64,000 nt of DNA from Pseudomonadota bacterium (GTDB lineage Bacteria; Pseudomonadota; Alphaproteobacteria; Rhizobiales; Beijerinckiaceae). The first letter of the stretch is position 1; each line of letters begins with the position of its first letter. Below the pieces are notes generated by a model. The model was not told the origin of the DNA. It saw nothing but the letters and a program-made list of their open reading frames with translations, and made no database searches. Below, in pieces: positions 1 through 64,000 of the stretch. The position numbers were made by a program, and so were the translations under genes. The stretch lies in the NCBI GenBank assembly GCA_021813805.1, contig JAKAJL010000008.1, forward strand, positions 31,206 through 95,205, given 5' to 3'.

Positions 1-1157
1 AGGGCGCCTATCTCTTCCTCGCGTCCTTCGTCCTGTCGTTCGGACTGGTGAAAGGGGCGCTGAATCTGGTCGCCGGCAGCCTCGCGGATCGGATTGGCCG
101 CAAGAAGGTCCTCCTGCTGGGCTGGCTGGCTGGGTTGCCGATCCCTCTGCTGATCTATTTCGCGCCGAACTGGTGGTGGATCATCGCCGCAAATATTTTT
201 CTTGGCGTCAATCAGGCTTTCGCCTGGACGATGACCGTGACGATGCATGTCGATCTCGCCGGCAGCCACCAGCGCGGACTGGCGGTCGGCATCGACGAAG
301 CGGCCGGCTATGCGGCGGTCGGTCTGGCGGGGCTCGGGACCGGCTATCTGGCGTCGTTCTATGATCCGCGCACGGCATTGTTGCTCTTTGGTCTGACGGT
401 GATCGGGGCGGCGCTGGCGCTGATGATCTGGGTCCAGGATACGCTCCCCTGGGTCCATGCCGAGCACGCCCAGATGAAAGCGGACGGGGCGCATACGGGG
501 GATGACGGAGCGCACTGGTTGAATATCTTCCTGCTGGTTTCCTTCCGCCACGCCACCTACCGGGCCTTGTGTCAGGGCGGCGTCGTCAACAAGATCGCCG
601 ACACGCTGGTCTGGGCGCTGTTTCCGGTCTATTTCCGCGCCAATCATCTTAGCCTGGTGCAGATCGGCTGGGTCACCGGAATTTACGCCATGGTCTGGGG
701 CCTGTCGCAGCTTTGGACCGGGCATCTTGCCGATCGGATCGGCCGCAAGCCGCCGATCGTGGCCGGATTTTCCTTGCTGGCGCTCGGCATCGCGCTCACC
801 GCGGCGACTGGCGCGATTCTCTGGTGGAGCGCCGCCGCCGCGATCATGGGCCTCGGCATGGCGCTGCTCTATCCCAATTTGATCGCCGCCATGGCCGATC
901 TCGCGCCGCCGCTGTGGCGCGGCCGGGCGCTGGGGACTTACCGCTATTGGCGCGACACCGGCTACGCCATCGGCGCGCTGGTCCTCGGGGCCATCGCCCA
1001 ATGGGCCCACGGGGCGACTCCCGCGATATGGGCGACCGCCGCGCTCGTCGCCCTCTCTGGCCTTTGGATCGCGCTGGCGGTCGAGGAAAGCCGGCCGCGC
1101 CACACGCGGAGGCGGAGCGCGGCGGAGCAGAGGATTCGCAAAGGGGCCGCCGCCTGA
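1..1157 (+). CDS. MFS transporter, 5' end truncated by window edge
   Basis: Open frame continues upstream of the ORF start at 48 (codons from nt 3: GAYLFLASFVLSFGLVKGALN); many hydrophobic helices and two LADRIGRK-type MFS loop motifs. Confidence 0.85.
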   Translation, partial: GAYLFLASFVLSFGLVKGALNLVAGSLADRIGRKKVLLLGWLAGLPIPLLIYFAPNWWWIIAANIFLGVNQAFAWTMTVTMHVDLAGSHQRGLAVGIDEAAGYAAVGLAGLGTGYLASFYDPRTALLLFGLTVIGAALALMIWVQDTLPWVHAEHAQMKADGAHTGDDGAHWLNIFLLVSFRHATYRALCQGGVVNKIADTLVWALFPVYFRANHLSLVQIGWVTGIYAMVWGLSQLWTGHLADRIGRKPPIVAGFSLLALGIALTAATGAILWWSAAAAIMGLGMALLYPNLIAAMADLAPPLWRGRALGTYRYWRDTGYAIGALVLGAIAQWAHGATPAIWATAALVALSGLWIALAVEESRPRHTRRRSAAEQRIRKGAAA

Positions 1158-1308
1158 AGACGGTCGAGCGCCGGAGCGGACGATTCGCGCCGCCCTGACC
1201 GAAGCCGACTTGGCGCAAATGATCGACGCCCGGGTCGGGCAACTGCTGAACGGCGCGTGAGGAACCGGAGGATTGCGCAGCTTTGCGGGCAAAGGCGAGC
1301 GGCGGGCC

Positions 1309-1440
1309 TACCTTCCTCTTGTGGGGAGGGGCGGGGTGAGGGCAACCCCCACGGATTTCGGAATAGTCGCCCCCCCCCTTACCCTCCCCGCAAGGGGCGG
1401 GTAAGGGCGGGGCCGCGTTCGTATGAACCGCCGCTTGGGC
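1309..1440. repeat. GC-rich palindromic intergenic (REP-like) element
   Basis: Near-perfect hairpin TTACCCTCCCC-GCAA-GGGGCGGGTAA at 1379-1404 plus a related degenerate unit (ccttcctcttgtggggagg) at ~1310-1330, between convergent genes. Confidence 0.5.
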
Positions 1441-1462
1441 GGTGTCCGAGAAAGAGTCCCGC

Positions 1463-1729
1463 TTACAGAACCGTGAGCCGTTCGCCTTCCGGCATGACCT
1501 CGTAACGGGCTTCGGCGGCGAGCCAGTCGTCGAGCTCCCTGCCGGGGGCGAAGCCGCGCGATTCGGCGAAAGCATAGGCGAGGCGGGCGATGACCGCGTC
1601 CCTCGGGACCGATGGCGTGGCGGCGGCGGCCGCTTTTTTCGCGGCCGGCTTGCGTTTTGCCGGCGCGGCGGCTTTGGCGGGCGCGGACGTCTTCGTCGAG
1701 GCGGAGCGGCGGGTGGCGGGTGCAGGCAT
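1463..1729 (-). CDS. DUF2934 domain-containing protein with Lys/Ala-rich N-terminus
   Basis: IARLAYAFAESRGFAPGRELDDWLAAEARY matches the DUF2934 pattern; AAAPAKRKPAAKKAAAA tail. Confidence 0.65.
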   Translation of the reverse strand: MPAPATRRSASTKTSAPAKAAAPAKRKPAAKKAAAAATPSVPRDAVIARLAYAFAESRGFAPGRELDDWLAAEARYEVMPEGERLTVL

Positions 1730-1908
1730 GTATTCCCTCCAGAAGAGCATGTCGTCGGCCGCCGCGAGAACCGGATTCGAATGCCGCGACCGCGAGAAGA
1801 TCAGGGCGGGAAATGGTTAAGAATTCGTTGCAAGCGGCGGGCCGCCGCGCGAAAATCGCCCGGCGGCCCGTCCTTGCGTCGGGGCGCGGCATTCGCTAGC
1901 AATGCCTC

Positions 1909-2406
1909 ATGCAACGCGTCGCGCTTTACACGGGGTCCTTCGATCCCGTCACCAACGGCCATGTCGATGTCATTCGCGCGGCCTCGCGGATGTGCGACCG
2001 GCTGGTGGTCGCCATCGGCCTGCATCCCGGCAAGACGCCCCTGTTCTCGGCGGAAGAGCGCTCCGACATGATCATGCGCGTCTGCGCGGCCGAGGCTGCG
2101 GCGCAGAATTGCGAGCTGTCGGTCGTCACTTTTTCCGGCCTCGCCGTCGAGGCGGCGCGCGCGGCGGGGGCGAGCCTCATCATCAGGGGCCTGCGCGACG
2201 GAACCGATCTCGATTATGAAATGTCGATGGCCGGCATGAACGGGGTGATGGCGCCGGAAGTGCAGACGGTTTTTCTTCCCGCCGGGCTCAATGTGCGCCA
2301 TATAACCGCGACGCTCGTCCGTCAGGTCGCCCTGATGGGCGGCGACGTCTCGGCCTTCGCGCCCCCGCTCGTCGTCGAGGCCCTGCGCCGCAAGGCGCGC
2401 AAATGA
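1909..2406 (+). CDS. coaD: Phosphopantetheine adenylyltransferase
   Basis: [16 protein letters not shown] nucleotidyltransferase motif, [14 protein letters not shown], full-length 165 aa. Confidence 0.96.
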
Positions 2407-2445
2407 TAGAGCTTTGCAGGAAAGCGCAAAAATGAAGGAGCTTTC

Positions 2446-3000
2446 ATGAACGAGTCTTCCGCGCGGCAGGTCAACCGCCGCCAGTTCGCCGCTCTGCTGT
2501 CGTTCGGCGCGGGGCTGGCCGCCGCCGGCGCCGCCCGCGCCGCCGACGACCCGTCCAACCTGCTTTACATGCAGCTCAAGGACGGCATGGTGGTGATCCG
2601 CATGCGTCCCGATCTCGCGCCGAAGACCGTCGCGCAGATCAAGACGCTGGTGAAGCGCGGCTTTTACGACGGCGTGGTGTTCCACCGGGTGATCGACGGC
2701 TTCATGGCCCAGACCGGCGACCCGACAGGCACCGGCATGGGCGGCTCGGACCTGCCCGACATTCCGGCCGAATTCACCAAGACGCCGTTCGAGCGCGGCA
2801 CGGTCGGCATGGCGCGGGCCTCGGACCCGAATTCCGCCAATTCGCAGTTCTTCATCTGCTTCGCGCCGGCGCCCTTCCTCGACGGCCAGTATACCGTCTG
2901 GGGAGAAGTGGTCTCCGGCATGCAATTTGTCGACAAGATCAAGCGCGGCGAGCCGCCGCAGAATCCCGACAAGATCGTCAACATGAAACTCGGCGGCTGA
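2446..3000 (+). CDS. Exported peptidylprolyl isomerase (cyclophilin type) with Tat-like signal
   Basis: GVVFHRVIDGFMAQTGDPTGTGMGGSD and NSQFFICF cyclophilin motifs; N-terminal NRRQFAALLSFGAGLAAAGAARA. Confidence 0.93.
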   Translation: MNESSARQVNRRQFAALLSFGAGLAAAGAARAADDPSNLLYMQLKDGMVVIRMRPDLAPKTVAQIKTLVKRGFYDGVVFHRVIDGFMAQTGDPTGTGMGGSDLPDIPAEFTKTPFERGTVGMARASDPNSANSQFFICFAPAPFLDGQYTVWGEVVSGMQFVDKIKRGEPPQNPDKIVNMKLGG

Positions 3001-3109
3001 TTTTCGCAATTTTCCCGCCTGCGAAGATCGCAGGCGGGCGTCCCTCGCATTAGCTCGGCGTCGCGTTCGCTCCTAGCCTCCGGCGCCAAAGTTCGAAAAA
3101 GGAAAGCAC

Positions 3110-3565
3110 ATGTCCGACGAAGGCAATCTGATGACGCTGGAAACCACCCAGGGGCCGGTGGTGATCCGCATGCGGCCCGATCTCGCGCCGAACCACGTCG
3201 CCCATATCAAGAAGCTGGTCAATGAAGGATTTTACGACGGCATCGTGTTCCATCGGGTGATCGACGGCTTCATGGCCCAGACCGGCTGCCCGCACGGCAC
3301 GGGCACCGGCGGGTCCGATTATCCCGACCTCAAGGCCGAGTTCAACAACGCGCCCCATGTGCGCGGCACGGTCTCCATGGCCCGCGCCTCCAATCCCCAT
3401 TCGGCCAATTCGCAGTTCTTCATCTGCTTCGACAACGCCCGCTTCCTCGACCGCCAATATACGGTCTGGGGCGAGGTAATCTCCGGCATGGAGAACGTGG
3501 ACAAGATCAAGCGCGGAGAGCCGGTCAAGGACCCCGACAAGATCATTTCAGCGAAAATGAGCTGA
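3110..3565 (+). CDS. ppiB: Peptidylprolyl isomerase (cyclophilin type), cytoplasmic
   Basis: FHRVIDGFMAQTGCPHGTGTGGSDYPDLKAEF, NSQFFICFDNARFLD; no signal peptide. Confidence 0.93.
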   Translation: MSDEGNLMTLETTQGPVVIRMRPDLAPNHVAHIKKLVNEGFYDGIVFHRVIDGFMAQTGCPHGTGTGGSDYPDLKAEFNNAPHVRGTVSMARASNPHSANSQFFICFDNARFLDRQYTVWGEVISGMENVDKIKRGEPVKDPDKIISAKMS

Positions 3566-3769
3566 TTTCATTCCGAAGCCGGGACCAAGGACGAGAGCCG
3601 AGCGCCCCGGTTTCGCCTGTCAGGCCCGCTCGGTGGCCGGGGCCCCGAAAAATAAGGCCTTCGCGGCCTGGGAACTGACCTTCGCCACATTGACGGCGAC
3701 GCAAAAATCCGGGAGCTTGGCCACCTGCCGGCGCCGCGACCTGGCCGCCGGCTTTCCGGGGAGTTCTCC

Positions 3770-4249
3770 ATGTCCATCCGTTCCGCTCTTGTGCTCGCGG
3801 GCGCCGTCGCCCTGCTCGGCGTCGGCTCGGCCAACGCCGAATCCGCCATGAAGGAATGCGCCGCCAAATGGCAGGCCGCCAAGGCCGCCAACCAGACCGG
3901 CGGCCTGACCTATCTGCAGTTTTCCTCGAAATGCCGCGCCGAGCTGAAGGCAGGCGGCGCCGCGCCGGCGGCCGCTCCCGCCGCCGCGCCGGCTTCCGCG
4001 CCGGCCAAACCCGCCGCCGCTCCGGCCTCTGCTCCGGCCAAACCCGCCGCCGCGCCGGCCGCCGCCGGTCCCGCCGTCTTCCCGACGGCGGTCAATCCCG
4101 CCTACAAGAACCAGTCGGCGGGCAAGGCGCGCATGCACACCTGCCTCGACCAATACAACGCCAACAAGGCGACGGGCGGCAACGGCGGCCTGAAATGGAT
4201 CCAGAAGGGCGGCGGCTATTACAGCCAGTGCAACGCCAAGCTCAAGTAA
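3770..4249 (+). CDS. Small secreted protein, two Cys-containing modules joined by a Pro-Ala-Lys linker
   Basis: Signal peptide MSIRSALVLAGAVALLGVGSANA; modules CAAKWQAAKAANQTGGLTYLQFSSKCRAEL and CLDQYNANKATGGNGGLKWIQKGGGYYSQCNAKL. Confidence 0.7.
   Translation: MSIRSALVLAGAVALLGVGSANAESAMKECAAKWQAAKAANQTGGLTYLQFSSKCRAELKAGGAAPAAAPAAAPASAPAKPAAAPASAPAKPAAAPAAAGPAVFPTAVNPAYKNQSAGKARMHTCLDQYNANKATGGNGGLKWIQKGGGYYSQCNAKLK
3989..4054 (+). repeat. 2 x 33 bp in-frame tandem repeat (PASAPAKPAAA linker)
   Basis: ccggcttccgcgccggccaaacccgccgccgct / ccggcctctgctccggccaaacccgccgccgcg. Confidence 0.8.
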
Positions 4250-4264
4250 TCAGAGCCCTGACGA

Positions 4265-4293
4265 AGCCCCGGCCCCCGCGCCGGGGCTTTTTT
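4265..4293 (+). terminator. Rho-independent terminator
   Basis: AGCCCCGGC-ccccgc-GCCGGGGCT followed by a T tract. Confidence 0.85.
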
Positions 4294-4306
4294 GCGCTCC
4301 GCGAAA

Positions 4307-4874
4307 TCAGAGCAGATAGGCCAGCCCCGCGGCGAAAGTTCCCGCCGCGCCGAGGCCGATCGCCATGCGCCATGGCCACAAAATTCCCCGCAGGATGATG
4401 GCGATCGTCGCGACCGCGATGACGATATGGAGCAAGGTCACGGCGAAGGTGAGGATGTGGTGGCGCCCGCTCGTGGCCTTCGCTCTGGTTCAGGGCGGCC
4501 CCGACCTCGGCCTCGTAGTTCCTGGCCCGAGCGCGAATCTCGTCCTGCTCCTTGGCGTAGCGGCCCGATCTGGCCGCGAAATCCGGAGCCTTTGCGATCG
4601 CGGCCTCGGAAAAGGCGGCGTAAAGATTTTTCTTCATGCTCTTGGCCTGATAAAAGCCCCATGCGTCGCTCGCCCGGGCCTGCATGAGCACGGCCTCGTT
4701 CTTCGCGCCCAGAGACGCCGCGGTCTCGATTGTTTCGAGACTGCCGACGGCGGCCGCCAGCACCGCCAGCGCCGCGATGATGATCGACACCAGGGTCAGG
4801 CGGCGGTCGCCGAGATGCGCCACATGTTCGGCGTGTTCTGCTTGCTCGAAATGTTCGGTCGGCGATTCGTCCAC
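4307..4874 (-). pseudogene. DUF4337-like membrane protein, apparent single frameshift
   Basis: Minus strand from GTG 4874: VDESPTEHFEQAEHAEHVAHLGDRRLTLVSIIIAALAVLAAAVGSLETIE...AALNQSEGHE; the family-like C-terminus HHILTFAVTLLHIVIAVATIAIILRGILWPWRMAIGLGAAGTFAAGLAYLL* is in another frame ending at 4307. Confidence 0.7.
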
Positions 4875-5024
4875 CGGCTTTCCCAGCCTTTTCCGTTTCA
4901 AGGAGCGCGCGACCTTCTTCGGCGCCGCGTCAAGTGGACAGAGCGGGCGACGCTGCGTATAAAGCCGGAAAGCCGATCGGACGGGGCATCCTTCCCTGCG
5001 CGACGGAATTTCGATGGACGAACA

Positions 5025-5708
5025 ATGCAGAACGTTTCCTTCGCCTCCACCGCCGCGCTGCGGGAAACCATGGTTGAGCGCCAGATTCGGACCTTCGACG
5101 TGACCGACCTCGGCGTGCAGGCCCGGATGAGGGAGGTTCCGCGCGAGATCTTTGTCGATCCGGCCTTCGCCAGCCTGGCCTATTCCGACGCGCGGCTGGC
5201 TCTTTCCGGCGCGTCCCGGCGCGAGATGACCGCGCCCCTCATTCTCGCCCGCCTGCTCAAGGAGGCGCATCTGTGCGCGGACGACCGCGTCCTGGTGGTG
5301 GCGGGCGGAACAGGCTATGCCGCGGCGCTGGCCGCGGGCCTGGTCAAGTCGGTGGTCAGCCTGGACGATGACGAAAGCCTGGCGGCGCGGGCCACGGCCA
5401 ATTTCGAGACCCTCGGCCTGACCAACGCCAAATCCGTTGTCGGACCGCTCGCGGCTGGTGCGCCAGCCGATTCGCCTTTCGACGCGATCCTCGTCGACGG
5501 CGTGACCCAGGGCGCTTTCGGCGCCCTGCTGAACCAGCTTAGCGAGGGCGGCCGTCTGATCGGGATCGTGTCCGAAAAGCCCGGCGCGCGCGTCGGCAAA
5601 GCCATCCTTTACCGGCGCGCCGGCGGGCAGTCGTCGCCACGTCCGCTGTTCGACGCCTCGGCGGGCGCCCTTGACGCCTTCACCAAGCCGGCGGAGTTCG
5701 TTTTCTGA
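5025..5708 (+). CDS. Protein-L-isoaspartate O-methyltransferase family protein
   Basis: LRETMVERQIRTFDVTDLGVQARMREVPREIFV, VLVVAGGTGYAAALAAGL SAM-binding motif; ATG inside the longer ORF 4365-5708. Confidence 0.88.
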   Translation: MQNVSFASTAALRETMVERQIRTFDVTDLGVQARMREVPREIFVDPAFASLAYSDARLALSGASRREMTAPLILARLLKEAHLCADDRVLVVAGGTGYAAALAAGLVKSVVSLDDDESLAARATANFETLGLTNAKSVVGPLAAGAPADSPFDAILVDGVTQGAFGALLNQLSEGGRLIGIVSEKPGARVGKAILYRRAGGQSSPRPLFDASAGALDAFTKPAEFVF

Positions 5709-5887
5709 GCCTGCTTCGGACGCCTTGCAAGTTCAAGGACCTGTGTCTTTTTGGGCGCAGTCTTCGAATAATCGTACATGTGACCGGCAGGATTTCGGCA
5801 AATCCGGACCTGCGGTCGGGAACCGCAGGTTGACGCCGTGGCTGTTGTCTTTCACTCTTTGACCGGTTCACAGACCCGTCGGCCGGG

Positions 5888-7333
5888 ATGGGCGAAGAGG
5901 CCGTCCGCGATTCGCGGGGTTGCGCGGTCCGGCGCCTTGTGGGGGCTTTGAATTTGCGGCGTTCATCTCATGTCGGCCTGGCGCTGGCGGTCGTTGTTTT
6001 CGGATCGGGTCCAGTTTTGGCCGAAACCATGTCCGACGCCTTGTCGCGCGCCTATACGAACAATCCTGACATCAACCAGCAGCGCGCATCGGTCCGCGCG
6101 ATGGACGAGGGCGTGCCCCAGGCCAAGGCCGGCTGGATGCCCAAGGTTCAGGCCACGGGCACGGTGAATTACCAGGTGACGAATGTGCAGGGGCTGTTCG
6201 GCCTGGGAGGGAGTCAGAAGCTCGCCGGCGTGCCCGTGACGGGGACGGCGCAGGTGTCTGAAACCTTGTTTGACGGCCTGAAAACCGAAAACCAGATCAA
6301 TTCGGCGGAATCTTCGGTCCTGATGGCGCGCGAACAGTTGCGCCAGACCGAAGTGTCGACGCTTTACGCGGGCGCGACGGCCTATATGGACGTGCTGCAA
6401 AACACGGCGGTGCTCGGCCTGCAGCGCAACAACGTCAAGGTTCTCACGGTTCAGCTGCAGCAGACGCGCGACCGCTTCCAGGTGGGCGAAGTGACCCGCA
6501 CCGACGTCGCCCAGGCGGAATCGTCGCTGGCGAGCGGAACCGCCGACGTCGCCAGAGCCGAAGCCGACCTGCAGACCAGCATTGCGAGCTATCGTCGCGT
6601 AATAGGGATGCAGCCGACGCGGTTGCAACCGGCCCGTCCGATCGAAAAGCTTCTGCCGCCAACGCTCGAGGATTCGATCGCGGTCGGCCTTGCCGAACAT
6701 CCTGCAGTCCTTGGCGCGCTTCATCAGGTCGATGTCGCCGAGGACGGCGTCAAGATCGCCGAGGCGGCGCTCTCGCCGCAACTCGGCTTGGTTGGCATGG
6801 TGCAGAACTCGACCGACACCAGCGGCTACCCGGGCTACAACGTCTTCTCGGCTGCGATCGGCGGCCAGCTCACCGTACCGATCTATCAGGGCGGTCAGGA
6901 ATATGCGGCGATTCGCCAGGCCAAGGAGAAATTGAACCAGGCGCAGATCGCCGTCGCGAGCGCGCGCGATCAGACGCGCGCCGGCGTGGTCACCGCCTGG
7001 GGCCAGTTGCAGGCGGCGCGTGCGGCGATCATGTCCTTCACGGCGGCGGTCAAGGCGGCGGAAATCGCGCTGAACGGCGTGCGCGAGGAAGCCAAGGTCG
7101 GCCAGCGCACCACGCTCGACGTGCTCAACGCCGAACAAACGCTGCTCCAGCAGCGGGTTCAACTGGTGCGGGCCCAGCACGACCGGGTGGTCGCCTCTTA
7201 TGCCGTGATGGGCGCCATTGGCCGGCTTTCCGCCCCGAACCTCGGTCTCGGCGTCGTCGAATATGATCCGCGCCGGCATTATCAGCAGACCAAGAACCGG
7301 TTCTTCGGCATAGACACGCCGGACGGCCGCTGA
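5888..7333 (+). CDS. TolC family outer membrane efflux protein
   Basis: Signal peptide, AYTNNPDINQQRASVRAMDEGVPQAKAGWMPK, NAEQTLLQQRVQLVRAQHDRVVASYAVMGAIGRL. Confidence 0.93.
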   Translation: MGEEAVRDSRGCAVRRLVGALNLRRSSHVGLALAVVVFGSGPVLAETMSDALSRAYTNNPDINQQRASVRAMDEGVPQAKAGWMPKVQATGTVNYQVTNVQGLFGLGGSQKLAGVPVTGTAQVSETLFDGLKTENQINSAESSVLMAREQLRQTEVSTLYAGATAYMDVLQNTAVLGLQRNNVKVLTVQLQQTRDRFQVGEVTRTDVAQAESSLASGTADVARAEADLQTSIASYRRVIGMQPTRLQPARPIEKLLPPTLEDSIAVGLAEHPAVLGALHQVDVAEDGVKIAEAALSPQLGLVGMVQNSTDTSGYPGYNVFSAAIGGQLTVPIYQGGQEYAAIRQAKEKLNQAQIAVASARDQTRAGVVTAWGQLQAARAAIMSFTAAVKAAEIALNGVREEAKVGQRTTLDVLNAEQTLLQQRVQLVRAQHDRVVASYAVMGAIGRLSAPNLGLGVVEYDPRRHYQQTKNRFFGIDTPDGR

Positions 7334-7505
7334 CCGGCGGCTTGCGCCCAGCCGCGTCAAGCCCGCCGCATAAAAAACGGTGGGCGGCGGCCGAAGCGGC
7401 GCGCTGCGCCCTTGCAGGCGCGAGCGCAAGAGCGCAACCTGATCGGGAGGCGAATCTGAGCGTGAGCGCTTCGCCTTTTCACCCTTTGGCGTTTTGTTGC
7501 GAGCG

Positions 7506-8510
7506 ATGAGACACATGACCGCAGAGAACGGCCCGTCCCAATCCAGCCCGTCGCCCGCGGAGGCCGCCGCGCGCGAGCCGTCGATGGATGACATCCTCGC
7601 CTCGATTCGCCGCATCATTGCCGATGACGACGTCTTGCCCCTGAGCCGACCTCGCGCCGCCGCGTCCGGCGGCGCCCCCGCGCCGGCCTCGCGCCCGCCA
7701 GCGCCGATGGCGGCGGCCGGCGATAGCGCGCCCGGCTTGCGCCAGAAGCTGTTCCGGGGCGTCGAAGCCGCACCCGACTCGACAGGCGGCGCGGCGCCGG
7801 CGCCCGTCTTCCGCCCGCCGGCGCCGCGCGTCGTTTCCGTTGCGGACAAGGCGCCGTCGCTGAACCTGCGCGACTTTGCGCCGGCGCCGCGTCCGCAGTT
7901 GCGCGACGCGCCGAAGATTTCCGCGCCTGAACCCCCTCAGGCCGAAACATCGGCGAAAGCGCCCGACGCGCCCGAGCCGAAGGCCGAGCCTAGCGAATCC
8001 GCGCCGCGCGAAGACGCGCCCGCCATCGCCGAAGCGCCGCGAAAAGCGCCCGCCGCAGCGATGGCCCCGCCGCCTGCGCCTGCCGTGGCGTCGCCGCCTG
8101 CGCCTGCCGTGGCCCCGCAGCCGGCGGCGACCGTCGCCCAGCTCCCCGAGGCGCGGCTCAAAGCCGCTGCGCCGGCCCCTGAGCCGCCCGCCGGGGTTGA
8201 ACCGCCCGCGCCCGTCGCCGAAACGCCGGCCGAATCCTCCCGCCCGGCCACACGTCGCGTCCCCGCGCCGCAGGTGAAAGGCGAGGCCGACGAGCCGGTC
8301 CTGCTCTCATCGGCCAGCGGCGCCCGCATCGGAGCCTCATTCGAGGCGCTGGCGGAAAGCCTGATGCTGCGCGACCCCGAAATGATCGAGCGGGTCGCGC
8401 GGGAAATGCTGAGGCCCATGCTCAAGGCCTGGCTCGACGACAATCTGCCCGTCGTGGTCGAACGCCTGGTGCGCGCCGAAATCGAACGCATCGCGCGGGG
8501 GAGGGGATAA
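7506..8510 (+). CDS. popZ: DUF2497 / PopZ-like polar organizing protein
   Basis: EPSMDDILASIRRIIADDD N-terminus, Pro/Ala/Glu-rich middle, C-terminal SFEALAESLMLRDPEMIERVAREMLRPMLKAWLDDNLPVVVERLVRAEIERIARG. Confidence 0.85.
   Translation: MRHMTAENGPSQSSPSPAEAAAREPSMDDILASIRRIIADDDVLPLSRPRAAASGGAPAPASRPPAPMAAAGDSAPGLRQKLFRGVEAAPDSTGGAAPAPVFRPPAPRVVSVADKAPSLNLRDFAPAPRPQLRDAPKISAPEPPQAETSAKAPDAPEPKAEPSESAPREDAPAIAEAPRKAPAAAMAPPPAPAVASPPAPAVAPQPAATVAQLPEARLKAAAPAPEPPAGVEPPAPVAETPAESSRPATRRVPAPQVKGEADEPVLLSSASGARIGASFEALAESLMLRDPEMIERVAREMLRPMLKAWLDDNLPVVVERLVRAEIERIARGRG
8071..8118 (+). repeat. 2 x 24 bp in-frame tandem repeat in the PopZ linker
   Basis: cgcctgcgcctgccgtggcgtcgc / cgcctgcgcctgccgtggccccgc. 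Confidence 0.8.
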
Positions 8511-8659
8511 CCCCCTCATTCGCCTCCTGCTTCCGTACCGGGCGGCCGCAAATCATTTCTTTCCTTCAGAACATCGTCGCAGCGCGCCATCTTCATTGAC
8601 TTGCGCGCCGCGCTCGGATTTGTTGCGCCGAAATCCCGCACGAATCCGGTTCGCCAAAA

Positions 8660-11434
8660 ATGATGGAAAAGACTTTCGACCCTGCCGCCGTGGAGGCCCG
8701 CATCGCGGCCGACTGGGAGGCCGCGGGCGCCTTCCGCGCCAACCGGCCCGAGCGCCTGGGCGCCAAGACGTTCACTGTCGTCATTCCGCCGCCGAACGTC
8801 ACCGGCACCCTGCACATGGGCCATGCGCTCAACAACACCCTGCAGGACATCCTCTGCCGGTTCGAGCGCATGCGCGGCAGGAACGTGCTGTGGCAGCCGG
8901 GGACCGACCACGCCGGAATCGCCACCCAGATGGTGGTGGAGCGTCGTCTCGCCGCTGCGGGACAGCCCGGACGCCGCGAACTCGGCCGCGAAGCTTTTCT
9001 GGAAAAGGTGTGGGCCTGGAAGGCTGAATCGGGCGGCGCCATCGTCAACCAGCTCAAACGCCTCGGCGCCTCCTGCGACTGGTCGCGGGAACGCTTCACC
9101 ATGGACCCCGGCTCGTCGCGGGCGGTGCTGAAGGCCTTCGTCGAGCTTTACCGCGCCGGTCTGATTTACAAAGACAAGCGCCTCGTCAACTGGGACCCCA
9201 AGCTGCTGACGGCGGTTTCCGACATCGAAGTGGTGTCGCAGAACGTCAAGGGCTCGCTCTGGCATTTCAAATATCCGCTGGCGGACGAGAAGGGCGCCGC
9301 GACCGGCGAATATATCGTCGTCGCCACCACCCGTCCCGAGACCATGCTCGGCGACACGGCGGTTGCGGTCCATCCCGAGGACGAGCGCTATCTCCATCTG
9401 CACGGCCGTTTCGTGCGGCTGCCTTTGGTCGGGCGGCTGATCCCGATCGTCGCCGACGCCTATTCCGATCCGGAAAAAGGCTCTGGCGCGGTGAAAATCA
9501 CCCCGGCCCATGATTTCAACGATTTCGAGGTCGGCGCGCGGCACAAGCTGCCGCTGGTGAACATCCTCGACGCCGAGGCGCGCCTGCTGCTGAAGGAAAA
9601 CGAAGCTTTCCTGCAAGGCGTGATCGAGAACGACGACCTGTCGGGGACGCTCGACAGCCTTCACGGCCTGTCGCGCGAGGAGGCGCGCAAGGCGGTCATC
9701 GCCGCCATGGAGTCGCGCGGCCTGATCGCGACCGTCGAGGCCCATGAGCATCAGGTTCCCCATGGCGACCGCTCGGGCGTGGTGATCGAGCCCTGGCTCA
9801 CCGACCAATGGTATGTGGACGCCAAGGCATTGGCCGGCCCGGCGCTGGCGGCCGTGCGGTCTGGCGAGACCGCCTTCGTCCCGAAGAACTGGGAAAGGAC
9901 TTTTTTCGACTGGCTGGAGAACATTCAGCCCTGGTGCATTTCGCGCCAGCTGTGGTGGGGCCACCAGATTCCCGCCTGGTATTCGCCCTGGGGGGCGGTC
10001 TATGTCGCCGAAACCGAGGAGGAGGCGCTGGCCGACGCGCTGGCCGACGCGGTCAAGCGGGAAATCTACAGCGACGCCGAGGCCCAGGCGATCGCCGACG
10101 ATCCCGACAAGGCGGCAGACCTGCTGACCCGCGATGAGGACGTGCTCGACACCTGGTTCTCATCGGGCCTGTGGCCGATGTCCACGCTCGGCTGGCCCGA
10201 GGAAAAAAACGATCTCGCCGCGCGCTATCCCACGGACGTCCTCGTCACCGGCTTCGACATCATTTTCTTCTGGGTCGCCCGGATGATGATGTTCGGGCTG
10301 CATTTCCAGCACAAGGTCCCTTTCCGCCATGTCTATCTCCATGCGCTGGTGCGCGACGAGAAGGGCGCGAAAATGTCGAAGTCCAAGGGGAATGTGATCG
10401 ATCCCCTGAACCTCATCGACACTTACGGCGCCGACGCCTTGCGCTTTACCTTGGCGGCGATGGCGGCGCAGGGGCGCGACATCAAGCTCGCGACCTCGCG
10501 CGTCGAAGGCTATCGCAATTTCGCGACCAAGCTTTGGAACGCCGCGCGTTTCGCCGAGATGAACCAGTGCCGGGGCAGCCATGGTTTCGACCCGACCAAG
10601 CCGCGCGAAATCCTCAACCGCTGGATCATCGGCGAAGCGGCGCGGGCGGTCTCGGAGGTCGAAACCGCGCTGACCCAGTATAAATTCAACGAGGCGGCGC
10701 AAGGCGCCTATCGCTTCGTCTGGAACATTTTCTGCGACTGGAGCCTGGAGCTGGCCAAGCCGCTGCTGCAGGGGCCGGACGGCCCGGCCAAGGACGAGAC
10801 ACGCGATTCCATCGCCTTCGTCCTCGACCAGATCTGCAAGCTGCTCCATCCTTTCATGCCCTTCCTCACCGAGGAAATCTGGGCGATCCGCGGCCAGGAC
10901 TGTCCGCGCGAATCCATGCTGGCGCTGGCGCAATGGCCCGATCTGCGTGGGTTGGAGGATGCGGATTCGGAAGCGGAAATCGGCTGGCTGGTCGATGTCG
11001 TCTCCGCGGTGCGCTCGGCGCGCGCCGAAATGAACGTGCCGGCGGGCGCGCTCGCGCCGCTGGTCATGGTCGGGGCGTCGGACGCAGACGAACGCCGGGC
11101 CCGACGCTGGGCCGAGACGATGCAACGGCTGGCGCGCCTCTCCGGCATCGAAACGCGCGCCAAGGCGCCGCCGCAATCGGTTCAACTGGTCGCGCGGGGG
11201 ACGGTCCTGGCGCTGCCGCTCGAAGGCGTAATCGATTTCGACGCCGAGCGCGCGCGGCTGGAAAAGGCCGTCGCCACTGAGCAAAAGGAAATCGCCAAGA
11301 TCGACGCCAAGCTCGGCAACGCCGATTTCCTGCGCCGCGCGCCGGAAGAAGTGGTCAATGAAAACCATGAGCGTCGCGAGCAGGCCGTCGCGCGCCTCGA
11401 AAAATTCACGGCCGCCCTGAAGCTGCTGGGGTGA
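8660..11434 (+). CDS. valS: Valine--tRNA ligase
   Basis: [25 protein letters not shown] region, KMSKSKGN, C-terminal coiled coil; 924 aa. Confidence 0.98.
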
Positions 11435-11705
11435 ACGGCGCTTTGGCGTTCGCCATGTTCAATTCTTCGCGATCCGCGCGCTTGGCTTTTTTGCAACCTT
11501 TTTCGGCGAAACTTGCTTTGCTTCCATGAATCAAGCTTCTGCAGACATGAGTCGCGACGCCTTTTGTGGCTTGGGCGCCACAGTCGGAATTCAACTTCAG
11601 AAAGCCCGAAGTTTGAAAAGGCGCCGCCGCGATTCAGCCATAAAAGAGAAGCTACTTCATTGGGCTTAGGCGTCCTGAGAGGAAGACGCCGGGAGACTGA
11701 GCGTA

Positions 11706-12533
11706 ATGTCGGCGTTGGGGCGAATCTTTCTGGCGGGTCTGTGCGCCGCGTGCTGCGGCGCGGCGGCGTTCGCCTTCGACGGCTCCGGCCCCGCCTCGTC
11801 CTCGGGCAAGACCAAGACTCTCGACATTTTCAAGAACCCTCACCAGGCGCTGGAGGCGGCGCTGGAGGACTTTCGCGCCGGTCACGGGGCTTCTTCCGTC
11901 GAGGCGCTCAAATACGCCGCCGCGGGCGGCGAGACGCTGGCGCAATGGAAGCTGGGGAAAATGTACGCCGACGGCGACGGCGTGCCGCGCGACGACTACA
12001 AGGCCTACCAATATTTCCTTGAGATCGTTGATAAATATGACGCCGATGCGGCCAACTGGCGAGAGTATTCGGTTGTCGCCAGCGCCTTTGTCGCGGTGGG
12101 GGTGTTCGAACTCAATGGCATCGGCGGATCCCGTCTGAAGGCGGACCCGGAGCGCGCCATGCGCATGTTCCGCTACGCCGCCAGCAATTTCGGCGATCCC
12201 GACGCCCAGTATAATCTTGCCCGGCTTTATATGGACGGCGCGGCCGGCCTTGCCAAGGACAATCGCCAGGCGGCGCGCTGGCTCCACCTCGCCGCCGAAA
12301 AGGGCCATGTCGAATCCCAGGCGCTGCTCGGTCACCTGCTGTTCAGCGGCGATGGCCTGCCGGCTCAGCGGGCGCGCGGCCTGATGTGGCTGACGCTTGC
12401 GCGCGAGGGCGCGAACGGCAAGGTCCAGCAATGGGTCCAGGTCCTCTACGATCAGGACATGAAGGCGGCCAGTGACACGGATCGGCAGGTCGCGCTGGTC
12501 TATCTCGAACAGCATCTGAAAAGGCGCGATTGA
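11706..12533 (+). CDS. Exported SEL1-like repeat (TPR-like) protein
   Basis: AQWKLGKMYADGDGVPRDDYKAYQYF, AQYNLARLYMDGAAGLAKDNRQAARWLHLAAEKGHVESQALLGHLLFSGDGLP repeats. Confidence 0.9.
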   Translation: MSALGRIFLAGLCAACCGAAAFAFDGSGPASSSGKTKTLDIFKNPHQALEAALEDFRAGHGASSVEALKYAAAGGETLAQWKLGKMYADGDGVPRDDYKAYQYFLEIVDKYDADAANWREYSVVASAFVAVGVFELNGIGGSRLKADPERAMRMFRYAASNFGDPDAQYNLARLYMDGAAGLAKDNRQAARWLHLAAEKGHVESQALLGHLLFSGDGLPAQRARGLMWLTLAREGANGKVQQWVQVLYDQDMKAASDTDRQVALVYLEQHLKRRD

Positions 12534-12546
12534 CCGTTCCGCGCAC

Positions 12547-12583
12547 AAAAAACGGCCCGGACGCCCAGGCCGTTTTCGTTTTC
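12547..12583. terminator. Bidirectional terminator between convergent genes
   Basis: aaaaaacggcc...ggccgttttcgttttc inverted repeat with A/T tracts both sides. Confidence 0.75.
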
Positions 12584-12607
12584 CTGACGCCGCGCGGCGA
12601 CCTTCGA

Positions 12608-13480
12608 TCAGAAGGTCGGCAGGAAGGACAGGGCGCCGGTGCGATAGTGATAGGCGATCTCAAGCCCGGCCGTGAATTGGTCGCGGGAGCCGGTACGGAG
12701 GACGAGCGGGCTGTTCGCGACGCTTCCGGTCAGAACCTGATAATTGCCGAAAACGCTGACGCGCCACAGTTCGTTCACTTCATAGCGCGCGGCTGCGGTG
12801 AGACCGGCCGAGGTCAGGCCGCCTGAAGCGTTATAGGGCGTGAGCACGCCGCCAATCGACTGGTTCACCGCCGCCTGGAACGGGCTGACCGAGAAAAAGG
12901 CGTTGGCGTATTGGTCATTGTTGAAATTCAACCGTGGGCCGACTGACAGCGTCACCGGCCCCCATTTCTGCCAGACGTCGCCAATGAGGCCGAAGGCCCA
13001 GCCATCGTAGCCGGAGACGGCCTTGCGCGCCTCGGCGCGCACGCGCAGGAAGGACAAGGGCGTCCATTCGGCGAAGGCGCCCAGTTCGATGCTGGCGTCG
13101 ACGGAATTCATCCCATAGAGGGCGAGATTGTTCCGCACGGAGCGGTTGTTGACCCAGTTTCCAGCGGGACCGACCGCGAACCAGTCGTTATGGAGCACGA
13201 CAAAGCTGAAATCGTCGTCGGGCGAGCTGAAACGCGGAGGCTGATCCTCGCGGCGAAACTCCAGGGTGGGCAGGCCATAGAAAGCAGAGCCCTTGGCGCC
13301 GGGATAGCTCGGCTGGATGCCGCCCATGCCGCCGACCGTGACGATCCATTGGGGCGTCGAGGTCGGCGCGTTGAAGTTCAGAAACGGAACCTGCAGATCG
13401 TCCGCACGCGCGGCGCTCATGCCGATGGCGCCAGAGAGAAAGACGGCCGAGACCGAGAGGCCGCGCGATGACATTTTCAA
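12608..13480 (-). CDS. MipA/OmpV family outer membrane protein
   Basis: Signal peptide, VTVGGMGGIQPSYPGAKGSAFYGLPTLEFRR, beta-barrel-like pattern ending ...YHYRTGALSFLPTF. Confidence 0.85.
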   Translation of the reverse strand: MKMSSRGLSVSAVFLSGAIGMSAARADDLQVPFLNFNAPTSTPQWIVTVGGMGGIQPSYPGAKGSAFYGLPTLEFRREDQPPRFSSPDDDFSFVVLHNDWFAVGPAGNWVNNRSVRNNLALYGMNSVDASIELGAFAEWTPLSFLRVRAEARKAVSGYDGWAFGLIGDVWQKWGPVTLSVGPRLNFNNDQYANAFFSVSPFQAAVNQSIGGVLTPYNASGGLTSAGLTAAARYEVNELWRVSVFGNYQVLTGSVANSPLVLRTGSRDQFTAGLEIAYHYRTGALSFLPTF

Positions 13481-13561
13481 GGTAATGTCTCCTAAATCCT
13501 GCCTTCATTTCTAACAGCGGCGAATGTCGAAGAACAGGCGTTTCGGCGCGCGAGAACAAAG

Positions 13562-13957
13562 TTGTCGACGGCGTCATTTTCTTGCAACAGTACGCCAGAT
13601 GAGGATCGGGACTTGCCCAGACAGACTTTCGCCCTGACAAAAGCGCCGGCCTTTTTGGCGCGGGGAATGATCCAGCTCTATCGCGTGACCCTGTCGAGCG
13701 TGGCGGGCCGCCAATGTCGCTATATGCCGACCTGCTCCGCCTTTACCGACGAAGCCATCGCCCGCCACGGTCTTTGGGCCGGCGGCTGGATGGGCCTGTC
13801 ACGCATCTGCCGCTGCCACCCCTGGGGCGATTCCGGCTTCGACCCGGTTCCGCCAAAATTGCCCGACGGCGCCGACGCCCTGCATCCTTGGCGCTATGGC
13901 TCCTGGCGCAGGCGCCCGGTCTGCGAGGCGGCCGAAGGGCGGGAACCCCGGCCCTGA
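13562..13957 (+). CDS. yidD: Membrane protein insertion efficiency factor YidD
   Basis: GMIQLYRVTLSSVAGRQCRYMPTCSAFTDEAIARHGLWAGGWMGLSRICRCHPWGDSGFDPVP; start codon uncertain. Confidence 0.92.
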   Translation: MSTASFSCNSTPDEDRDLPRQTFALTKAPAFLARGMIQLYRVTLSSVAGRQCRYMPTCSAFTDEAIARHGLWAGGWMGLSRICRCHPWGDSGFDPVPPKLPDGADALHPWRYGSWRRRPVCEAAEGREPRP

Positions 13958-14824
13958 TCATTCATGCGCCATCACCTCCAGCGCCAAAGCGTAGAGCCGG
14001 TAGCGCTGGAGATCGGGCAGGGCTTTCATCGCGTCGAGATAGATCACGCCGTTCTGGCATTGCTGCGCGTCGCTGAGCGGCGGATCGGGGATCTTGCCGT
14101 CGAGCAGAAGGCTGGCACCGGCCTTGTCCACGCCCTTGGCCAGCATCAGCTTTTCCAGATCGTCGAAATCGCCCGCAGCCGGCGCCTCGCGGTCGATCTT
14201 TTTCTGCGCGCCATCGGCGATCGCGTCGAGCCCGGCCACGGCCTCTTCGGCCATAAGCGTGCGATGGGCGCTGGCGAAAGTGGCGAAACGGTCGACGGAC
14301 GCGCCGTTGAGGAAATCGACGCAAAGCGCGGGGTCGGTCGCCGCAAGCTGTTTCAGCACCCTTTGATGCGCCTCGAACATTTTGTCGAGCGCCGCGCCGC
14401 CGGCTTTGGCGCCCAGCAGGCCGCGATTGCGCCGCAGGGTCTGGACGGCGAGGCTGACGAAAAGGTCGGCGGCGTCGTCATGGTCCTCGACGCCTTGAGA
14501 TAACGCCATTCTCTCCGCGGCGTCATAATCGGCGGGGTAAAGCGCGCGGAGCCTGGTCAGAAAAGCCCGATATTCCGGGGCCTCCGCCAGCCGGTCCTTG
14601 AGGGCGGCGCGTTTTTGCGGGTCGATGGCCTCGGCGGGCGCTTTCGGCGTCGTCACCGGATCGGCCGTGACCGGGATCGTCGTCACCGGCTTTGCCGCGA
14701 GCGGCGGTTCGGCCGGCTCCGGCTTCCGGGTTCCGCTGGCGAGAAACAGGCTGCCGAAAGTGGCGGCGAGAGCCGCCGCCGCCGCCAGAATCGCGATCCG
14801 AATATGTTGTTTCCAAGGACCCAT
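13958..14824 (-). CDS. Hypothetical exported/membrane-anchored protein
   Basis: N-terminal TM segment, PVTTIPVTADPVTTPKAPAE linker, helical C-terminal domain; family not recognised. Confidence 0.6.
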   Translation of the reverse strand: MGPWKQHIRIAILAAAAALAATFGSLFLASGTRKPEPAEPPLAAKPVTTIPVTADPVTTPKAPAEAIDPQKRAALKDRLAEAPEYRAFLTRLRALYPADYDAAERMALSQGVEDHDDAADLFVSLAVQTLRRNRGLLGAKAGGAALDKMFEAHQRVLKQLAATDPALCVDFLNGASVDRFATFASAHRTLMAEEAVAGLDAIADGAQKKIDREAPAAGDFDDLEKLMLAKGVDKAGASLLLDGKIPDPPLSDAQQCQNGVIYLDAMKALPDLQRYRLYALALEVMAHE

Positions 14825-15037
14825 GACGCGCCGAACAGCTTGTTATACGGTTTCCGCAAGATTGTTTCGCAATTCCCCCGGAAATGTCGTGGCGCGAAAA
14901 TTCCCCACGTCGAAAGAGGATTTTCGCGCCAGAGGGATATGAATTCCGCACGCGGAATTCGTATCGCAGGGCGCGCACTCTGGCCCAGGCGACGCTCGCG
15001 CGTCAATGACTGAACCGCACATGGCGTTGGATGGCGC

Positions 15038-16345
15038 TCAAGGCTCCATCGGCGCGCCGGGCGCGTGTTGCAGCGAAAAGGCGTCGCGGTGATGGTGCCA
15101 AAGCCAGAAGCACAGCAGGGCGACGGGCAAGCCGATCAGCGAAGTGAGCTGGAAAAAGACGACGAAGCCGATCTTGTTCACGGCCATCCCGGAAAAGCCG
15201 GCGAGCACGAAGCCCGGCATGGCGCAGATTGAGGTCATCAGCGAATATTGGCTGCCCGCGAATTCGGCCTTCGACAACGACGACATGAAAGTGATCAGCA
15301 CGATCGTGGCGAAGGAGGCGGCGAAGGCTTCGACGCCCACGGCCAAAGTGAAGGCCCAGAATTCGCCGCCATGGCCGGCGAGCCAGGCGAGGCTGAGATG
15401 CGAGGCCGAGGCGGCGACCGTGCCGATCAGCATGGACGACATCAGGCCGATGCGCGGCACGAGCCAGGAGCAGGCGAAGACGCCGGCCAGAGCGACGCCA
15501 AAGCCGAAAAGCTTGGTCACCGTGGCGATCTCGGAATCGGAAAAATTCAGGCTCTTGAACAAGGGTATGGCCATGGCGCTGGTGAGATAGCCCGGCATGC
15601 GGAAGCCCGCGATCAGCAGCAGGACCGGGACCGCCAGGGGCCCAAGGCGGGTGAAAAGCTCCTTGATCGGCGCCCAGATCGCCGCCGCGAGACCAGGCCG
15701 CTCGGCATGTTGCGCCGCGATAAGGTCGATCTCCGGCTCCGGCGCGGCCAGGGCCGAGATCATGCCCGGCGCCATCAGCGCCGCCATGCAGAGATAGGCG
15801 GCGCGCCAGCCGAAACGGTCGGCGAGATAAAGCGCGCCGGCGCCGGCGGCGAGATTCCCGACCCGGTAGCCCATTTCGGCGAAGGACCCCATCAAGGGCT
15901 GCTTGTCCAGCGGCGCCGCATTGATGCGCCAGCCGTCGATGACGATGTCCTGGGTCGCGCCGGCGACGCCCAGGGCCGCCGAGAACAATATCGTCCACCA
16001 CAGCCGCGCGCCCGGATCGCCGAAGGCGACGCCGGCGAGCGTCGCCGCCACGCCGATCTGCGAAGCGACGATCCAGCCGCGCCGGCGCCCGAGCAGACGG
16101 GAAAGAATCGGCGCGTCGAACTGATCGAGCAGGGGCGCCCAGACGAATTTCAGCTTGTAGGCGAAGGTCAGCCAGCTCATCAGGCCGATCAGCTGAATAG
16201 GAACCCTGGCCTCGGACAGCCAGGCCGACTGGGTGATATAGACCAGCAGAAAGGGCATGCCCGAACTGAAGCCGAGCCCGACCATGGCCGCATAGCGGCG
16301 GTCGGCGCGCAAATGGTCGAGGTAGCTTGGGGTGTTTTGAGGCAT
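15038..16345 (-). CDS. ampG: AmpG-like MFS muropeptide transporter
   Basis: [56 protein letters not shown] and [13 protein letters not shown] are AmpG-family motifs. Confidence 0.88.
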
Positions 16346-16518
16346 GGCGCCCGCAACATGCCCAAGGCCTGCGCGCTTTCCAACCGCCGCGGCGTAATTT
16401 CGGCGCAGCGCGGCTTTGCCGCCACAGGCGATTGCGTCGGGGCCGCGATTCGCCTACCAAGGCGATCCCGCAAACAGCTTACGCCGGCTCGTCACGGCGA
16501 GTGAGCAAGGAGAGACGG

Positions 16519-18453
16519 ATGATTTCGGTCACTTTTCCCGATGGCGCGTCGCGGAGCTTCGAGCCCGGCGCCACCGGCCTCGACGTCGCCAGGAGCATTT
16601 CCCCGTCGCTGGCCAAAAAGACGGTCGCCATGATGCTCGACGGCCAGATGGTGGACGCCGCGACGCCCATCAAAGCCGACGCCAAAGTGGAATTCCTGAA
16701 CAGGGAAGACCCTCGTGCGTTAGAGCTGATCCGGCATGACGCCGCCCATGTGCTGGCCGATGCGGTCCAGGCGCTTTTTCCCGGCACGCAGGTCACCATC
16801 GGCCCGGTGATCGAGAACGGTTTTTACTATGATTTTTATCGCGCGGAGCCTTTCACCCCGGAGGATTTCGCCGCGATCGAAAAGAAGATGCGGGAGATCG
16901 TCGCCGCCGACAAGCCGATTCAGCGCGAGGAATGGAGCCGCGACGAGGCGGTCAGCTATTTCGAACAGCATGGCGAGGCTTTCAAGGTCGAACTGGTCGA
17001 GGCGATTCCGGCCGACCAGAAAATCTCGGTCTATAAACAGGGGGACTGGCTCGACCTCTGCCGCGGCCCGCATATGCCGTCCACGGGAAAGATCGGCAAC
17101 GCCTTCAAGCTGATGAAAGTGGCGGGCGCCTACTGGCGCGGCGATTCGTCAAAGCCGATGCTCCAGCGCATCTACGCCACCGCCTTCGCCAGGCAGGAAG
17201 ATCTCGACGCTTATCTCAAGCAGATCCAGGAGGCCGAGCGCCGCGACCATCGCCGCCTGGGCCGGGAAATGGACCTCTTCCATTTCCAGGAGGAAGGGCC
17301 GGGCACGATCTTCTGGCATCCCAAGGGCTGGACCCTGTTCCAGACCCTGATCGCCTTCATGCGCCGGCGCCAGCAGGCGGCGGGCTATATCGAGGTCAAC
17401 ACGCCGCAGGTGCTCGACCGCGCCTTGTGGGAAACTTCAGGCCATTGGCAGACCTATCGCGAGAACATGTTCATTACCAAAACGGAGGATGAACGGGTTT
17501 TCGCGCTGAAGCCGATGAACTGCCCCGGTCATGTCCAGATCTTCAAGAATGGCCTTAAATCCTACCGCGATCTCCCTATGAAGATTGCGGAATTCGGGAT
17601 TGTCCATCGCTACGAGCCCTCGGGCGCGATCCACGGCATGATGCGGGTGCGCGCCTTCACCCAGGACGACGCCCACATCTTCTGCACCGAGGACCAGATC
17701 ATGGCGGAAGCCATGAAGATCAACGACATGGTCATCTCGATCTACAAGGATTTCGGCTTCGACGACATCGTGGTGAAACTGTCCACCCGCCCGGAAAAGC
17801 GCGTCGGCGGCGACGAAGGCTGGGACAAGGCGGAAGCGGCGCTGAAAAAAGTGCTCGACCTGCTCGCCGCGCAGGGGTTCAAGACCGGGATCAATCCGGG
17901 CGAGGGCGCCTTTTACGGCCCGAAGCTCGAATATACCTTGCGCGACGCCATCGGCCGCGAATGGCAGTGCGGCACGACGCAAGTCGATTTCAACCTGCCA
18001 GGTCGTTTCGGCGCCTTCTATATCGGCCAGGATTCGGAAAAGCAGACCCCCGTGATGATCCATCGCGCCATTTTCGGCTCGCTGGAGCGATTTACCGGCA
18101 TTCTCATCGAGCATTTCGCCGGCCATCTGCCGCTGTGGCTGTCGCCGGTCCAGGCGGCGATCTGCACCATTACTTCGGACGCCGACGATTACGCGCTGGA
18201 GATCGCGGCGCTCGCCCGCAAAAAAGGCCTCAGGGTCGAGACCGACCTGCGCAACGAAAAAATCAATTACAAGGTGCGCGAATTGTCGCTGGCCAAGATC
18301 CCGGTGCTGCTGGTGGTCGGCCGGAAAGAGGCGGCGGACCGCACCGTCTCGATCCGACGCCTCGGCTCGCAGGCGCAGGCTTTTTCCGCGCTCGACGAGG
18401 CCTTGGCGTCGCTCACTCTGGAGGCGACGCCCCCGGATTTGCGCGGGGCGTGA
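16519..18453 (+). CDS. thrS: Threonine--tRNA ligase
   Basis: TGS domain, [27 protein letters not shown], class II aaRS motifs. Confidence 0.97.
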
Positions 18454-18520
18454 TGCTTTGCTGGCATTTGCGCCACGCGCCCGCGATGACGAGCGCGTGG
18501 CGTCCGACGCGCTTGCCTCG

Positions 18521-19276
18521 CTAGCCGACGGAAAACCGGCCGTCACGCGCGGCGGCCACGTCATCGCGCAAGATGCGCCGGAATTCCGGCTCCGCGTCCT
18601 GACGGCCCCATTGCTCGAAATGCACCAGCGATTCCAGCGGGAGCCTCGGCCGCCAGCCTATTTTTTCCAGTTCCGGGCGGCTGTGATAGCCCCCGACCTT
18701 GCCGACGCAAAGATAGGCCACCGGCACGATGCGTTTCGGTATGCCGAGAATGCGCTGGACGGTCCCATTGTCGAAAATACTCACCCAGCCGACGCCGAGC
18801 CCCTCCGCGCGAGCCGCGAGCCATAGATTCTGGACGGCGCAGACCGAACTGAACAGGTCCATGGCGCGGATATGAGTGCGCCCGATCACCGCGGGCCCGG
18901 CCCGATCGCGGTCGCAAGTCACGCAAATATTGACCGGCGCCTCGAGAATTCCCTCGAGCTTGAGCGACCGGTAAAGGTCGCGCTTGTCCTCCGGGAACAT
19001 CAGCGCCGCCTCGGCGTGCGCTTTGACAAAGGCGTCGTGGACGCGGCCCCGGACATCCGCGTCGCGGATGACCAGGAAACTCCATGGCTGCATGTAGCCT
19101 ACCGAAGGCGCGTGATGGGCGGCGACCAGGAGGCGGCTCAAGGTCTCATCAGCGACCGGATCGGGCAGAAATTCGCCCCGCGTGTCGCGTCGCGTCAGGA
19201 CGGCGCGATAAAGGCCGGCGCGCTCGGCGTCGGGCAAAGGCAAGGCAGGAAGCAAAGCAGAATCGTCCATCGTCAT
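18521..19276 (-). CDS. bluB: 5,6-dimethylbenzimidazole synthase (BluB)
   Basis: RDTRGEFLPDPVADETLSRLLVAAHHAPSVGYMQPWSFLVI, RAEGLGVGWVSIFD; cobalamin riboswitch upstream. Confidence 0.93.
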   Translation of the reverse strand: MTMDDSALLPALPLPDAERAGLYRAVLTRRDTRGEFLPDPVADETLSRLLVAAHHAPSVGYMQPWSFLVIRDADVRGRVHDAFVKAHAEAALMFPEDKRDLYRSLKLEGILEAPVNICVTCDRDRAGPAVIGRTHIRAMDLFSSVCAVQNLWLAARAEGLGVGWVSIFDNGTVQRILGIPKRIVPVAYLCVGKVGGYHSRPELEKIGWRPRLPLESLVHFEQWGRQDAEPEFRRILRDDVAAARDGRFSVG

Positions 19277-19324
19277 TCCCCTTGATGGCGCTTTCGTCGC
19301 GCTGTCCATGCGCGCCGAACCAAT

Positions 19325-19485
19325 CCTGCCGGCCGGTCTTCTGACTTGGGTTCTTCCCGGCGGAACGCCTTCCCGGCGAACCAGTGGCGCGTGTTCCGTC
19401 AGTCCCCCTTACAGCGCTGGGCGCGTCGCGGACTTGCACCGCGTTCCCGATTCTCCCGTGCTTTGCTCGCTTGGGCTCCGGCAGG
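19325..19485 (-). promoter_or_regulatory. Cobalamin riboswitch upstream of bluB
   Basis: Minus strand reads CCTGCCGG...GGGAACgcGGTGCAAGTCCGCGACGCGCCCAGCGCTGTAAGGGGGACTGACGG...CGCCACTGGTTCGCCGGGAAGGCG...AAGTCAGAAGACCGGCCGGCAGG; terminal CCTGCCGG/CCGGCAGG form a perfect P1 stem. Confidence 0.95.
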
Positions 19486-19724
19486 AAGCGAATGACTATC
19501 ATTCCCGGAGGCCGACCGCCAATGCGATCGGACCAATCGCGGTTGTTTTATCTTTGCGCATGTCCCGTGAATCCGGACTTGCCCGGCGTCCGGCTCCATG
19601 ACGAACGGTCAAAGGTTCGAGAGCGGCGGCTGCGCTGGTTTTGACGCGGCAGGCGACGCCGCCGGATTTGCGCTAAGCTGGTCCCGCCGGCGATCCCGGC
19701 GGGATTTCCGTTCGGAGGCTTCCT

Positions 19725-20015
19725 ATGATCCCATGCCGTGGCTGTGGCCAGCCGATCCACGAGACCGCCACCGTCTGCCCGCATTGCGGCGCGCCCAACA
19801 CCGCCTCGACCAGGCGCATATTGCCGGCGGCGCTGCTGTGCTTCTTCTTCGGCCTGCTCGGCTTCCATCGCTTCTATGTCGGCAAGATCTGGACCGGCGT
19901 CTTGCAACTGCTGACCGGCGGCGGTTTTGTCGTCTGGACGGTCTATGATTTCATCCTGATCATCCTCGGCGGATTCACCGACAAGCAGGGCAACAAGATC
20001 AATCTGTGGACTTGA
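19725..20015 (+). CDS. TM2 domain protein with N-terminal zinc ribbon
   Basis: CRGCGQPIHETATVCPHCG; LLCFFFGLLGFHRFYVGKIWTGVLQLLTGGG TM2 motif. Confidence 0.9.
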   Translation: MIPCRGCGQPIHETATVCPHCGAPNTASTRRILPAALLCFFFGLLGFHRFYVGKIWTGVLQLLTGGGFVVWTVYDFILIILGGFTDKQGNKINLWT

Positions 20016-20042
20016 TTTTCGGATCGTGGAGGGAGCGCGCGC

Positions 20043-20609
20043 GTGCCGTCGAATCGCAAAATTTATCTCGCCGGCCCCGAAGTCTTCCTGCCCGACGCGC
20101 GCGCGATCGGCCTGCGCAAGAAAATCCTGTGTGAGGAGTTCGGCTTCGTCGGGCTTTACCCCCTCGACAATGAACTTGCCGCCGCGCCGGGCGAGACATT
20201 GGACGAGAAAATCTTTTCCGCCAATGTGGCGCTGATGCGCGAAGCCGACGCAGGCGTTTTCAATCTCACGCCCTTTCGCGGGGTCGGCGCCGACCCGGGC
20301 ACGGCGTTCGAACTCGGCTTTTTCGCGGCGCTGGGAAAACCGGTCTTTGCCTATACCAATGACGCCGCGTCCCTGTTCGACCGCGTCGCCGCCGCGCACG
20401 GCGTCCACGCCGCGCCCGAGGGCGACTATTGCGACGCGCAGGGTCTGTCGATCGAGAATTTCGGCAACGCGGACAATCTCATGCTCGATGGCGCCCTCAA
20501 GGCGCTGGGCCGCCGCGTCATCCGTCCCGACGTCACCCTGCCGGGCTGCGGCGACCTTGCCGGATTCATGGCCTGCCTGCGCCAGGCGAGGACGCATTTC
20601 GGCATTTGA
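20043..20609 (+). CDS. Nucleoside 2-deoxyribosyltransferase
   Basis: KIYLAGPEVFLPDA, RGVGADPGTAFELGFFAALGKPVFAYTND. Confidence 0.9.
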   Translation: MPSNRKIYLAGPEVFLPDARAIGLRKKILCEEFGFVGLYPLDNELAAAPGETLDEKIFSANVALMREADAGVFNLTPFRGVGADPGTAFELGFFAALGKPVFAYTNDAASLFDRVAAAHGVHAAPEGDYCDAQGLSIENFGNADNLMLDGALKALGRRVIRPDVTLPGCGDLAGFMACLRQARTHFGI

Positions 20610-20711
20610 AGGGCCGCCGTCAAGCGCGCCGGCGCAAGCCGGCGTTGGCGCGGCCACGGCTTTTTTCGCGGCGTCCGAAGCTTATGCTGGGCGCAACAGA
20701 GGAGCCCGACA

Positions 20712-21755
20712 ATGCAACACCGCCCGCTTGGCCGAACCGATCTGACAGTCTCGGAAATCTGCCTCGGCACCATGACCTACGGCCAGCAGACGGGAGAGGC
20801 AGACGCTTTCGCGCAGATGGACTACGCCATGGCCAAGGGCGTCAATTTCTTCGATACGGCGGAGCTCTACGCCATCCCCCCTCGCGCGGAGACCTATGGC
20901 GCGACCGAGACCATCATCGGCAGATGGTTTTCCGCACGCAAAAACCGGGAAAGAATCGTTCTCGCAACAAAAATCGTCGGGCGCAGCACAGCGCCCTGGT
21001 TTCGTAACGGCGCAACGGCGCGCCTCGACCGCAAGAACATATTTTACGCCGTCGAACAGTCGCTGAAGCGCCTCCAGACCGATTATATCGATCTCTATCA
21101 GCTTCATTGGCCGGACCGGCCGATGGACCTGTTCGAGGGCAATTCCAACGCCTATCGCGATCGCGGCGGCCCGGACGGCGTCACGTTCGAGGAGACGGTT
21201 TCAGCTCTCGGCGAATTGGTGAAGCAGGGAAAAATCCGCCATTTCGGCGTGTCCAACGAGACAGCCTGGGGCGTCAGCCAGTTTTTGCGCGCGGCGGAGG
21301 CCGGCCTTGGCCCGCGCCTCGTCTCAATTCAGAACGCTTATCACCTGCTCAACCGCCAGTTCGAGATCGGCCTCGCCGAATTCGCCTTCCGCGAGCAGGT
21401 CGGGCTTCTCGCCTATTCGCCGCTGGCGCAGGGTTTTCTGACTGGAAAATATTTGAACGGTGGGAAGCCGGAAGGCGCACGTTTCACGCTTTTCCCACGC
21501 GCCCAGCGCTACCAGAAGCCGGGGGTGGACGAGGCTATCGGGGACTATCTGGCCCTGGCGCGGGAACATGGCCTGCACCCGGTCCATCTGGCTTTGGCCT
21601 TCGTCACCTCGCGGCCTTTCGTCACCGCAAATATCGTCGGCGCGACCAGTCTCGATCAGCTGAAGCTGGTTCTCGACGCGCCCCATGCGCTCGATCCGGA
21701 GATCGAGAAGCGCATCGACGCGCTCCATCAGATTCGCGGCAATCCGGCGCCGTAA
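20712..21755 (+). CDS. Aldo/keto reductase
   Basis: RPLGRTDLTVSEICLGTMTYG, GVNFFDTAELY, IDLYQLHWPDRP. Confidence 0.95.
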   Translation: MQHRPLGRTDLTVSEICLGTMTYGQQTGEADAFAQMDYAMAKGVNFFDTAELYAIPPRAETYGATETIIGRWFSARKNRERIVLATKIVGRSTAPWFRNGATARLDRKNIFYAVEQSLKRLQTDYIDLYQLHWPDRPMDLFEGNSNAYRDRGGPDGVTFEETVSALGELVKQGKIRHFGVSNETAWGVSQFLRAAEAGLGPRLVSIQNAYHLLNRQFEIGLAEFAFREQVGLLAYSPLAQGFLTGKYLNGGKPEGARFTLFPRAQRYQKPGVDEAIGDYLALAREHGLHPVHLALAFVTSRPFVTANIVGATSLDQLKLVLDAPHALDPEIEKRIDALHQIRGNPAP

Positions 21756-21759
21756 TCCG

Positions 21760-22092
21760 TCATTTCGTGTCGGCGAGCGAGCGGATATAGGCGGTCAGGT
21801 CGTCGATTTCCTGCCGGGTCAGGCTCATGTCCGGCATTTTCGGATGCGGGTCGGTGAGGAAGGAGGTCAGGTCGCGTTTGTCCATGTGCCGTGCGACATA
21901 GAAAAAGCTCGGCACGTCGGCGCTGGCCTGCTTCTGGCTCAGCGAGACATCGTGACAGGCGGCGCACCAGCGCTGGGCGATCACCTTGCCATGGTCCGGG
22001 TCGGGCGGGGCGGCCAGGGCCGGGACGGACGCCATGGCGGCGAGTAGGCAGAAGATCGCGAGAGGGCGCATGAGTCGAACTCCGTCCGGCAA
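21760..22092 (-). CDS. Cytochrome c family protein
   Basis: Signal peptide; WCAACHDVS (CxxCH); MPDMSLTRQEIDDLTAYIRSL. Confidence 0.9.
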   Translation of the reverse strand: MPDGVRLMRPLAIFCLLAAMASVPALAAPPDPDHGKVIAQRWCAACHDVSLSQKQASADVPSFFYVARHMDKRDLTSFLTDPHPKMPDMSLTRQEIDDLTAYIRSLADTK

Positions 22093-22136
22093 TCATGAAT
22101 GATCCGCCAGGGCGGACGCAAGCGCCTTGTTCTGAA

Positions 22137-23177
22137 TCACGGCGCGGGCTGGGACGCGATAACCTCGACATCGCGGTTCTGGTTGGCGACGACCTTGAAG
22201 GTCGCCTGATAGGTCGTGTTCTCGTGGCGGGCGATGGCGACATATTCGCCCTCGGCGAGGACGATGGTGGGAAAGGCGCCGATCATCTCGCGGATCACGT
22301 CGCCGCCAGGGGTGAGCACCGAAAAGCTGGTGTTGGCGAGCGCCTCGCCGCCCGGCGCATTGACCAGTTTCAGCGTCATGGCGGCGGCGCGGTGGCGCAG
22401 GACCACGGTGGTCAGCCTGCCGGCTTGCACCTTCATGTCGGCGCTGACGTTCGAATTGGTCGGAATGTTCGATCCAGGCGACACGTCCATCAGGATCGAG
22501 TTGATATGATAGGCGCCTTCGGGCAGGCATTCCGGCGCGCCGGCTTTGAGATTGGGGATGATCAGCTTGGCTTCGGGGTCGTTGTGGTCGGGCAGATAGA
22601 CCTTGTTTTCGAGCCGCGGCGCCGCGATCGGCGCGTCGCCCATCACGCCTTCGATCTTCAGAGCGCCGGCGTGCATCACCAGCCTGTCGTTCACCGGTTC
22701 GCCATTGACGGCGATTTCCCTGGTCGCGCCGGCAAGGCCGCAGGCGGCGTGGACGATGTAATCGCCGTCGGCAAGCTGGAAGGTCGGCGCCGGATCGTTC
22801 GATTCGGCGACCAGGGCATGGCCGCCATTGTCGTCGCTCCGCGCGTCGAAGACGCGCCAGATCAATCCGGAGCCGATCGCCTGAATATCGCCGGACGCGA
22901 AAACCGCGTTAAACGAAACGGCCACGCGCGGCTGGCTGTCCTGGCTGGGAGCAGTGGCGTCGCCCGGCGCGCCGACGACGGGCGGCGGCGCAGGAAGGGC
23001 GGGCAGAGGCGGGGTCTCGGCGAAAGCCGCCGCAGGGAAGGCGAGGGCCAGCAGGGCGGCGAACGCGCGCCGTCGCAATCGTGCAAGATCCGTCTCCGCG
23101 CGCCGCACTGGCCCTCTCCCCCGTTCCGCTCTCGGCATCGGTTTACAAAGCGGCCATTTTAGGGCTTTGTCCGGCAA
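22137..23177 (-). CDS. Hypothetical exported protein
   Basis: Signal-like FAALLALAFPAAAFAE, Pro-rich segment, repeated beta-sandwich-like stretches (LADGDYIVHAACG, LAEGEYVAIARHENTTYQATFKV). Confidence 0.6.
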   Translation of the reverse strand: MPDKALKWPLCKPMPRAERGRGPVRRAETDLARLRRRAFAALLALAFPAAAFAETPPLPALPAPPPVVGAPGDATAPSQDSQPRVAVSFNAVFASGDIQAIGSGLIWRVFDARSDDNGGHALVAESNDPAPTFQLADGDYIVHAACGLAGATREIAVNGEPVNDRLVMHAGALKIEGVMGDAPIAAPRLENKVYLPDHNDPEAKLIIPNLKAGAPECLPEGAYHINSILMDVSPGSNIPTNSNVSADMKVQAGRLTTVVLRHRAAAMTLKLVNAPGGEALANTSFSVLTPGGDVIREMIGAFPTIVLAEGEYVAIARHENTTYQATFKVVANQNRDVEVIASQPAP

Positions 23178-23194
23178 AAAACCGGGATCTTTTC

Positions 23195-23758
23195 ATGAAT
23201 GAGACGCTAAGACTTCTCGCCACCCGCCGCTCCGCGCCGCCGATCGTGATGCGCGGCCCCGGTCCGACGCCCGAGGAACTGCGCAAGCTTTTGACCCTCG
23301 CCGCGCGCGTGCCCGACCATGGCAAACTCGCGCCCTGGCGTTTCATCCTGTTCGAGGGCGCGGGCCGCGCCCGCGCCGGCGAAATCCTCGCCGAGATCGT
23401 GGCCCGCCGCGAGCCCGGCGCCGAGGCGCCGCGCCTCGACCTGGAGCGCGGCCGTTTTTCGCGCGCGCCTCTGGTCATCGGGGTGGTGTCGCGCGCCGCG
23501 CCCCATGTCAAGATTCCGGAGTGGGAGCAGCAATTGTCCGCGGGCGCGGTCTGCATGGCCTTGACCGTCGCCGCGACCGCCATGGGCTTTCGCACCGCCT
23601 GGCTCACTGAATGGTGCGCCTATGACCGCGAGGCCATGGCGCGGTTCGGGTTGGCCGAACACGAGCGGATCGCTGGATTCATCCATATCGGCCGGGTCGA
23701 CAATGCCGCAGAGGATCGCGCGCGGCCCGATCTCGATCGTCTGATCACGGTTTTCTAG
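23195..23758 (+). CDS. Nitroreductase family protein
   Basis: LLATRRSAPPIVMRGPGPTPEELRKLLTLAARVPDHGKLAPWRF, MGFRTAWLTEW. Confidence 0.93.
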   Translation: MNETLRLLATRRSAPPIVMRGPGPTPEELRKLLTLAARVPDHGKLAPWRFILFEGAGRARAGEILAEIVARREPGAEAPRLDLERGRFSRAPLVIGVVSRAAPHVKIPEWEQQLSAGAVCMALTVAATAMGFRTAWLTEWCAYDREAMARFGLAEHERIAGFIHIGRVDNAAEDRARPDLDRLITVF

Positions 23759-24440
23759 CCGCAAAAGCGGCGTTGACGATTCGCGCCTGATTCGGCGTCA
23801 GCGCGAATTTGCCGGAAAAACCATCGCGCGCGGCGCGGTCGCAGGCGCGCGCGAAAATGTCGCCATCGCCCGGTTCGGCGCTGTCGAAAGCCGGCGCGCC
23901 CGCCGCCGCCGCCGCCAGAACCGCGAGACCGCGGGCGATGCGCAGGGGCTCGGGCTTGTCCTCGCCGGAGATCGAGAGCCCGAGGTTTTGCGCCAGCCTG
24001 CGCTCGTCGCGACCGACGCCGATCAGCCGGCGGGTCGCGCGGGCGAGCGAGCCGAGTTCGAAAATCGCCACGGCCGAATCGGCCACGAGCGCCAGAACCG
24101 CGGTCGAACCATCGGCAAGATCGTTTTCCGCCTCGCGCACCGCGAGCTTGGCGCCGAGATGCTGCACATCGCGCCCGCCGATGGCGTCGGGCAGGACGAT
24201 CGCATGAGGCCTTCCCGGCATGACCGCGTCGAGATCGGCGTCGGCGAATCCCGAGGCCAGCGGCCGGATGATGACGAGCGCCGTTTTGCCGGCCTCGCGC
24301 GCCAGCTCCAGGATGTCCACTGCGGCGCGGCGCGCGCCTTTGTTTTCGCCGGCGAGGTCGATGGCGATGGCGTCGGCCTCGCTCGCGAGCGCGCTCTCTA
24401 CTGAAGATGGGGCGGCGGGAACGACGAGAATGGAGCGCAT
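23745..24440 (-). CDS. HpcH/HpaI aldolase/citrate lyase (CoA ester lyase) family protein
   Basis: MRSILVVPAAPSSVESALASEADAIAIDLAGENKGARRAAV, ALTPNQARIVNAAF. Confidence 0.8.
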   Translation of the reverse strand: MRSILVVPAAPSSVESALASEADAIAIDLAGENKGARRAAVDILELAREAGKTALVIIRPLASGFADADLDAVMPGRPHAIVLPDAIGGRDVQHLGAKLAVREAENDLADGSTAVLALVADSAVAIFELGSLARATRRLIGVGRDERRLAQNLGLSISGEDKPEPLRIARGLAVLAAAAAGAPAFDSAEPGDGDIFARACDRAARDGFSGKFALTPNQARIVNAAFAARKP

Positions 24441-24483
24441 GGCCTGAATTTCCGGGGTGGCGCGCCGCGAATCGGGGCTGCGG

Positions 24484-24499
24484 TTAAGCAAAACTTTAC
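24484..24499. promoter_or_regulatory. Candidate CtrA-type box
   Basis: TTAA-GCAAAAC-TTTAC, one mismatch to TTAA-N7-TTAAC, between divergent genes and ~65 bp before a DUF2336 gene. Confidence 0.45.
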
Positions 24500-24564
24500 C
24501 TTGTTTCGTGATCCTGCGTTAACCGTCCGCGAGGACGGCGGCGTTCAAGCCCGGCGGGTCTCGC

Positions 24565-25902
24565 ATGATCGTTCGCAATTTCATCCTGTGGTCTGAAAAC
24601 GCGTCGGCAAGCGCGCGCGCGGACGCGGTCGGCGCCCTGGCGCGGGCTTATCTTTACAGCGACATGGAGGCGGAGGAGCGCGCCGAAGCCGAACAGGCGC
24701 TGCACGCCATGCTCGACGATCCCTCGCCGCTGGTGCGCCGCGCCCTGGCCGAGGGCTTCGCCGGCGCCGCCCATGCGCCGCCGGCCATCGTTCTCGGTCT
24801 CGCGCTCGACCAGTCCGACATCGCCTCGGTCGTGCTGTCGCGTTCGCCCGTACTCACCGACGCCCAGCTCCTCGACTGCGCCGCGACTGGCGACGCGGCC
24901 GCCCAGGCCGCCATCGCCTTGCGTTCCGAACTTTCACCCGCCGTCTGCTCGGCCATGGCCGAGGTCGCGCCCCGCGAGGCCCTGATCACCCTTGCGGTGA
25001 ACGAAGGCGCCAATCTGCCGGAATTCTCGATGCGGCGAATGATCGAGCGTTTCGGCGAAGACGGAGAATTGCGCGAAGCCTTGCTCGCTCGGTCCTGGAT
25101 ACCAGCCTCGGCGCGCGCGGCGATCGCCGCGGCGGCGGCGCGTCAGCTCACCCGCCATGCGGTCGATCGCAACTGGCTTTCTCCGGCGCGCTCGGAGCGC
25201 ATCGCCAGGGATTCGCGTGAACGCGCGGCGATGATCATCGCCGCCGGCTGCGCCGGCTTTTCGGGAGAGACGGCGGCGCTCGCGGCCTATCTTCGCGTTT
25301 CCGGGCAATTGACCGCCGGTCTCGCGCTGCGCGCGCTGCTGTGCGGCCAGAGCGGCCTGTTCGCCGCGACGCTGGCGGAGCTCACCGGCGTGGGGCCGCG
25401 CCGGATCGAGGGGATTATTCGCGAGCCGGCGTCGAACGCCTTCGCCGCGCTCTACGCCAGGGCAGGCCTGCCCGCCTCGATGCTGGCCGCCTTCCGCGCG
25501 GCCCTGCTGGCGCTCGCACGGAATGGGCGCGGCGCGCCGGACGATGCCGCCGAGGAGGGGACGTTGCGCCTGCCGCTGATCCATGCGGCGCTGGCGGCGT
25601 GCGAGGCGGCGCGGGATGAAGGGCTCGACCGGCTGATCGCGTTGCTGCGCCGTTTCGAATCCGACGCCGCGCGCGAGGCCAGCCGCCGAAGCCTTGCCCG
25701 TTTGCGCGAAGGCGGAGCGGGATCTTTCGCGCCGGCGGAGAGCAGCCAGCGGCTGGCGGACCAGAGCGAATCCATGCCGCAGATTGCGGCTCAAGCCGGT
25801 CCCGAAATGGCCCCGCAAGTGGAGCGCATGATCGAGCCGCTGGCCGAAACGGACATCGTGGTCGATCTTGTCGCGCTGGAAAAGGAGCTGATGGCGGCGT
25901 GA
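24565..25902 (+). CDS. DUF2336 domain-containing protein
   Basis: Long Ala-rich helical repeats, LYSDMEAEERAEAEQALHAMLDDPSPLVRRALAEGFAGA. Confidence 0.85.
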   Translation: MIVRNFILWSENASASARADAVGALARAYLYSDMEAEERAEAEQALHAMLDDPSPLVRRALAEGFAGAAHAPPAIVLGLALDQSDIASVVLSRSPVLTDAQLLDCAATGDAAAQAAIALRSELSPAVCSAMAEVAPREALITLAVNEGANLPEFSMRRMIERFGEDGELREALLARSWIPASARAAIAAAAARQLTRHAVDRNWLSPARSERIARDSRERAAMIIAAGCAGFSGETAALAAYLRVSGQLTAGLALRALLCGQSGLFAATLAELTGVGPRRIEGIIREPASNAFAALYARAGLPASMLAAFRAALLALARNGRGAPDDAAEEGTLRLPLIHAALAACEAARDEGLDRLIALLRRFESDAAREASRRSLARLREGGAGSFAPAESSQRLADQSESMPQIAAQAGPEMAPQVERMIEPLAETDIVVDLVALEKELMAA

Positions 25903-25908
25903 GCCGGA

Positions 25909-26502
25909 TCAGCTCATCAATCCCGACGCCTTGAGCCAGTAGAGCAGGGTCAGCGTCTTGCCGTCGCGGATCGCGCCGGCTTCGGCCTCGCGCAGGACTT
26001 CGGCGAAATCCGCCTCGACCACTTCGATCTCCTCGCCTTCCTCCTCCATGCCGCCGCCATCGGCGACGCGGGCTTCCGCGCCATAGGGCGTGACGAAGAA
26101 ATAAAGTTTTTCGGTGGTGGCGGCGGGGCTGACGAAGGCTTCGAACAGGAAGCGGAGGTCGCTGACCTCCAGGCCCATTTCCTCCATCGCCTCGCGCCTC
26201 ATGCAGGCGTCGGGCGCCTCGCCGGGGTCCAGCGTGCCAGCGCAGGCTTCCAGCAGGCCGGGGGTCCTGTCGTTCATGAAGGCCCCGAGCCGGAACTGCC
26301 GGGTGAGCAGGATTTTTCCGCGCGCCGGGTCAAAAGGCAAAAGCACGCAGGCGTCGGGCCGGCGGAACAGGTTGCGCTCGTGCCTTTCCCAGCGCCCGTC
26401 GGCGCGGCGCAGTTCATAGGTCAGCCGGGAAAAGGAATATTTCTCGTCGGCGAGAATGGTCTCGTCGAGGCCGCGCGGGCTGGGCTTTCCGTGTTGGGAC
26501 AT
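25909..26502 (-). CDS. NUDIX hydrolase (ADP-ribose pyrophosphatase-like)
   Basis: GTLDPGEAPDACMRREAMEEMGLEV Nudix box. Confidence 0.92.
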   Translation of the reverse strand: MSQHGKPSPRGLDETILADEKYSFSRLTYELRRADGRWERHERNLFRRPDACVLLPFDPARGKILLTRQFRLGAFMNDRTPGLLEACAGTLDPGEAPDACMRREAMEEMGLEVSDLRFLFEAFVSPAATTEKLYFFVTPYGAEARVADGGGMEEEGEEIEVVEADFAEVLREAEAGAIRDGKTLTLLYWLKASGLMS

Positions 26503-26533
26503 CGGCTTGTCCTTCCTGTCGCGTTCTTGGAGC

Positions 26534-27370
26534 CTATTGCCTGAACTGTTCGCGCAGTATGCGCTCTTCCATCGAATGGCCGGGGTCGTGGAGCAGGTGC
26601 AGCCCGACGAAATGGTCGGTGGCGACGCGCACCTTCACGACATCGCGGATTTCATAATGGTCCGCCACGGCGGCGACCGGCCTTTTGTCGGGCTCCAGGA
26701 CTTCGATCCGAACTTCGGCCTTGTCGGAGAGCAGGGCGCCGCGCCAGCGCCGGGGCCGGAAGGCGGAAATCGGCGTCAGGGCCATCAGCGGCGCGCCCAG
26801 CGGCAGGATCGGGCCGTTGGCCGAGAGATTATAGGCGGTCGAGCCGGCGGGGGTCGCGACCAGAACGCCATCCGCCACCAGTTCGTCGAGCCGGATATGA
26901 CCGTCCACATAGACCCGCAGCTTGGCGGCCTGGGCGCTCTGGCGCAGCAGCGAGACTTCGTTGATGGCGTGCGCGGTCGCCGTCCCGCCGTCGCGGTTCT
27001 CCGCGACCATGATCAAAGGATGAATTATCGAGCTTTGCGCCGCGGCGAGCCGCTTGCGCAGCCCGGTTTCGCGGTATTCGTTCATCAGAAACCCGACCGA
27101 GCCGCGGTTCATCCCGTAGATCGGGACATTGCGGCCAAGAAAACGGTGCAGGGTCTGGAGCATCAGGCCGTCGCCGCCGAGCGCCACCACCACGTCGGCT
27201 TCGTCGGAATGGACGTCGCCATAACGCCCGACCAGCCGCGCGCGGGCATGCTGCGCCTCCGGCGTATTGGCGGCGAGGAAATTGATCCGCTCGAAACGCC
27301 GTCCCTCCAAAGGCCGCCCCGCTTCGCTTCGTTCGCCTGCGCCTTTCCCTTGGGCTGATGATTCGCTCAT
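26534..27370 (-). CDS. nadK: NAD kinase
   Basis: [55 protein letters not shown]. Confidence 0.95.
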
Positions 27371-27523
27371 GCTTGGCGCCGATCTTCGGGTCTCCGAGAT
27401 TTTAGTTCTCGGGCTAGGCCGGGATTGTCCAAGGAATAGGCGATGCTGCGCGCAAGGGCAAGGCGCGCCGGCCAGCGAAGGGCTGTGCGAAACCCTTGCG
27501 GCAACGCCTGTTTTTGCCTGTCT

Positions 27524-27537
27524 TTGACGAAGATCAA
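27524..27537 (+). promoter_or_regulatory. Candidate FNR/FixK box
   Basis: TTGAC-GAAG-ATCAA (consensus TTGAT-N4-ATCAA). Confidence 0.65.
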
Positions 27538-27608
27538 AAATTTTGTCCTCAGCGGCGGGCGTGCTATTGTATTGTGCAGGATCAGTATGGATCGAACCGA
27601 TCCAGGCC

Positions 27609-28409
27609 GTGAGGGAGCGCGTTTTGGAAACTTTGGCCGAAAAGGTTCTGTTCGATACTGTCTTCGGACGAATCGAGTCGACGCCGCGCAATCTGGTCTG
27701 CTCCAGCAACAAACCCTCGCCCGGCCCCGGACTGGAATGCGCCGATTGCGAGATCAAGGGTCTGAGCATTTGCGAGTCCCTCGACGCGGACGAATTCGAA
27801 CTGCTCGAGCGCATCGGCCGCACGGTGTCCTTTGCCGCCAAGGCGACCTTATTCGAACAGGGCCGTGAGGCGCCATTCGTCTCCAACATCACTTCGGGCG
27901 CGTTGCGTTTGTCCAAGCTGCTTCCCGACGGCCGCCGCCAGGTGGTGGGCTTCGCCCTGCCAGGCGATTTTCTCGGCCTGGCGATGGAGCCGACCCATAT
28001 GTTCACGGCCGACGCGCTGACGCCGGTCAAGGTCTGCCAATTCTCGCGGCAGGGCTTTTCCGACCTCATGGACCAGAAGCCGAAACTGATGCGCGCGGTG
28101 CTGAACATGGCCGCGCATGAACTGTCTCTCGCGCAGGATCAGATGGTGGTCCTCGGTCGCCGCACGGCGGAGGAGAAGATCGCCTCCTTCCTGATCGGCA
28201 TGCGCAATCGCTACGCGCGCATCCATGGCCCCTCAGTCCATGTGCCGCTGCCGATGACCCGGCTCGACATAGGCGATTATCTCGGCCTGACGGTTGAAAC
28301 GGTCAGCCGCATGATGACCCGCATGGCGCGGGAAAAGATCATCGTGATCGTGCCGGACGGCGTCCGCCTGCTCGAAGTGGCGCGCCTGGAGCAATTGGCG
28401 GAAATGTGA
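27609..28409 (+). CDS. Crp/Fnr family regulator with N-terminal Cys cluster (FnrL-like)
   Basis: [12 protein letters not shown] cluster, cNMP-binding fold ([21 protein letters not shown]), [23 protein letters not shown]; start codon uncertain. Confidence 0.9.
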
Positions 28410-29152
28410 GCGCTGACGCTCAACGCGCCGAGCCCCTGATCGACGACTGGTCCTGGCCGTGGTTCTTTGCCGGCGTGCGCCGGGCGCTGGCGGGGCCGGC
28501 CTTTTACGTCGCCATTTCGCTCATGGGCGTCGGCTCCCTTGCCCGCGCCGCGGGCTTTCCGGTGGGCGTGGCGGCGCTTTCCACCCTTCTCGTCTGGGCG
28601 GGGCCTGGCCAGCTGCTGTTTTTTGGCGCGTCTTTGGCGAAAACCGCGCCGCCTGCGATCGCATTCGCCGTCAGCCTGTCCTCGGTGCGCCTGCTGCCGA
28701 TGTGTCTTTCCGTCCTGCCCATGCTGCGGGGGCGGCGCACGCGCTTGCCCGTCCTGCTCTTCGCCGCGCATTTCATCGCCGTCACGGTCTGGGCGGAATC
28801 CCTGCGCCGCCTGCCCGACCTGGAACGCCCGGCGCGGCTCCCCTATTTCTTCGGCGTCGCCCTGACCTGCATGGGTCTGACCACGCTTTCAACAGCCGCC
28901 GGATACTGGATGACCGGCACGCTGCCCAAGCCGCTCAGCGCCGGCATGATGATGCTGTCGCCGATCTATTTTCTGGCGACCACGGCGCGCGCGGCGCGCT
29001 CGGGCGTCGACTGGCTGGCCATATCGTTCGGGGTGCTCCTCGCGCCCTTGGCCATCCGCTTCATCGGCGGCGGCTTCGATCTGCCCGTTCTGGCTCTGGT
29101 CGGCGGGGGCGGGGCCTGGCTTGTCGGCTATATCGCGAGGCGCGCGGCATGA
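28406..29152 (+). CDS. azlC: AzlC family branched-chain amino acid exporter subunit
   Basis: [56 protein letters not shown]. Confidence 0.87.
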   Translation: MSADAQRAEPLIDDWSWPWFFAGVRRALAGPAFYVAISLMGVGSLARAAGFPVGVAALSTLLVWAGPGQLLFFGASLAKTAPPAIAFAVSLSSVRLLPMCLSVLPMLRGRRTRLPVLLFAAHFIAVTVWAESLRRLPDLERPARLPYFFGVALTCMGLTTLSTAAGYWMTGTLPKPLSAGMMMLSPIYFLATTARAARSGVDWLAISFGVLLAPLAIRFIGGGFDLPVLALVGGGGAWLVGYIARRAA

Positions 29153-29502
29153 CGATTTTTTCCGCCGACCCGGCCCTCGCGCCTTATCTGGCTCTGGTCC
29201 TGCTTGGATTCTTGCCCAGCGAAGTTTGGCGCGTGCTCGGCGTGGCGATTTCGCATGGAATCGACGAGGAGTCGGAAATTTTCCGCTTCGTGCGCAGCGT
29301 CGCCGCCGTGCTTCTCGTCGGCGTGGTGGTGAAAATCGTCGTCCTGCCGTCGCGCGAACTGGCCGCCGCGCCGCTTTGGACGCGTGGCGCGGCCTTCGCG
29401 GTTGCGGGGGCGGGCTTTTTCGCCTTCCGCCGCTCGGTCTTCGCTGCGGTCGTGGCCGGCGTGGCGACGATCGTCGTCGCCGTCTGGCTGACAGGACGCT
29501 GA
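29149..29502 (+). CDS. azlD: AzlD family protein
   Basis: Small 3-4 TM protein, ATGA overlap with azlC. Confidence 0.8.
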   Translation: MTIFSADPALAPYLALVLLGFLPSEVWRVLGVAISHGIDEESEIFRFVRSVAAVLLVGVVVKIVVLPSRELAAAPLWTRGAAFAVAGAGFFAFRRSVFAAVVAGVATIVVAVWLTGR

Positions 29503-29505
29503 ACC

Positions 29506-29937
29506 TCAGGCGCCGGCGGCGAGCGCGGCGCGTATTTTTTCGGCGTGCGCCTTGAGATCGGCCGGATCGGCCATCCTTGCGGCATGATGGCCCAGGCCCA
29601 CGCCGTCCCAGCGCGGGATCACGTGGAAATGGATATGGAACACCGACTGGCCGCCCGCCGGCTCGTTGAACTGGTGAACGGTGATCCCTTCCGCGTCCAT
29701 CCCCGCCTTCACGGCCCGGGCGATCTTCTGGACGGAAAGAATCAGGGTCGAAAGCACGTCCGGCGGGACGTCGAGCAGATTCCGCGCGCCCTGTTTCGGC
29801 AGCACCAGAACATGGCCGTCGGCGCGCGGCATGACGTCCATGATGGCGATGGTGTTCGCGTCCTCGTAGACTTTCTCGCAAGGGATTTCGCCACGCAGGA
29901 TTTTGGCGAAGATATTGTTGGGATCGTAGGCGCTCAT
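29506..29937 (-). CDS. HIT family protein
   Basis: NIFAKILRGEIPCEKVYEDANTIAIMDVMPRADGHVLVLPK, HIHFHVIPRW. Confidence 0.95.
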   Translation of the reverse strand: MSAYDPNNIFAKILRGEIPCEKVYEDANTIAIMDVMPRADGHVLVLPKQGARNLLDVPPDVLSTLILSVQKIARAVKAGMDAEGITVHQFNEPAGGQSVFHIHFHVIPRWDGVGLGHHAARMADPADLKAHAEKIRAALAAGA

Positions 29938-29985
29938 GAAAGGCTCCGCATGACGCCCGCAACCTGCCCAAGCGCGGACGCGCGG

Positions 29986-31164
29986 TCAAGCCTTTCGGAA
30001 CGGCCCGCTGTCCGCATATTCGGCGAGCGCCGCATCCACGGCGCGGGCCTCGCGGGCGAAAAAATCCGCCGCCGCGGCGGCAAGCCGCGGGTCGGCGAAG
30101 TCGTGCGCCGAAAAGGTCGGGACCGCCTCATAGCCGCGGGAAAACTTGTGCTCTCCCTGGGCGCCGGCCTCAACCCTTTTGAGGCCGCGCTCGATGGCGA
30201 ATTCGATCGCCTGATAATAGCACAGCTCGAAATGCAGGCAGGGGTGATGCTCGATCGCGCCCCAGTTGCGGCCATAGAGCGCATCGTCGCCGATGAGATT
30301 GAGCGCGCCCGCGATAAGGCGACCATCGCGCCGCGCCGTCACCAGCAGAATTCGATCGGCCAGCGCCGCACTCAGATGCGAGAAGAAGGCCCTGGTCAGA
30401 TAGGGCCGTCCCCATTTGCGCGAACCGGTGTCGGTGTAAAAATCGAAAAAGGCGTCCCAATGGGCTTCGGTCAGATCGCGACCGGTCACGCGCTCCACGA
30501 CGAGGCCGGCGGCGGAAACCTCGGCCCGCTCCCTGCGGATCGCCTTGCGCTTGCGCGACGCCAGGGCGCCGAGGAAATCGTCGAAATTCTCATAGCCGCG
30601 ATTGAAGAAATGGAATTGCTGGCCGACGCGCTGGATCATTCCGGCCTTGGCCAGAAAAGCCTGGTCGGCGGCGTCGGGAAAGGTAATGTGCAGCGAGGAC
30701 AGGCCGGCGGCCTCGGGCAGGGCGCGCAGGCCCGCCAGCAGCGCCTCGCGGGCCCCGGAAGGCGCGTCCGCCGCGACCAGCAGCCGGCGGCCCTGTACAG
30801 GCGTGAAAGGCGCAGCCACCTGCGCCTTGGGGTAATAGCGCCCGCCCACCCGCTGATAGGCCTCGGCAAGGCCCTGATCGAAAACATATTCGCCGAGCGA
30901 ATGGGTTTTCAGATAGACCGGCGCGCAGGCGGCGATCCGCCCGTCCGGCGTTTCCGCGACCATATGGGCGGGAAACCAGCCCGTCCCCTTGCCGACGCAA
31001 GAGGTCGCCTCCAATGCGGCCAAAAAGGCGTGGGTAAGAAAGGGATTGAACCGCTCGCCGGCGCCCGGCGCCGGCTTGGCCGGATTGGCGCAGGCGTCCC
31101 ACGTTTCGGGCGCAATGGCGTCGAGCGAAGCGAACTGGCGGATGCGAAAAGGAACGGAATTCAT
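29986..31164 (-). CDS. GNAT-like peptidogalycan biosynthesis family protein (COG3146 type)
   Basis: FLTHAFLAALEATSCVGKGTGWFPAHMVAETPDGRIAACAPVYLKTHSLGEYVFDQGLAEAYQRVGGRYYPK, FYTDTGSRKWGRPYL. Confidence 0.88.
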   Translation of the reverse strand: MNSVPFRIRQFASLDAIAPETWDACANPAKPAPGAGERFNPFLTHAFLAALEATSCVGKGTGWFPAHMVAETPDGRIAACAPVYLKTHSLGEYVFDQGLAEAYQRVGGRYYPKAQVAAPFTPVQGRRLLVAADAPSGAREALLAGLRALPEAAGLSSLHITFPDAADQAFLAKAGMIQRVGQQFHFFNRGYENFDDFLGALASRKRKAIRRERAEVSAAGLVVERVTGRDLTEAHWDAFFDFYTDTGSRKWGRPYLTRAFFSHLSAALADRILLVTARRDGRLIAGALNLIGDDALYGRNWGAIEHHPCLHFELCYYQAIEFAIERGLKRVEAGAQGEHKFSRGYEAVPTFSAHDFADPRLAAAAADFFAREARAVDAALAEYADSGPFRKA

Positions 31165-31377
31165 CGCGCCGGATCATGTCTTGGAAAGGCGGCCGGGGCC
31201 AGAGGGGATTTGGCGGGGAGAACAGGATAATCGGGCGCCCCGCCGCGCCAAAGAAGGAATTGATTCAGGGACGAGGCCTCGTTCGAACCGCGCCTCGCCG
31301 GTTGGCGGCTGGGAGCTGACGTCCTCGCGTCGGCAAGTCGAGGAAGAGGCGATCGACGGCGACGGCGTTCGCCGCTT

Positions 31378-31737
31378 TCATATCGCCGGCTCGCTCATTT
31401 CCGCGAGGCGTTTCGCCAGCGCGTCGCGTTCGGACTGAAGCTGCTTGATCCGGCGAGCGCTCTCAATCGAGACATCTGTGCCAGAATCTGACGGAACAAA
31501 TGTCACGCCCAAGGCGAGGGAGTCGCGCCATGCCTGACGCGCGCGCCAGTACTCGCCCCGACGCGGAATCGTCACTTCGAACTCCGTAGGCAGGGAGATC
31601 GGATGCGCCATTTCGAGCCTCGCCCCTCCTTCCGATAAATTTCGCACCAGGCAGTCCACGACCGAGGACCTCTCGTTGAAAGTGATCGTGGCTCCGAGAT
31701 AGGCCCGGCGACGATGTTCTTTTCGATGATCGAACAT
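31378..31737 (-). CDS. PilZ domain-containing protein
   Basis: RKEHRRRAYLGATI...CLVRNLSEGGARLEMAHP (RxxxR...D/NxSxxG) followed by a short coiled coil. Confidence 0.8.
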   Translation of the reverse strand: MFDHRKEHRRRAYLGATITFNERSSVVDCLVRNLSEGGARLEMAHPISLPTEFEVTIPRRGEYWRARQAWRDSLALGVTFVPSDSGTDVSIESARRIKQLQSERDALAKRLAEMSEPAI

Positions 31738-32267
31738 GGCGAAGACCTTTTGCAAAATGTCCCTTGTTGGGTCGAACCCGACCGCGCTCCCGCGCGCTGC
31801 AATTTCCGCGCCAAGGCTTTGTCGCCGTCTGGACCCATCTGACGCGCGCACGGCCATCATCGCCAGTCCACCGCCGGCATGGCGCTTCCCTCGTGGCGTG
31901 AAGAGCCGATCGGCGAAGCGCATGATCGAAGCGCTTTCGGTTGCGGCGATCCTGGAAGGAGCGATTTTCTCAAAAAATATTCGCGCGGGACTCACGAACG
32001 GGGCGCCGCCAGATCATTTCCCGCGATCAAGAAAACACCGTCACGAAGGGGGATTCCGGGATTACAGAGAGTCACTCCCGCGAAATCCGCAAGCACGCCG
32101 CGCGCCACGCGCCGGCTGTGACGGATATTGACGGGGACCCCAGAACCATTTTCCCGACGGCGGGAGCCGGAGCGCCGTGTCGATTCATTCGTTCGGCGGT
32201 CAGGGAAGCGGCGCGGGTCCCCGTATGTTGGCGAGCCGGATGTCTACCCGGCGGGCGGGAGGCGCTA

Positions 32268-32564
32268 TCAGACGCAGCCGGTCGGCTTCGGCAGGCCGCC
32301 ATATTTGGTGATCGGCTTCATCGGCCCGGTCTGCCAGAGGTCGAACATTTCCTTGTTGGGTTTGCCGACATAAGCGGCGAATTTGCGGATCGCCGGAACG
32401 ACCTGGTTGTCGTCATAGAATTCGCGGGCCTTGAGAACCTGATCCCATTTTTCGTCCGTCATTTCGAAGCCGTCGGCTTCCGCCATCGCCTTGCCGATTT
32501 CCGGCGTCCACTGGTTCATGTCCTGGAGATAGCCGTCTCCGTCACGTGGGGGCAAATTCATCAA
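32268..32564 (-). CDS. TusE/DsrC family sulfur-relay-like protein
   Basis: DGYLQDMNQWTPEIGKAMAEADGFEMTDEKWDQVLKAREFYDDNQVVPAIRKFAAYVGKPNKEMFDLWQTGPMKPITKYGGLPKPTGCV, conserved penultimate Cys. Confidence 0.87.
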   Translation of the reverse strand: MMNLPPRDGDGYLQDMNQWTPEIGKAMAEADGFEMTDEKWDQVLKAREFYDDNQVVPAIRKFAAYVGKPNKEMFDLWQTGPMKPITKYGGLPKPTGCV

Positions 32565-32709
32565 AAACTCCTTGGCGCCGATTTCGATGTTTTTCCCGCG
32601 CCCAGCGCCGACGCATGGAATTATTCTAATGTAAAAATTAATTGCGGGCGGTCAAGACGGGGCGCCGCAAGTTTGCCGACGGAGAAACGGCGCCGGTGGC
32701 GAGACCGGG

Positions 32710-34077
32710 TCAAGCGGCCGCGGCGGTGACGCGGTTGCGGCCGGCGTTTTTGGAGAGATAGAGCGCCTGGTCGGCGCGCCGCAGAAAGGCGTCGGCCGAT
32801 TCGCCGCCCATCGAACTGGCGACGCCGATCGACACCGTGACCGGAATCGCGCGCGCGCCATTGTCGATGGGAAAGGGCGCGGCGGCGACGGCGCCGCGAA
32901 TGCGCTCGCCGACGCGCTGCGCGATGTCCAGCCGGGTGTCGGGCATGACCACGACGAACTCCTCGCCGCCCAGCCGGCACATCAGGTCGGCGCCTCGAAC
33001 CTTGCGCTTCACCCGCGCGGCGAAGGTTTTCAGCACCTCGTCGCCGGCGTCGTGGCCATAGCTGTCGTTGACCTTCTTGAAGAAATCGATATCGAGCATC
33101 ATCACCGAAAGCGGGCGGCCATTGTGCGCCGCCTGTTCCATCAGCCCGAGGAGGTGCGTTTCGAGATAGCGCCGGTTGTTCAATCCGGTGAGCGGATCGA
33201 TGACCGCCAGCTCCATCGCCGTCTTGACGTTGGAGCGCAGGGCGTCGGCATAGCGCTTCCGGCGGACCTGCGCGCGCACGCGGGCGACGAGCTCGTTGGC
33301 GTCGATCGGACGCGCCAGATAGTCGTTCACGCCGAGATCGAGGCCGCGCAGAACCCGCTGGCGGTCTTCGAGGTCGGCGAGCGTCAGGATCGGGGTGTGA
33401 CGGGTGCGGTCGAGCGAACGCAGCTGACTGCAAATGCGCAGGCCGTCGAAATCGGCGAGGCCGAGGCTGACGATAACCAGTTCGTAATCCCGTTCGGCGG
33501 CGGTGAACAAGGCCTGATGGGCCTCGGCCTCGATGTCGATCTGATAGCGGCCGCGCAAGGCGGTAAAAATGCGCTGGGCCGAATGAGGCCGGTCCTCGAC
33601 CAGCAGGATGCGCCCGCCCTGTCCGTCGTCGAGCGCATGGCTGATGGTGTTCGAAACTCCGAGATTCGCCGAGGTTTCGGCGCGGGTCCGCAATTCGTCC
33701 ATGACGAACTTCAGCCGCGCCAACGAACGCACGCGGGCGATCAGCGCGATTTCGTCGATGGGCTTGGTCAAGAAATCGTCGGCGCCCGCCTCCAGCCCGC
33801 GCACGCGGTTGGCGGTCTGGTCAAGCGCGGTCACCATGACGACCGGCAAGTGAACGGTTTCGGGATTGCTCTTGAGCCGGCGGCAGACCTCGAATCCGTC
33901 CATGCCTGGCATCATCACGTCGAGCAGGATGAGGTCGCATTCGCCGCGCTCGGAGATTGCCAGAGCCTCCTGGCCGCTGGTGGCCGTGACCACGTCGAAA
34001 TATTCCGCTGTCAGCCGCGCCTCGAGCAACTTGAGGTTGGGAATGATGTCGTCAACCACCAGAACGCGGGCGGTCAT
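32710..34077 (-). CDS. pleD: PleD family response regulator/diguanylate cyclase (REC-REC-GGDEF)
   Basis: VLVVDDIIPNLKLLEARL, second REC-like domain, RLGGEEFVVVMPDT active site. Confidence 0.95.
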   Translation of the reverse strand: MTARVLVVDDIIPNLKLLEARLTAEYFDVVTATSGQEALAISERGECDLILLDVMMPGMDGFEVCRRLKSNPETVHLPVVMVTALDQTANRVRGLEAGADDFLTKPIDEIALIARVRSLARLKFVMDELRTRAETSANLGVSNTISHALDDGQGGRILLVEDRPHSAQRIFTALRGRYQIDIEAEAHQALFTAAERDYELVIVSLGLADFDGLRICSQLRSLDRTRHTPILTLADLEDRQRVLRGLDLGVNDYLARPIDANELVARVRAQVRRKRYADALRSNVKTAMELAVIDPLTGLNNRRYLETHLLGLMEQAAHNGRPLSVMMLDIDFFKKVNDSYGHDAGDEVLKTFAARVKRKVRGADLMCRLGGEEFVVVMPDTRLDIAQRVGERIRGAVAAAPFPIDNGARAIPVTVSIGVASSMGGESADAFLRRADQALYLSKNAGRNRVTAAAA

Positions 34078-34115
34078 GGTCCGGTCCTTTCAGATCGCGA
34101 CGGAATGCGGCGCGG

Positions 34116-34487
34116 TCACTTGTCGCCAATATAGTCTCTTACGGTTTCCAAAAATTTCACGACCGATATGGGTTTTGACAGATAAGCCTCGCAGCCTCCC
34201 TGGCGGATCTTTTCCTCGTCGCCCTTCATCGCGAAGGCGGTGATGGCGATGACGGGAATGGGCGCGAGCTCGGGATCGTCCTTCAGCCATTGGGTGACCT
34301 GCAGCCCGGAGACCTCGGGCAGCTGGATGTCCATCAGGATCAGATCGGGGCGGTGCTGGCGGGCGAGACCGACTGCTTCCACGCCGCTCTTGGTCTGGAC
34401 CGTGGCATAGCCATGCGCCTCCAAAAGATCGTTGAAGAGCTTCATGTTCAACTCGTTGTCCTCGACGATGAGAACCGTCTTTTTCAT
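34116..34487 (-). CDS. divK: DivK-like single-domain response regulator
   Basis: [35 protein letters not shown]...[23 protein letters not shown]; upstream of pleD. Confidence 0.94.
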
Positions 34488-34618
34488 TTCACCCGTTCCT
34501 GCCGCCGCGCCGCTTTCCCGCGCGGCCGATCGCGAGACCAACCTATGCGATAGAAATTGACGAAACAAAAATTCCAATCGAAACTGACTGGCGAAATCAA
34601 AGAATTGAGGCCTTTCCC

Positions 34619-34924
34619 TTGACCCTTCGCGCCGCCCCGCGCCCGATTTCGCGTGACGAGGCCGAATCGTTCGCCATCGAGGCGCTCGGCTTCCTGGCCG
34701 GCGATTCCGAGCTGCTGTCGCGCTTCCTCGCCCTGACCGGGATCGCGCCGAATTCCCTGCGCGCCGCCGCGGCGCAGGCTGGCTTTCTTGGGGGCGTTCT
34801 CGCCTTCGTCGCCAGCGATGAAAAGACCCTGACGGCTTTCGCCGCCGCCGCCGGCGCGCCGCCGGAGACTGTCGCCGCCGCTCATCGCGCCCTCAATCCG
34901 GAAGCCCGCTCCGGCGAATTCTGA
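34619..34924 (+). CDS. DUF3572 family protein
   Basis: [56 protein letters not shown]. Confidence 0.8.
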
Positions 34925-35023
34925 GGCGCGGCGATTTTTCCCATGCGTGGCGGTGGCGAAGCCGCAAATTCCCGATTAGAAGAGCGCAACCGGCGCCGCC
35001 GCGCCGAATTGGGGATCTGCTGC

Positions 35024-35344
35024 ATGGTCAAGGTCGTTTTTGTCAATTCCGCCGGCGAGCGCCGCGAGATCGAAGCCCAGCCGGGCATGACAGTGATGGA
35101 GGTCGCGGTCAAGAACGGCATTGACGAGATCGTCGGCGAATGCGGCGGCGCCTGCGCCTGCGCCACCTGCCATGTGTATGTCGCCCCGGAATGGGCGGCA
35201 AAATTGCCCAAGGCGAGCCCGATGGAATCCGACATGCTCGATTTCGCCATCGATCCGCGTCCGACCTCACGCCTGTCGTGCCAGATCAGCCTGACGCCGG
35301 AACTTGACGGCATCATGGTCGAGACGCCCGTCCGTCAGGGCTGA
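35024..35344 (+). CDS. 2Fe-2S ferredoxin (adrenodoxin type)
   Basis: CGGACACATCHVYV and LSCQI cysteine ligands. Confidence 0.96.
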   Translation: MVKVVFVNSAGERREIEAQPGMTVMEVAVKNGIDEIVGECGGACACATCHVYVAPEWAAKLPKASPMESDMLDFAIDPRPTSRLSCQISLTPELDGIMVETPVRQG

Positions 35345-35433
35345 GCTTTTTGCCCTGTCGATCGCGACAGGCTGCGATCGACGGCCCCTCGCACATGCCG
35401 AAGTCCGTCGAAAGACGGGCCTCGTCCAACGCC

Positions 35434-36498
35434 CTATGGTCGCGTTCGCGAACCGGCGTTTGACTCGGTTTTCCCTGATTCGCTGAACAGGAACGGCGCC
35501 ACGTCGCCCAGCGACGGCGGCTTTTCAGCGAAAAAAGGCATGGGGCGGCAGACGGAAATCGCGGAAATTCCGATCCGCGCCGTCAGGGCGCCGTTGACCA
35601 CGCCCTCGCCGAGCCGCGCCGAGATTTTTGCCGCGAGGCCGTGGCCGATGATCTGCTGGGCCAGTCCGTCGGTGAGCGCCATGCTGCCGGTGATGGCGAG
35701 ATGCGAGCCGACCGCCCGCGCCAGCCGCCACGCGCCGAGCAGGCCGGGGCGCCCGCCATAGATTTCCGCGATGCGGCGGATCATGCGCAGGGCCTGGGCC
35801 GCGACGACGATCAGATCGAGCGCGGCGCGGGGGCTGATTGCGGCGACCAGCGAAACGCGCTTGGCCGCGCTCGCCACTTCCCGGCGCGCGGCGGCGTCGA
35901 GCGCCGGCATCAGTTCGCGCTCCGCGATTTCGATGAGGTCGCGGCCGTCGACGATCTCGCGGCGCAGATCCTCGAGATGGGCGCGGGCCGTCGCGGTGGC
36001 CGGCCTTTTCTGGTAGATCGCGGCGAGTTCGGCGATTTTCGTCCGCGCCAGATCGCGGTCGTCGGTCTCGTGGGCGAGCGCCAGCGCCTTGTGGAGAAGC
36101 GCGACGCGCCGCTGGCGCAAAATGGCGCGCGCCTCCCGGCCGATCAGCGCCAGCAGCGCCAGCAAGGCCAGTGCGGCGAGACCCAGGCCGACGACGCCGA
36201 GCGCCATCGAGCGCGCAAAAAGGGATTCGACCAGCTGGTCGAGCCAAAGCCCCGAGGAAAAGGCGATCAGGCCCCCGAGCGAAGAGGCCAGCAGCCCGCC
36301 CCAACCGAAAGAGCCGCGCCGCAGAAAGCCGGCGGCCTGCGCCTCTTCAGCCGCCCGCTCGTCCGGATCGCCGATCAGAAGCGCGGCTTCCGCCTCATAG
36401 GCGTCGGGGCGCTCCTCGAGCACGAAATCACGACCCGCGCCCGGCGCAAGCTCGTCAAGGCGGAAGGCGCGCGGGCGCTTTTTTGGCGCGTCGGTCAT
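35434..36498 (-). CDS. TIGR01620/DUF697 family membrane protein
   Basis: LRMIRRIAEIYGGRPGLLGAWRLARAVGSHLAITGSMALTDGLAQQIIGHGLAAKISARLGEGVVNGALTARIGISAISVCRPMPF; overlaps ycjX-like gene. Confidence 0.88.
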   Translation of the reverse strand: MTDAPKKRPRAFRLDELAPGAGRDFVLEERPDAYEAEAALLIGDPDERAAEEAQAAGFLRRGSFGWGGLLASSLGGLIAFSSGLWLDQLVESLFARSMALGVVGLGLAALALLALLALIGREARAILRQRRVALLHKALALAHETDDRDLARTKIAELAAIYQKRPATATARAHLEDLRREIVDGRDLIEIAERELMPALDAAARREVASAAKRVSLVAAISPRAALDLIVVAAQALRMIRRIAEIYGGRPGLLGAWRLARAVGSHLAITGSMALTDGLAQQIIGHGLAAKISARLGEGVVNGALTARIGISAISVCRPMPFFAEKPPSLGDVAPFLFSESGKTESNAGSRTRP

Positions 36499-37982
36499 GA
36501 CAGCCGGTCTCCGAACAGGAACTGGCAGGCGCGGTCAAGCCTGATATGGGGCGCGGGCAGGGGCTTGCCATCCGCCCCGAAAGCTGGAAGCGGCGGGCGG
36601 AAGCGCAGGAAGCGGACATCGGCCTCGCCCTCCGGCATGGCGAGGCCGTCGCCGCGAAAGGCATCGCGCGGATCGGCCGGCAAAAGGCCGGGAAAAATCG
36701 CGGCTTCCGTCTCGCCGTCGAAAATCTGACCGTCGAGCTTCTCGCCCTTAAGCGGCGTTCCGACTATGGCGTCGAGCGTCTCGCGTCCGCGGCGCACCGC
36801 GGCCTCGCGAGTGGCCCGGATGGCGGCGAGGGCGATGACATCGACCTTGGCGCCGGAAAAATCGGCGCGGGAAATCGCGCGTGCGGTCAATTGCCGCAGG
36901 ATCGCCTCCAGCCGGTCGTGACTGAGGTGATGGAGATGGTCCGCCTTGGTCGCCGCCACCAGAATTCGGTCGATTCTCGGCCTGAACAGCCGGTTCAACG
37001 CATTGCCGCGCCCCACCCTGAAGGCCGCGAGCACCTCGTCGAGCGCGCGCTGCAGGTCCCGCAGCGCCGCCGGCCCGGAATTGAGGGCGGAAAGCGCGTC
37101 CACCAGCACGATCTGGCGGTCCAGACGCGCGAAATGGTCGCGGAAGAAAGGTTTGACCACATGGCTCTTGTAGGCCTCGTAGCGGCGCTCCATCATCGCG
37201 GCGAGCGAGCCCTTGGCGGCTTTGTGGCCGTCGGGCAGGGGCAGCGGCGCGAAGGTCAGAGCGGGCGAGCCTTCGAGGTCGCCGGGCATCAGGAAGCGGC
37301 CGGGCGGGAGCGTGGAGAGCGCATAGGTTTCCGCGCGAGACGCGCGCAGGTAAGCGGTGAACAATTCCGCCGCGCGCCGCGCGACGGATTCGTTTTCTTG
37401 CGCGCCGGGGTCGAGGCCGGCCGAAAAGCCGCGCCATTCCGCCGCCAGCGGCGCCCGCGCCGCCGTGGAACTGGCCTCAAAAGTCTCGCGCGACCATTCG
37501 GCGTAGGATTTCTCCAGCAGGGGCAGGTCGAGCAGCCATTCGCCGGGATAATCGACGATATCGATGACGAAGGACGCAGGGCCGGGGCGCAGGCCCGTCC
37601 GCCGCTCGAAATCGAGCCGCAGGCGCAGCTCCGAGATTTGCCGGGTCGATTGCGGCCATTGGCGATCCGGCCCGGTCAAGGCGGCGACATGGTCCTCGTA
37701 GGCGAAGCGCGCGACATTGTCGTCCGGCTGGGGCTCAAGCCGGCCGGAAATCAGGCGGCGCTCGGCGGCGACACGAAAAACCGGCAGCGGGTTCTTGCGT
37801 CCCTCGGCGGCGGCATGGGCCAAAGCGGCGAGCTGCTGGGCGAGAGCGGTGATGAACACCGTCTTGCCGGCTCGCGACAGGCCGGTGACGCCGAGGCGAA
37901 GGCCGCGTCCGCGCGCCATCACCTCCGCGACATTGGCGGCGGCGTTGCGCGCTTCGCTGAAAAAATCGGTCAGGACGGACAA
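36495..37982 (-). CDS. ycjX: YcjX-like P-loop ATPase/GTPase
   Basis: LRLGVTGLSRAGKTVFITALAQQL Walker A, FVIDIVDYPGEWLLDLPLL. Confidence 0.92.
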   Translation of the reverse strand: MSVLTDFFSEARNAAANVAEVMARGRGLRLGVTGLSRAGKTVFITALAQQLAALAHAAAEGRKNPLPVFRVAAERRLISGRLEPQPDDNVARFAYEDHVAALTGPDRQWPQSTRQISELRLRLDFERRTGLRPGPASFVIDIVDYPGEWLLDLPLLEKSYAEWSRETFEASSTAARAPLAAEWRGFSAGLDPGAQENESVARRAAELFTAYLRASRAETYALSTLPPGRFLMPGDLEGSPALTFAPLPLPDGHKAAKGSLAAMMERRYEAYKSHVVKPFFRDHFARLDRQIVLVDALSALNSGPAALRDLQRALDEVLAAFRVGRGNALNRLFRPRIDRILVAATKADHLHHLSHDRLEAILRQLTARAISRADFSGAKVDVIALAAIRATREAAVRRGRETLDAIVGTPLKGEKLDGQIFDGETEAAIFPGLLPADPRDAFRGDGLAMPEGEADVRFLRFRPPLPAFGADGKPLPAPHIRLDRACQFLFGDRLS

Positions 37983-38240
37983 GGCGGGCTCCGTAGGGTT
38001 CGAGCGGAACCCTTGCCGAATTTAGCGCGGAAGGGGCGCAAGACCAGGCATCGCCCGGCAATTTCGTCGCGCGCGAGGCGGCGGATGATAAAATCCTCAT
38101 GATAACAGAGGCTTCGCCGATCAAACTGAACTCTTGCGCTAAATACATAATGTTAGAATTGAATGACTTCGTGTAAGTATATAATTATACGTCATAATTT
38201 AGTAGATTGGTCGCAAGGGCGCCGAGATCTCGTTCCGGCC

Positions 38241-38738
38241 TCAGGCCCATAGATCGATCAGCCTGCCGTCGCCCCAGCGCAATTTACGCCATTCGACGTC
38301 CTCGATTTCGAACAAGGCGATCGCGCCGGTCGGAAAGCCCCTTCCGAGCCGCTTGAGCGCATGGGGCTCGCCGCGCCCGACGAAATGGGTCGCGAATTCG
38401 GCAAGCGCCGGATTATGTCCGACCATGACCAGGGTCCTGACCGAATGCGGCTGGGCGCGAACCAATTCCATGAGGTCGTGGCGTTCGGCTTCATAGATCC
38501 TGCGATCGAAGCGCGCCTCGGGCGCCACTTTCAGGGCGGCGCTGGCATTGTCCCATGTCTCGCGGGCTCTCTGCGAATCCGAGACCAGGGCGAGATCGAT
38601 CTGCGGCGGCGATTCTGCGAGTCGCGCCCCCGCCTCGGCCGCTTCCTTCCGCCCGGCCTCGGTCAGCGGCCTTTCGTGGTCGCGGTAACGGCTGGAGTGA
38701 ATGGCTTCGGCATGGCGGAAAAGTATGAGGCGGCGCAT
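38241..38738 (-). CDS. SixA-like histidine phosphatase
   Basis: MRRLILFRHAEAIHSSRYRDHERPLTEAGR (RHG-type), MVGHNPAL. Confidence 0.9.
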   Translation of the reverse strand: MRRLILFRHAEAIHSSRYRDHERPLTEAGRKEAAEAGARLAESPPQIDLALVSDSQRARETWDNASAALKVAPEARFDRRIYEAERHDLMELVRAQPHSVRTLVMVGHNPALAEFATHFVGRGEPHALKRLGRGFPTGAIALFEIEDVEWRKLRWGDGRLIDLWA

Positions 38739-38884
38739 GAGTCTCATTAGCACGGCTTGACGACCTTCCGCCAATAGGCCGAACGGAGTGGGCGCGGGGC
38801 AAGTTTTGCCTTTTTCTCGGCGTGACGATCGGCTAACCGTGATCCTGGTCGAAAAGCGGTTTTCTGGTTCCCACGGGAGGAGAA

Positions 38885-40066
38885 ATGAGATCAACGGCTC
38901 GGTTGCTGGCGTCCACGGGCGCTATCCTGATCAGCGGCGCCGCCCTCGCGCAGGCGCCGTCGCCCGGGGCAATTCCTGGCATGGAGCAGATGGTCGATCC
39001 CTTCGCGATTCGCGCGGTTCCGACGCCTGGCGCCCCGCCTGTTCCGAAAAAGCAGTCGGCCGCAGCCGAGGCTTGCGCCAACAATGATGGCAAAATCGCC
39101 GCGCGGGCGCGCGCCGAGGCCTGCGGCAAGCTGATCGCTTCCGGCAAATGGAAGGGCGATCAGATCGCCTGGGCCTATGCCAATCGCTGCTTCGCCTTGT
39201 TTGAACTGAAGAACGCCGAAAAGGCGGTCGCCGATTGCGACAAGGCGATCGAACTCGACGGCAAGAACGCCGTCGCCTTTCAAACCCGCGGCATGATCGA
39301 GAAGGACGGCGGGCAGGGCGACAAGGCCCTGGCCGACTTCAACAAGGCGATTGAACTCGGCGCGAACAATCCATCGGTCTTCTCGGATCGGGGCGATCTG
39401 CTGCTGGCAAGGGGCGATGCGGACAAGGCGTTGGCCGATTACGACCGGTTGGTCGCCCGGGAAGGCGCGCCCGCGCGCGCCTTCATCCAGCGCGGCGGCG
39501 CGTGGCTCGCCAAAGGCGATCCCGACCGGGCGATCGCGGATTTCGACCGGGCGCTGAAAATCTCGCCCAACGACGCCTTCGCGCTGTTCAATCTTGGCGC
39601 CGCCGCTTTCTTCAAGGGGGACAAAGCCGAAGCGGTCAAGGCGCTCAAGGAGAGCGTGAAACTCGACCCGTCGAACACCTATACTGCGCTCTGGCTGTAT
39701 CTTGCTTCCGGCGGCGCCGAGGGAAAAGCGGAACTCCACAAAAATTCGGTGAAACTCTCGCAGCGGGCGTGGCCCTGGCCGGTCGTCCAATTCGCGCTGG
39801 GAGAAATCGACCCGGCCAAGGTTCTCGCCGAGGCCGCGACGCCCGACCAGCAATGCGAGGCGCGATTCTATGTCGGCGCCGGGCTGATGGCGAAAAAGAC
39901 CGATGGCGAGGCGCGGGATGATCTCGCCAAGGCGGCGGAAATCTGCCCGAAAAATTATTTCGAATATTTTGGAGCCATCGCCGCTTTGAAGGCCTTGGGC
40001 GGACCCGCCAAGGCCGAGGCGCCCGATGCGCCGTCGCCGAAATCCGACGCCGGGCTGCGCCGCTGA
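38885..40066 (+). CDS. Exported TPR-repeat protein
   Basis: Signal peptide; repeated ADCDKAIELDGKNAVAFQTRG / ADFNKAIELGANNPSVFSDRG / ADFDRALKISPNDAFALFNLG. Confidence 0.9.
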   Translation: MRSTARLLASTGAILISGAALAQAPSPGAIPGMEQMVDPFAIRAVPTPGAPPVPKKQSAAAEACANNDGKIAARARAEACGKLIASGKWKGDQIAWAYANRCFALFELKNAEKAVADCDKAIELDGKNAVAFQTRGMIEKDGGQGDKALADFNKAIELGANNPSVFSDRGDLLLARGDADKALADYDRLVAREGAPARAFIQRGGAWLAKGDPDRAIADFDRALKISPNDAFALFNLGAAAFFKGDKAEAVKALKESVKLDPSNTYTALWLYLASGGAEGKAELHKNSVKLSQRAWPWPVVQFALGEIDPAKVLAEAATPDQQCEARFYVGAGLMAKKTDGEARDDLAKAAEICPKNYFEYFGAIAALKALGGPAKAEAPDAPSPKSDAGLRR

Positions 40067-40586
40067 AGAAATGATGTGGCCTCGTGGGCGGGCCGGGTGT
40101 TTCGGCGCCGCTCATCCCCCATGCAAAGGCAGGCGCGCAATGCGCGCCTTGCCGTTCGCCCCCAAGGCGGTTTTGCCGCCATTCAACCGGCAATGCGTCG
40201 TGAACCGGGGGACGCGAAATCCCATGCGTCCGCCCCATGTTTCGCGATTAGCGCGACCTCGTCGCTTCGCGGCCTCACCCTTTTGAAGCTTGGCGAGTCG
40301 CAAAAGGGCGTCGGGATATTCGACTCAAAGCTGATTTTCTTCGCGCATTCGCCGCGCCGCCCCCTGCCGTCATCCTTCGTTTGACGACTCGACAGGATAG
40401 CTCGTCAGCCTTGCGGAAGTTGGCGAGGCGCCGGGGTGAACATCGCGTTTCGTGTTCGCCGGGCGAAGCGGACGAATATGCCGGTACGTCCCTTTCTTGA
40501 TAGCGCACAGCAAAGGCGATTTTCGCGTGAGCCGCTCGATGTCGGCGGGAACGTGCGTTTTTTTGCCTGTTTCGGAATATCGAAAC

Positions 40587-40616
40587 AAAAAACCGACGAT
40601 GGTTCGCCATCGTCGG
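40587..40616 (-). terminator. Rho-independent terminator for the 40657-41625 gene
   Basis: Perfect 10-bp stem CCGACGATGG-ttcg-CCATCGTCGG with T tract on the minus strand. Confidence 0.9.
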
Positions 40617-40656
40617 CTTTGTCGTTATGCCGGGGCCGGCCAGACTGATCGAAGGA

Positions 40657-41625
40657 TCAGTACTTGGCGGTGACGACCTTCGGGGTTTCCGGGTTCCACA
40701 GCGGAACGATGACATGCAGCACGCCGCGGGTGTCGCGGGTCGGCATATTCGACACGGCGACGTCGGAGCCGACGATCAGCTGGGTGATGACCGGGCCGAA
40801 GTTATAGCCCACCAAGCCGCCGAGGGCGAATTCCGACTGCTTGCCGCCATAGATCGTGTTGATGGCGGTGGTGGACGTATCGACGAAGCCCCAGCCGGTG
40901 ATGCCGACTTCCCACTTGCCGATCGTCTTGGTCACAGCAAGGCTGTAAATGAAGTCGTCACCCAGCAGGCCCTGGCAGCCGCCGAAATATCCGGCGCCGT
41001 AGGCCGCCTGGCACAGGCCGCCCGGGCCCGCGACGCCCGACGTGTTGCCGGCGATGTTATACAGGAAATTGCCGGTCAGGTTCCAGCCGTTGGCGTGATA
41101 GGCGAGCGCCAGCATCTGGTGGAAGGTGGTGACGTCGAACAGCGGGTCGAAGCCGGCGGTGCCGGTCATCGGCAGATAGACGCCCGCGGTATAGCTGACC
41201 GCGAAGCCGTTGCCGAAGTTATAGCCGAAAGTCGCGGCCAGGAACGGAGTATAGAGGCCGTACGAATAGCTCTGCCCGCGCAGCGTGCTGTAAGTGCCGA
41301 CTTCCGCTGCCGGCAGCGCGGCGAGCAGGGTCACGTGGATGCCGTTGAACGTCCAGGGCGTCGACCAGGCGACGACGGGAACATTATAGTTGAACGCGGA
41401 GCCTTCCGAGAAGCTGGGAAGACCCTTGCCGGCAAATCCAGAAAGCGGATAGCCTCCGATGGAGGCGATGTCGACGAAATAGACGCCTTCCGGGAGCGGA
41501 GTGGCGAGGTCGAGGCCGACGCGCTCGCTCGGCGGCGTCTGGGGGAACGCGAAAGCTGCGGTGCTCAAGCCGCAGAGGCTGAGAGCGCCCACGGCGGCGC
41601 CGATGACTTTGGACTTCATGTTCAT
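40657..41625 (-). CDS. SphA/phenol-degradation MetA-like outer membrane protein
   Basis: Signal peptide; LPEGVYFVDIASIGGY..., FGYNFGNGFAVSYTAGVYLPMTG, aromatic C-terminus VVTAKY. Confidence 0.75.
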   Translation of the reverse strand: MNMKSKVIGAAVGALSLCGLSTAAFAFPQTPPSERVGLDLATPLPEGVYFVDIASIGGYPLSGFAGKGLPSFSEGSAFNYNVPVVAWSTPWTFNGIHVTLLAALPAAEVGTYSTLRGQSYSYGLYTPFLAATFGYNFGNGFAVSYTAGVYLPMTGTAGFDPLFDVTTFHQMLALAYHANGWNLTGNFLYNIAGNTSGVAGPGGLCQAAYGAGYFGGCQGLLGDDFIYSLAVTKTIGKWEVGITGWGFVDTSTTAINTIYGGKQSEFALGGLVGYNFGPVITQLIVGSDVAVSNMPTRDTRGVLHVIVPLWNPETPKVVTAKY

Positions 41626-42113
41626 TCTAATACCCCTCCCGAGGGCTTTTGCTACTTCAGAAAACGCATCTCACTTCGTTCCCGCGCCCTCTATCCGGCG
41701 ATAGCCGCGATATTGTCCGCACGGGTGATCCGAGGACTGCACATTAATCGATCAGGCGAGCGCTCCGATAGGACTGGCGCGCCACACCGGCCTCGTTTCC
41801 GCTATTTCAACGCATTCATTTGATTTGAGTTGTAGAAATGTCACATTCTCGCGAGGATAAAATTCCCATTGAATGCCAGCGCTTTCCAAAATTAAGTCAA
41901 AAGTCGCATGCCAAATGCGTCAGGTTGCGGACGAAATCGAAATCGCACGTTTTGAGAACGGGTTGGCCTTTGGCGAATCGTCGTGGCCGCGCCGAGACTC
42001 GTCTGAAACGGGCGGCGGCCCGGAGGAGCGACGTCTTGCCCAGGAATAAGGGATTTGGTTGAGCCGGCGCTTGTTCGCGACGACACAGTCTCGTGACGGG
42101 CGAAGAACCCCGC

Positions 42114-44768
42114 TCAGGACGCGGCGCGGCTTTCCAGCATTTCGGCGATGGCCGCGAGCGCCTGATCGGCCGCGGCGCCGTCCGGGCCGCCGGCCTGGGC
42201 CATGTCCGGCCGGCCGCCGCCGCCTTTGCCGCCAAGCTTTTCCGAGGCGAGGCGAACAAAATCGACGGCGTTGAATGTCTTGGTCAGGTCGGAGGTCACG
42301 CCGACCACCACGCCGGCGCGGCCGTCTTCGGCGACGCCGACGATGGCGACGACTCCAGAGCCGATCGCCTGTTTCGCTTCGTCGGCAAGAGATTTGAGGT
42401 CTTTCATCTCGACGCCGGAAATTGCGCGCGAGAACAGTTTGATTCCCCCGATCTCGCGCACCGGCTGTTCGGCCGCCGCGCCGCCGCCCATGGCGAGTTT
42501 CCTTCGGGCTTCGGCCAGTTCGCGCTCCAGTTTCTTGCGTTCTTCGAGGAGCGCCGAGAGCCGGTCGGCTGCGTCCTCGACCGGCGCGCGCAGCAGGCCG
42601 GAAAGATCGTGCAGCACCCGCGCCTCGGCGTTGAGGTGCCGGCGCGCCGCCGCGCCGGTCTTGGCCTCGATGCGCTGCACGCCGGCCGCGACCGCGCTGC
42701 GGCCGACGATCGAGACCAGGCCGATGTCGCCAGTGCGGCCGACATGGACGCCGCCACATAATTCGATCGAAAAGGGCCGGCGACCGCCGACTCCCATCGA
42801 GACGACGCGCACTTCGTCGCCATATTTTTCGCCGAACAGCGCCCGAGCGCCGGACTCGATCGCCTCGTCCACCGCCATCAGGCGAGTCGCCACCGGCGCG
42901 TTTTCCAGCACGACGCGATTAGCGATCTCCTCGACTTCGGCCAGCTCCTGATCGGTGACGGGCTTGGGATGAGCAAAATCGAAGCGCAGCCGATCCGGCG
43001 CGACCAGCGAGCCTTTTTGCGCGACATGGTCGCCCAGCACTTCCCGCAAAGCCTCGTGCAGCAGATGCGTGGCCGAATGATTGGCGCGGATCGCGGCGCG
43101 GCGCTGCTGATCCACTTCGAGTTCAAGCGCCATTCCGTTCCGGACTTCGCCCTGTTCCACGACGATGTCGTGGACGAAAAGATCGCCGACTTTCTTGATC
43201 GTATTCTCGACGCGAATCCGCGTTTCGCCGGCATGCAGCACGCCGGTGTCGCCGACCTGACCGCCCGATTCGGCGTAGAAGGGCGTCTGGTTGAGAATCA
43301 CAAAGCCCTTTTCGCCGGCATGAAGCGAATCGACCTGGACGCCGTCGCGCAGCAAGGCGACGACCACGCCTTCGGCGCTTTCGGTCTCGTAACCAAGGAA
43401 TTCCGTCGCCCCGACCTTGTCCTTGACCGAAAACCAGACCGCTTCGGTCGCGGCCTCGCCGGATCCGGCCCACGCCTTGCGGGCCTCGGCGCGCTGGCGC
43501 TCCATGGCGGCGTCAAAACCATCCCTGTCCACGCCGATTTTCCGGGCCCGCAGCGCCTCCTGCGTCAGGTCGAGCGGGAATCCATAGGTGTCGTAAAGCT
43601 TGAAGGCGATATCGCCCGGGAGGTTCTGGCCTTCCCGGAGATCGCGGGTTTCTTCATCGAGGATCGCGAGGCCGCGCGCGAGCGTGGAGCGGAAGCGCGT
43701 CTCCTCAAGCTTCAGCGTTTCCTCGATCAGCGCCTGGGCGCGGCCTAGTTCGGGATAGGCGGCGCCCATTTCGCGCACCAGGGCCGGGACAAGCCGCCAC
43801 ATCAGCGGGTCGCGCGCGCCGAGCATCTGTGCGTGACGCATGGCGCGGCGCATGATGCGACGCAGGACGTAGCCGCGGCCTTCGTTCGCTGGCAGGACCC
43901 CGTCCGCAACCAGGAACGCCGAGGCGCGCAGGTGGTCGGCGATGATGCGGTGGCTCGCCTGCATCGGGCCGTCGGGATCGACGCCGGTCACGTCGGCGAC
44001 CGCCCGGATCAGGGCGCGGAACAGGTCGATGTCGAAATTGGAATGGACGCCCTGCATCAAGGCGGCGATGCGCTCCAGGCCCATGCCGGTGTCGATCGAG
44101 GGACGCGGCAGCGGAATACGCTCGCCCGGCGCGACCTGCTCATATTGCATGAAGACCAGGTTCCAGAATTCGAGGAACCGGTCGCCGTCCTCGTCGCGAC
44201 TGCCGGGCGGCCCGCCGCGAAGGGCCTCGCCCTGGTCATAGAAGATCTCGGAGCAGGGGCCGCAAGGGCCGGTCTCGCCCATCGACCAGAAATTGTCGCT
44301 GGTGGCGATGCGGATGATGCGGTCGTCGGAAAAGCCGGCGATTTTTTTCCATAGGCGATAAGCTTCGTCGTCGTCGTGATAGACTGTGACCAGAAGACGG
44401 TCCTTCGGCAGGCCGAACTCCTTGATGATGAGGCTCCAGGCGAGATGGATCGCCTGCTCCTTGAAATAATCGCCGAAAGAGAAATTGCCGAGCATCTCGA
44501 AGAATGTGTGATGGCGGGCGGTATAGCCGACATTGTCGAGATCGTTGTGCTTTCCGCCGGCGCGGACGCACTTCTGGGACGAGGCGGCGCGGACATAGTC
44601 GCGCTTCTCGGCGCCGGTGAAGACATTCTTGAACGGCACCATCCCGGCGTTGGTGAACATCAGCGTCGGGTCGTTGCGCGGGACCAGCGACGAGGACTCG
44701 ACAAGCGTGTGGCCGTTCCTCGCGAAATAATCGAGGAAGGTGGACCGGATTTCGTTGACGCCGCTCAT
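42114..44768 (-). CDS. alaS: Alanine--tRNA ligase
   Basis: [60 protein letters not shown]; 884 aa. Confidence 0.98.
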
Positions 44769-44915
44769 GGAATGCTCTCGACCTTCCGCCTAGCTGTCCG
44801 CGCGCCCCCCCCGGCCGTCGCGACGGTTCCAGGCGGAGCGGGCGGCATTATCTATAGGCAGGCCAAGGGCCTGTCGAGAGCGGTCGGCAATTTTCCTTGA
44901 CGCAGAGGAAAAGTC

Positions 44916-45992
44916 TCAGGCGTCGTCGTGTTCCCCGCCGGGTTCGATATTGTCGAGAATACGCTCCGCGATCAGACCGGCGTTCTCGCGGATGGTCTGT
45001 TCGATCCGGGCGGCCGCCTCCGGGTTTGCCTTCAGATAAGCCTTGGCGTTTTCGCGGCCCTGCCCGAGGCGCTGGCTGTCGAACGAGAACCATGCGCCCG
45101 ATTTCTCCACCACGCCCGCCTTGACGCCGAGATCGATCAGTTCGCCAAATTTTGAGACGCCTTCGCCATACATGATGTCGAATTCGACCTGCTTGAAGGG
45201 CGGGGCGACCTTGTTTTTGACGACCTTGACCCGGGTCTGGTTGCCGATGACCTCCTCGCGGTCCTTGATCGCGCCTACGCGGCGGATGTCGAGGCGCACC
45301 GAAGCATAGAATTTCAGGGCGTTGCCGCCGGTGGTTGTCTCCGGCGAGCCATACATCACGCCGATCTTCATGCGGATCTGGTTGATGAAGATCACCATGG
45401 TCCGCGACTTGGAAATCGAGGCGGTGAGCTTGCGCAAGGCCTGGCTCATCAGCCGCGCCTGAAGGCCAGGCTGAACCTCGCCCATTTCTCCGTCGATTTC
45501 GGCGCGGGGCACCAAAGCCGCCACGGAATCGATCACCAGAACGTCGACGGCGCCGGAGCGCACCAGCGTGTCGGTGATTTCGAGCGCCTGTTCGCCGGTG
45601 TCGGGCTGGGAGATCAGCAGGTCGTCGAGCTGAACGCCGAGCTTGCGGGCATAGACGGGATCAAGGGCGTGTTCGGCGTCGACAAAGGCGCAAACGCCGC
45701 CTTTCTTTTGCGCCTCGGCGACCGTGTGAAGGGCGAGGGTGGTCTTGCCGGAGGATTCCGGGCCGAAAATCTCGATGATGCGTCCGCGCGGCAGACCGCC
45801 GACGCCAAGCGCGATGTCGAGCCCAAGCGAACCGGTGGAAATGGTTTCGATTTCCATGGAGGGCTGGTTTTTGCCCATGCGCATGATCGAGCCCTTGCCG
45901 AAAGCGCGTTCGATCTGCGCCAAAGCGGCGTCGAGAGCCTTGGTCTTGTCCACGGAGGTTCCTTCCACGAGGCGGAGATTCGCTTGCGACAT
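44916..45992 (-). CDS. recA: Recombinase RecA
   Basis: [20 protein letters not shown] Walker A and full RecA core. Confidence 0.98.
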
Positions 45993-46052
45993 TGGCTCGA
46001 TCCTTTTGGCATGGGCGCGGCCCCCCGCGCAATCAGCTTGCAGGTTGTAAGT

Positions 46053-46067
46053 GTACCTGATTTGTTC
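46053..46067. promoter_or_regulatory. Candidate alphaproteobacterial LexA (SOS) box upstream of recA
   Basis: GTAC-CTGATTT-GTTC, one mismatch to GTTC-N7-GTTC, ~60 bp upstream of the recA start. Confidence 0.5.
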
Positions 46068-46272
46068 TTAGGCGCAAGCCTGAATTCGCTTTTTGTTCGA
46101 TTTTAGCGATCGCGCGCGAAGGACTGCCGTCGCCTTGGTCGAATGAAGCGTCCTGAGGAGTGAGTCCCGCGGGGAGTTCCGCGGCATTTCGGGGCGCGAT
46201 GTCACGCCCGTGAGGTCGACGGGGGCGTTGCGATATTCGCCCTCCCGTTCGGGTCGCGCACCGCGGTCGTTA

Positions 46273-47262
46273 TCAGTGTTGCGTTCGAGGACCGCCCTCG
46301 ACGGTCTCCTTGCGGAAATAGACGCCGACGCCGTCGATCGGCACGATCGTGGGGTTGAGCCCGCGTTTGGCGAGGAAATCGGTCACTGCGGCCTTGCAGG
46401 CGGGAATGATCGCGTAATCGTCGACGATGATCCATCCGCCCGTCGAGACGCGATCGTAAAGCTGCTCCAGCGGCTGGATCGTCGATTCATACATGTCGCC
46501 GTCGAGGCGCAGAATCGCGATCTTCTCGGTCGGCAAGGTCGGCATCGTATCCTTGAACCAGCCCTTGACGAAGACGACCTGCTCGTCGAGAAGCCCGAAA
46601 CGCCTGAAATTGTCCTGAACCTCCTCGAGGGACACGGCCAGTTCGGGGAATTCGTGGAAGGTCGAGCCGGCGTCCGCCGGGAAGAGGGATTCGTCGGGCG
46701 GAGGCAGTCCCGCGAAGGAATCCGCGAGGATCACTTTGCGGTCGCGCACGTCATGGGCCTTCAGAACCGCCCGCGCCATGATGCTCGCGCCGCCGCGCCA
46801 TACGCCGGTTTCGACGATATCGCCGGGAACATTGCTCTTGATGACATCTTCGAGCAGCGTCCGCAGGTTGCGCATGCGTTCGGCGCCAATCATCGAAAAA
46901 GCGTGGGACGGCCAGTCGAGGCCGCGCTCGCGAACAGTGGCGTCATAACCTTTGTCGCCGAACGTCTGGAGCGGCGGATCTTCGAACAGCGTTCCGGTCA
47001 GCGTTGCTTCCATGAGGTCGAGATAAAGTATTTTGGAGCCGAATAACCGCCGATTTGACAGGATTGTGATCCATGGGTCCAATCGATCCGTCGACGAGCG
47101 CGCGTCTTCGGCGGTCAGCATCTGAAACACGCCTTGATGCTTCAACTCGACATAGCGCGCCAAGATGTCGTCGCGTTCCGCGATCAACTGATCACGCTCG
47201 ACAAGATCCACGCCGTTCAAAACCTTCATCAGACGGCGAAGAAGTTTCGGAGAGTCCGTCAT
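46273..47262 (-). CDS. TylF/MycF-family methyltransferase
   Basis: GDIVETGVWRGGASIMARAVLKAHDVRDRKVILADSFAGLPPPDE, LRLDGDMYESTIQPLEQLYDRVSTGGWIIVDDY. Confidence 0.92.
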   Translation of the reverse strand: MTDSPKLLRRLMKVLNGVDLVERDQLIAERDDILARYVELKHQGVFQMLTAEDARSSTDRLDPWITILSNRRLFGSKILYLDLMEATLTGTLFEDPPLQTFGDKGYDATVRERGLDWPSHAFSMIGAERMRNLRTLLEDVIKSNVPGDIVETGVWRGGASIMARAVLKAHDVRDRKVILADSFAGLPPPDESLFPADAGSTFHEFPELAVSLEEVQDNFRRFGLLDEQVVFVKGWFKDTMPTLPTEKIAILRLDGDMYESTIQPLEQLYDRVSTGGWIIVDDYAIIPACKAAVTDFLAKRGLNPTIVPIDGVGVYFRKETVEGGPRTQH

Positions 47263-47443
47263 TGGCCAAGCCTGCCCTAATCTGTTGTCAACCATGTACA
47301 AAGCGCTTGCGCGGGCGCTCGGCGATTTTCCTTCGGTCAAGGACGGCGCTCGGGGGACGCCGGAGCCTAAACCTTGCATTTAATAGCAGAAATCACGTTC
47401 CGACAGTCAAGGTCTTGATTCGGCGATCTGCTTCGACGTTTGG

Positions 47444-49477
47444 TTATCTCGGGCTCTTTCCCCTGAGCCGCCGAAGGCCGGCGCGCAGCGGATTGGTCAC
47501 GGTTTTTCGGACGAAGCGGCCGAGCGGCGTATATTTTTTCTGACTGTTGACGACCACGTAAGCCGAGGGCGAGTTAGCGCCTTGAGGGTCTTGCGGAATG
47601 CGCGCGAGCTCCGGGACGCCCCTGTCCATCAGGTCGGTCAACGTCGAGTCGCCGCGCTTCGCTCGCGCCGTCGCCTCAAGATATTGCCGCCCATACTGGC
47701 GGCAGGGCTCGAGGTGGCAGCCTTCGGCCCACTCGTTCCAGGCGTTGATGAAAACGAGCCTGTCCTGGCCGGGAAAGTCCTCGCAGGTCTTGGCGATGGC
47801 CTGCGATAGCCAGAACTCGTAATTTCTTGGCGTGCCGTTCAAGCCGATCGCCGCGCGCTCGCCCGTGCGGGCGGTGTTGTCCCACGCCGGGAAAACACAA
47901 CGAAAGCCGTTGAAGTCGCGGGAATAGCGCATCGAGAGATATCGTTCGGCGACGTCCGAGCAGTCAAAAATATAGCCGGAATGCTCGTGATAAAAATTGA
48001 CCGCCGGAGCCAGGCTAGGCTTCGTGATGTTGTGCGGCGGAAATTCCACGCCGCTGTCGAATCCGAACTGACGGTAGTCCCAATTGCCGTGGGTGAAGGC
48101 GCAGGCGAGGTGGATTTTCGGTATGCCGACGCTGGCGCAATATTCCCGCCAGATCGCGGCGGTCTTTTTTGCATTCGGCAGATGCTGTGGACGATAGACG
48201 ATCAGTATGGGCGCGCCGTCGACATGGATGTAACGCTTGTCGCGTAGAAACGGCTCGATGCTTTTGATGAAATCCAGATCGTCCTCGGGGCGATATTGCT
48301 GGGCGATCAGAATCTCGTGCTCGGCCGCGTCCCATCGCCGCGTCCAGTTTTCATTGGCCCAGCACAGGCAGAACGGCATGTCGCTCTCGGGATCGGCGAG
48401 CATGTCGTCGAGCGGCGCGTTCAAGAGCCGGCGGCCCGAGAACCAATAATAATGATAACAAAAACCGTCGATGCCGTACGCCTTGGCCAATTCGATCTGG
48501 TCATGACGCGACTGGCGCAATCGAAGGTCGTAGAAGCCAAGATCGGTCGGCAGCTGGGGTTGCCAATGGCCGGGAAAACGCGGCGTGGCCTTGGTGACGT
48601 TGGTCCATTCGGTAAATCCCTTGCCCCACCATTCGTCGTTTTCCGGAATGGGATGGAACTGGGTCAGGTAAAACGCGATCAGCCTGACCTGGCAGTCGTT
48701 TGACCTCGTCGCCAGCTTCGGCTTGGAATCCGTCAGGGAAAGCGTCATCCTCGCGCGCTCGACGGGAACCCCCTTGGTGACAACCTGATAAACGGAGCTG
48801 AACCGATGGCCGGCGAAGGCCTGGCGTTCGGCGGCGGACAACGATTCCCAACGATTCAGGAACTCGGTCTTGTCGGGGCTCAACTCGATGAAACGGTAAT
48901 CCTCGATCGCGAGGCCCGCGCTTTCGTGCAGGGTCTGGATATTGTGCATTCCGAAAAAGCGGATATGCGTCTTGTCGAACAGACCCCATTCGCCATAGGC
49001 GAAATCTTCTTGGGCGAGACTGGCCAGCACGCCCCAATAGGCGGCGTGCGGAAGGGAGAGCACAATGAACCCGTCGTCGTTCAACAGGGTTTTCATCTGC
49101 TTGAGAACGGTCCAGGGGTCATAAAGATGTTCGAGAACGTCGGCGGCGATGACAGCGTCGAATTTCTCTTCCGAGGCGAGTTCGGAGGGCCAGTCCTTGC
49201 TATTCAAGTCAAGAGAATAAACCTTGCTGCAGAAGGTCTTCAGCTTTTCGACGGAAGCGGGGTTGATTTCGACGGCGACAACCTCGCAACCCATGGCCTC
49301 GACCAGTTTCCGGGATATGGCCCCGGACCCTGCGCCTATCTCAAGGACGCGCTTGTTTTTCCCAACGATTCGAATGACGTTGGCCGCGGCGTTGTTTGCG
49401 TCTAAATCGAATTCGTATTCATAATTCATGAATACGGAAAGATCTGGCGAAATAGATTTTTGAATCGGATCAGCCAT
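47444..49477 (-). CDS. Fusion: class I SAM methyltransferase + WbsX-like (GH99-like) domain
   Basis: N-term VLEIGAGSGAISRKLVEAMG...AADVLEHLYDP; C-term VRLIAFYLTQFHPIPENDEWWGKGFTEWTNVTKA...FCYHYYWFSGRRLL...FINAWNEWAEGCHLEP. Confidence 0.93.
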   Translation of the reverse strand: MADPIQKSISPDLSVFMNYEYEFDLDANNAAANVIRIVGKNKRVLEIGAGSGAISRKLVEAMGCEVVAVEINPASVEKLKTFCSKVYSLDLNSKDWPSELASEEKFDAVIAADVLEHLYDPWTVLKQMKTLLNDDGFIVLSLPHAAYWGVLASLAQEDFAYGEWGLFDKTHIRFFGMHNIQTLHESAGLAIEDYRFIELSPDKTEFLNRWESLSAAERQAFAGHRFSSVYQVVTKGVPVERARMTLSLTDSKPKLATRSNDCQVRLIAFYLTQFHPIPENDEWWGKGFTEWTNVTKATPRFPGHWQPQLPTDLGFYDLRLRQSRHDQIELAKAYGIDGFCYHYYWFSGRRLLNAPLDDMLADPESDMPFCLCWANENWTRRWDAAEHEILIAQQYRPEDDLDFIKSIEPFLRDKRYIHVDGAPILIVYRPQHLPNAKKTAAIWREYCASVGIPKIHLACAFTHGNWDYRQFGFDSGVEFPPHNITKPSLAPAVNFYHEHSGYIFDCSDVAERYLSMRYSRDFNGFRCVFPAWDNTARTGERAAIGLNGTPRNYEFWLSQAIAKTCEDFPGQDRLVFINAWNEWAEGCHLEPCRQYGRQYLEATARAKRGDSTLTDLMDRGVPELARIPQDPQGANSPSAYVVVNSQKKYTPLGRFVRKTVTNPLRAGLRRLRGKSPR

Positions 49478-49825
49478 TTATATCAAGACCTGCGCAAGTG
49501 TCTTAACGAAATTTTCTCTTAGCAATGCGCCCCTCGGCAGTCAAGAGTTGGGATGGTCCGGATATCCGCAGGATTTATTCAATTCAGCTTGTATCCGCGG
49601 TCGGGGCGACGCTTGAACTTCAGCGTCAGCGCGCTTTAGCTGCGCGCGCCAACGTCCGTGTCACGGGCGTTTCAATTGTGCGGCGCCGGGGGGTGAGCAA
49701 GGCTGCTTCGGCGGGGCCTGAACGATGCCGCTGATCCGGTGGCGTCGCGCGTTTGCGTTCCGCGGCGTTGAAACTTCGGGCGAATGGGATTTTACTTCGG
49801 GAAGTCGAACCTCGGAGGAGAGAGC

Positions 49826-50701
49826 ATGAGCTTGTCCCGGAAGGCCCCGCCGGACGTCGTGACCGGATCGCTGTCCCGCCGCGCCTTTGTCGCCGCGTCC
49901 GCGGCGGGGGGCTATGCGCTGGCGGCAGGGCCGTTGCGGGCGGGGGCCATTGCGACCGATGCGCAGGGCCTGGTCGCCGGCGGCGCGGCGGTCGCGACGC
50001 GCGGCGGCGACATGCCGGTTTATTTCGCCCGGCCGCAGGGCGTGACCCATCCGCCGGTGGTTCTCGTGGCGATGGAAATTTTCGGCCTTCACGAATATAT
50101 CCGCGATGTCGTGCGCCGGCTCGCCAAACTGGGCGCCTTCGCCATAGCGCCCGATTATTACTTCCGTTTCGGCGTCGATCTGCCGAAGACGACCGATATC
50201 GCGGCGATCATGAAAGTGGTCAACGCCAAGCCGGACGCGGAACTCGTCGCCGATCTCGACGCAGCCGCCGCCTGGGCCAAGACGCAGGGAGGCGATGCGG
50301 ATCGGCTCGGGATCATCGGCTTTTGCCGGGGCGGGCGCACGGTGTGGGTCTATTGTTCGGAAAGCGCGCTCCCGAAGGCTGGCGTGGCCTTTTACGGGAC
50401 TTTAGCCGACCCGCCGGCGCAGAAGGCGCTATGGCCGAGGAGCCCGCTCGAACTCGCGCCGGAGCTGAAGGCGCCTGTGCTTGGCCTCTATGGCGGCGCC
50501 GACGCGCATATCACGATGGCGCAGATCGAGGAAATGAAGGCGCGGCTGCGGGCGGCGGGCAAGACGGCGGAATTCCAGATCTATCCCGACGCCCCGCATG
50601 GATTCCACGCCGATTACCGGCCAAGCTATCGCAGGCAAGACGCCGAGGACGCCTGGCGCCGGATGGCGGACTGGCTGCGGCGCTATGGCGTATTGGGATA
50701 G
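49826..50701 (+). CDS. Dienelactone hydrolase family protein, Tat signal
   Basis: SLSRRAFVAASAAGGYALAAG Tat motif; VVLVAMEIFGLHEYIRDVVRRLAKLGAFAIAPDYYFR; GIIGFCRGGR nucleophile Cys. Confidence 0.92.
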   Translation: MSLSRKAPPDVVTGSLSRRAFVAASAAGGYALAAGPLRAGAIATDAQGLVAGGAAVATRGGDMPVYFARPQGVTHPPVVLVAMEIFGLHEYIRDVVRRLAKLGAFAIAPDYYFRFGVDLPKTTDIAAIMKVVNAKPDAELVADLDAAAAWAKTQGGDADRLGIIGFCRGGRTVWVYCSESALPKAGVAFYGTLADPPAQKALWPRSPLELAPELKAPVLGLYGGADAHITMAQIEEMKARLRAAGKTAEFQIYPDAPHGFHADYRPSYRRQDAEDAWRRMADWLRRYGVLG

Positions 50702-51516
50702 AGGTCCAGCGTCAGGCATTTGGCCGCGCCGCCGGCTTTCATGAATTCGGTGAGCGGCGTGGGCTCGATGACGAATCCCTCCTGGGCCAGGCGGTCGCGC
50801 AGGCGCGGCGAGGCGGCGTTGAGGATGACGGTTTGGCCCAGCGCCACGGCGTTGCAACAGAAGTCCGCCGCCTCGGCGGCGCTCACGGGGACACGCTTGT
50901 CGTCCGGGACGATCGCCTCGATCGTCGCGCGGGAGGCAGGGTCGAAGGCCCCCGGATAATAAAGCAGAAAGCCGCCGGGCAAGGGGCAAAGACAAGTGTC
51001 GAGATGGTAATAGCGCGGATCGGCGAGGCCGAGTGGAACCGCGCGCGTGGCCAGAGCCTTTTCGAGAAAGGGCGCGAGTCCGGCATCCGAGCGGAAACCG
51101 TGTCCCACCCAGAACAGCTTGCGCGTCTCGTCATGGAGCGCGTCGCCGGCGCCCTCGAAAAACAGGCCCTCCGGCGGGTCGATCACGCGAAAGCCATGGG
51201 CTTCGAACCAGTCGCGGAACAAGGTCTCCTCGCCGCGCCGCTCGGGATGGCGGAAACGGCTGATCACAAACTTTCCGCTGCCGGCCAAGCCGGCGTTCGC
51301 GGTAAAGACGAGATCGGGCAGGCCGGAGCGGGGGCTGAGCAGGAGCACCTCGGCTTGGCGCTCGATCAGCGCCTTCAGGTCGAGCCATTGCCGGCGGGCT
51401 TCCCTTGCTTCGGTGCGCCCCTTTTGCCCTTCCATCCAGGGATTGATGACATAATCGACGCCGAAATAATCCGGCGGGCACATCAGGATTTTTTTCCGGT
51501 GGGGAGTCTCGGGCAC
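50683..51516 (-). CDS. Amidinotransferase/dimethylarginine dimethylaminohydrolase-like protein
   Basis: ILMCPPDYFGVDYVINPWM, DLVFTANAGL, FFEGAGDAL, YHLDTCLCPL. Confidence 0.85.
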   Translation of the reverse strand: MPETPHRKKILMCPPDYFGVDYVINPWMEGQKGRTEAREARRQWLDLKALIERQAEVLLLSPRSGLPDLVFTANAGLAGSGKFVISRFRHPERRGEETLFRDWFEAHGFRVIDPPEGLFFEGAGDALHDETRKLFWVGHGFRSDAGLAPFLEKALATRAVPLGLADPRYYHLDTCLCPLPGGFLLYYPGAFDPASRATIEAIVPDDKRVPVSAAEAADFCCNAVALGQTVILNAASPRLRDRLAQEGFVIEPTPLTEFMKAGGAAKCLTLDLYPNTP

Positions 51517-51730
51517 AGCGGCGTTCCGGCGGGCGTCGCGCCGCTATAGCAGGGAAAGCTCGAGTCGGGGAGGGGCCGCCGACGATCGTTCCGGCTCCAG
51601 GCCTCAGTTCGTTGCAAGACCGCTCCGCAGATAGCGGACTTCACGACAAATGTGCAGAAGCTGAAACGCGTCGCCAGCCGCGTGACCGCGAATGACAATT
51701 GATTTTATTCGCTGGGGCGTCTCGCGCGGC

Positions 51731-51940
51731 TCAATGCGCGACGGCGTCACGCGTCGGCGGATCATATCTCGGCGCGAGCCTAATGAGGTCGGCCAGCGCG
51801 AAGTCGATATGCGCCATGGTTTGCTGGCTCTGCGGCGTCGATGGCAGCAGACTCGCCTCCGCACGCGCAAATTGCAAATTGATGATCGCCCTTTCAATAA
51901 CGGACTCCATGCTCTCGCCCATTCTTATCCCCATCGGCAC
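51731..51940 (-). CDS. Small hypothetical helical protein (69 aa)
   Basis: MPMGIRMGESMESVIERAIINLQFARAEASLLPSTPQSQQTMAHIDFALADLIRLAPRYDPPTRDAVAH; perfect CtrA-like box just upstream. Confidence 0.55.
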   Translation of the reverse strand: MPMGIRMGESMESVIERAIINLQFARAEASLLPSTPQSQQTMAHIDFALADLIRLAPRYDPPTRDAVAH

Positions 51941-51957
51941 ACAACAGGATGATTATA

Positions 51958-51973
51958 TTAACTGTTCGTTAAC
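51958..51973. promoter_or_regulatory. Candidate CtrA box, exact match to consensus
   Basis: TTAA-CTGTTCG-TTAAC (TTAA-N7-TTAAC), 18-33 bp upstream of the 51731-51940 ORF. Confidence 0.65.
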
Positions 51974-52098
51974 GATGCGAATGGGCCAAGCATAACAATC
52001 TGTGGTTGAGGATAGGATAGCGTTAACGCTGCAGGAAGGGTTAACTGGCGGGTCTGCCGCTCAACATCATGTCCGCCCGCCGTTGCCGGGGGAGCGGC

Positions 52099-52124
52099 CG
52101 CCGGCGGGTTCGCGCCCGCCGGCG
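52099..52124. terminator. Strong GC hairpin downstream of ahpF
   Basis: CGCCGGCGGG-ttcgcg-CCCGCCGGCG perfect 10-bp stem next to the ahpF stop. Confidence 0.55.
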
Positions 52125-52128
52125 TTTG

Positions 52129-53709
52129 TCACGCCGCCCGCGACGCCTTGGGCGGAGCCTGGCGGATCAGGCAGTCGAAGGCCGAGAGCGCGGCGGTCGC
52201 GCCGCCTCCCATGGCGATGACGATCTGCTTGTAAGGCGTGGTGGTCGCGTCGCCGGCGGCGAACACGCCATAAGCCGAGGTCTCGCCGCGCGCGTCGATC
52301 TCGATCTCGCCGCGCGGGCTCAAATTTACCGCGCCCTTCAACCATTCGGTGTTGGGGACGAGGCCGATCTGCACGAAAATTCCGTCGAGATCGACACGAT
52401 GCGTCGTACCGGTCGCGCGGTCTCTATAGGTCAGGCCGATCACCTTTTCGCCGTCGCCCAGAACTTCCGTGGTCTGGGCAGAGACGACGATCCGGACATT
52501 GGGAAGCGAGTGCAATTTTTCCTGGAGCACGGCGTCGGCGCGCAACTGGCCGTCGAATTCGATCAGGGTGACATGGGCGGCGAGGTTAGCCAGGTCGATC
52601 GCCGCCTCGACGCCGGAATTGCCGCCGCCGATCACCGCCACGCGCTTGCCCTTGAACAGCGGCCCGTCGCAGTGCGGGCAATAGGCCACGCCCTTGTTGC
52701 GATAGGCCTCCTCGCCGGGAACATTCATTTGGCGCCAGCGGGCGCCGGGCGACAGCACGATCGTGCGCGCGGAAAGAGTCGCGCCGCTCGCCAGCCGCAC
52801 CTGCGCAAGCCGGCCGGCGTCCCGCGCCGGGATCAGCTCGACCGCCTTCTGCGCGTTCATGATGTCCACGCCATAGTCCTTGACGTGGTTCTCCAGCGCC
52901 GCCGCCAGTTTCGGCCCCTCGGTGTGCGGAACCGAAATGAAATTCTCGATTCCCATCGTGTCCAGAACCTGGCCTCCGAAACGCTCGGCCACGACGCCGG
53001 TCCTGACACCCTTGCGCGCGGCATAGATCGCGGCCGCGGCGCCGGCCGGGCCGCCGCCCACCACCAGCACGTCGAAGGGCGGCTTGTCCTTCAGCTTTTC
53101 GGCGGCGCGTGCCGAGGCGCCCGCGTCGATCTTCGCCAGCAGTTGCTCCAGACCCATCCGCCCTTGCGCGAAAACCTCGCCGTTGAGGAAGACCGTCGGC
53201 ACGGCCATGATTTTTCGCGCTGCCACCTCATCCTGAAACAGCCCGCCGTCGATGGCGACATGGCGGATTTTTGGATTGATGACGCTCATCACGTTCAACG
53301 CTTGCACCACGTCGGGGCAGTTCTGGCAGGAGAGCGAGAAAAAAGTCTCGAAAAGATAGTCGCCGTCGAGCGCCCCGATCTGCTCGATGACTTCCGGGGA
53401 TTCTTTCGGCGGCAGGCCGCCGACCTGGAGCACGGCCAGGATAAGCGAATTGAATTCATGGCCCATCGGCAGACCGGCGAAAGCGACCGCGACATTCGTC
53501 CCGGCGCGGTTGATGGCGAAAGAGGGGCGGCGCGCGTCGGCGCCATCGCGGGAAACCGAAATTTTTGGCGAAATGGACGCGATATCCTCAAGCAAGGCTA
53601 GGATTTCCCGCGACTTTTCGCCGTCGTCGAGCGAGGCGATTAGTTCGACGGGAACGACAATGCGCTCGAAATAGGCCTGCAACTGGCTTTTGAGGGCGGC
53701 GTCCAACAT
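52129..53709 (-). CDS. ahpF: Alkyl hydroperoxide reductase subunit F
   Basis: N-terminal thioredoxin-like module ([15 protein letters not shown]), FAD motif [43 protein letters not shown]. Confidence 0.97.
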
Positions 53710-53754
53710 GGCGGAATTCTCCGGTTCAAAACTGCGACGAGCGGGCAAAAGAGA

Positions 53755-53776
53755 GCCCCGGGCCGAAGCCCGGGGC
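53755..53776 (-). terminator. Intergenic hairpin between ahpC and ahpF (possible attenuator)
   Basis: GCCCCGGGC-cgaa-GCCCGGGGC, followed on the minus strand by CTCTTTTG. Confidence 0.6.
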
Positions 53777-53808
53777 CTGAAAGCTGATGAGGGCCAGAAA
53801 GGAAGCGG

Positions 53809-54372
53809 TCAGATCTTGCCCACGAGGTCGAGCGACGGGGCGAGGGTTTTCTCTCCTTCATGCCACTTGGCCGGGCAGACTTCGCCGGGATGCGCGGCGA
53901 CATATTGCGCGGCCTTGATCTTGCGCAGCAGCTCCTTGGCGTCGCGGCCGATGCCGCCGGCGGTGATCTCGACGATCTGTATGATGCCATCGGGATCGAC
54001 GACGAAGGTGCCGCGGTTGGCGAGGCCGGCGTCCTCGATCAGGACGTCGAAATTGCGCGAGATCGCATGGGTCGGATCGCCGACCATGACATAGTCGATC
54101 TTCTTGATCGCCGGCGACATGTCGTGCCACGCCTTGTGCGAGAAATGAGTGTCGGTCGAAACCGCGTAAATCTCGACGCCGAGTTTTTGGAATTCGGCGT
54201 AATTGTCGGCGAGGTCCTCGAGCTCGGTCGGGCAGACGAAGGTGAAGTCGGCGGGATAGAAAAACACCACCGACCACTTGTCCAACATGTCGGCTTCGGT
54301 CACGTCAATGAATTTACCTTGTTTGAAGGCCTTGGCCTGGAAAGGTTTTACGGCGGTGCTGATGAGCGACAT
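53809..54372 (-). CDS. ahpC: Alkyl hydroperoxide reductase subunit C (peroxiredoxin)
   Basis: [49 protein letters not shown]. Confidence 0.98.
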
Positions 54373-54498
54373 GCGTTTCTCCGGTGCTGCATTGCGACAC
54401 AAGTTGTGCGTCGCACTCATGGCTAAACTGAGCCATTGATCGAGTAAAATTCAAAAAAAATGTTTTATTGATACATTTTTTCGATTAATCTTACGGCC

Positions 54499-55443
54499 AT
54501 GACGCCGCTTCCCACCCTTCGCCAATTGCGTTTCCTCGTCGCCGTAGTCGAGCGCCGCCATTTCGGCGCGGCGGCCGAGGATTGTCTGGTCAGCCAGTCG
54601 GCGCTCAGCGCCGCGATCCAGGAGCTGGAAGATCATCTCGGGGTCAAATTGCTGGAGCGCACCAAGCGCGTGGTGATCCCCACCGCCATCGGGCTCGACA
54701 TCGCGGAGCGCGCGCGAAAACTGCTGCGCGCCGCCGAAGAACTGGTCGAGGCGGCGCGCGAGGCGAGCGACCCGCATTCGGGGTCGCTCCAGCTTGGCGT
54801 CATCCCCACCATCGGCCCGTTCCTCGTGCCCCGCATCATGCCAGTTCTGGGCGAGGCGTTCCCCCGTCTCAAGATCTATCTGCGCGAGGAGCAGTCGGCG
54901 CCGATCCTCGCGCGGCTCGAAAACGGGCAGGCCGACGCCGCCATCATCGCTCTGCCCTATCCCTGCGAGGGGATGGAGACGATGGAGCTGGCGCGCGACC
55001 GCTTTTTCGTGGTGGTTCCGCCGGATCATCGTCTGGCCTCGCGGGAAAGAATCCTCCCTGAGGACCTAGAGGCGGAGGACCTGTTGCTGCTCGAAGACGG
55101 CCATTGCCTGCGCGAACATGCGCTGGCCGCCTGTTCGCTCGAAGGCGCGCGGCGCAACAGCGGCTTTCAGGGCACGAGTCTGCTCACGCTTGTGCAGATG
55201 GCGGCCAATGGGCTCGGCGTCACGCTCGTCCCGCAAATGGCGATCGAGGCCGGCGTTTTGCGCGGCCTCAACCTCGTCGCCCGGCCTTTGGAGGACGACA
55301 GCCCCCCGCGCGTCATTGCGCTGGCCTGGCGCCTGACCTCGAGCCGCAAGGCGATGTTCAGGGAATTGGGCGCGGCGCTACGGCGGGTCTGGCAGCAAAG
55401 AAGCGGCGAGGCGCGCTCAGCCGTCGCTTCCGCGCCTTCCTGA
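54499..55443 (+). CDS. oxyR: LysR-family peroxide sensor OxyR
   Basis: PTLRQLRFLVAVVERRHFGAAAEDCLVSQSALSAAIQELE HTH; GHCLREHALAAC redox cysteines; divergent from ahpCF. Confidence 0.93.
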   Translation: MTPLPTLRQLRFLVAVVERRHFGAAAEDCLVSQSALSAAIQELEDHLGVKLLERTKRVVIPTAIGLDIAERARKLLRAAEELVEAAREASDPHSGSLQLGVIPTIGPFLVPRIMPVLGEAFPRLKIYLREEQSAPILARLENGQADAAIIALPYPCEGMETMELARDRFFVVVPPDHRLASRERILPEDLEAEDLLLLEDGHCLREHALAACSLEGARRNSGFQGTSLLTLVQMAANGLGVTLVPQMAIEAGVLRGLNLVARPLEDDSPPRVIALAWRLTSSRKAMFRELGAALRRVWQQRSGEARSAVASAPS

Positions 55444-55536
55444 AGGGGTGTTCGTTCGGCGCAGGTTCGGGCAAGCATGCGCTGGCCGGCGCGTCTTTTT
55501 CACCCGATGGCGGAAGGCCTCGCGCGAACGCCCCGG

Positions 55537-57468
55537 CTACGCGCTTTGCGCTCGGCGGGGCTTGTCGAAGAAGGCGGACGCCACCGCCTCCGGAACGGGG
55601 CGGCTGAAATAATAGCCCTGACCATATTTTACGCCGAAACTGGCCAGAAGACTTTCCTGCTCGGCTGTTTCGACGCCTTCGGCAATCACGTCGAGATGGA
55701 TGTCGGAGGCGATCTGGCTTACAGCGCGAATGATCGACGCCGACGCGGGATGGGTGGCCATGGTGTCGGTGAAACTCTTGTCGATCTTGATCTTCTTGAA
55801 CGGAAAATCCTTGAGATAGGAGAGCGACGAATAGCCGGTGCCGAAATCGTCCAGCGAGAATCGCACGCCAAGCAGCGAGAACTGGTCGATCATCTTTCGT
55901 GTCGCCGCCGGATCGCTGATCAGCAAGGATTCGGTCACTTCGACGTTCAGGCGCTTCGGCGACAGTCCGGTTTCGCGGAGGGCCTTGACGACGATGGAGA
56001 ACAGATGCGCGGGCCGGCGGAATTGTTTGGCGGAAACATTGACGGCCAAACCGACGTCATCGGGCCAGTTCATGGCCGCCGCGCAGGCCCGGTGCAGGAT
56101 TTGCGCACCAATCTCGTCGATCAGGCCGGCATTTTCCGCGATGGGAATGAAAACCGCGGGGGAGATATTTTCGAAGGCCGGATTATCCCATCTCGCGAGC
56201 GCTTCGAATTGGACGATCTCGCGGCTTTTCAGCGAATAGATCGGCTGGAAAAAGGGTGTGAATTCGCCGTTTTCGATCCCGGCCCGCATCGCGGTTTCGA
56301 TTTTTCGTATTTCATTGATCTTGTTTTCGATTTCCTCATCGAAAATGCGCGAGCCGGCGCCGCCGTCCTGCTTGGCTTCATAGAGCGCGATGTCGGCCTT
56401 TTTGATCAGCTCCTCGACGCTCCGTCCATGGTCCGGGTAGCGCGAAACGCCCAGGGAGGCGGTCGTGCGCACGACATTTGGGCCGATGGAATAGGGCAGG
56501 CTCAATGTCGTCAGGAGACGCTGGGCGGCCGCAATGACCGAATTGCTTTCGCCCTGGTTCAGCTTGATGAGGAATTCGTCGCCGCCGAACCGGGCAATCT
56601 GCGCCATGTCGCCGACGCAGTCCTGGATTCGGCGGGCCATTTCGCGGATCACGGCGTCGCCGACCGAATGGCCGAGCGTGTCGTTGATGTCCTTGAACTT
56701 GTCGAGGTCAACGAACATGATTGCGAAGGGTTTGCCCCCGTCGTTCTCGATCGCGCCCGTGACCAGGTTCTGAAACGTAAAACGGTTGACGAGCCGCGTC
56801 AGCTTATCGTAATGCGCGAGAAACTCTGTCTCCGCGGCGGCGTAATAGACGCTGACGATGTTCTTGTAGAGCGAGATAGCGACAGAGATGTTCGTGATCA
56901 TCGCGCCCAACAGCATCGCGACATAGAGTTGTCCGAATTTTTCATGATTAAAGGCATAGCCGACGGCAAACAAGCCGAGGCAGGCAACGACCTGGCCGAT
57001 GACGAGTCTTGGCCGTCCGGCGTTGCGCGCGACGAAGCCCATCGCGTAGCCGATGGCTGCCGCCGCGGCCAGCGCATGGCCTTCTGCCGCCGGCGGAGAC
57101 GAAATCAGCCGCCATGACACCAGACCAATGGTCAGGCCAAACGGCAATGAACTCAAGAAGAACGCCTCGTCGAATTTCTCATAGGCGCGCCGCGTCGCGG
57201 CGGCGTTCCGTAGCGCGGCGAAATCGTGGACGGTCTTGACCCTCCATCCACCAAACACGATCGTCGCCGCAATGGCCAATATGAATAACACGTCGCCCGT
57301 GATCAGATAGGCCGCGATCGAGACAGCCAAACCCATGATATTCGATGAATAGAGCGAGCTTTTCGAAGTGAACAGCGAATGGACCAGATGCATATAGAGG
57401 CGGTCGTCATTCGCATGGTCGTCAAGACCGATAGTCCGTCGCCAGATCGTTCTCGGCCCTTCCATCAA
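55537..57468 (-). CDS. Membrane-bound GGDEF-EAL protein (c-di-GMP turnover)
   Basis: N-terminal TM helices; ARFGGDEFLIKL; EALARW, NVEVTESLL, DDFGTGYSSLSYLKDFPFKKIKIDKSF, VIAEGVET. Confidence 0.96.
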   Translation of the reverse strand: MMEGPRTIWRRTIGLDDHANDDRLYMHLVHSLFTSKSSLYSSNIMGLAVSIAAYLITGDVLFILAIAATIVFGGWRVKTVHDFAALRNAAATRRAYEKFDEAFFLSSLPFGLTIGLVSWRLISSPPAAEGHALAAAAAIGYAMGFVARNAGRPRLVIGQVVACLGLFAVGYAFNHEKFGQLYVAMLLGAMITNISVAISLYKNIVSVYYAAAETEFLAHYDKLTRLVNRFTFQNLVTGAIENDGGKPFAIMFVDLDKFKDINDTLGHSVGDAVIREMARRIQDCVGDMAQIARFGGDEFLIKLNQGESNSVIAAAQRLLTTLSLPYSIGPNVVRTTASLGVSRYPDHGRSVEELIKKADIALYEAKQDGGAGSRIFDEEIENKINEIRKIETAMRAGIENGEFTPFFQPIYSLKSREIVQFEALARWDNPAFENISPAVFIPIAENAGLIDEIGAQILHRACAAAMNWPDDVGLAVNVSAKQFRRPAHLFSIVVKALRETGLSPKRLNVEVTESLLISDPAATRKMIDQFSLLGVRFSLDDFGTGYSSLSYLKDFPFKKIKIDKSFTDTMATHPASASIIRAVSQIASDIHLDVIAEGVETAEQESLLASFGVKYGQGYYFSRPVPEAVASAFFDKPRRAQSA

Positions 57469-57711
57469 CTCAACCCATCATCGTCGGGATGTCATGAGGG
57501 CATTATTTTCTCGAACATTAAATATTTCGTCATTGCAACGCGCTGTTTTTTATAAAAGTTTCGAGTCTCGGGCGGGCGCGGAGGCGAGCCCCTCCGGCAT
57601 GGAGCGTCGCGGCCGCCTGCTCAGGCGCGCTCTTGAACAGCTCGAAACAGCAGCGGCTCGTCCGTCGGCCAGCGAACGCGCGCCGCCGCTCGCGCCTCAT
57701 GGCCGACGGCG

Positions 57712-58668
57712 TCAATTTGTGGTCTTGGGTTGCGCCGTGGGCTTGAACAGCCGCGAGAGGAACATGTCCTGGGCGGAGACGATCTTCTGCAGCGCCGAGA
57801 TTTCAAGCGGCGTGAGATGGATGATGTGGTCGGTCCAGTGTTTCGCCAAGCGAGTCATCTCTTCCTCGAAAGCCTCGCTGCTTTGCTCGTAAAACGCACG
57901 GAAAAGAGCAAGCCGCGCCCTGTGGGTCTTGAGATTTTCCGTTGCGTATCTGCGGAGCCAGTCCGCGCCTCCGCCATCGTCGACGACGGCGTCGAGCGCG
58001 CCGAACCGGGCGAATTCCTCCGCGGAATATTCCTTTCCGCTGGTCAGAATTTCCTGCGCGGCGCGGGGACCGACGACGCGCGAGAGCACGGCGACGGCGC
58101 TGATGGGAAAATGATTGAACTTGATTTCAGGATAGGAGAAGGACGCCCGGCGTTCGGCGATCATGACATTGCACGATCTGGGGGCGTCGATCCCCCCGCC
58201 GAGCGCGAGCGCATGGACGGAAGCGGTGGTTATGGCCGCGCCACGAAGACTCGACGCATTCCACTTGATGTTTTCGATTGATATTCTTGCGTATTCTTCA
58301 AGACCGGCAAGATCGCTCTTGGCCAGACATTCAATATAGAATTCGAGATCGCCACCCAAGGTCACGACTGGACTACTGGCCTTGCCAACGTGGGAAACAA
58401 AACGTATCGGCGACCGAGCATAGTCGTCCGGGCTCCACAAGGCGTGGATGGCGCGCTGCACCTTGTTGAGGCTGGTCATCATGTCGAGCGTGAAGACCGG
58501 CCGGGGTTCGGGGGCGAGCGTGATCCAAAGCGTCTTTATTGCAGATTCGTAAGCGAGTTCAATCTGCGGCAGTTCACCGGCATGCAGCTTTATCAGTCCG
58601 AGGACTTCGTCGTTTGTGTAATTTCCGACCGCAAGCGGGGAACTTCCTTTGAAAGACGCTAACGTCAT
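57712..58668 (-). CDS. Crotonase-fold protein, RpfF-like (putative DSF synthase)
   Basis: VVTLGGDLEFYIECLAKSDLAGLEEYARISIENI, ALALGGGIDAPRSCNVMIAERRASFSYPEIKFNHFPISA resemble the corresponding RpfF regions (NLGGDLALF, ALGGGFEAALSC, LPEVLFDLFPGM). Confidence 0.8.
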   Translation of the reverse strand: MTLASFKGSSPLAVGNYTNDEVLGLIKLHAGELPQIELAYESAIKTLWITLAPEPRPVFTLDMMTSLNKVQRAIHALWSPDDYARSPIRFVSHVGKASSPVVTLGGDLEFYIECLAKSDLAGLEEYARISIENIKWNASSLRGAAITTASVHALALGGGIDAPRSCNVMIAERRASFSYPEIKFNHFPISAVAVLSRVVGPRAAQEILTSGKEYSAEEFARFGALDAVVDDGGGADWLRRYATENLKTHRARLALFRAFYEQSSEAFEEEMTRLAKHWTDHIIHLTPLEISALQKIVSAQDMFLSRLFKPTAQPKTTN

Positions 58669-58941
58669 GGCCGATACTCGTCCAAAATTAGAAATTCGTG
58701 ATTCGACCAGCAGTATAAAGGTAGTTAATTTTTTGTAAATTTAACCTTGCCGAAATGGTTAATTCCTCAAAAGCAACTTGAGTCTCCGTGCATTGGCGAT
58801 CAGCCCTCGCTGGGTGGCGGTTTCGGGCGACGCGGCAGAACGTGAGCCAAAGGCCAGCCCACGCCTTTACCAAAAGCCCGCTCAACCGCCCAAGGTCGGA
58901 TCTGAACGAACGGGATGGCGTTGGCCGGATTTGCTTCCGCT

Positions 58942-59517
58942 TCAGGCGAGATCAGCGGCGAGGGAATCCCTGGTGGCGAGGGACAAAGTGACGTCCGCCG
59001 CATAGTTCGGGTGATCGACACCGGCGCGGATCGGCGCGCCGGCCTTGACGGCCGCGACCATCTCGGGCGTCAGTTCGAAGCGCAAAAAATGCACGGCTGA
59101 GGTCTTGGTCGCCGTCGTGCGGTCGAGGTCCTCGTTGGCGATCGGCGCGATGCGGGGGAATTCGCCGACCTGCATCCACACAGCATGTTCGAAGCCGGTG
59201 AGTCGCGCCAGCGCCTGCTTGCGCTCCTCGGGGTCGGGATATTCGATCATCAGCGTCGCCTTCCAGTTGGCGCCGTCGGGGATCAGCGGGTTGTAAACGT
59301 CAAGCTCCTCCTGGATCAGCTCCGGCTCATATATGCGTTCGAGCCGGATCATCTCCTGGATCTGGTACTGCATGGTCAACCTGTCTTCGAAATGCAGCGA
59401 GGCGTGCGGCCCCAGCTCCACCTTGCGCAGCTTCTTGTGAGCGATGACTTTGGCGCGGAATTCCGGGCGCAGGCGGTGATAGCGCTCGAGGCTGTAGAGG
59501 TCGTCATGAGTGAGCAT
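58942..59517 (-). CDS. DUF3501 family protein
   Basis: LTHDDLYSLERYHRLRPEFRAKVIAHKKLRKVELGPHASLHFEDRLTMQYQIQEMIRLERIYE. Confidence 0.9.
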   Translation of the reverse strand: MLTHDDLYSLERYHRLRPEFRAKVIAHKKLRKVELGPHASLHFEDRLTMQYQIQEMIRLERIYEPELIQEELDVYNPLIPDGANWKATLMIEYPDPEERKQALARLTGFEHAVWMQVGEFPRIAPIANEDLDRTTATKTSAVHFLRFELTPEMVAAVKAGAPIRAGVDHPNYAADVTLSLATRDSLAADLA

Positions 59518-59518
59518 G

Positions 59519-60910
59519 TCACACTCCATAGGCCTTGCGGATCAGGGTCATCGGATGTTCCGGCGCGCCGCGCTTGAGCGCGCAGGCGATGTGATGGCCG
59601 GCCATGGCGCAGTCGGAGCCATAATGATCCGGCTGCGCCCGTTCAATTCGTGAAACCACGGGGCGTACGATCTTCATCGCGGACTCATGGAATTCCGCCT
59701 TGACCGCATAGGTCCCGTCATGGCCCGAACAACGTTCGATCATGTCCACGTCGGAGCCCGGGATTAGCGCCAGCAGCTCCTTGGTTTTGGGTCCGATATT
59801 CTGGACCCGCTGATGGCAGGCGGGTTGGTAGGAGACCTTGCCGAGGGCGTGTTTGAAATCGGTCTTCAGCTTGCCTTCCCTGTGGCGCAGCATCAGATAT
59901 TCGAACGGGTCGAAAAAGGCGCCCCTCACCTTCGTCACATCGGCGTCGTTGGGGAACATCAGCGGCAATTCTTGCTTGAACATCAGGACGCAGGAGGGAA
60001 CCAGCGCGGTGAGGTCGTAGCCCTGGTCCACCAGGCGGGCGAGAATGGGAATATTATAGTCCTTGGCGCGCCTGACGGCTTCGAGGTCGCCCAATTCGAG
60101 CTTGGGCATGCCGCAGCATTTTTCCTGCGGCGCCAGGATGACGCCGATTCCGTTGTGGCGATAGACGGCGACCAGATCCTCGCCGGGTCCCGGCTCGTTG
60201 TGGTCCATGAAGCAGGTGGCGAAAAGCGCGACCTTACCTTTCGTCCGCCCCGCCGGCTCGCCTTGCGCCTCGGCGGGAAGACCGCCGAGACGGCGGCGCA
60301 GGGTTTTTCCGGCAAAGGACGGAAGCCAGGCTTCGGCATGAACGCCGAGCAGGCTCTGCAAGGCCTTGCGAACGAAGCCCATCCCGTTGACGGCGTTGAC
60401 GGCCGGTGCGATTCCCGGACGGGCGAGGATTGCGCCCATCGCGTCGGTGGAGGTCAGCAGCCGGTCGCGGAATTTGGTCTCGCCCTTGCGAAAGGCGACG
60501 GCCTTGGCGCGCAGCATCAGATGCGGGAAGTCGAGATTCCACTCGTGCGGCGGCACATAGGGGCATTTGGTCATGTAGCAGAGGTCGCAGAGATAGCACT
60601 GCTCGACCACTTTTGCGTAATCGGTCTTGGCGACGCCATCGACCTCCATGCTCTCGGAATTGTCGACGAGATCGAACAGGGTCGGGAAGGCCTGGCACAG
60701 GCTGACGCAGCGCCGGCAGCCGTGGCAGATGTCGAAGACCCGCTCCATTTCCGTGTCGAGCGCGGCTTCGTCATAGAATTCCGGGTTGAGCCAGTCGAGC
60801 GGATGGCGAGTCGGGGCTTCGAGATTGCCTTCGCGAACAGGCCCGGCCATTTGCATTCTCCCGTTTCCGGGACGGGGCGGCGAGCGTCCGGTCCCGTTCT
60901 GCTTGGGCAT
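59519..60910 (-). CDS. Heterodisulfide reductase/GlpC-like Fe-S protein
   Basis: CHGCRRCVSLC and CYLCDLCYMTKCPYVPP ferredoxin motifs; CCGMPKLELGD and CSGHDGTY. Confidence 0.93.
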   Translation of the reverse strand: MPKQNGTGRSPPRPGNGRMQMAGPVREGNLEAPTRHPLDWLNPEFYDEAALDTEMERVFDICHGCRRCVSLCQAFPTLFDLVDNSESMEVDGVAKTDYAKVVEQCYLCDLCYMTKCPYVPPHEWNLDFPHLMLRAKAVAFRKGETKFRDRLLTSTDAMGAILARPGIAPAVNAVNGMGFVRKALQSLLGVHAEAWLPSFAGKTLRRRLGGLPAEAQGEPAGRTKGKVALFATCFMDHNEPGPGEDLVAVYRHNGIGVILAPQEKCCGMPKLELGDLEAVRRAKDYNIPILARLVDQGYDLTALVPSCVLMFKQELPLMFPNDADVTKVRGAFFDPFEYLMLRHREGKLKTDFKHALGKVSYQPACHQRVQNIGPKTKELLALIPGSDVDMIERCSGHDGTYAVKAEFHESAMKIVRPVVSRIERAQPDHYGSDCAMAGHHIACALKRGAPEHPMTLIRKAYGV

Positions 60911-60968
60911 GAAGGACGCCGCGCGAAAAGCGGCGGCGTCCTGCCGTGTCGCGGATAGATGGCGCCGC

Positions 60969-61385
60969 TCAGCCGAGTTCGTTCAGCGCCTTCTGGTAGC
61001 GGTTCGCGTGCGAACGCTCGGCCTTGGCGAGAGTTTCGAACCAGTCGGCGATTTCATCGAAGCCTTCGGCGCGAGCGTCCTTGGCCATGCCGGGGTACAT
61101 GTCGGTATATTCATGGGTTTCGCCGGCCACCGCGGAGGCCAGATTGTCCTTGGTCGCGCCGATCGGCATGCCGGTGGCGGGATCGCCGACCGCTTCGAGA
61201 TATTCGAGATGGCCGTGGGCGTGGCCGGTCTCGCCTTCCGCGGTCGAGCGGAACAGGGCGGCGACGTCCGGATAGCCTTCCACGTCGGCCTTGTTGGCGA
61301 AATAGAGATAGCGGCGGTTCGCCTGGGATTCGCCGGCGAAGGCGTCCTTGAGATGCTGCTCGGTTTTTGAGCCTTTCAACGTCAT
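60969..61385 (-). CDS. Rubrerythrin-like diiron protein without C-terminal rubredoxin domain
   Basis: [62 protein letters not shown]. Confidence 0.94.
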
Positions 61386-61698
61386 GTCTTAACTCCCTTG
61401 CCTGAAGGATCGCCCGTTGATCAGAAGCGTTTTTTGAAAACAATATCCGATCCGACCCATGAATCAATCCCGGCGGCGCCGGCGCTCTCCGATAGGCTCC
61501 GCTCGCTGCGAGTGGGCTGGCTTTGATTTGACGCAAAGCCTTATGTGATAATAATAATTTAAAGATACGCTCGCGCTGCGAAAGCGCGCCATCGCGTTCG
61601 AAACGCACTCGGCGGCGGGGCGGCGGGATTCTGGATTGACAACTTAACGACGGGACTCGTTCGCGGGACGAATCCCGATTTTCCGGGGTGGGATTATC

Positions 61699-63630
61699 AT
61701 GACGACATATTACTGGGCCAATGGCCAGAAAGCCGACATTCTCACTACCGTCGATTGGGGCGGCGCGCTGGCTTCAGGCGACACCGGCGTGATTGGCGAT
61801 GGCACCGTGGAAATATTAAACGGCGACGTTCTGCCTTCGCCGCTGACGCTCGATCTTGGCGCCTCGCAAAGCAGCGTCAGTTCGGTCCCGACCTCCGTAT
61901 TGTTCGATCTGGGAGTCGCGCTTGGTTCCGGTCTCGCCATCAATGACACGAACAGCGGCGGCACGATCACGCGGACCGGCAGCACGTCGCCCGAAGGCGC
62001 CGCGCTTGTCATATCGGGGACGGTGGATTCCCAGGCGGCGATCAACGTCGGCGCCGGCGACGTGCTGGACATCGTCTCCGACACCGGGCCGGCCGACACG
62101 TTCAACAATTCGGGTCAGATCAACATTCAGGGCGCCGCGTCCAATTACGGCGTTCTTTACATCGGGTCGCAGCCCGGCTCGAATGTTGCGCTGACGGCGA
62201 CTTACGGAAACATCAGCGTCACCAATGGCTTCCTTGCCGCCGCGGCGGCCGATTCGGGCGCCGGGACGATCACGCTCAACGGCAACAGCGAGGCGCTGGC
62301 GACGGCCAGCCTGCAAAATACCGCCATCGACTTCGCCGGCGGCAAAAACACTTTGGCGCTCGGCCAGACGGCGGCGGGCGCGTCCGCTTATGATTCTGTC
62401 GCAACGATCAGCGGCTTCCAGCAAAGCGACAAGATCGCGCTGCTGTCGGACGGCAGCGCCGGAGCGGCGGCGGCGTCTCTATCCTACGCGAGCGGCGTGC
62501 TGAATGTCCTGAACGGCTCCAACCAGACGGTCGCCAGCCTCGATATCGGCGCGAACTATGGCAACCAGGGATTTTACCTTTGGCAGGTCTGGAGCGTCGA
62601 CGCCAACTCGGCTTTGACGAACTACAGCACGCAGTATGACATTGGGGTCGGCGACCTTTGGACCGGCGGCGCGACAAATCCGCCCGGCGATTTCATGGCC
62701 GCTTCGAACTGGAGCAATGGCGCGCCGACATCTGGGGGGAATGCGATCATCGGGGTGGGGACTGCCGAAATAACCGCGGCGGACATTCTTCCCTCTTCGC
62801 TGAACATCGCGGTCGGGGCGCTTCAGAGCAGCTTCGGCGCGATGCCCACCTCTGTCCTCGTCGTTTCCAACGACACTCTGTCGTCCGGCCTGTCGATCGA
62901 CGATATGGCGGTCGGCGGATCGATCACTTCGCCGAACGCCACCCAGATCATGGGATCGGCGCTCGTCGTGGACGGGACCGTGACGTCCCAGGCGACGATC
63001 AATGTCGGCGCGGGCGACGCCGAATTCATCGTCGCCAACACGGGGACGGATAATTTCGTCAACCAGGGCCAGATCAACCTGAACGGCACGCCAGGGTCCG
63101 GCGGCGGCCCAGGCAATAGCGCCGTTCTCTATTTTGGCGCGGCGCCCAACGGCGCAAGCGGCGCCCTGACCGCCACCTACGGCGCGATCAGCGACAGCGC
63201 GGGCTTTATCGACGCCAATGCCGCGGATTCGGGCGCGGGAACGATTTCGCTGAGCAATGGCGAGCTGTTCGTGACGGCCGATCTGAAAGACACCGCCGTC
63301 CAGTTCGCCAGCGGCTCTTCCGGCGGCGAACTGGCGCTCGGGCAGACGGCCTCGGGCGCGGCCTCCTACCAGTCGATCGGAACGATCACAGGCTTCCAGC
63401 AGAACGACGATATCGCGCTGTTGTCGGATGGCAGCACGGCGGCGGCGCCCACGACGCTCACCTTCAACAATGGCGTCCTGAGCGTTTACGACGGCAACGT
63501 CGTCCTGGAAAAACTTGATGTCGGGAATAATTATGCCGGCCAGACCTTTTATCTGACCACGCAAACGGACGCCACCGACAATTCGTTCAACACGAATTTC
63601 ACGACCAGATACGACATCACCGTCGGCCAG
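61699..63630 (+). repeat. Two ~960-bp diverged intragenic repeats (units ~61699-62655 and ~62656-63630)
   Basis: Paired blocks [152 protein letters not shown]. Confidence 0.9.
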
Positions 63631-64000
63631 CCCTATGGCGGAACACAAATCGCCTCGGTGACGGTCGCCTGCTATTGCGCCGGGACGCTTATTGCAACCG
63701 CGCGCGGCGACGTCGCGGTCGAGGAATTGCGGATCGGCGACCTTGTCCGCACCAGGTCCGGCGCGCTTCGGCCGCTCAAATGGATCGGGCAACGCGCCTA
63801 TTCGGCCCGCTTCGCCGGCAACAATCCCGATCTTCTCCCCATCCGCTTCAAGGCGGGATCGCTCGATGAAAATGTCCCGGCGCGCGACCTGCTGGTGTCG
63901 CCGAAACACGCCATGTTCCTCGACGGCGTGCTGATCCCGGCCGAGCATCTCGTCAATGGCGCGACCATCGTCCAGGAAGCGCCGGGCGAGGACATCCATT
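61699..64000 (+). CDS. Large repeat protein with C-terminal Hint domain; 3' end beyond window
   Basis: Manual translation from ATG 61699 is open to the window end: [32 protein letters not shown]...[112 protein letters not shown]. Confidence 0.9.

Follow-up and report, generated by a model that had tools for sequence, protein, structure and literature searches.

Small proteins that modulate XRE-type repressors, among them SinI, CinS and MmaP, have so far become known one by one. In Bacillus subtilis, SinI disrupts the oligomers of the XRE regulator SinR (as summarised in PMC4149787). In Rhizobium leguminosarum, the small protein CinS binds and modulates the XRE regulator PraR (PMC4149787), and the 59-aa protein MmaP of Methylobacterium fujisawaense has likewise been shown to bind PraR (PMC10790750). 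Regulators of the PraR/CdxA type occur widely in Alphaproteobacteria, and most of their small modulators have yet to be discovered. In Caulobacter, CdxA/PraR paralogues have undergone a lineage-specific expansion (RtrA, RtrB and CdxA), and the authors of that work did not find a CinS-like protein in C. crescentus (PMC10688885).

The locus described here lies in a window of 64,000 nucleotides (the whole stretch of DNA that was analysed) and carries a gene for a mini-protein with many paralogues in Rhodoblastus. The XRE partners of this family are PraR paralogues, and its common promoter motif resembles CAAC-N5-GTTG, both of which recall CinS-PraR. By contrast, CinS is single, co-transcribed with cinI and controlled by quorum sensing (PMC4149787), whereas the Rhodoblastus mini-proteins are multiple, linked to short XREs and associated with CtrA boxes. 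As with MmaP, a small protein is tied to PraR-type regulators, with binding shown for MmaP and predicted here; however, mmaP lies behind an AHL synthase gene, while the window gene is flanked by ahpF on one side and a DDAH-family gene on the other. A search for an AHL synthase in the window genome gave no match. Profile comparison detected no homology of the mini-protein with MmaP-like ORFs (downstream of luxI genes) or with the PraR C-terminal domain; the homology comparison covered these two, and we do not claim membership in the CinS/MmaP group. SinI-SinR, from another phylum, serves as a mechanistic model alone, and a sequence relation to it is not expected. The XRE radiation itself resembles that of Caulobacter, but in Rhodoblastus a small-protein family has expanded alongside the XREs.

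A mini-protein family in Rhodoblastus

The family profile gave 65 matches in six of 11 Rhodoblastus genomes (24, 18, 9, 9, 4 and 1) and none in the other five, with matching contigs from R. sphagnicola DSM 16996, R. acidophilus DSM 142 and R. acidophilus strain MO. No convincing member was found outside Rhodoblastus among 298 genomes of the family, 398 of the order and 385 of the class (overlapping sets, about 1,000 genomes). Weak matches at class and order level (the f32/g74 genomes, G469 and G710) were not counted, as they covered the profile partially with E values of 1e-5 or worse. Comparison with the known families of Pfam, NCBIfam, PADLOC and PHROGs yielded nothing above noise, and no relatives were found in plasmid records, phage records or viral contigs. 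Judged from these searches, the two-helix mini-proteins form a family not described before and found in Rhodoblastus alone.

Furthermore, dN/dS ranged from 0.13 to 0.69 in 15 pairs of members, whether orthologues or paralogues; one of the pairs is the window gene with its nearest paralogue, on contig C48 of its own genome (0.34). AlphaFold2 (ten sequences) modelled one helix over residues 5-24 and another over 30-53, with a mean pLDDT of 85.7 and a core above 90. Among solved structures there was no specific match, the hits being generic helical hairpins (best Foldseek E 1.6). Because the ORF has paralogues, dN/dS values below 1 and a confident two-helix model, sequence and model together indicate a real gene for a mini-protein.

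The original prediction had described a 69-aa ORF on the minus strand with a CtrA box 18-33 bp upstream. Such an ORF exists (51731-51940, starting at GTG 51940), but the true start is probably ATG 51922, since the family alignment begins there at MGES and a GGGGA precedes it at 51928-51932. With this start the protein has 63 aa, and the box, whose coordinates hold, lies 36-51 bp upstream. Plus-strand ORFs at 51692 and 51699 were regarded as non-coding, since the reading frame of the family is on the minus strand, and a search for structured RNA found none. The features are as follows.

51731-51922, minus strand: mini-protein gene, 63 aa, read from ATG 51922 to a stop at 51731-51733 (family alignment, dN/dS and AlphaFold2 helices)
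51928-51932, minus strand: Shine-Dalgarno-like GGGGA 5' of ATG 51922 (sequence read directly)
51952-51981, minus strand: predicted sigma-70-like promoter TTCGCA-N18-TATAAT (10 of 12 matches; 1 found against 0.2 expected)
51958-51973: CtrA box TTAA-N7-TTAAC in the spacer of the sigma-70-like promoter (exact pattern match)
51996-52008, minus strand: CAACCACAGATTG, PraR-type operator candidate (1 mismatch to CAAC-N5-GTTG; -86 to -74 from the ATG)
52019-52030: palindrome AGCGTTAACGCT, with a TTAAC half-site at 52023-52027
52040-52045: GTTAAC half-site (TTAAC at 52041-52045)
51580-52088: segment of about 509 bp with the gene, the box and all these TTAAC sites (relatives' ahpF-DDAH intergenic region compared by blastn and alignment)
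51567-51584: imperfect 18-nt direct repeat at one segment end
52089-52106: imperfect 18-nt direct repeat (89%) at the opposite segment end

Two side observations concern the proteins themselves. Endings in -AA, like those of ClpXP-type degrons, occur at the C terminus of 17 of 54 mini-proteins and of several linked XREs. In strain MO, a mini-protein gene that seems frameshifted (L169:5889-6181) adjoins an XRE gene with a perfect CtrA box.

Linked PraR-type regulators and the proposed mechanism

A PraR-type XRE (Cro/C1-type) gene lies within 360 bp of 23 of the 54 members examined, where about 0.4 would be expected by chance, and divergent, convergent and tandem gene orders all occur. The other 31 have no such neighbour, and the window gene is among these orphans. 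The core praR/cdxA of the window genome was identified by the metK-trmB neighbourhood (downstream), the synteny used to identify praR in PMC10790750, and the linked XREs match its profile. An HTH_3 domain is present in 20 of 21 linked XREs; the C-terminal tail that follows the HTH measures 4-32 aa in 18 of the 21 against 65-66 aa in core PraR. Two of them, L008:7084 and L010:621, retain the full C-terminus yet adjoin a mini-protein gene. By profile and domain layout, the linked XREs are paralogues of core PraR/CdxA, usually shortened. Linked mini-proteins and XREs show correlated divergence (r = 0.46, with 0 of 5,000 permutations as high, p < 2e-4; r = 0.31, p = 0.002 for 18 non-orthologous pairs), a correlation that co-duplication can explain in part, as linked genes can duplicate together without contact between their products. 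In the window genome, a tandem mini-protein/XRE module (L008, contig C48) shares its contig with an extra ctrA, and TadE/TadG-like and several GGDEF/EAL genes, named from sequence, lie within 20 kb.

We propose, as a reading for which the case stands about evenly balanced, that the orphan mini-protein modulates PraR-type XRE regulators by binding, in the manner of SinI, CinS and MmaP, and that its promoter is under the XRE network and CtrA. The observations it starts from are the gene family, its co-location and correlated divergence with XREs, the enrichment of both motifs at family level and the presence of the gene at this locus in the window genome only. The mini-protein would bind one or more XREs, either core PraR or a shortened paralogue, and would alter their DNA binding or oligomerisation; we infer both the physical interaction and its antagonistic sign. 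The window promoter would contain both a candidate operator of PraR type and, in its core, a CtrA box, and the level of the mini-protein would track the XRE network, as feedback, together with CtrA activity. If this is true, Rhodoblastus, with as many as about 24 diverged copies and many of them physically linked to their probable regulators, would be a natural library for studying how such pairs become specific, and the PraR/CdxA adhesion-motility network would be tied to the CtrA cell-cycle circuit.

The same data bear on other readings. The mini-protein could be an obligate partner that provides the short XREs, in trans, with a module for dimerisation or tetramerisation, so that the pair is the functional regulator. 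The loss of the C-terminal domain in most linked XREs, the two-helix hairpin of the model and the correlated divergence all fit such a role, which we nevertheless consider unlikely: the mini-protein has no profile similarity to the PraR C-terminus, two XREs keep that terminus and still have a mini-protein gene beside them, and many mini-protein genes are solo. These solo genes would suit an independent small protein that does not modulate XREs and shares promoters and neighbourhoods with them as a regulated target, as would the CAAC-N5/6-GTTG sites upstream of many members, solo ones included; however, linked pairs diverge in correlation and the linkage recurs in every orientation, far over chance, so that this account too seems improbable to us. 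Finally, a small XRE gene adjoining another small gene, a patchy distribution and movement as a small segment would be compatible with a toxin-antitoxin or phage-defence pair with an XRE-type antitoxin. We give this very little credence, given the lack of matches in PADLOC, PHROGs, Pfam and NCBIfam, the frequent solo members, the absence from plasmid and phage records and viral contigs, and an alignment without enzyme-like residues.

CtrA boxes and candidate PraR-type operators

The modulator reading places the window promoter under both CtrA and PraR-type control. The sequence TTAACTGTTCGTTAAC at 51958-51973 matches TTAA-N7-TTAAC exactly, as originally noted, and is the window's sole match, against 0.02 expected; the two further half-sites named in the original prediction, at 52023-52027 inside the palindrome and at 52041-52045, are both present. 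Seven of the 18 TTAAC matches in the window (both strands) fall inside 51958-52045, that is, within 88 bp. Across the whole genome, TTAA-N7-TTAAC has 21 matches (about 16 sites) and its reversed control has 14, which makes one perfect match, taken alone, weak evidence. Despite this modest count, the pattern does mark CtrA-type promoters in this genome, because several of the other sites stand just 5' of ftsK, eipA, outer-membrane genes and the genes for a PAS-domain protein and a response regulator; in Brucella, CtrA targets eipA directly (PMC10787603).

In most CtrA-activated promoters the site is located at -35 (PMC11264516). The window box does not overlap the -35 element and sits between the -35-like (51976-51981) and -10-like (51952-51957) hexamers of the predicted promoter. 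This spacer position suggests that CtrA would repress from the box rather than activate, provided that the predicted promoter is real.

At the family level, palindromes with 4-bp arms were scanned upstream of 53 members and in 1,499 background tiles. CAAC-N6-GTTG ranked first (8 of 53 promoters vs 3 of 1,499 tiles) and CAAC-N5-GTTG was also enriched (5 of 53 vs 7 of 1,499), with exact CAAC-N5/6-GTTG in 12 of 53 promoters and 10 of 1,499 tiles. For PraR of two species, the published SELEX consensus is CAAC-N5-GTTG (PMC5527310), while a promoter study in R. leguminosarum gave TTGCAA (PMC4149787). The candidate operator at 51996-52008 had been overlooked in the original prediction. Its significance depends on its position and on the family, not on the match alone, since one-mismatch matches to CAAC-N5-GTTG are at chance level in the window (14 vs 15 expected). 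Exact CAAC-N5-GTTG occurs once in the window, at 34027-34039, in the early part of the PleD-type gene.

Of the 21 promoters of linked XREs, 4 (including two orthologous ones) have a perfect CtrA box at -69 to -72, against an average of 0.03 and a maximum of 1 in shuffles. Boxes with at most one mismatch are present in 10, against an average of 1.05 and a maximum of 4, although these statistics, like those for the PraR box, were selected after looking and include some orthologous promoters. Only 2 of 53 mini-protein gene promoters have a perfect box, the window gene's being one. Since perfect boxes recur at about -70 in the promoters of partner regulators, a CtrA link is supported for the family as a whole at the sequence level.

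For the window gene itself, the box could still be a chance match, in which case the protein would be real but not cell-cycle regulated; this would be compatible with any of the mechanisms above. A genome-wide count barely over the reversed control, the spacer position and the missing orthologous promoter make this a serious possibility, but we lean against it in view of the fixed position of perfect boxes in partner promoters, the clustering of TTAAC at the locus and the CtrA-type genes that other sites mark. The suggestion of a cell-cycle-regulated micro-protein is supported in part, for the protein and, at family level, for the CtrA link, while the position of the box suggests repression and not the usual activation from -35. 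Of the cell-cycle genes reported with it, the window does contain a PleD-type gene (two receivers plus GGDEF) and a single-receiver DivK-type gene, but a rough motif scan found no popZ.

Two ctrA genes are present in the genome, with 85-86% identity to CtrA of Caulobacter. The two copies share 99% of amino acids and 95.5% of nucleotides, with similarity from about 26 nt before the ATG; the extra copy is at G000:C48:20718-21416 (L163). Elsewhere, G004 has three copies, and G005 and G008 have two each (extras on G004:C9, G004:C26, G005:C48 and G008:C57). All four genomes with an extra ctrA carry the mini-protein family, and the five genomes without the family have one ctrA each.

Probable gain of a segment of about 509 bp

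Among the relatives examined, the segment at 51580-52088 is seen only in the window genome. In G007, the closest relative (93% identity in AhpF), the two flanks adjoin and the approximately 509 bp are absent, and other relatives having both flanks also lack the gene at the ahpF-DDAH site. Gain in the window genome is the simplest reading of this alignment, with repeated loss as the alternative. Because the segment is missing from the same spot in every relative examined, box and ORF have no orthologue there for the conservation comparison originally envisaged. Neither a transposase nor a terminal inverted repeat was found. For the C48 module, a clean empty site in G007 was not obtained, the left flank alone being matched.

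In strain MO, another member is present in two copies whose 94% identity is limited to 600 bp, so small mini-protein units may be mobile. A broader and rather doubtful picture would be a private Rhodoblastus network of dozens of mini-proteins and shortened PraR-type repressors, many with CtrA boxes, with extra ctrA genes, selective pairing and units of about 500-600 bp that spread. Additionally, repeated segments are common to the mini-protein loci of G004 and G008 (L051, L061, L064, L071 and L072), and one such segment near mini-protein genes resembles, by eye, the 3' end of a group II intron.
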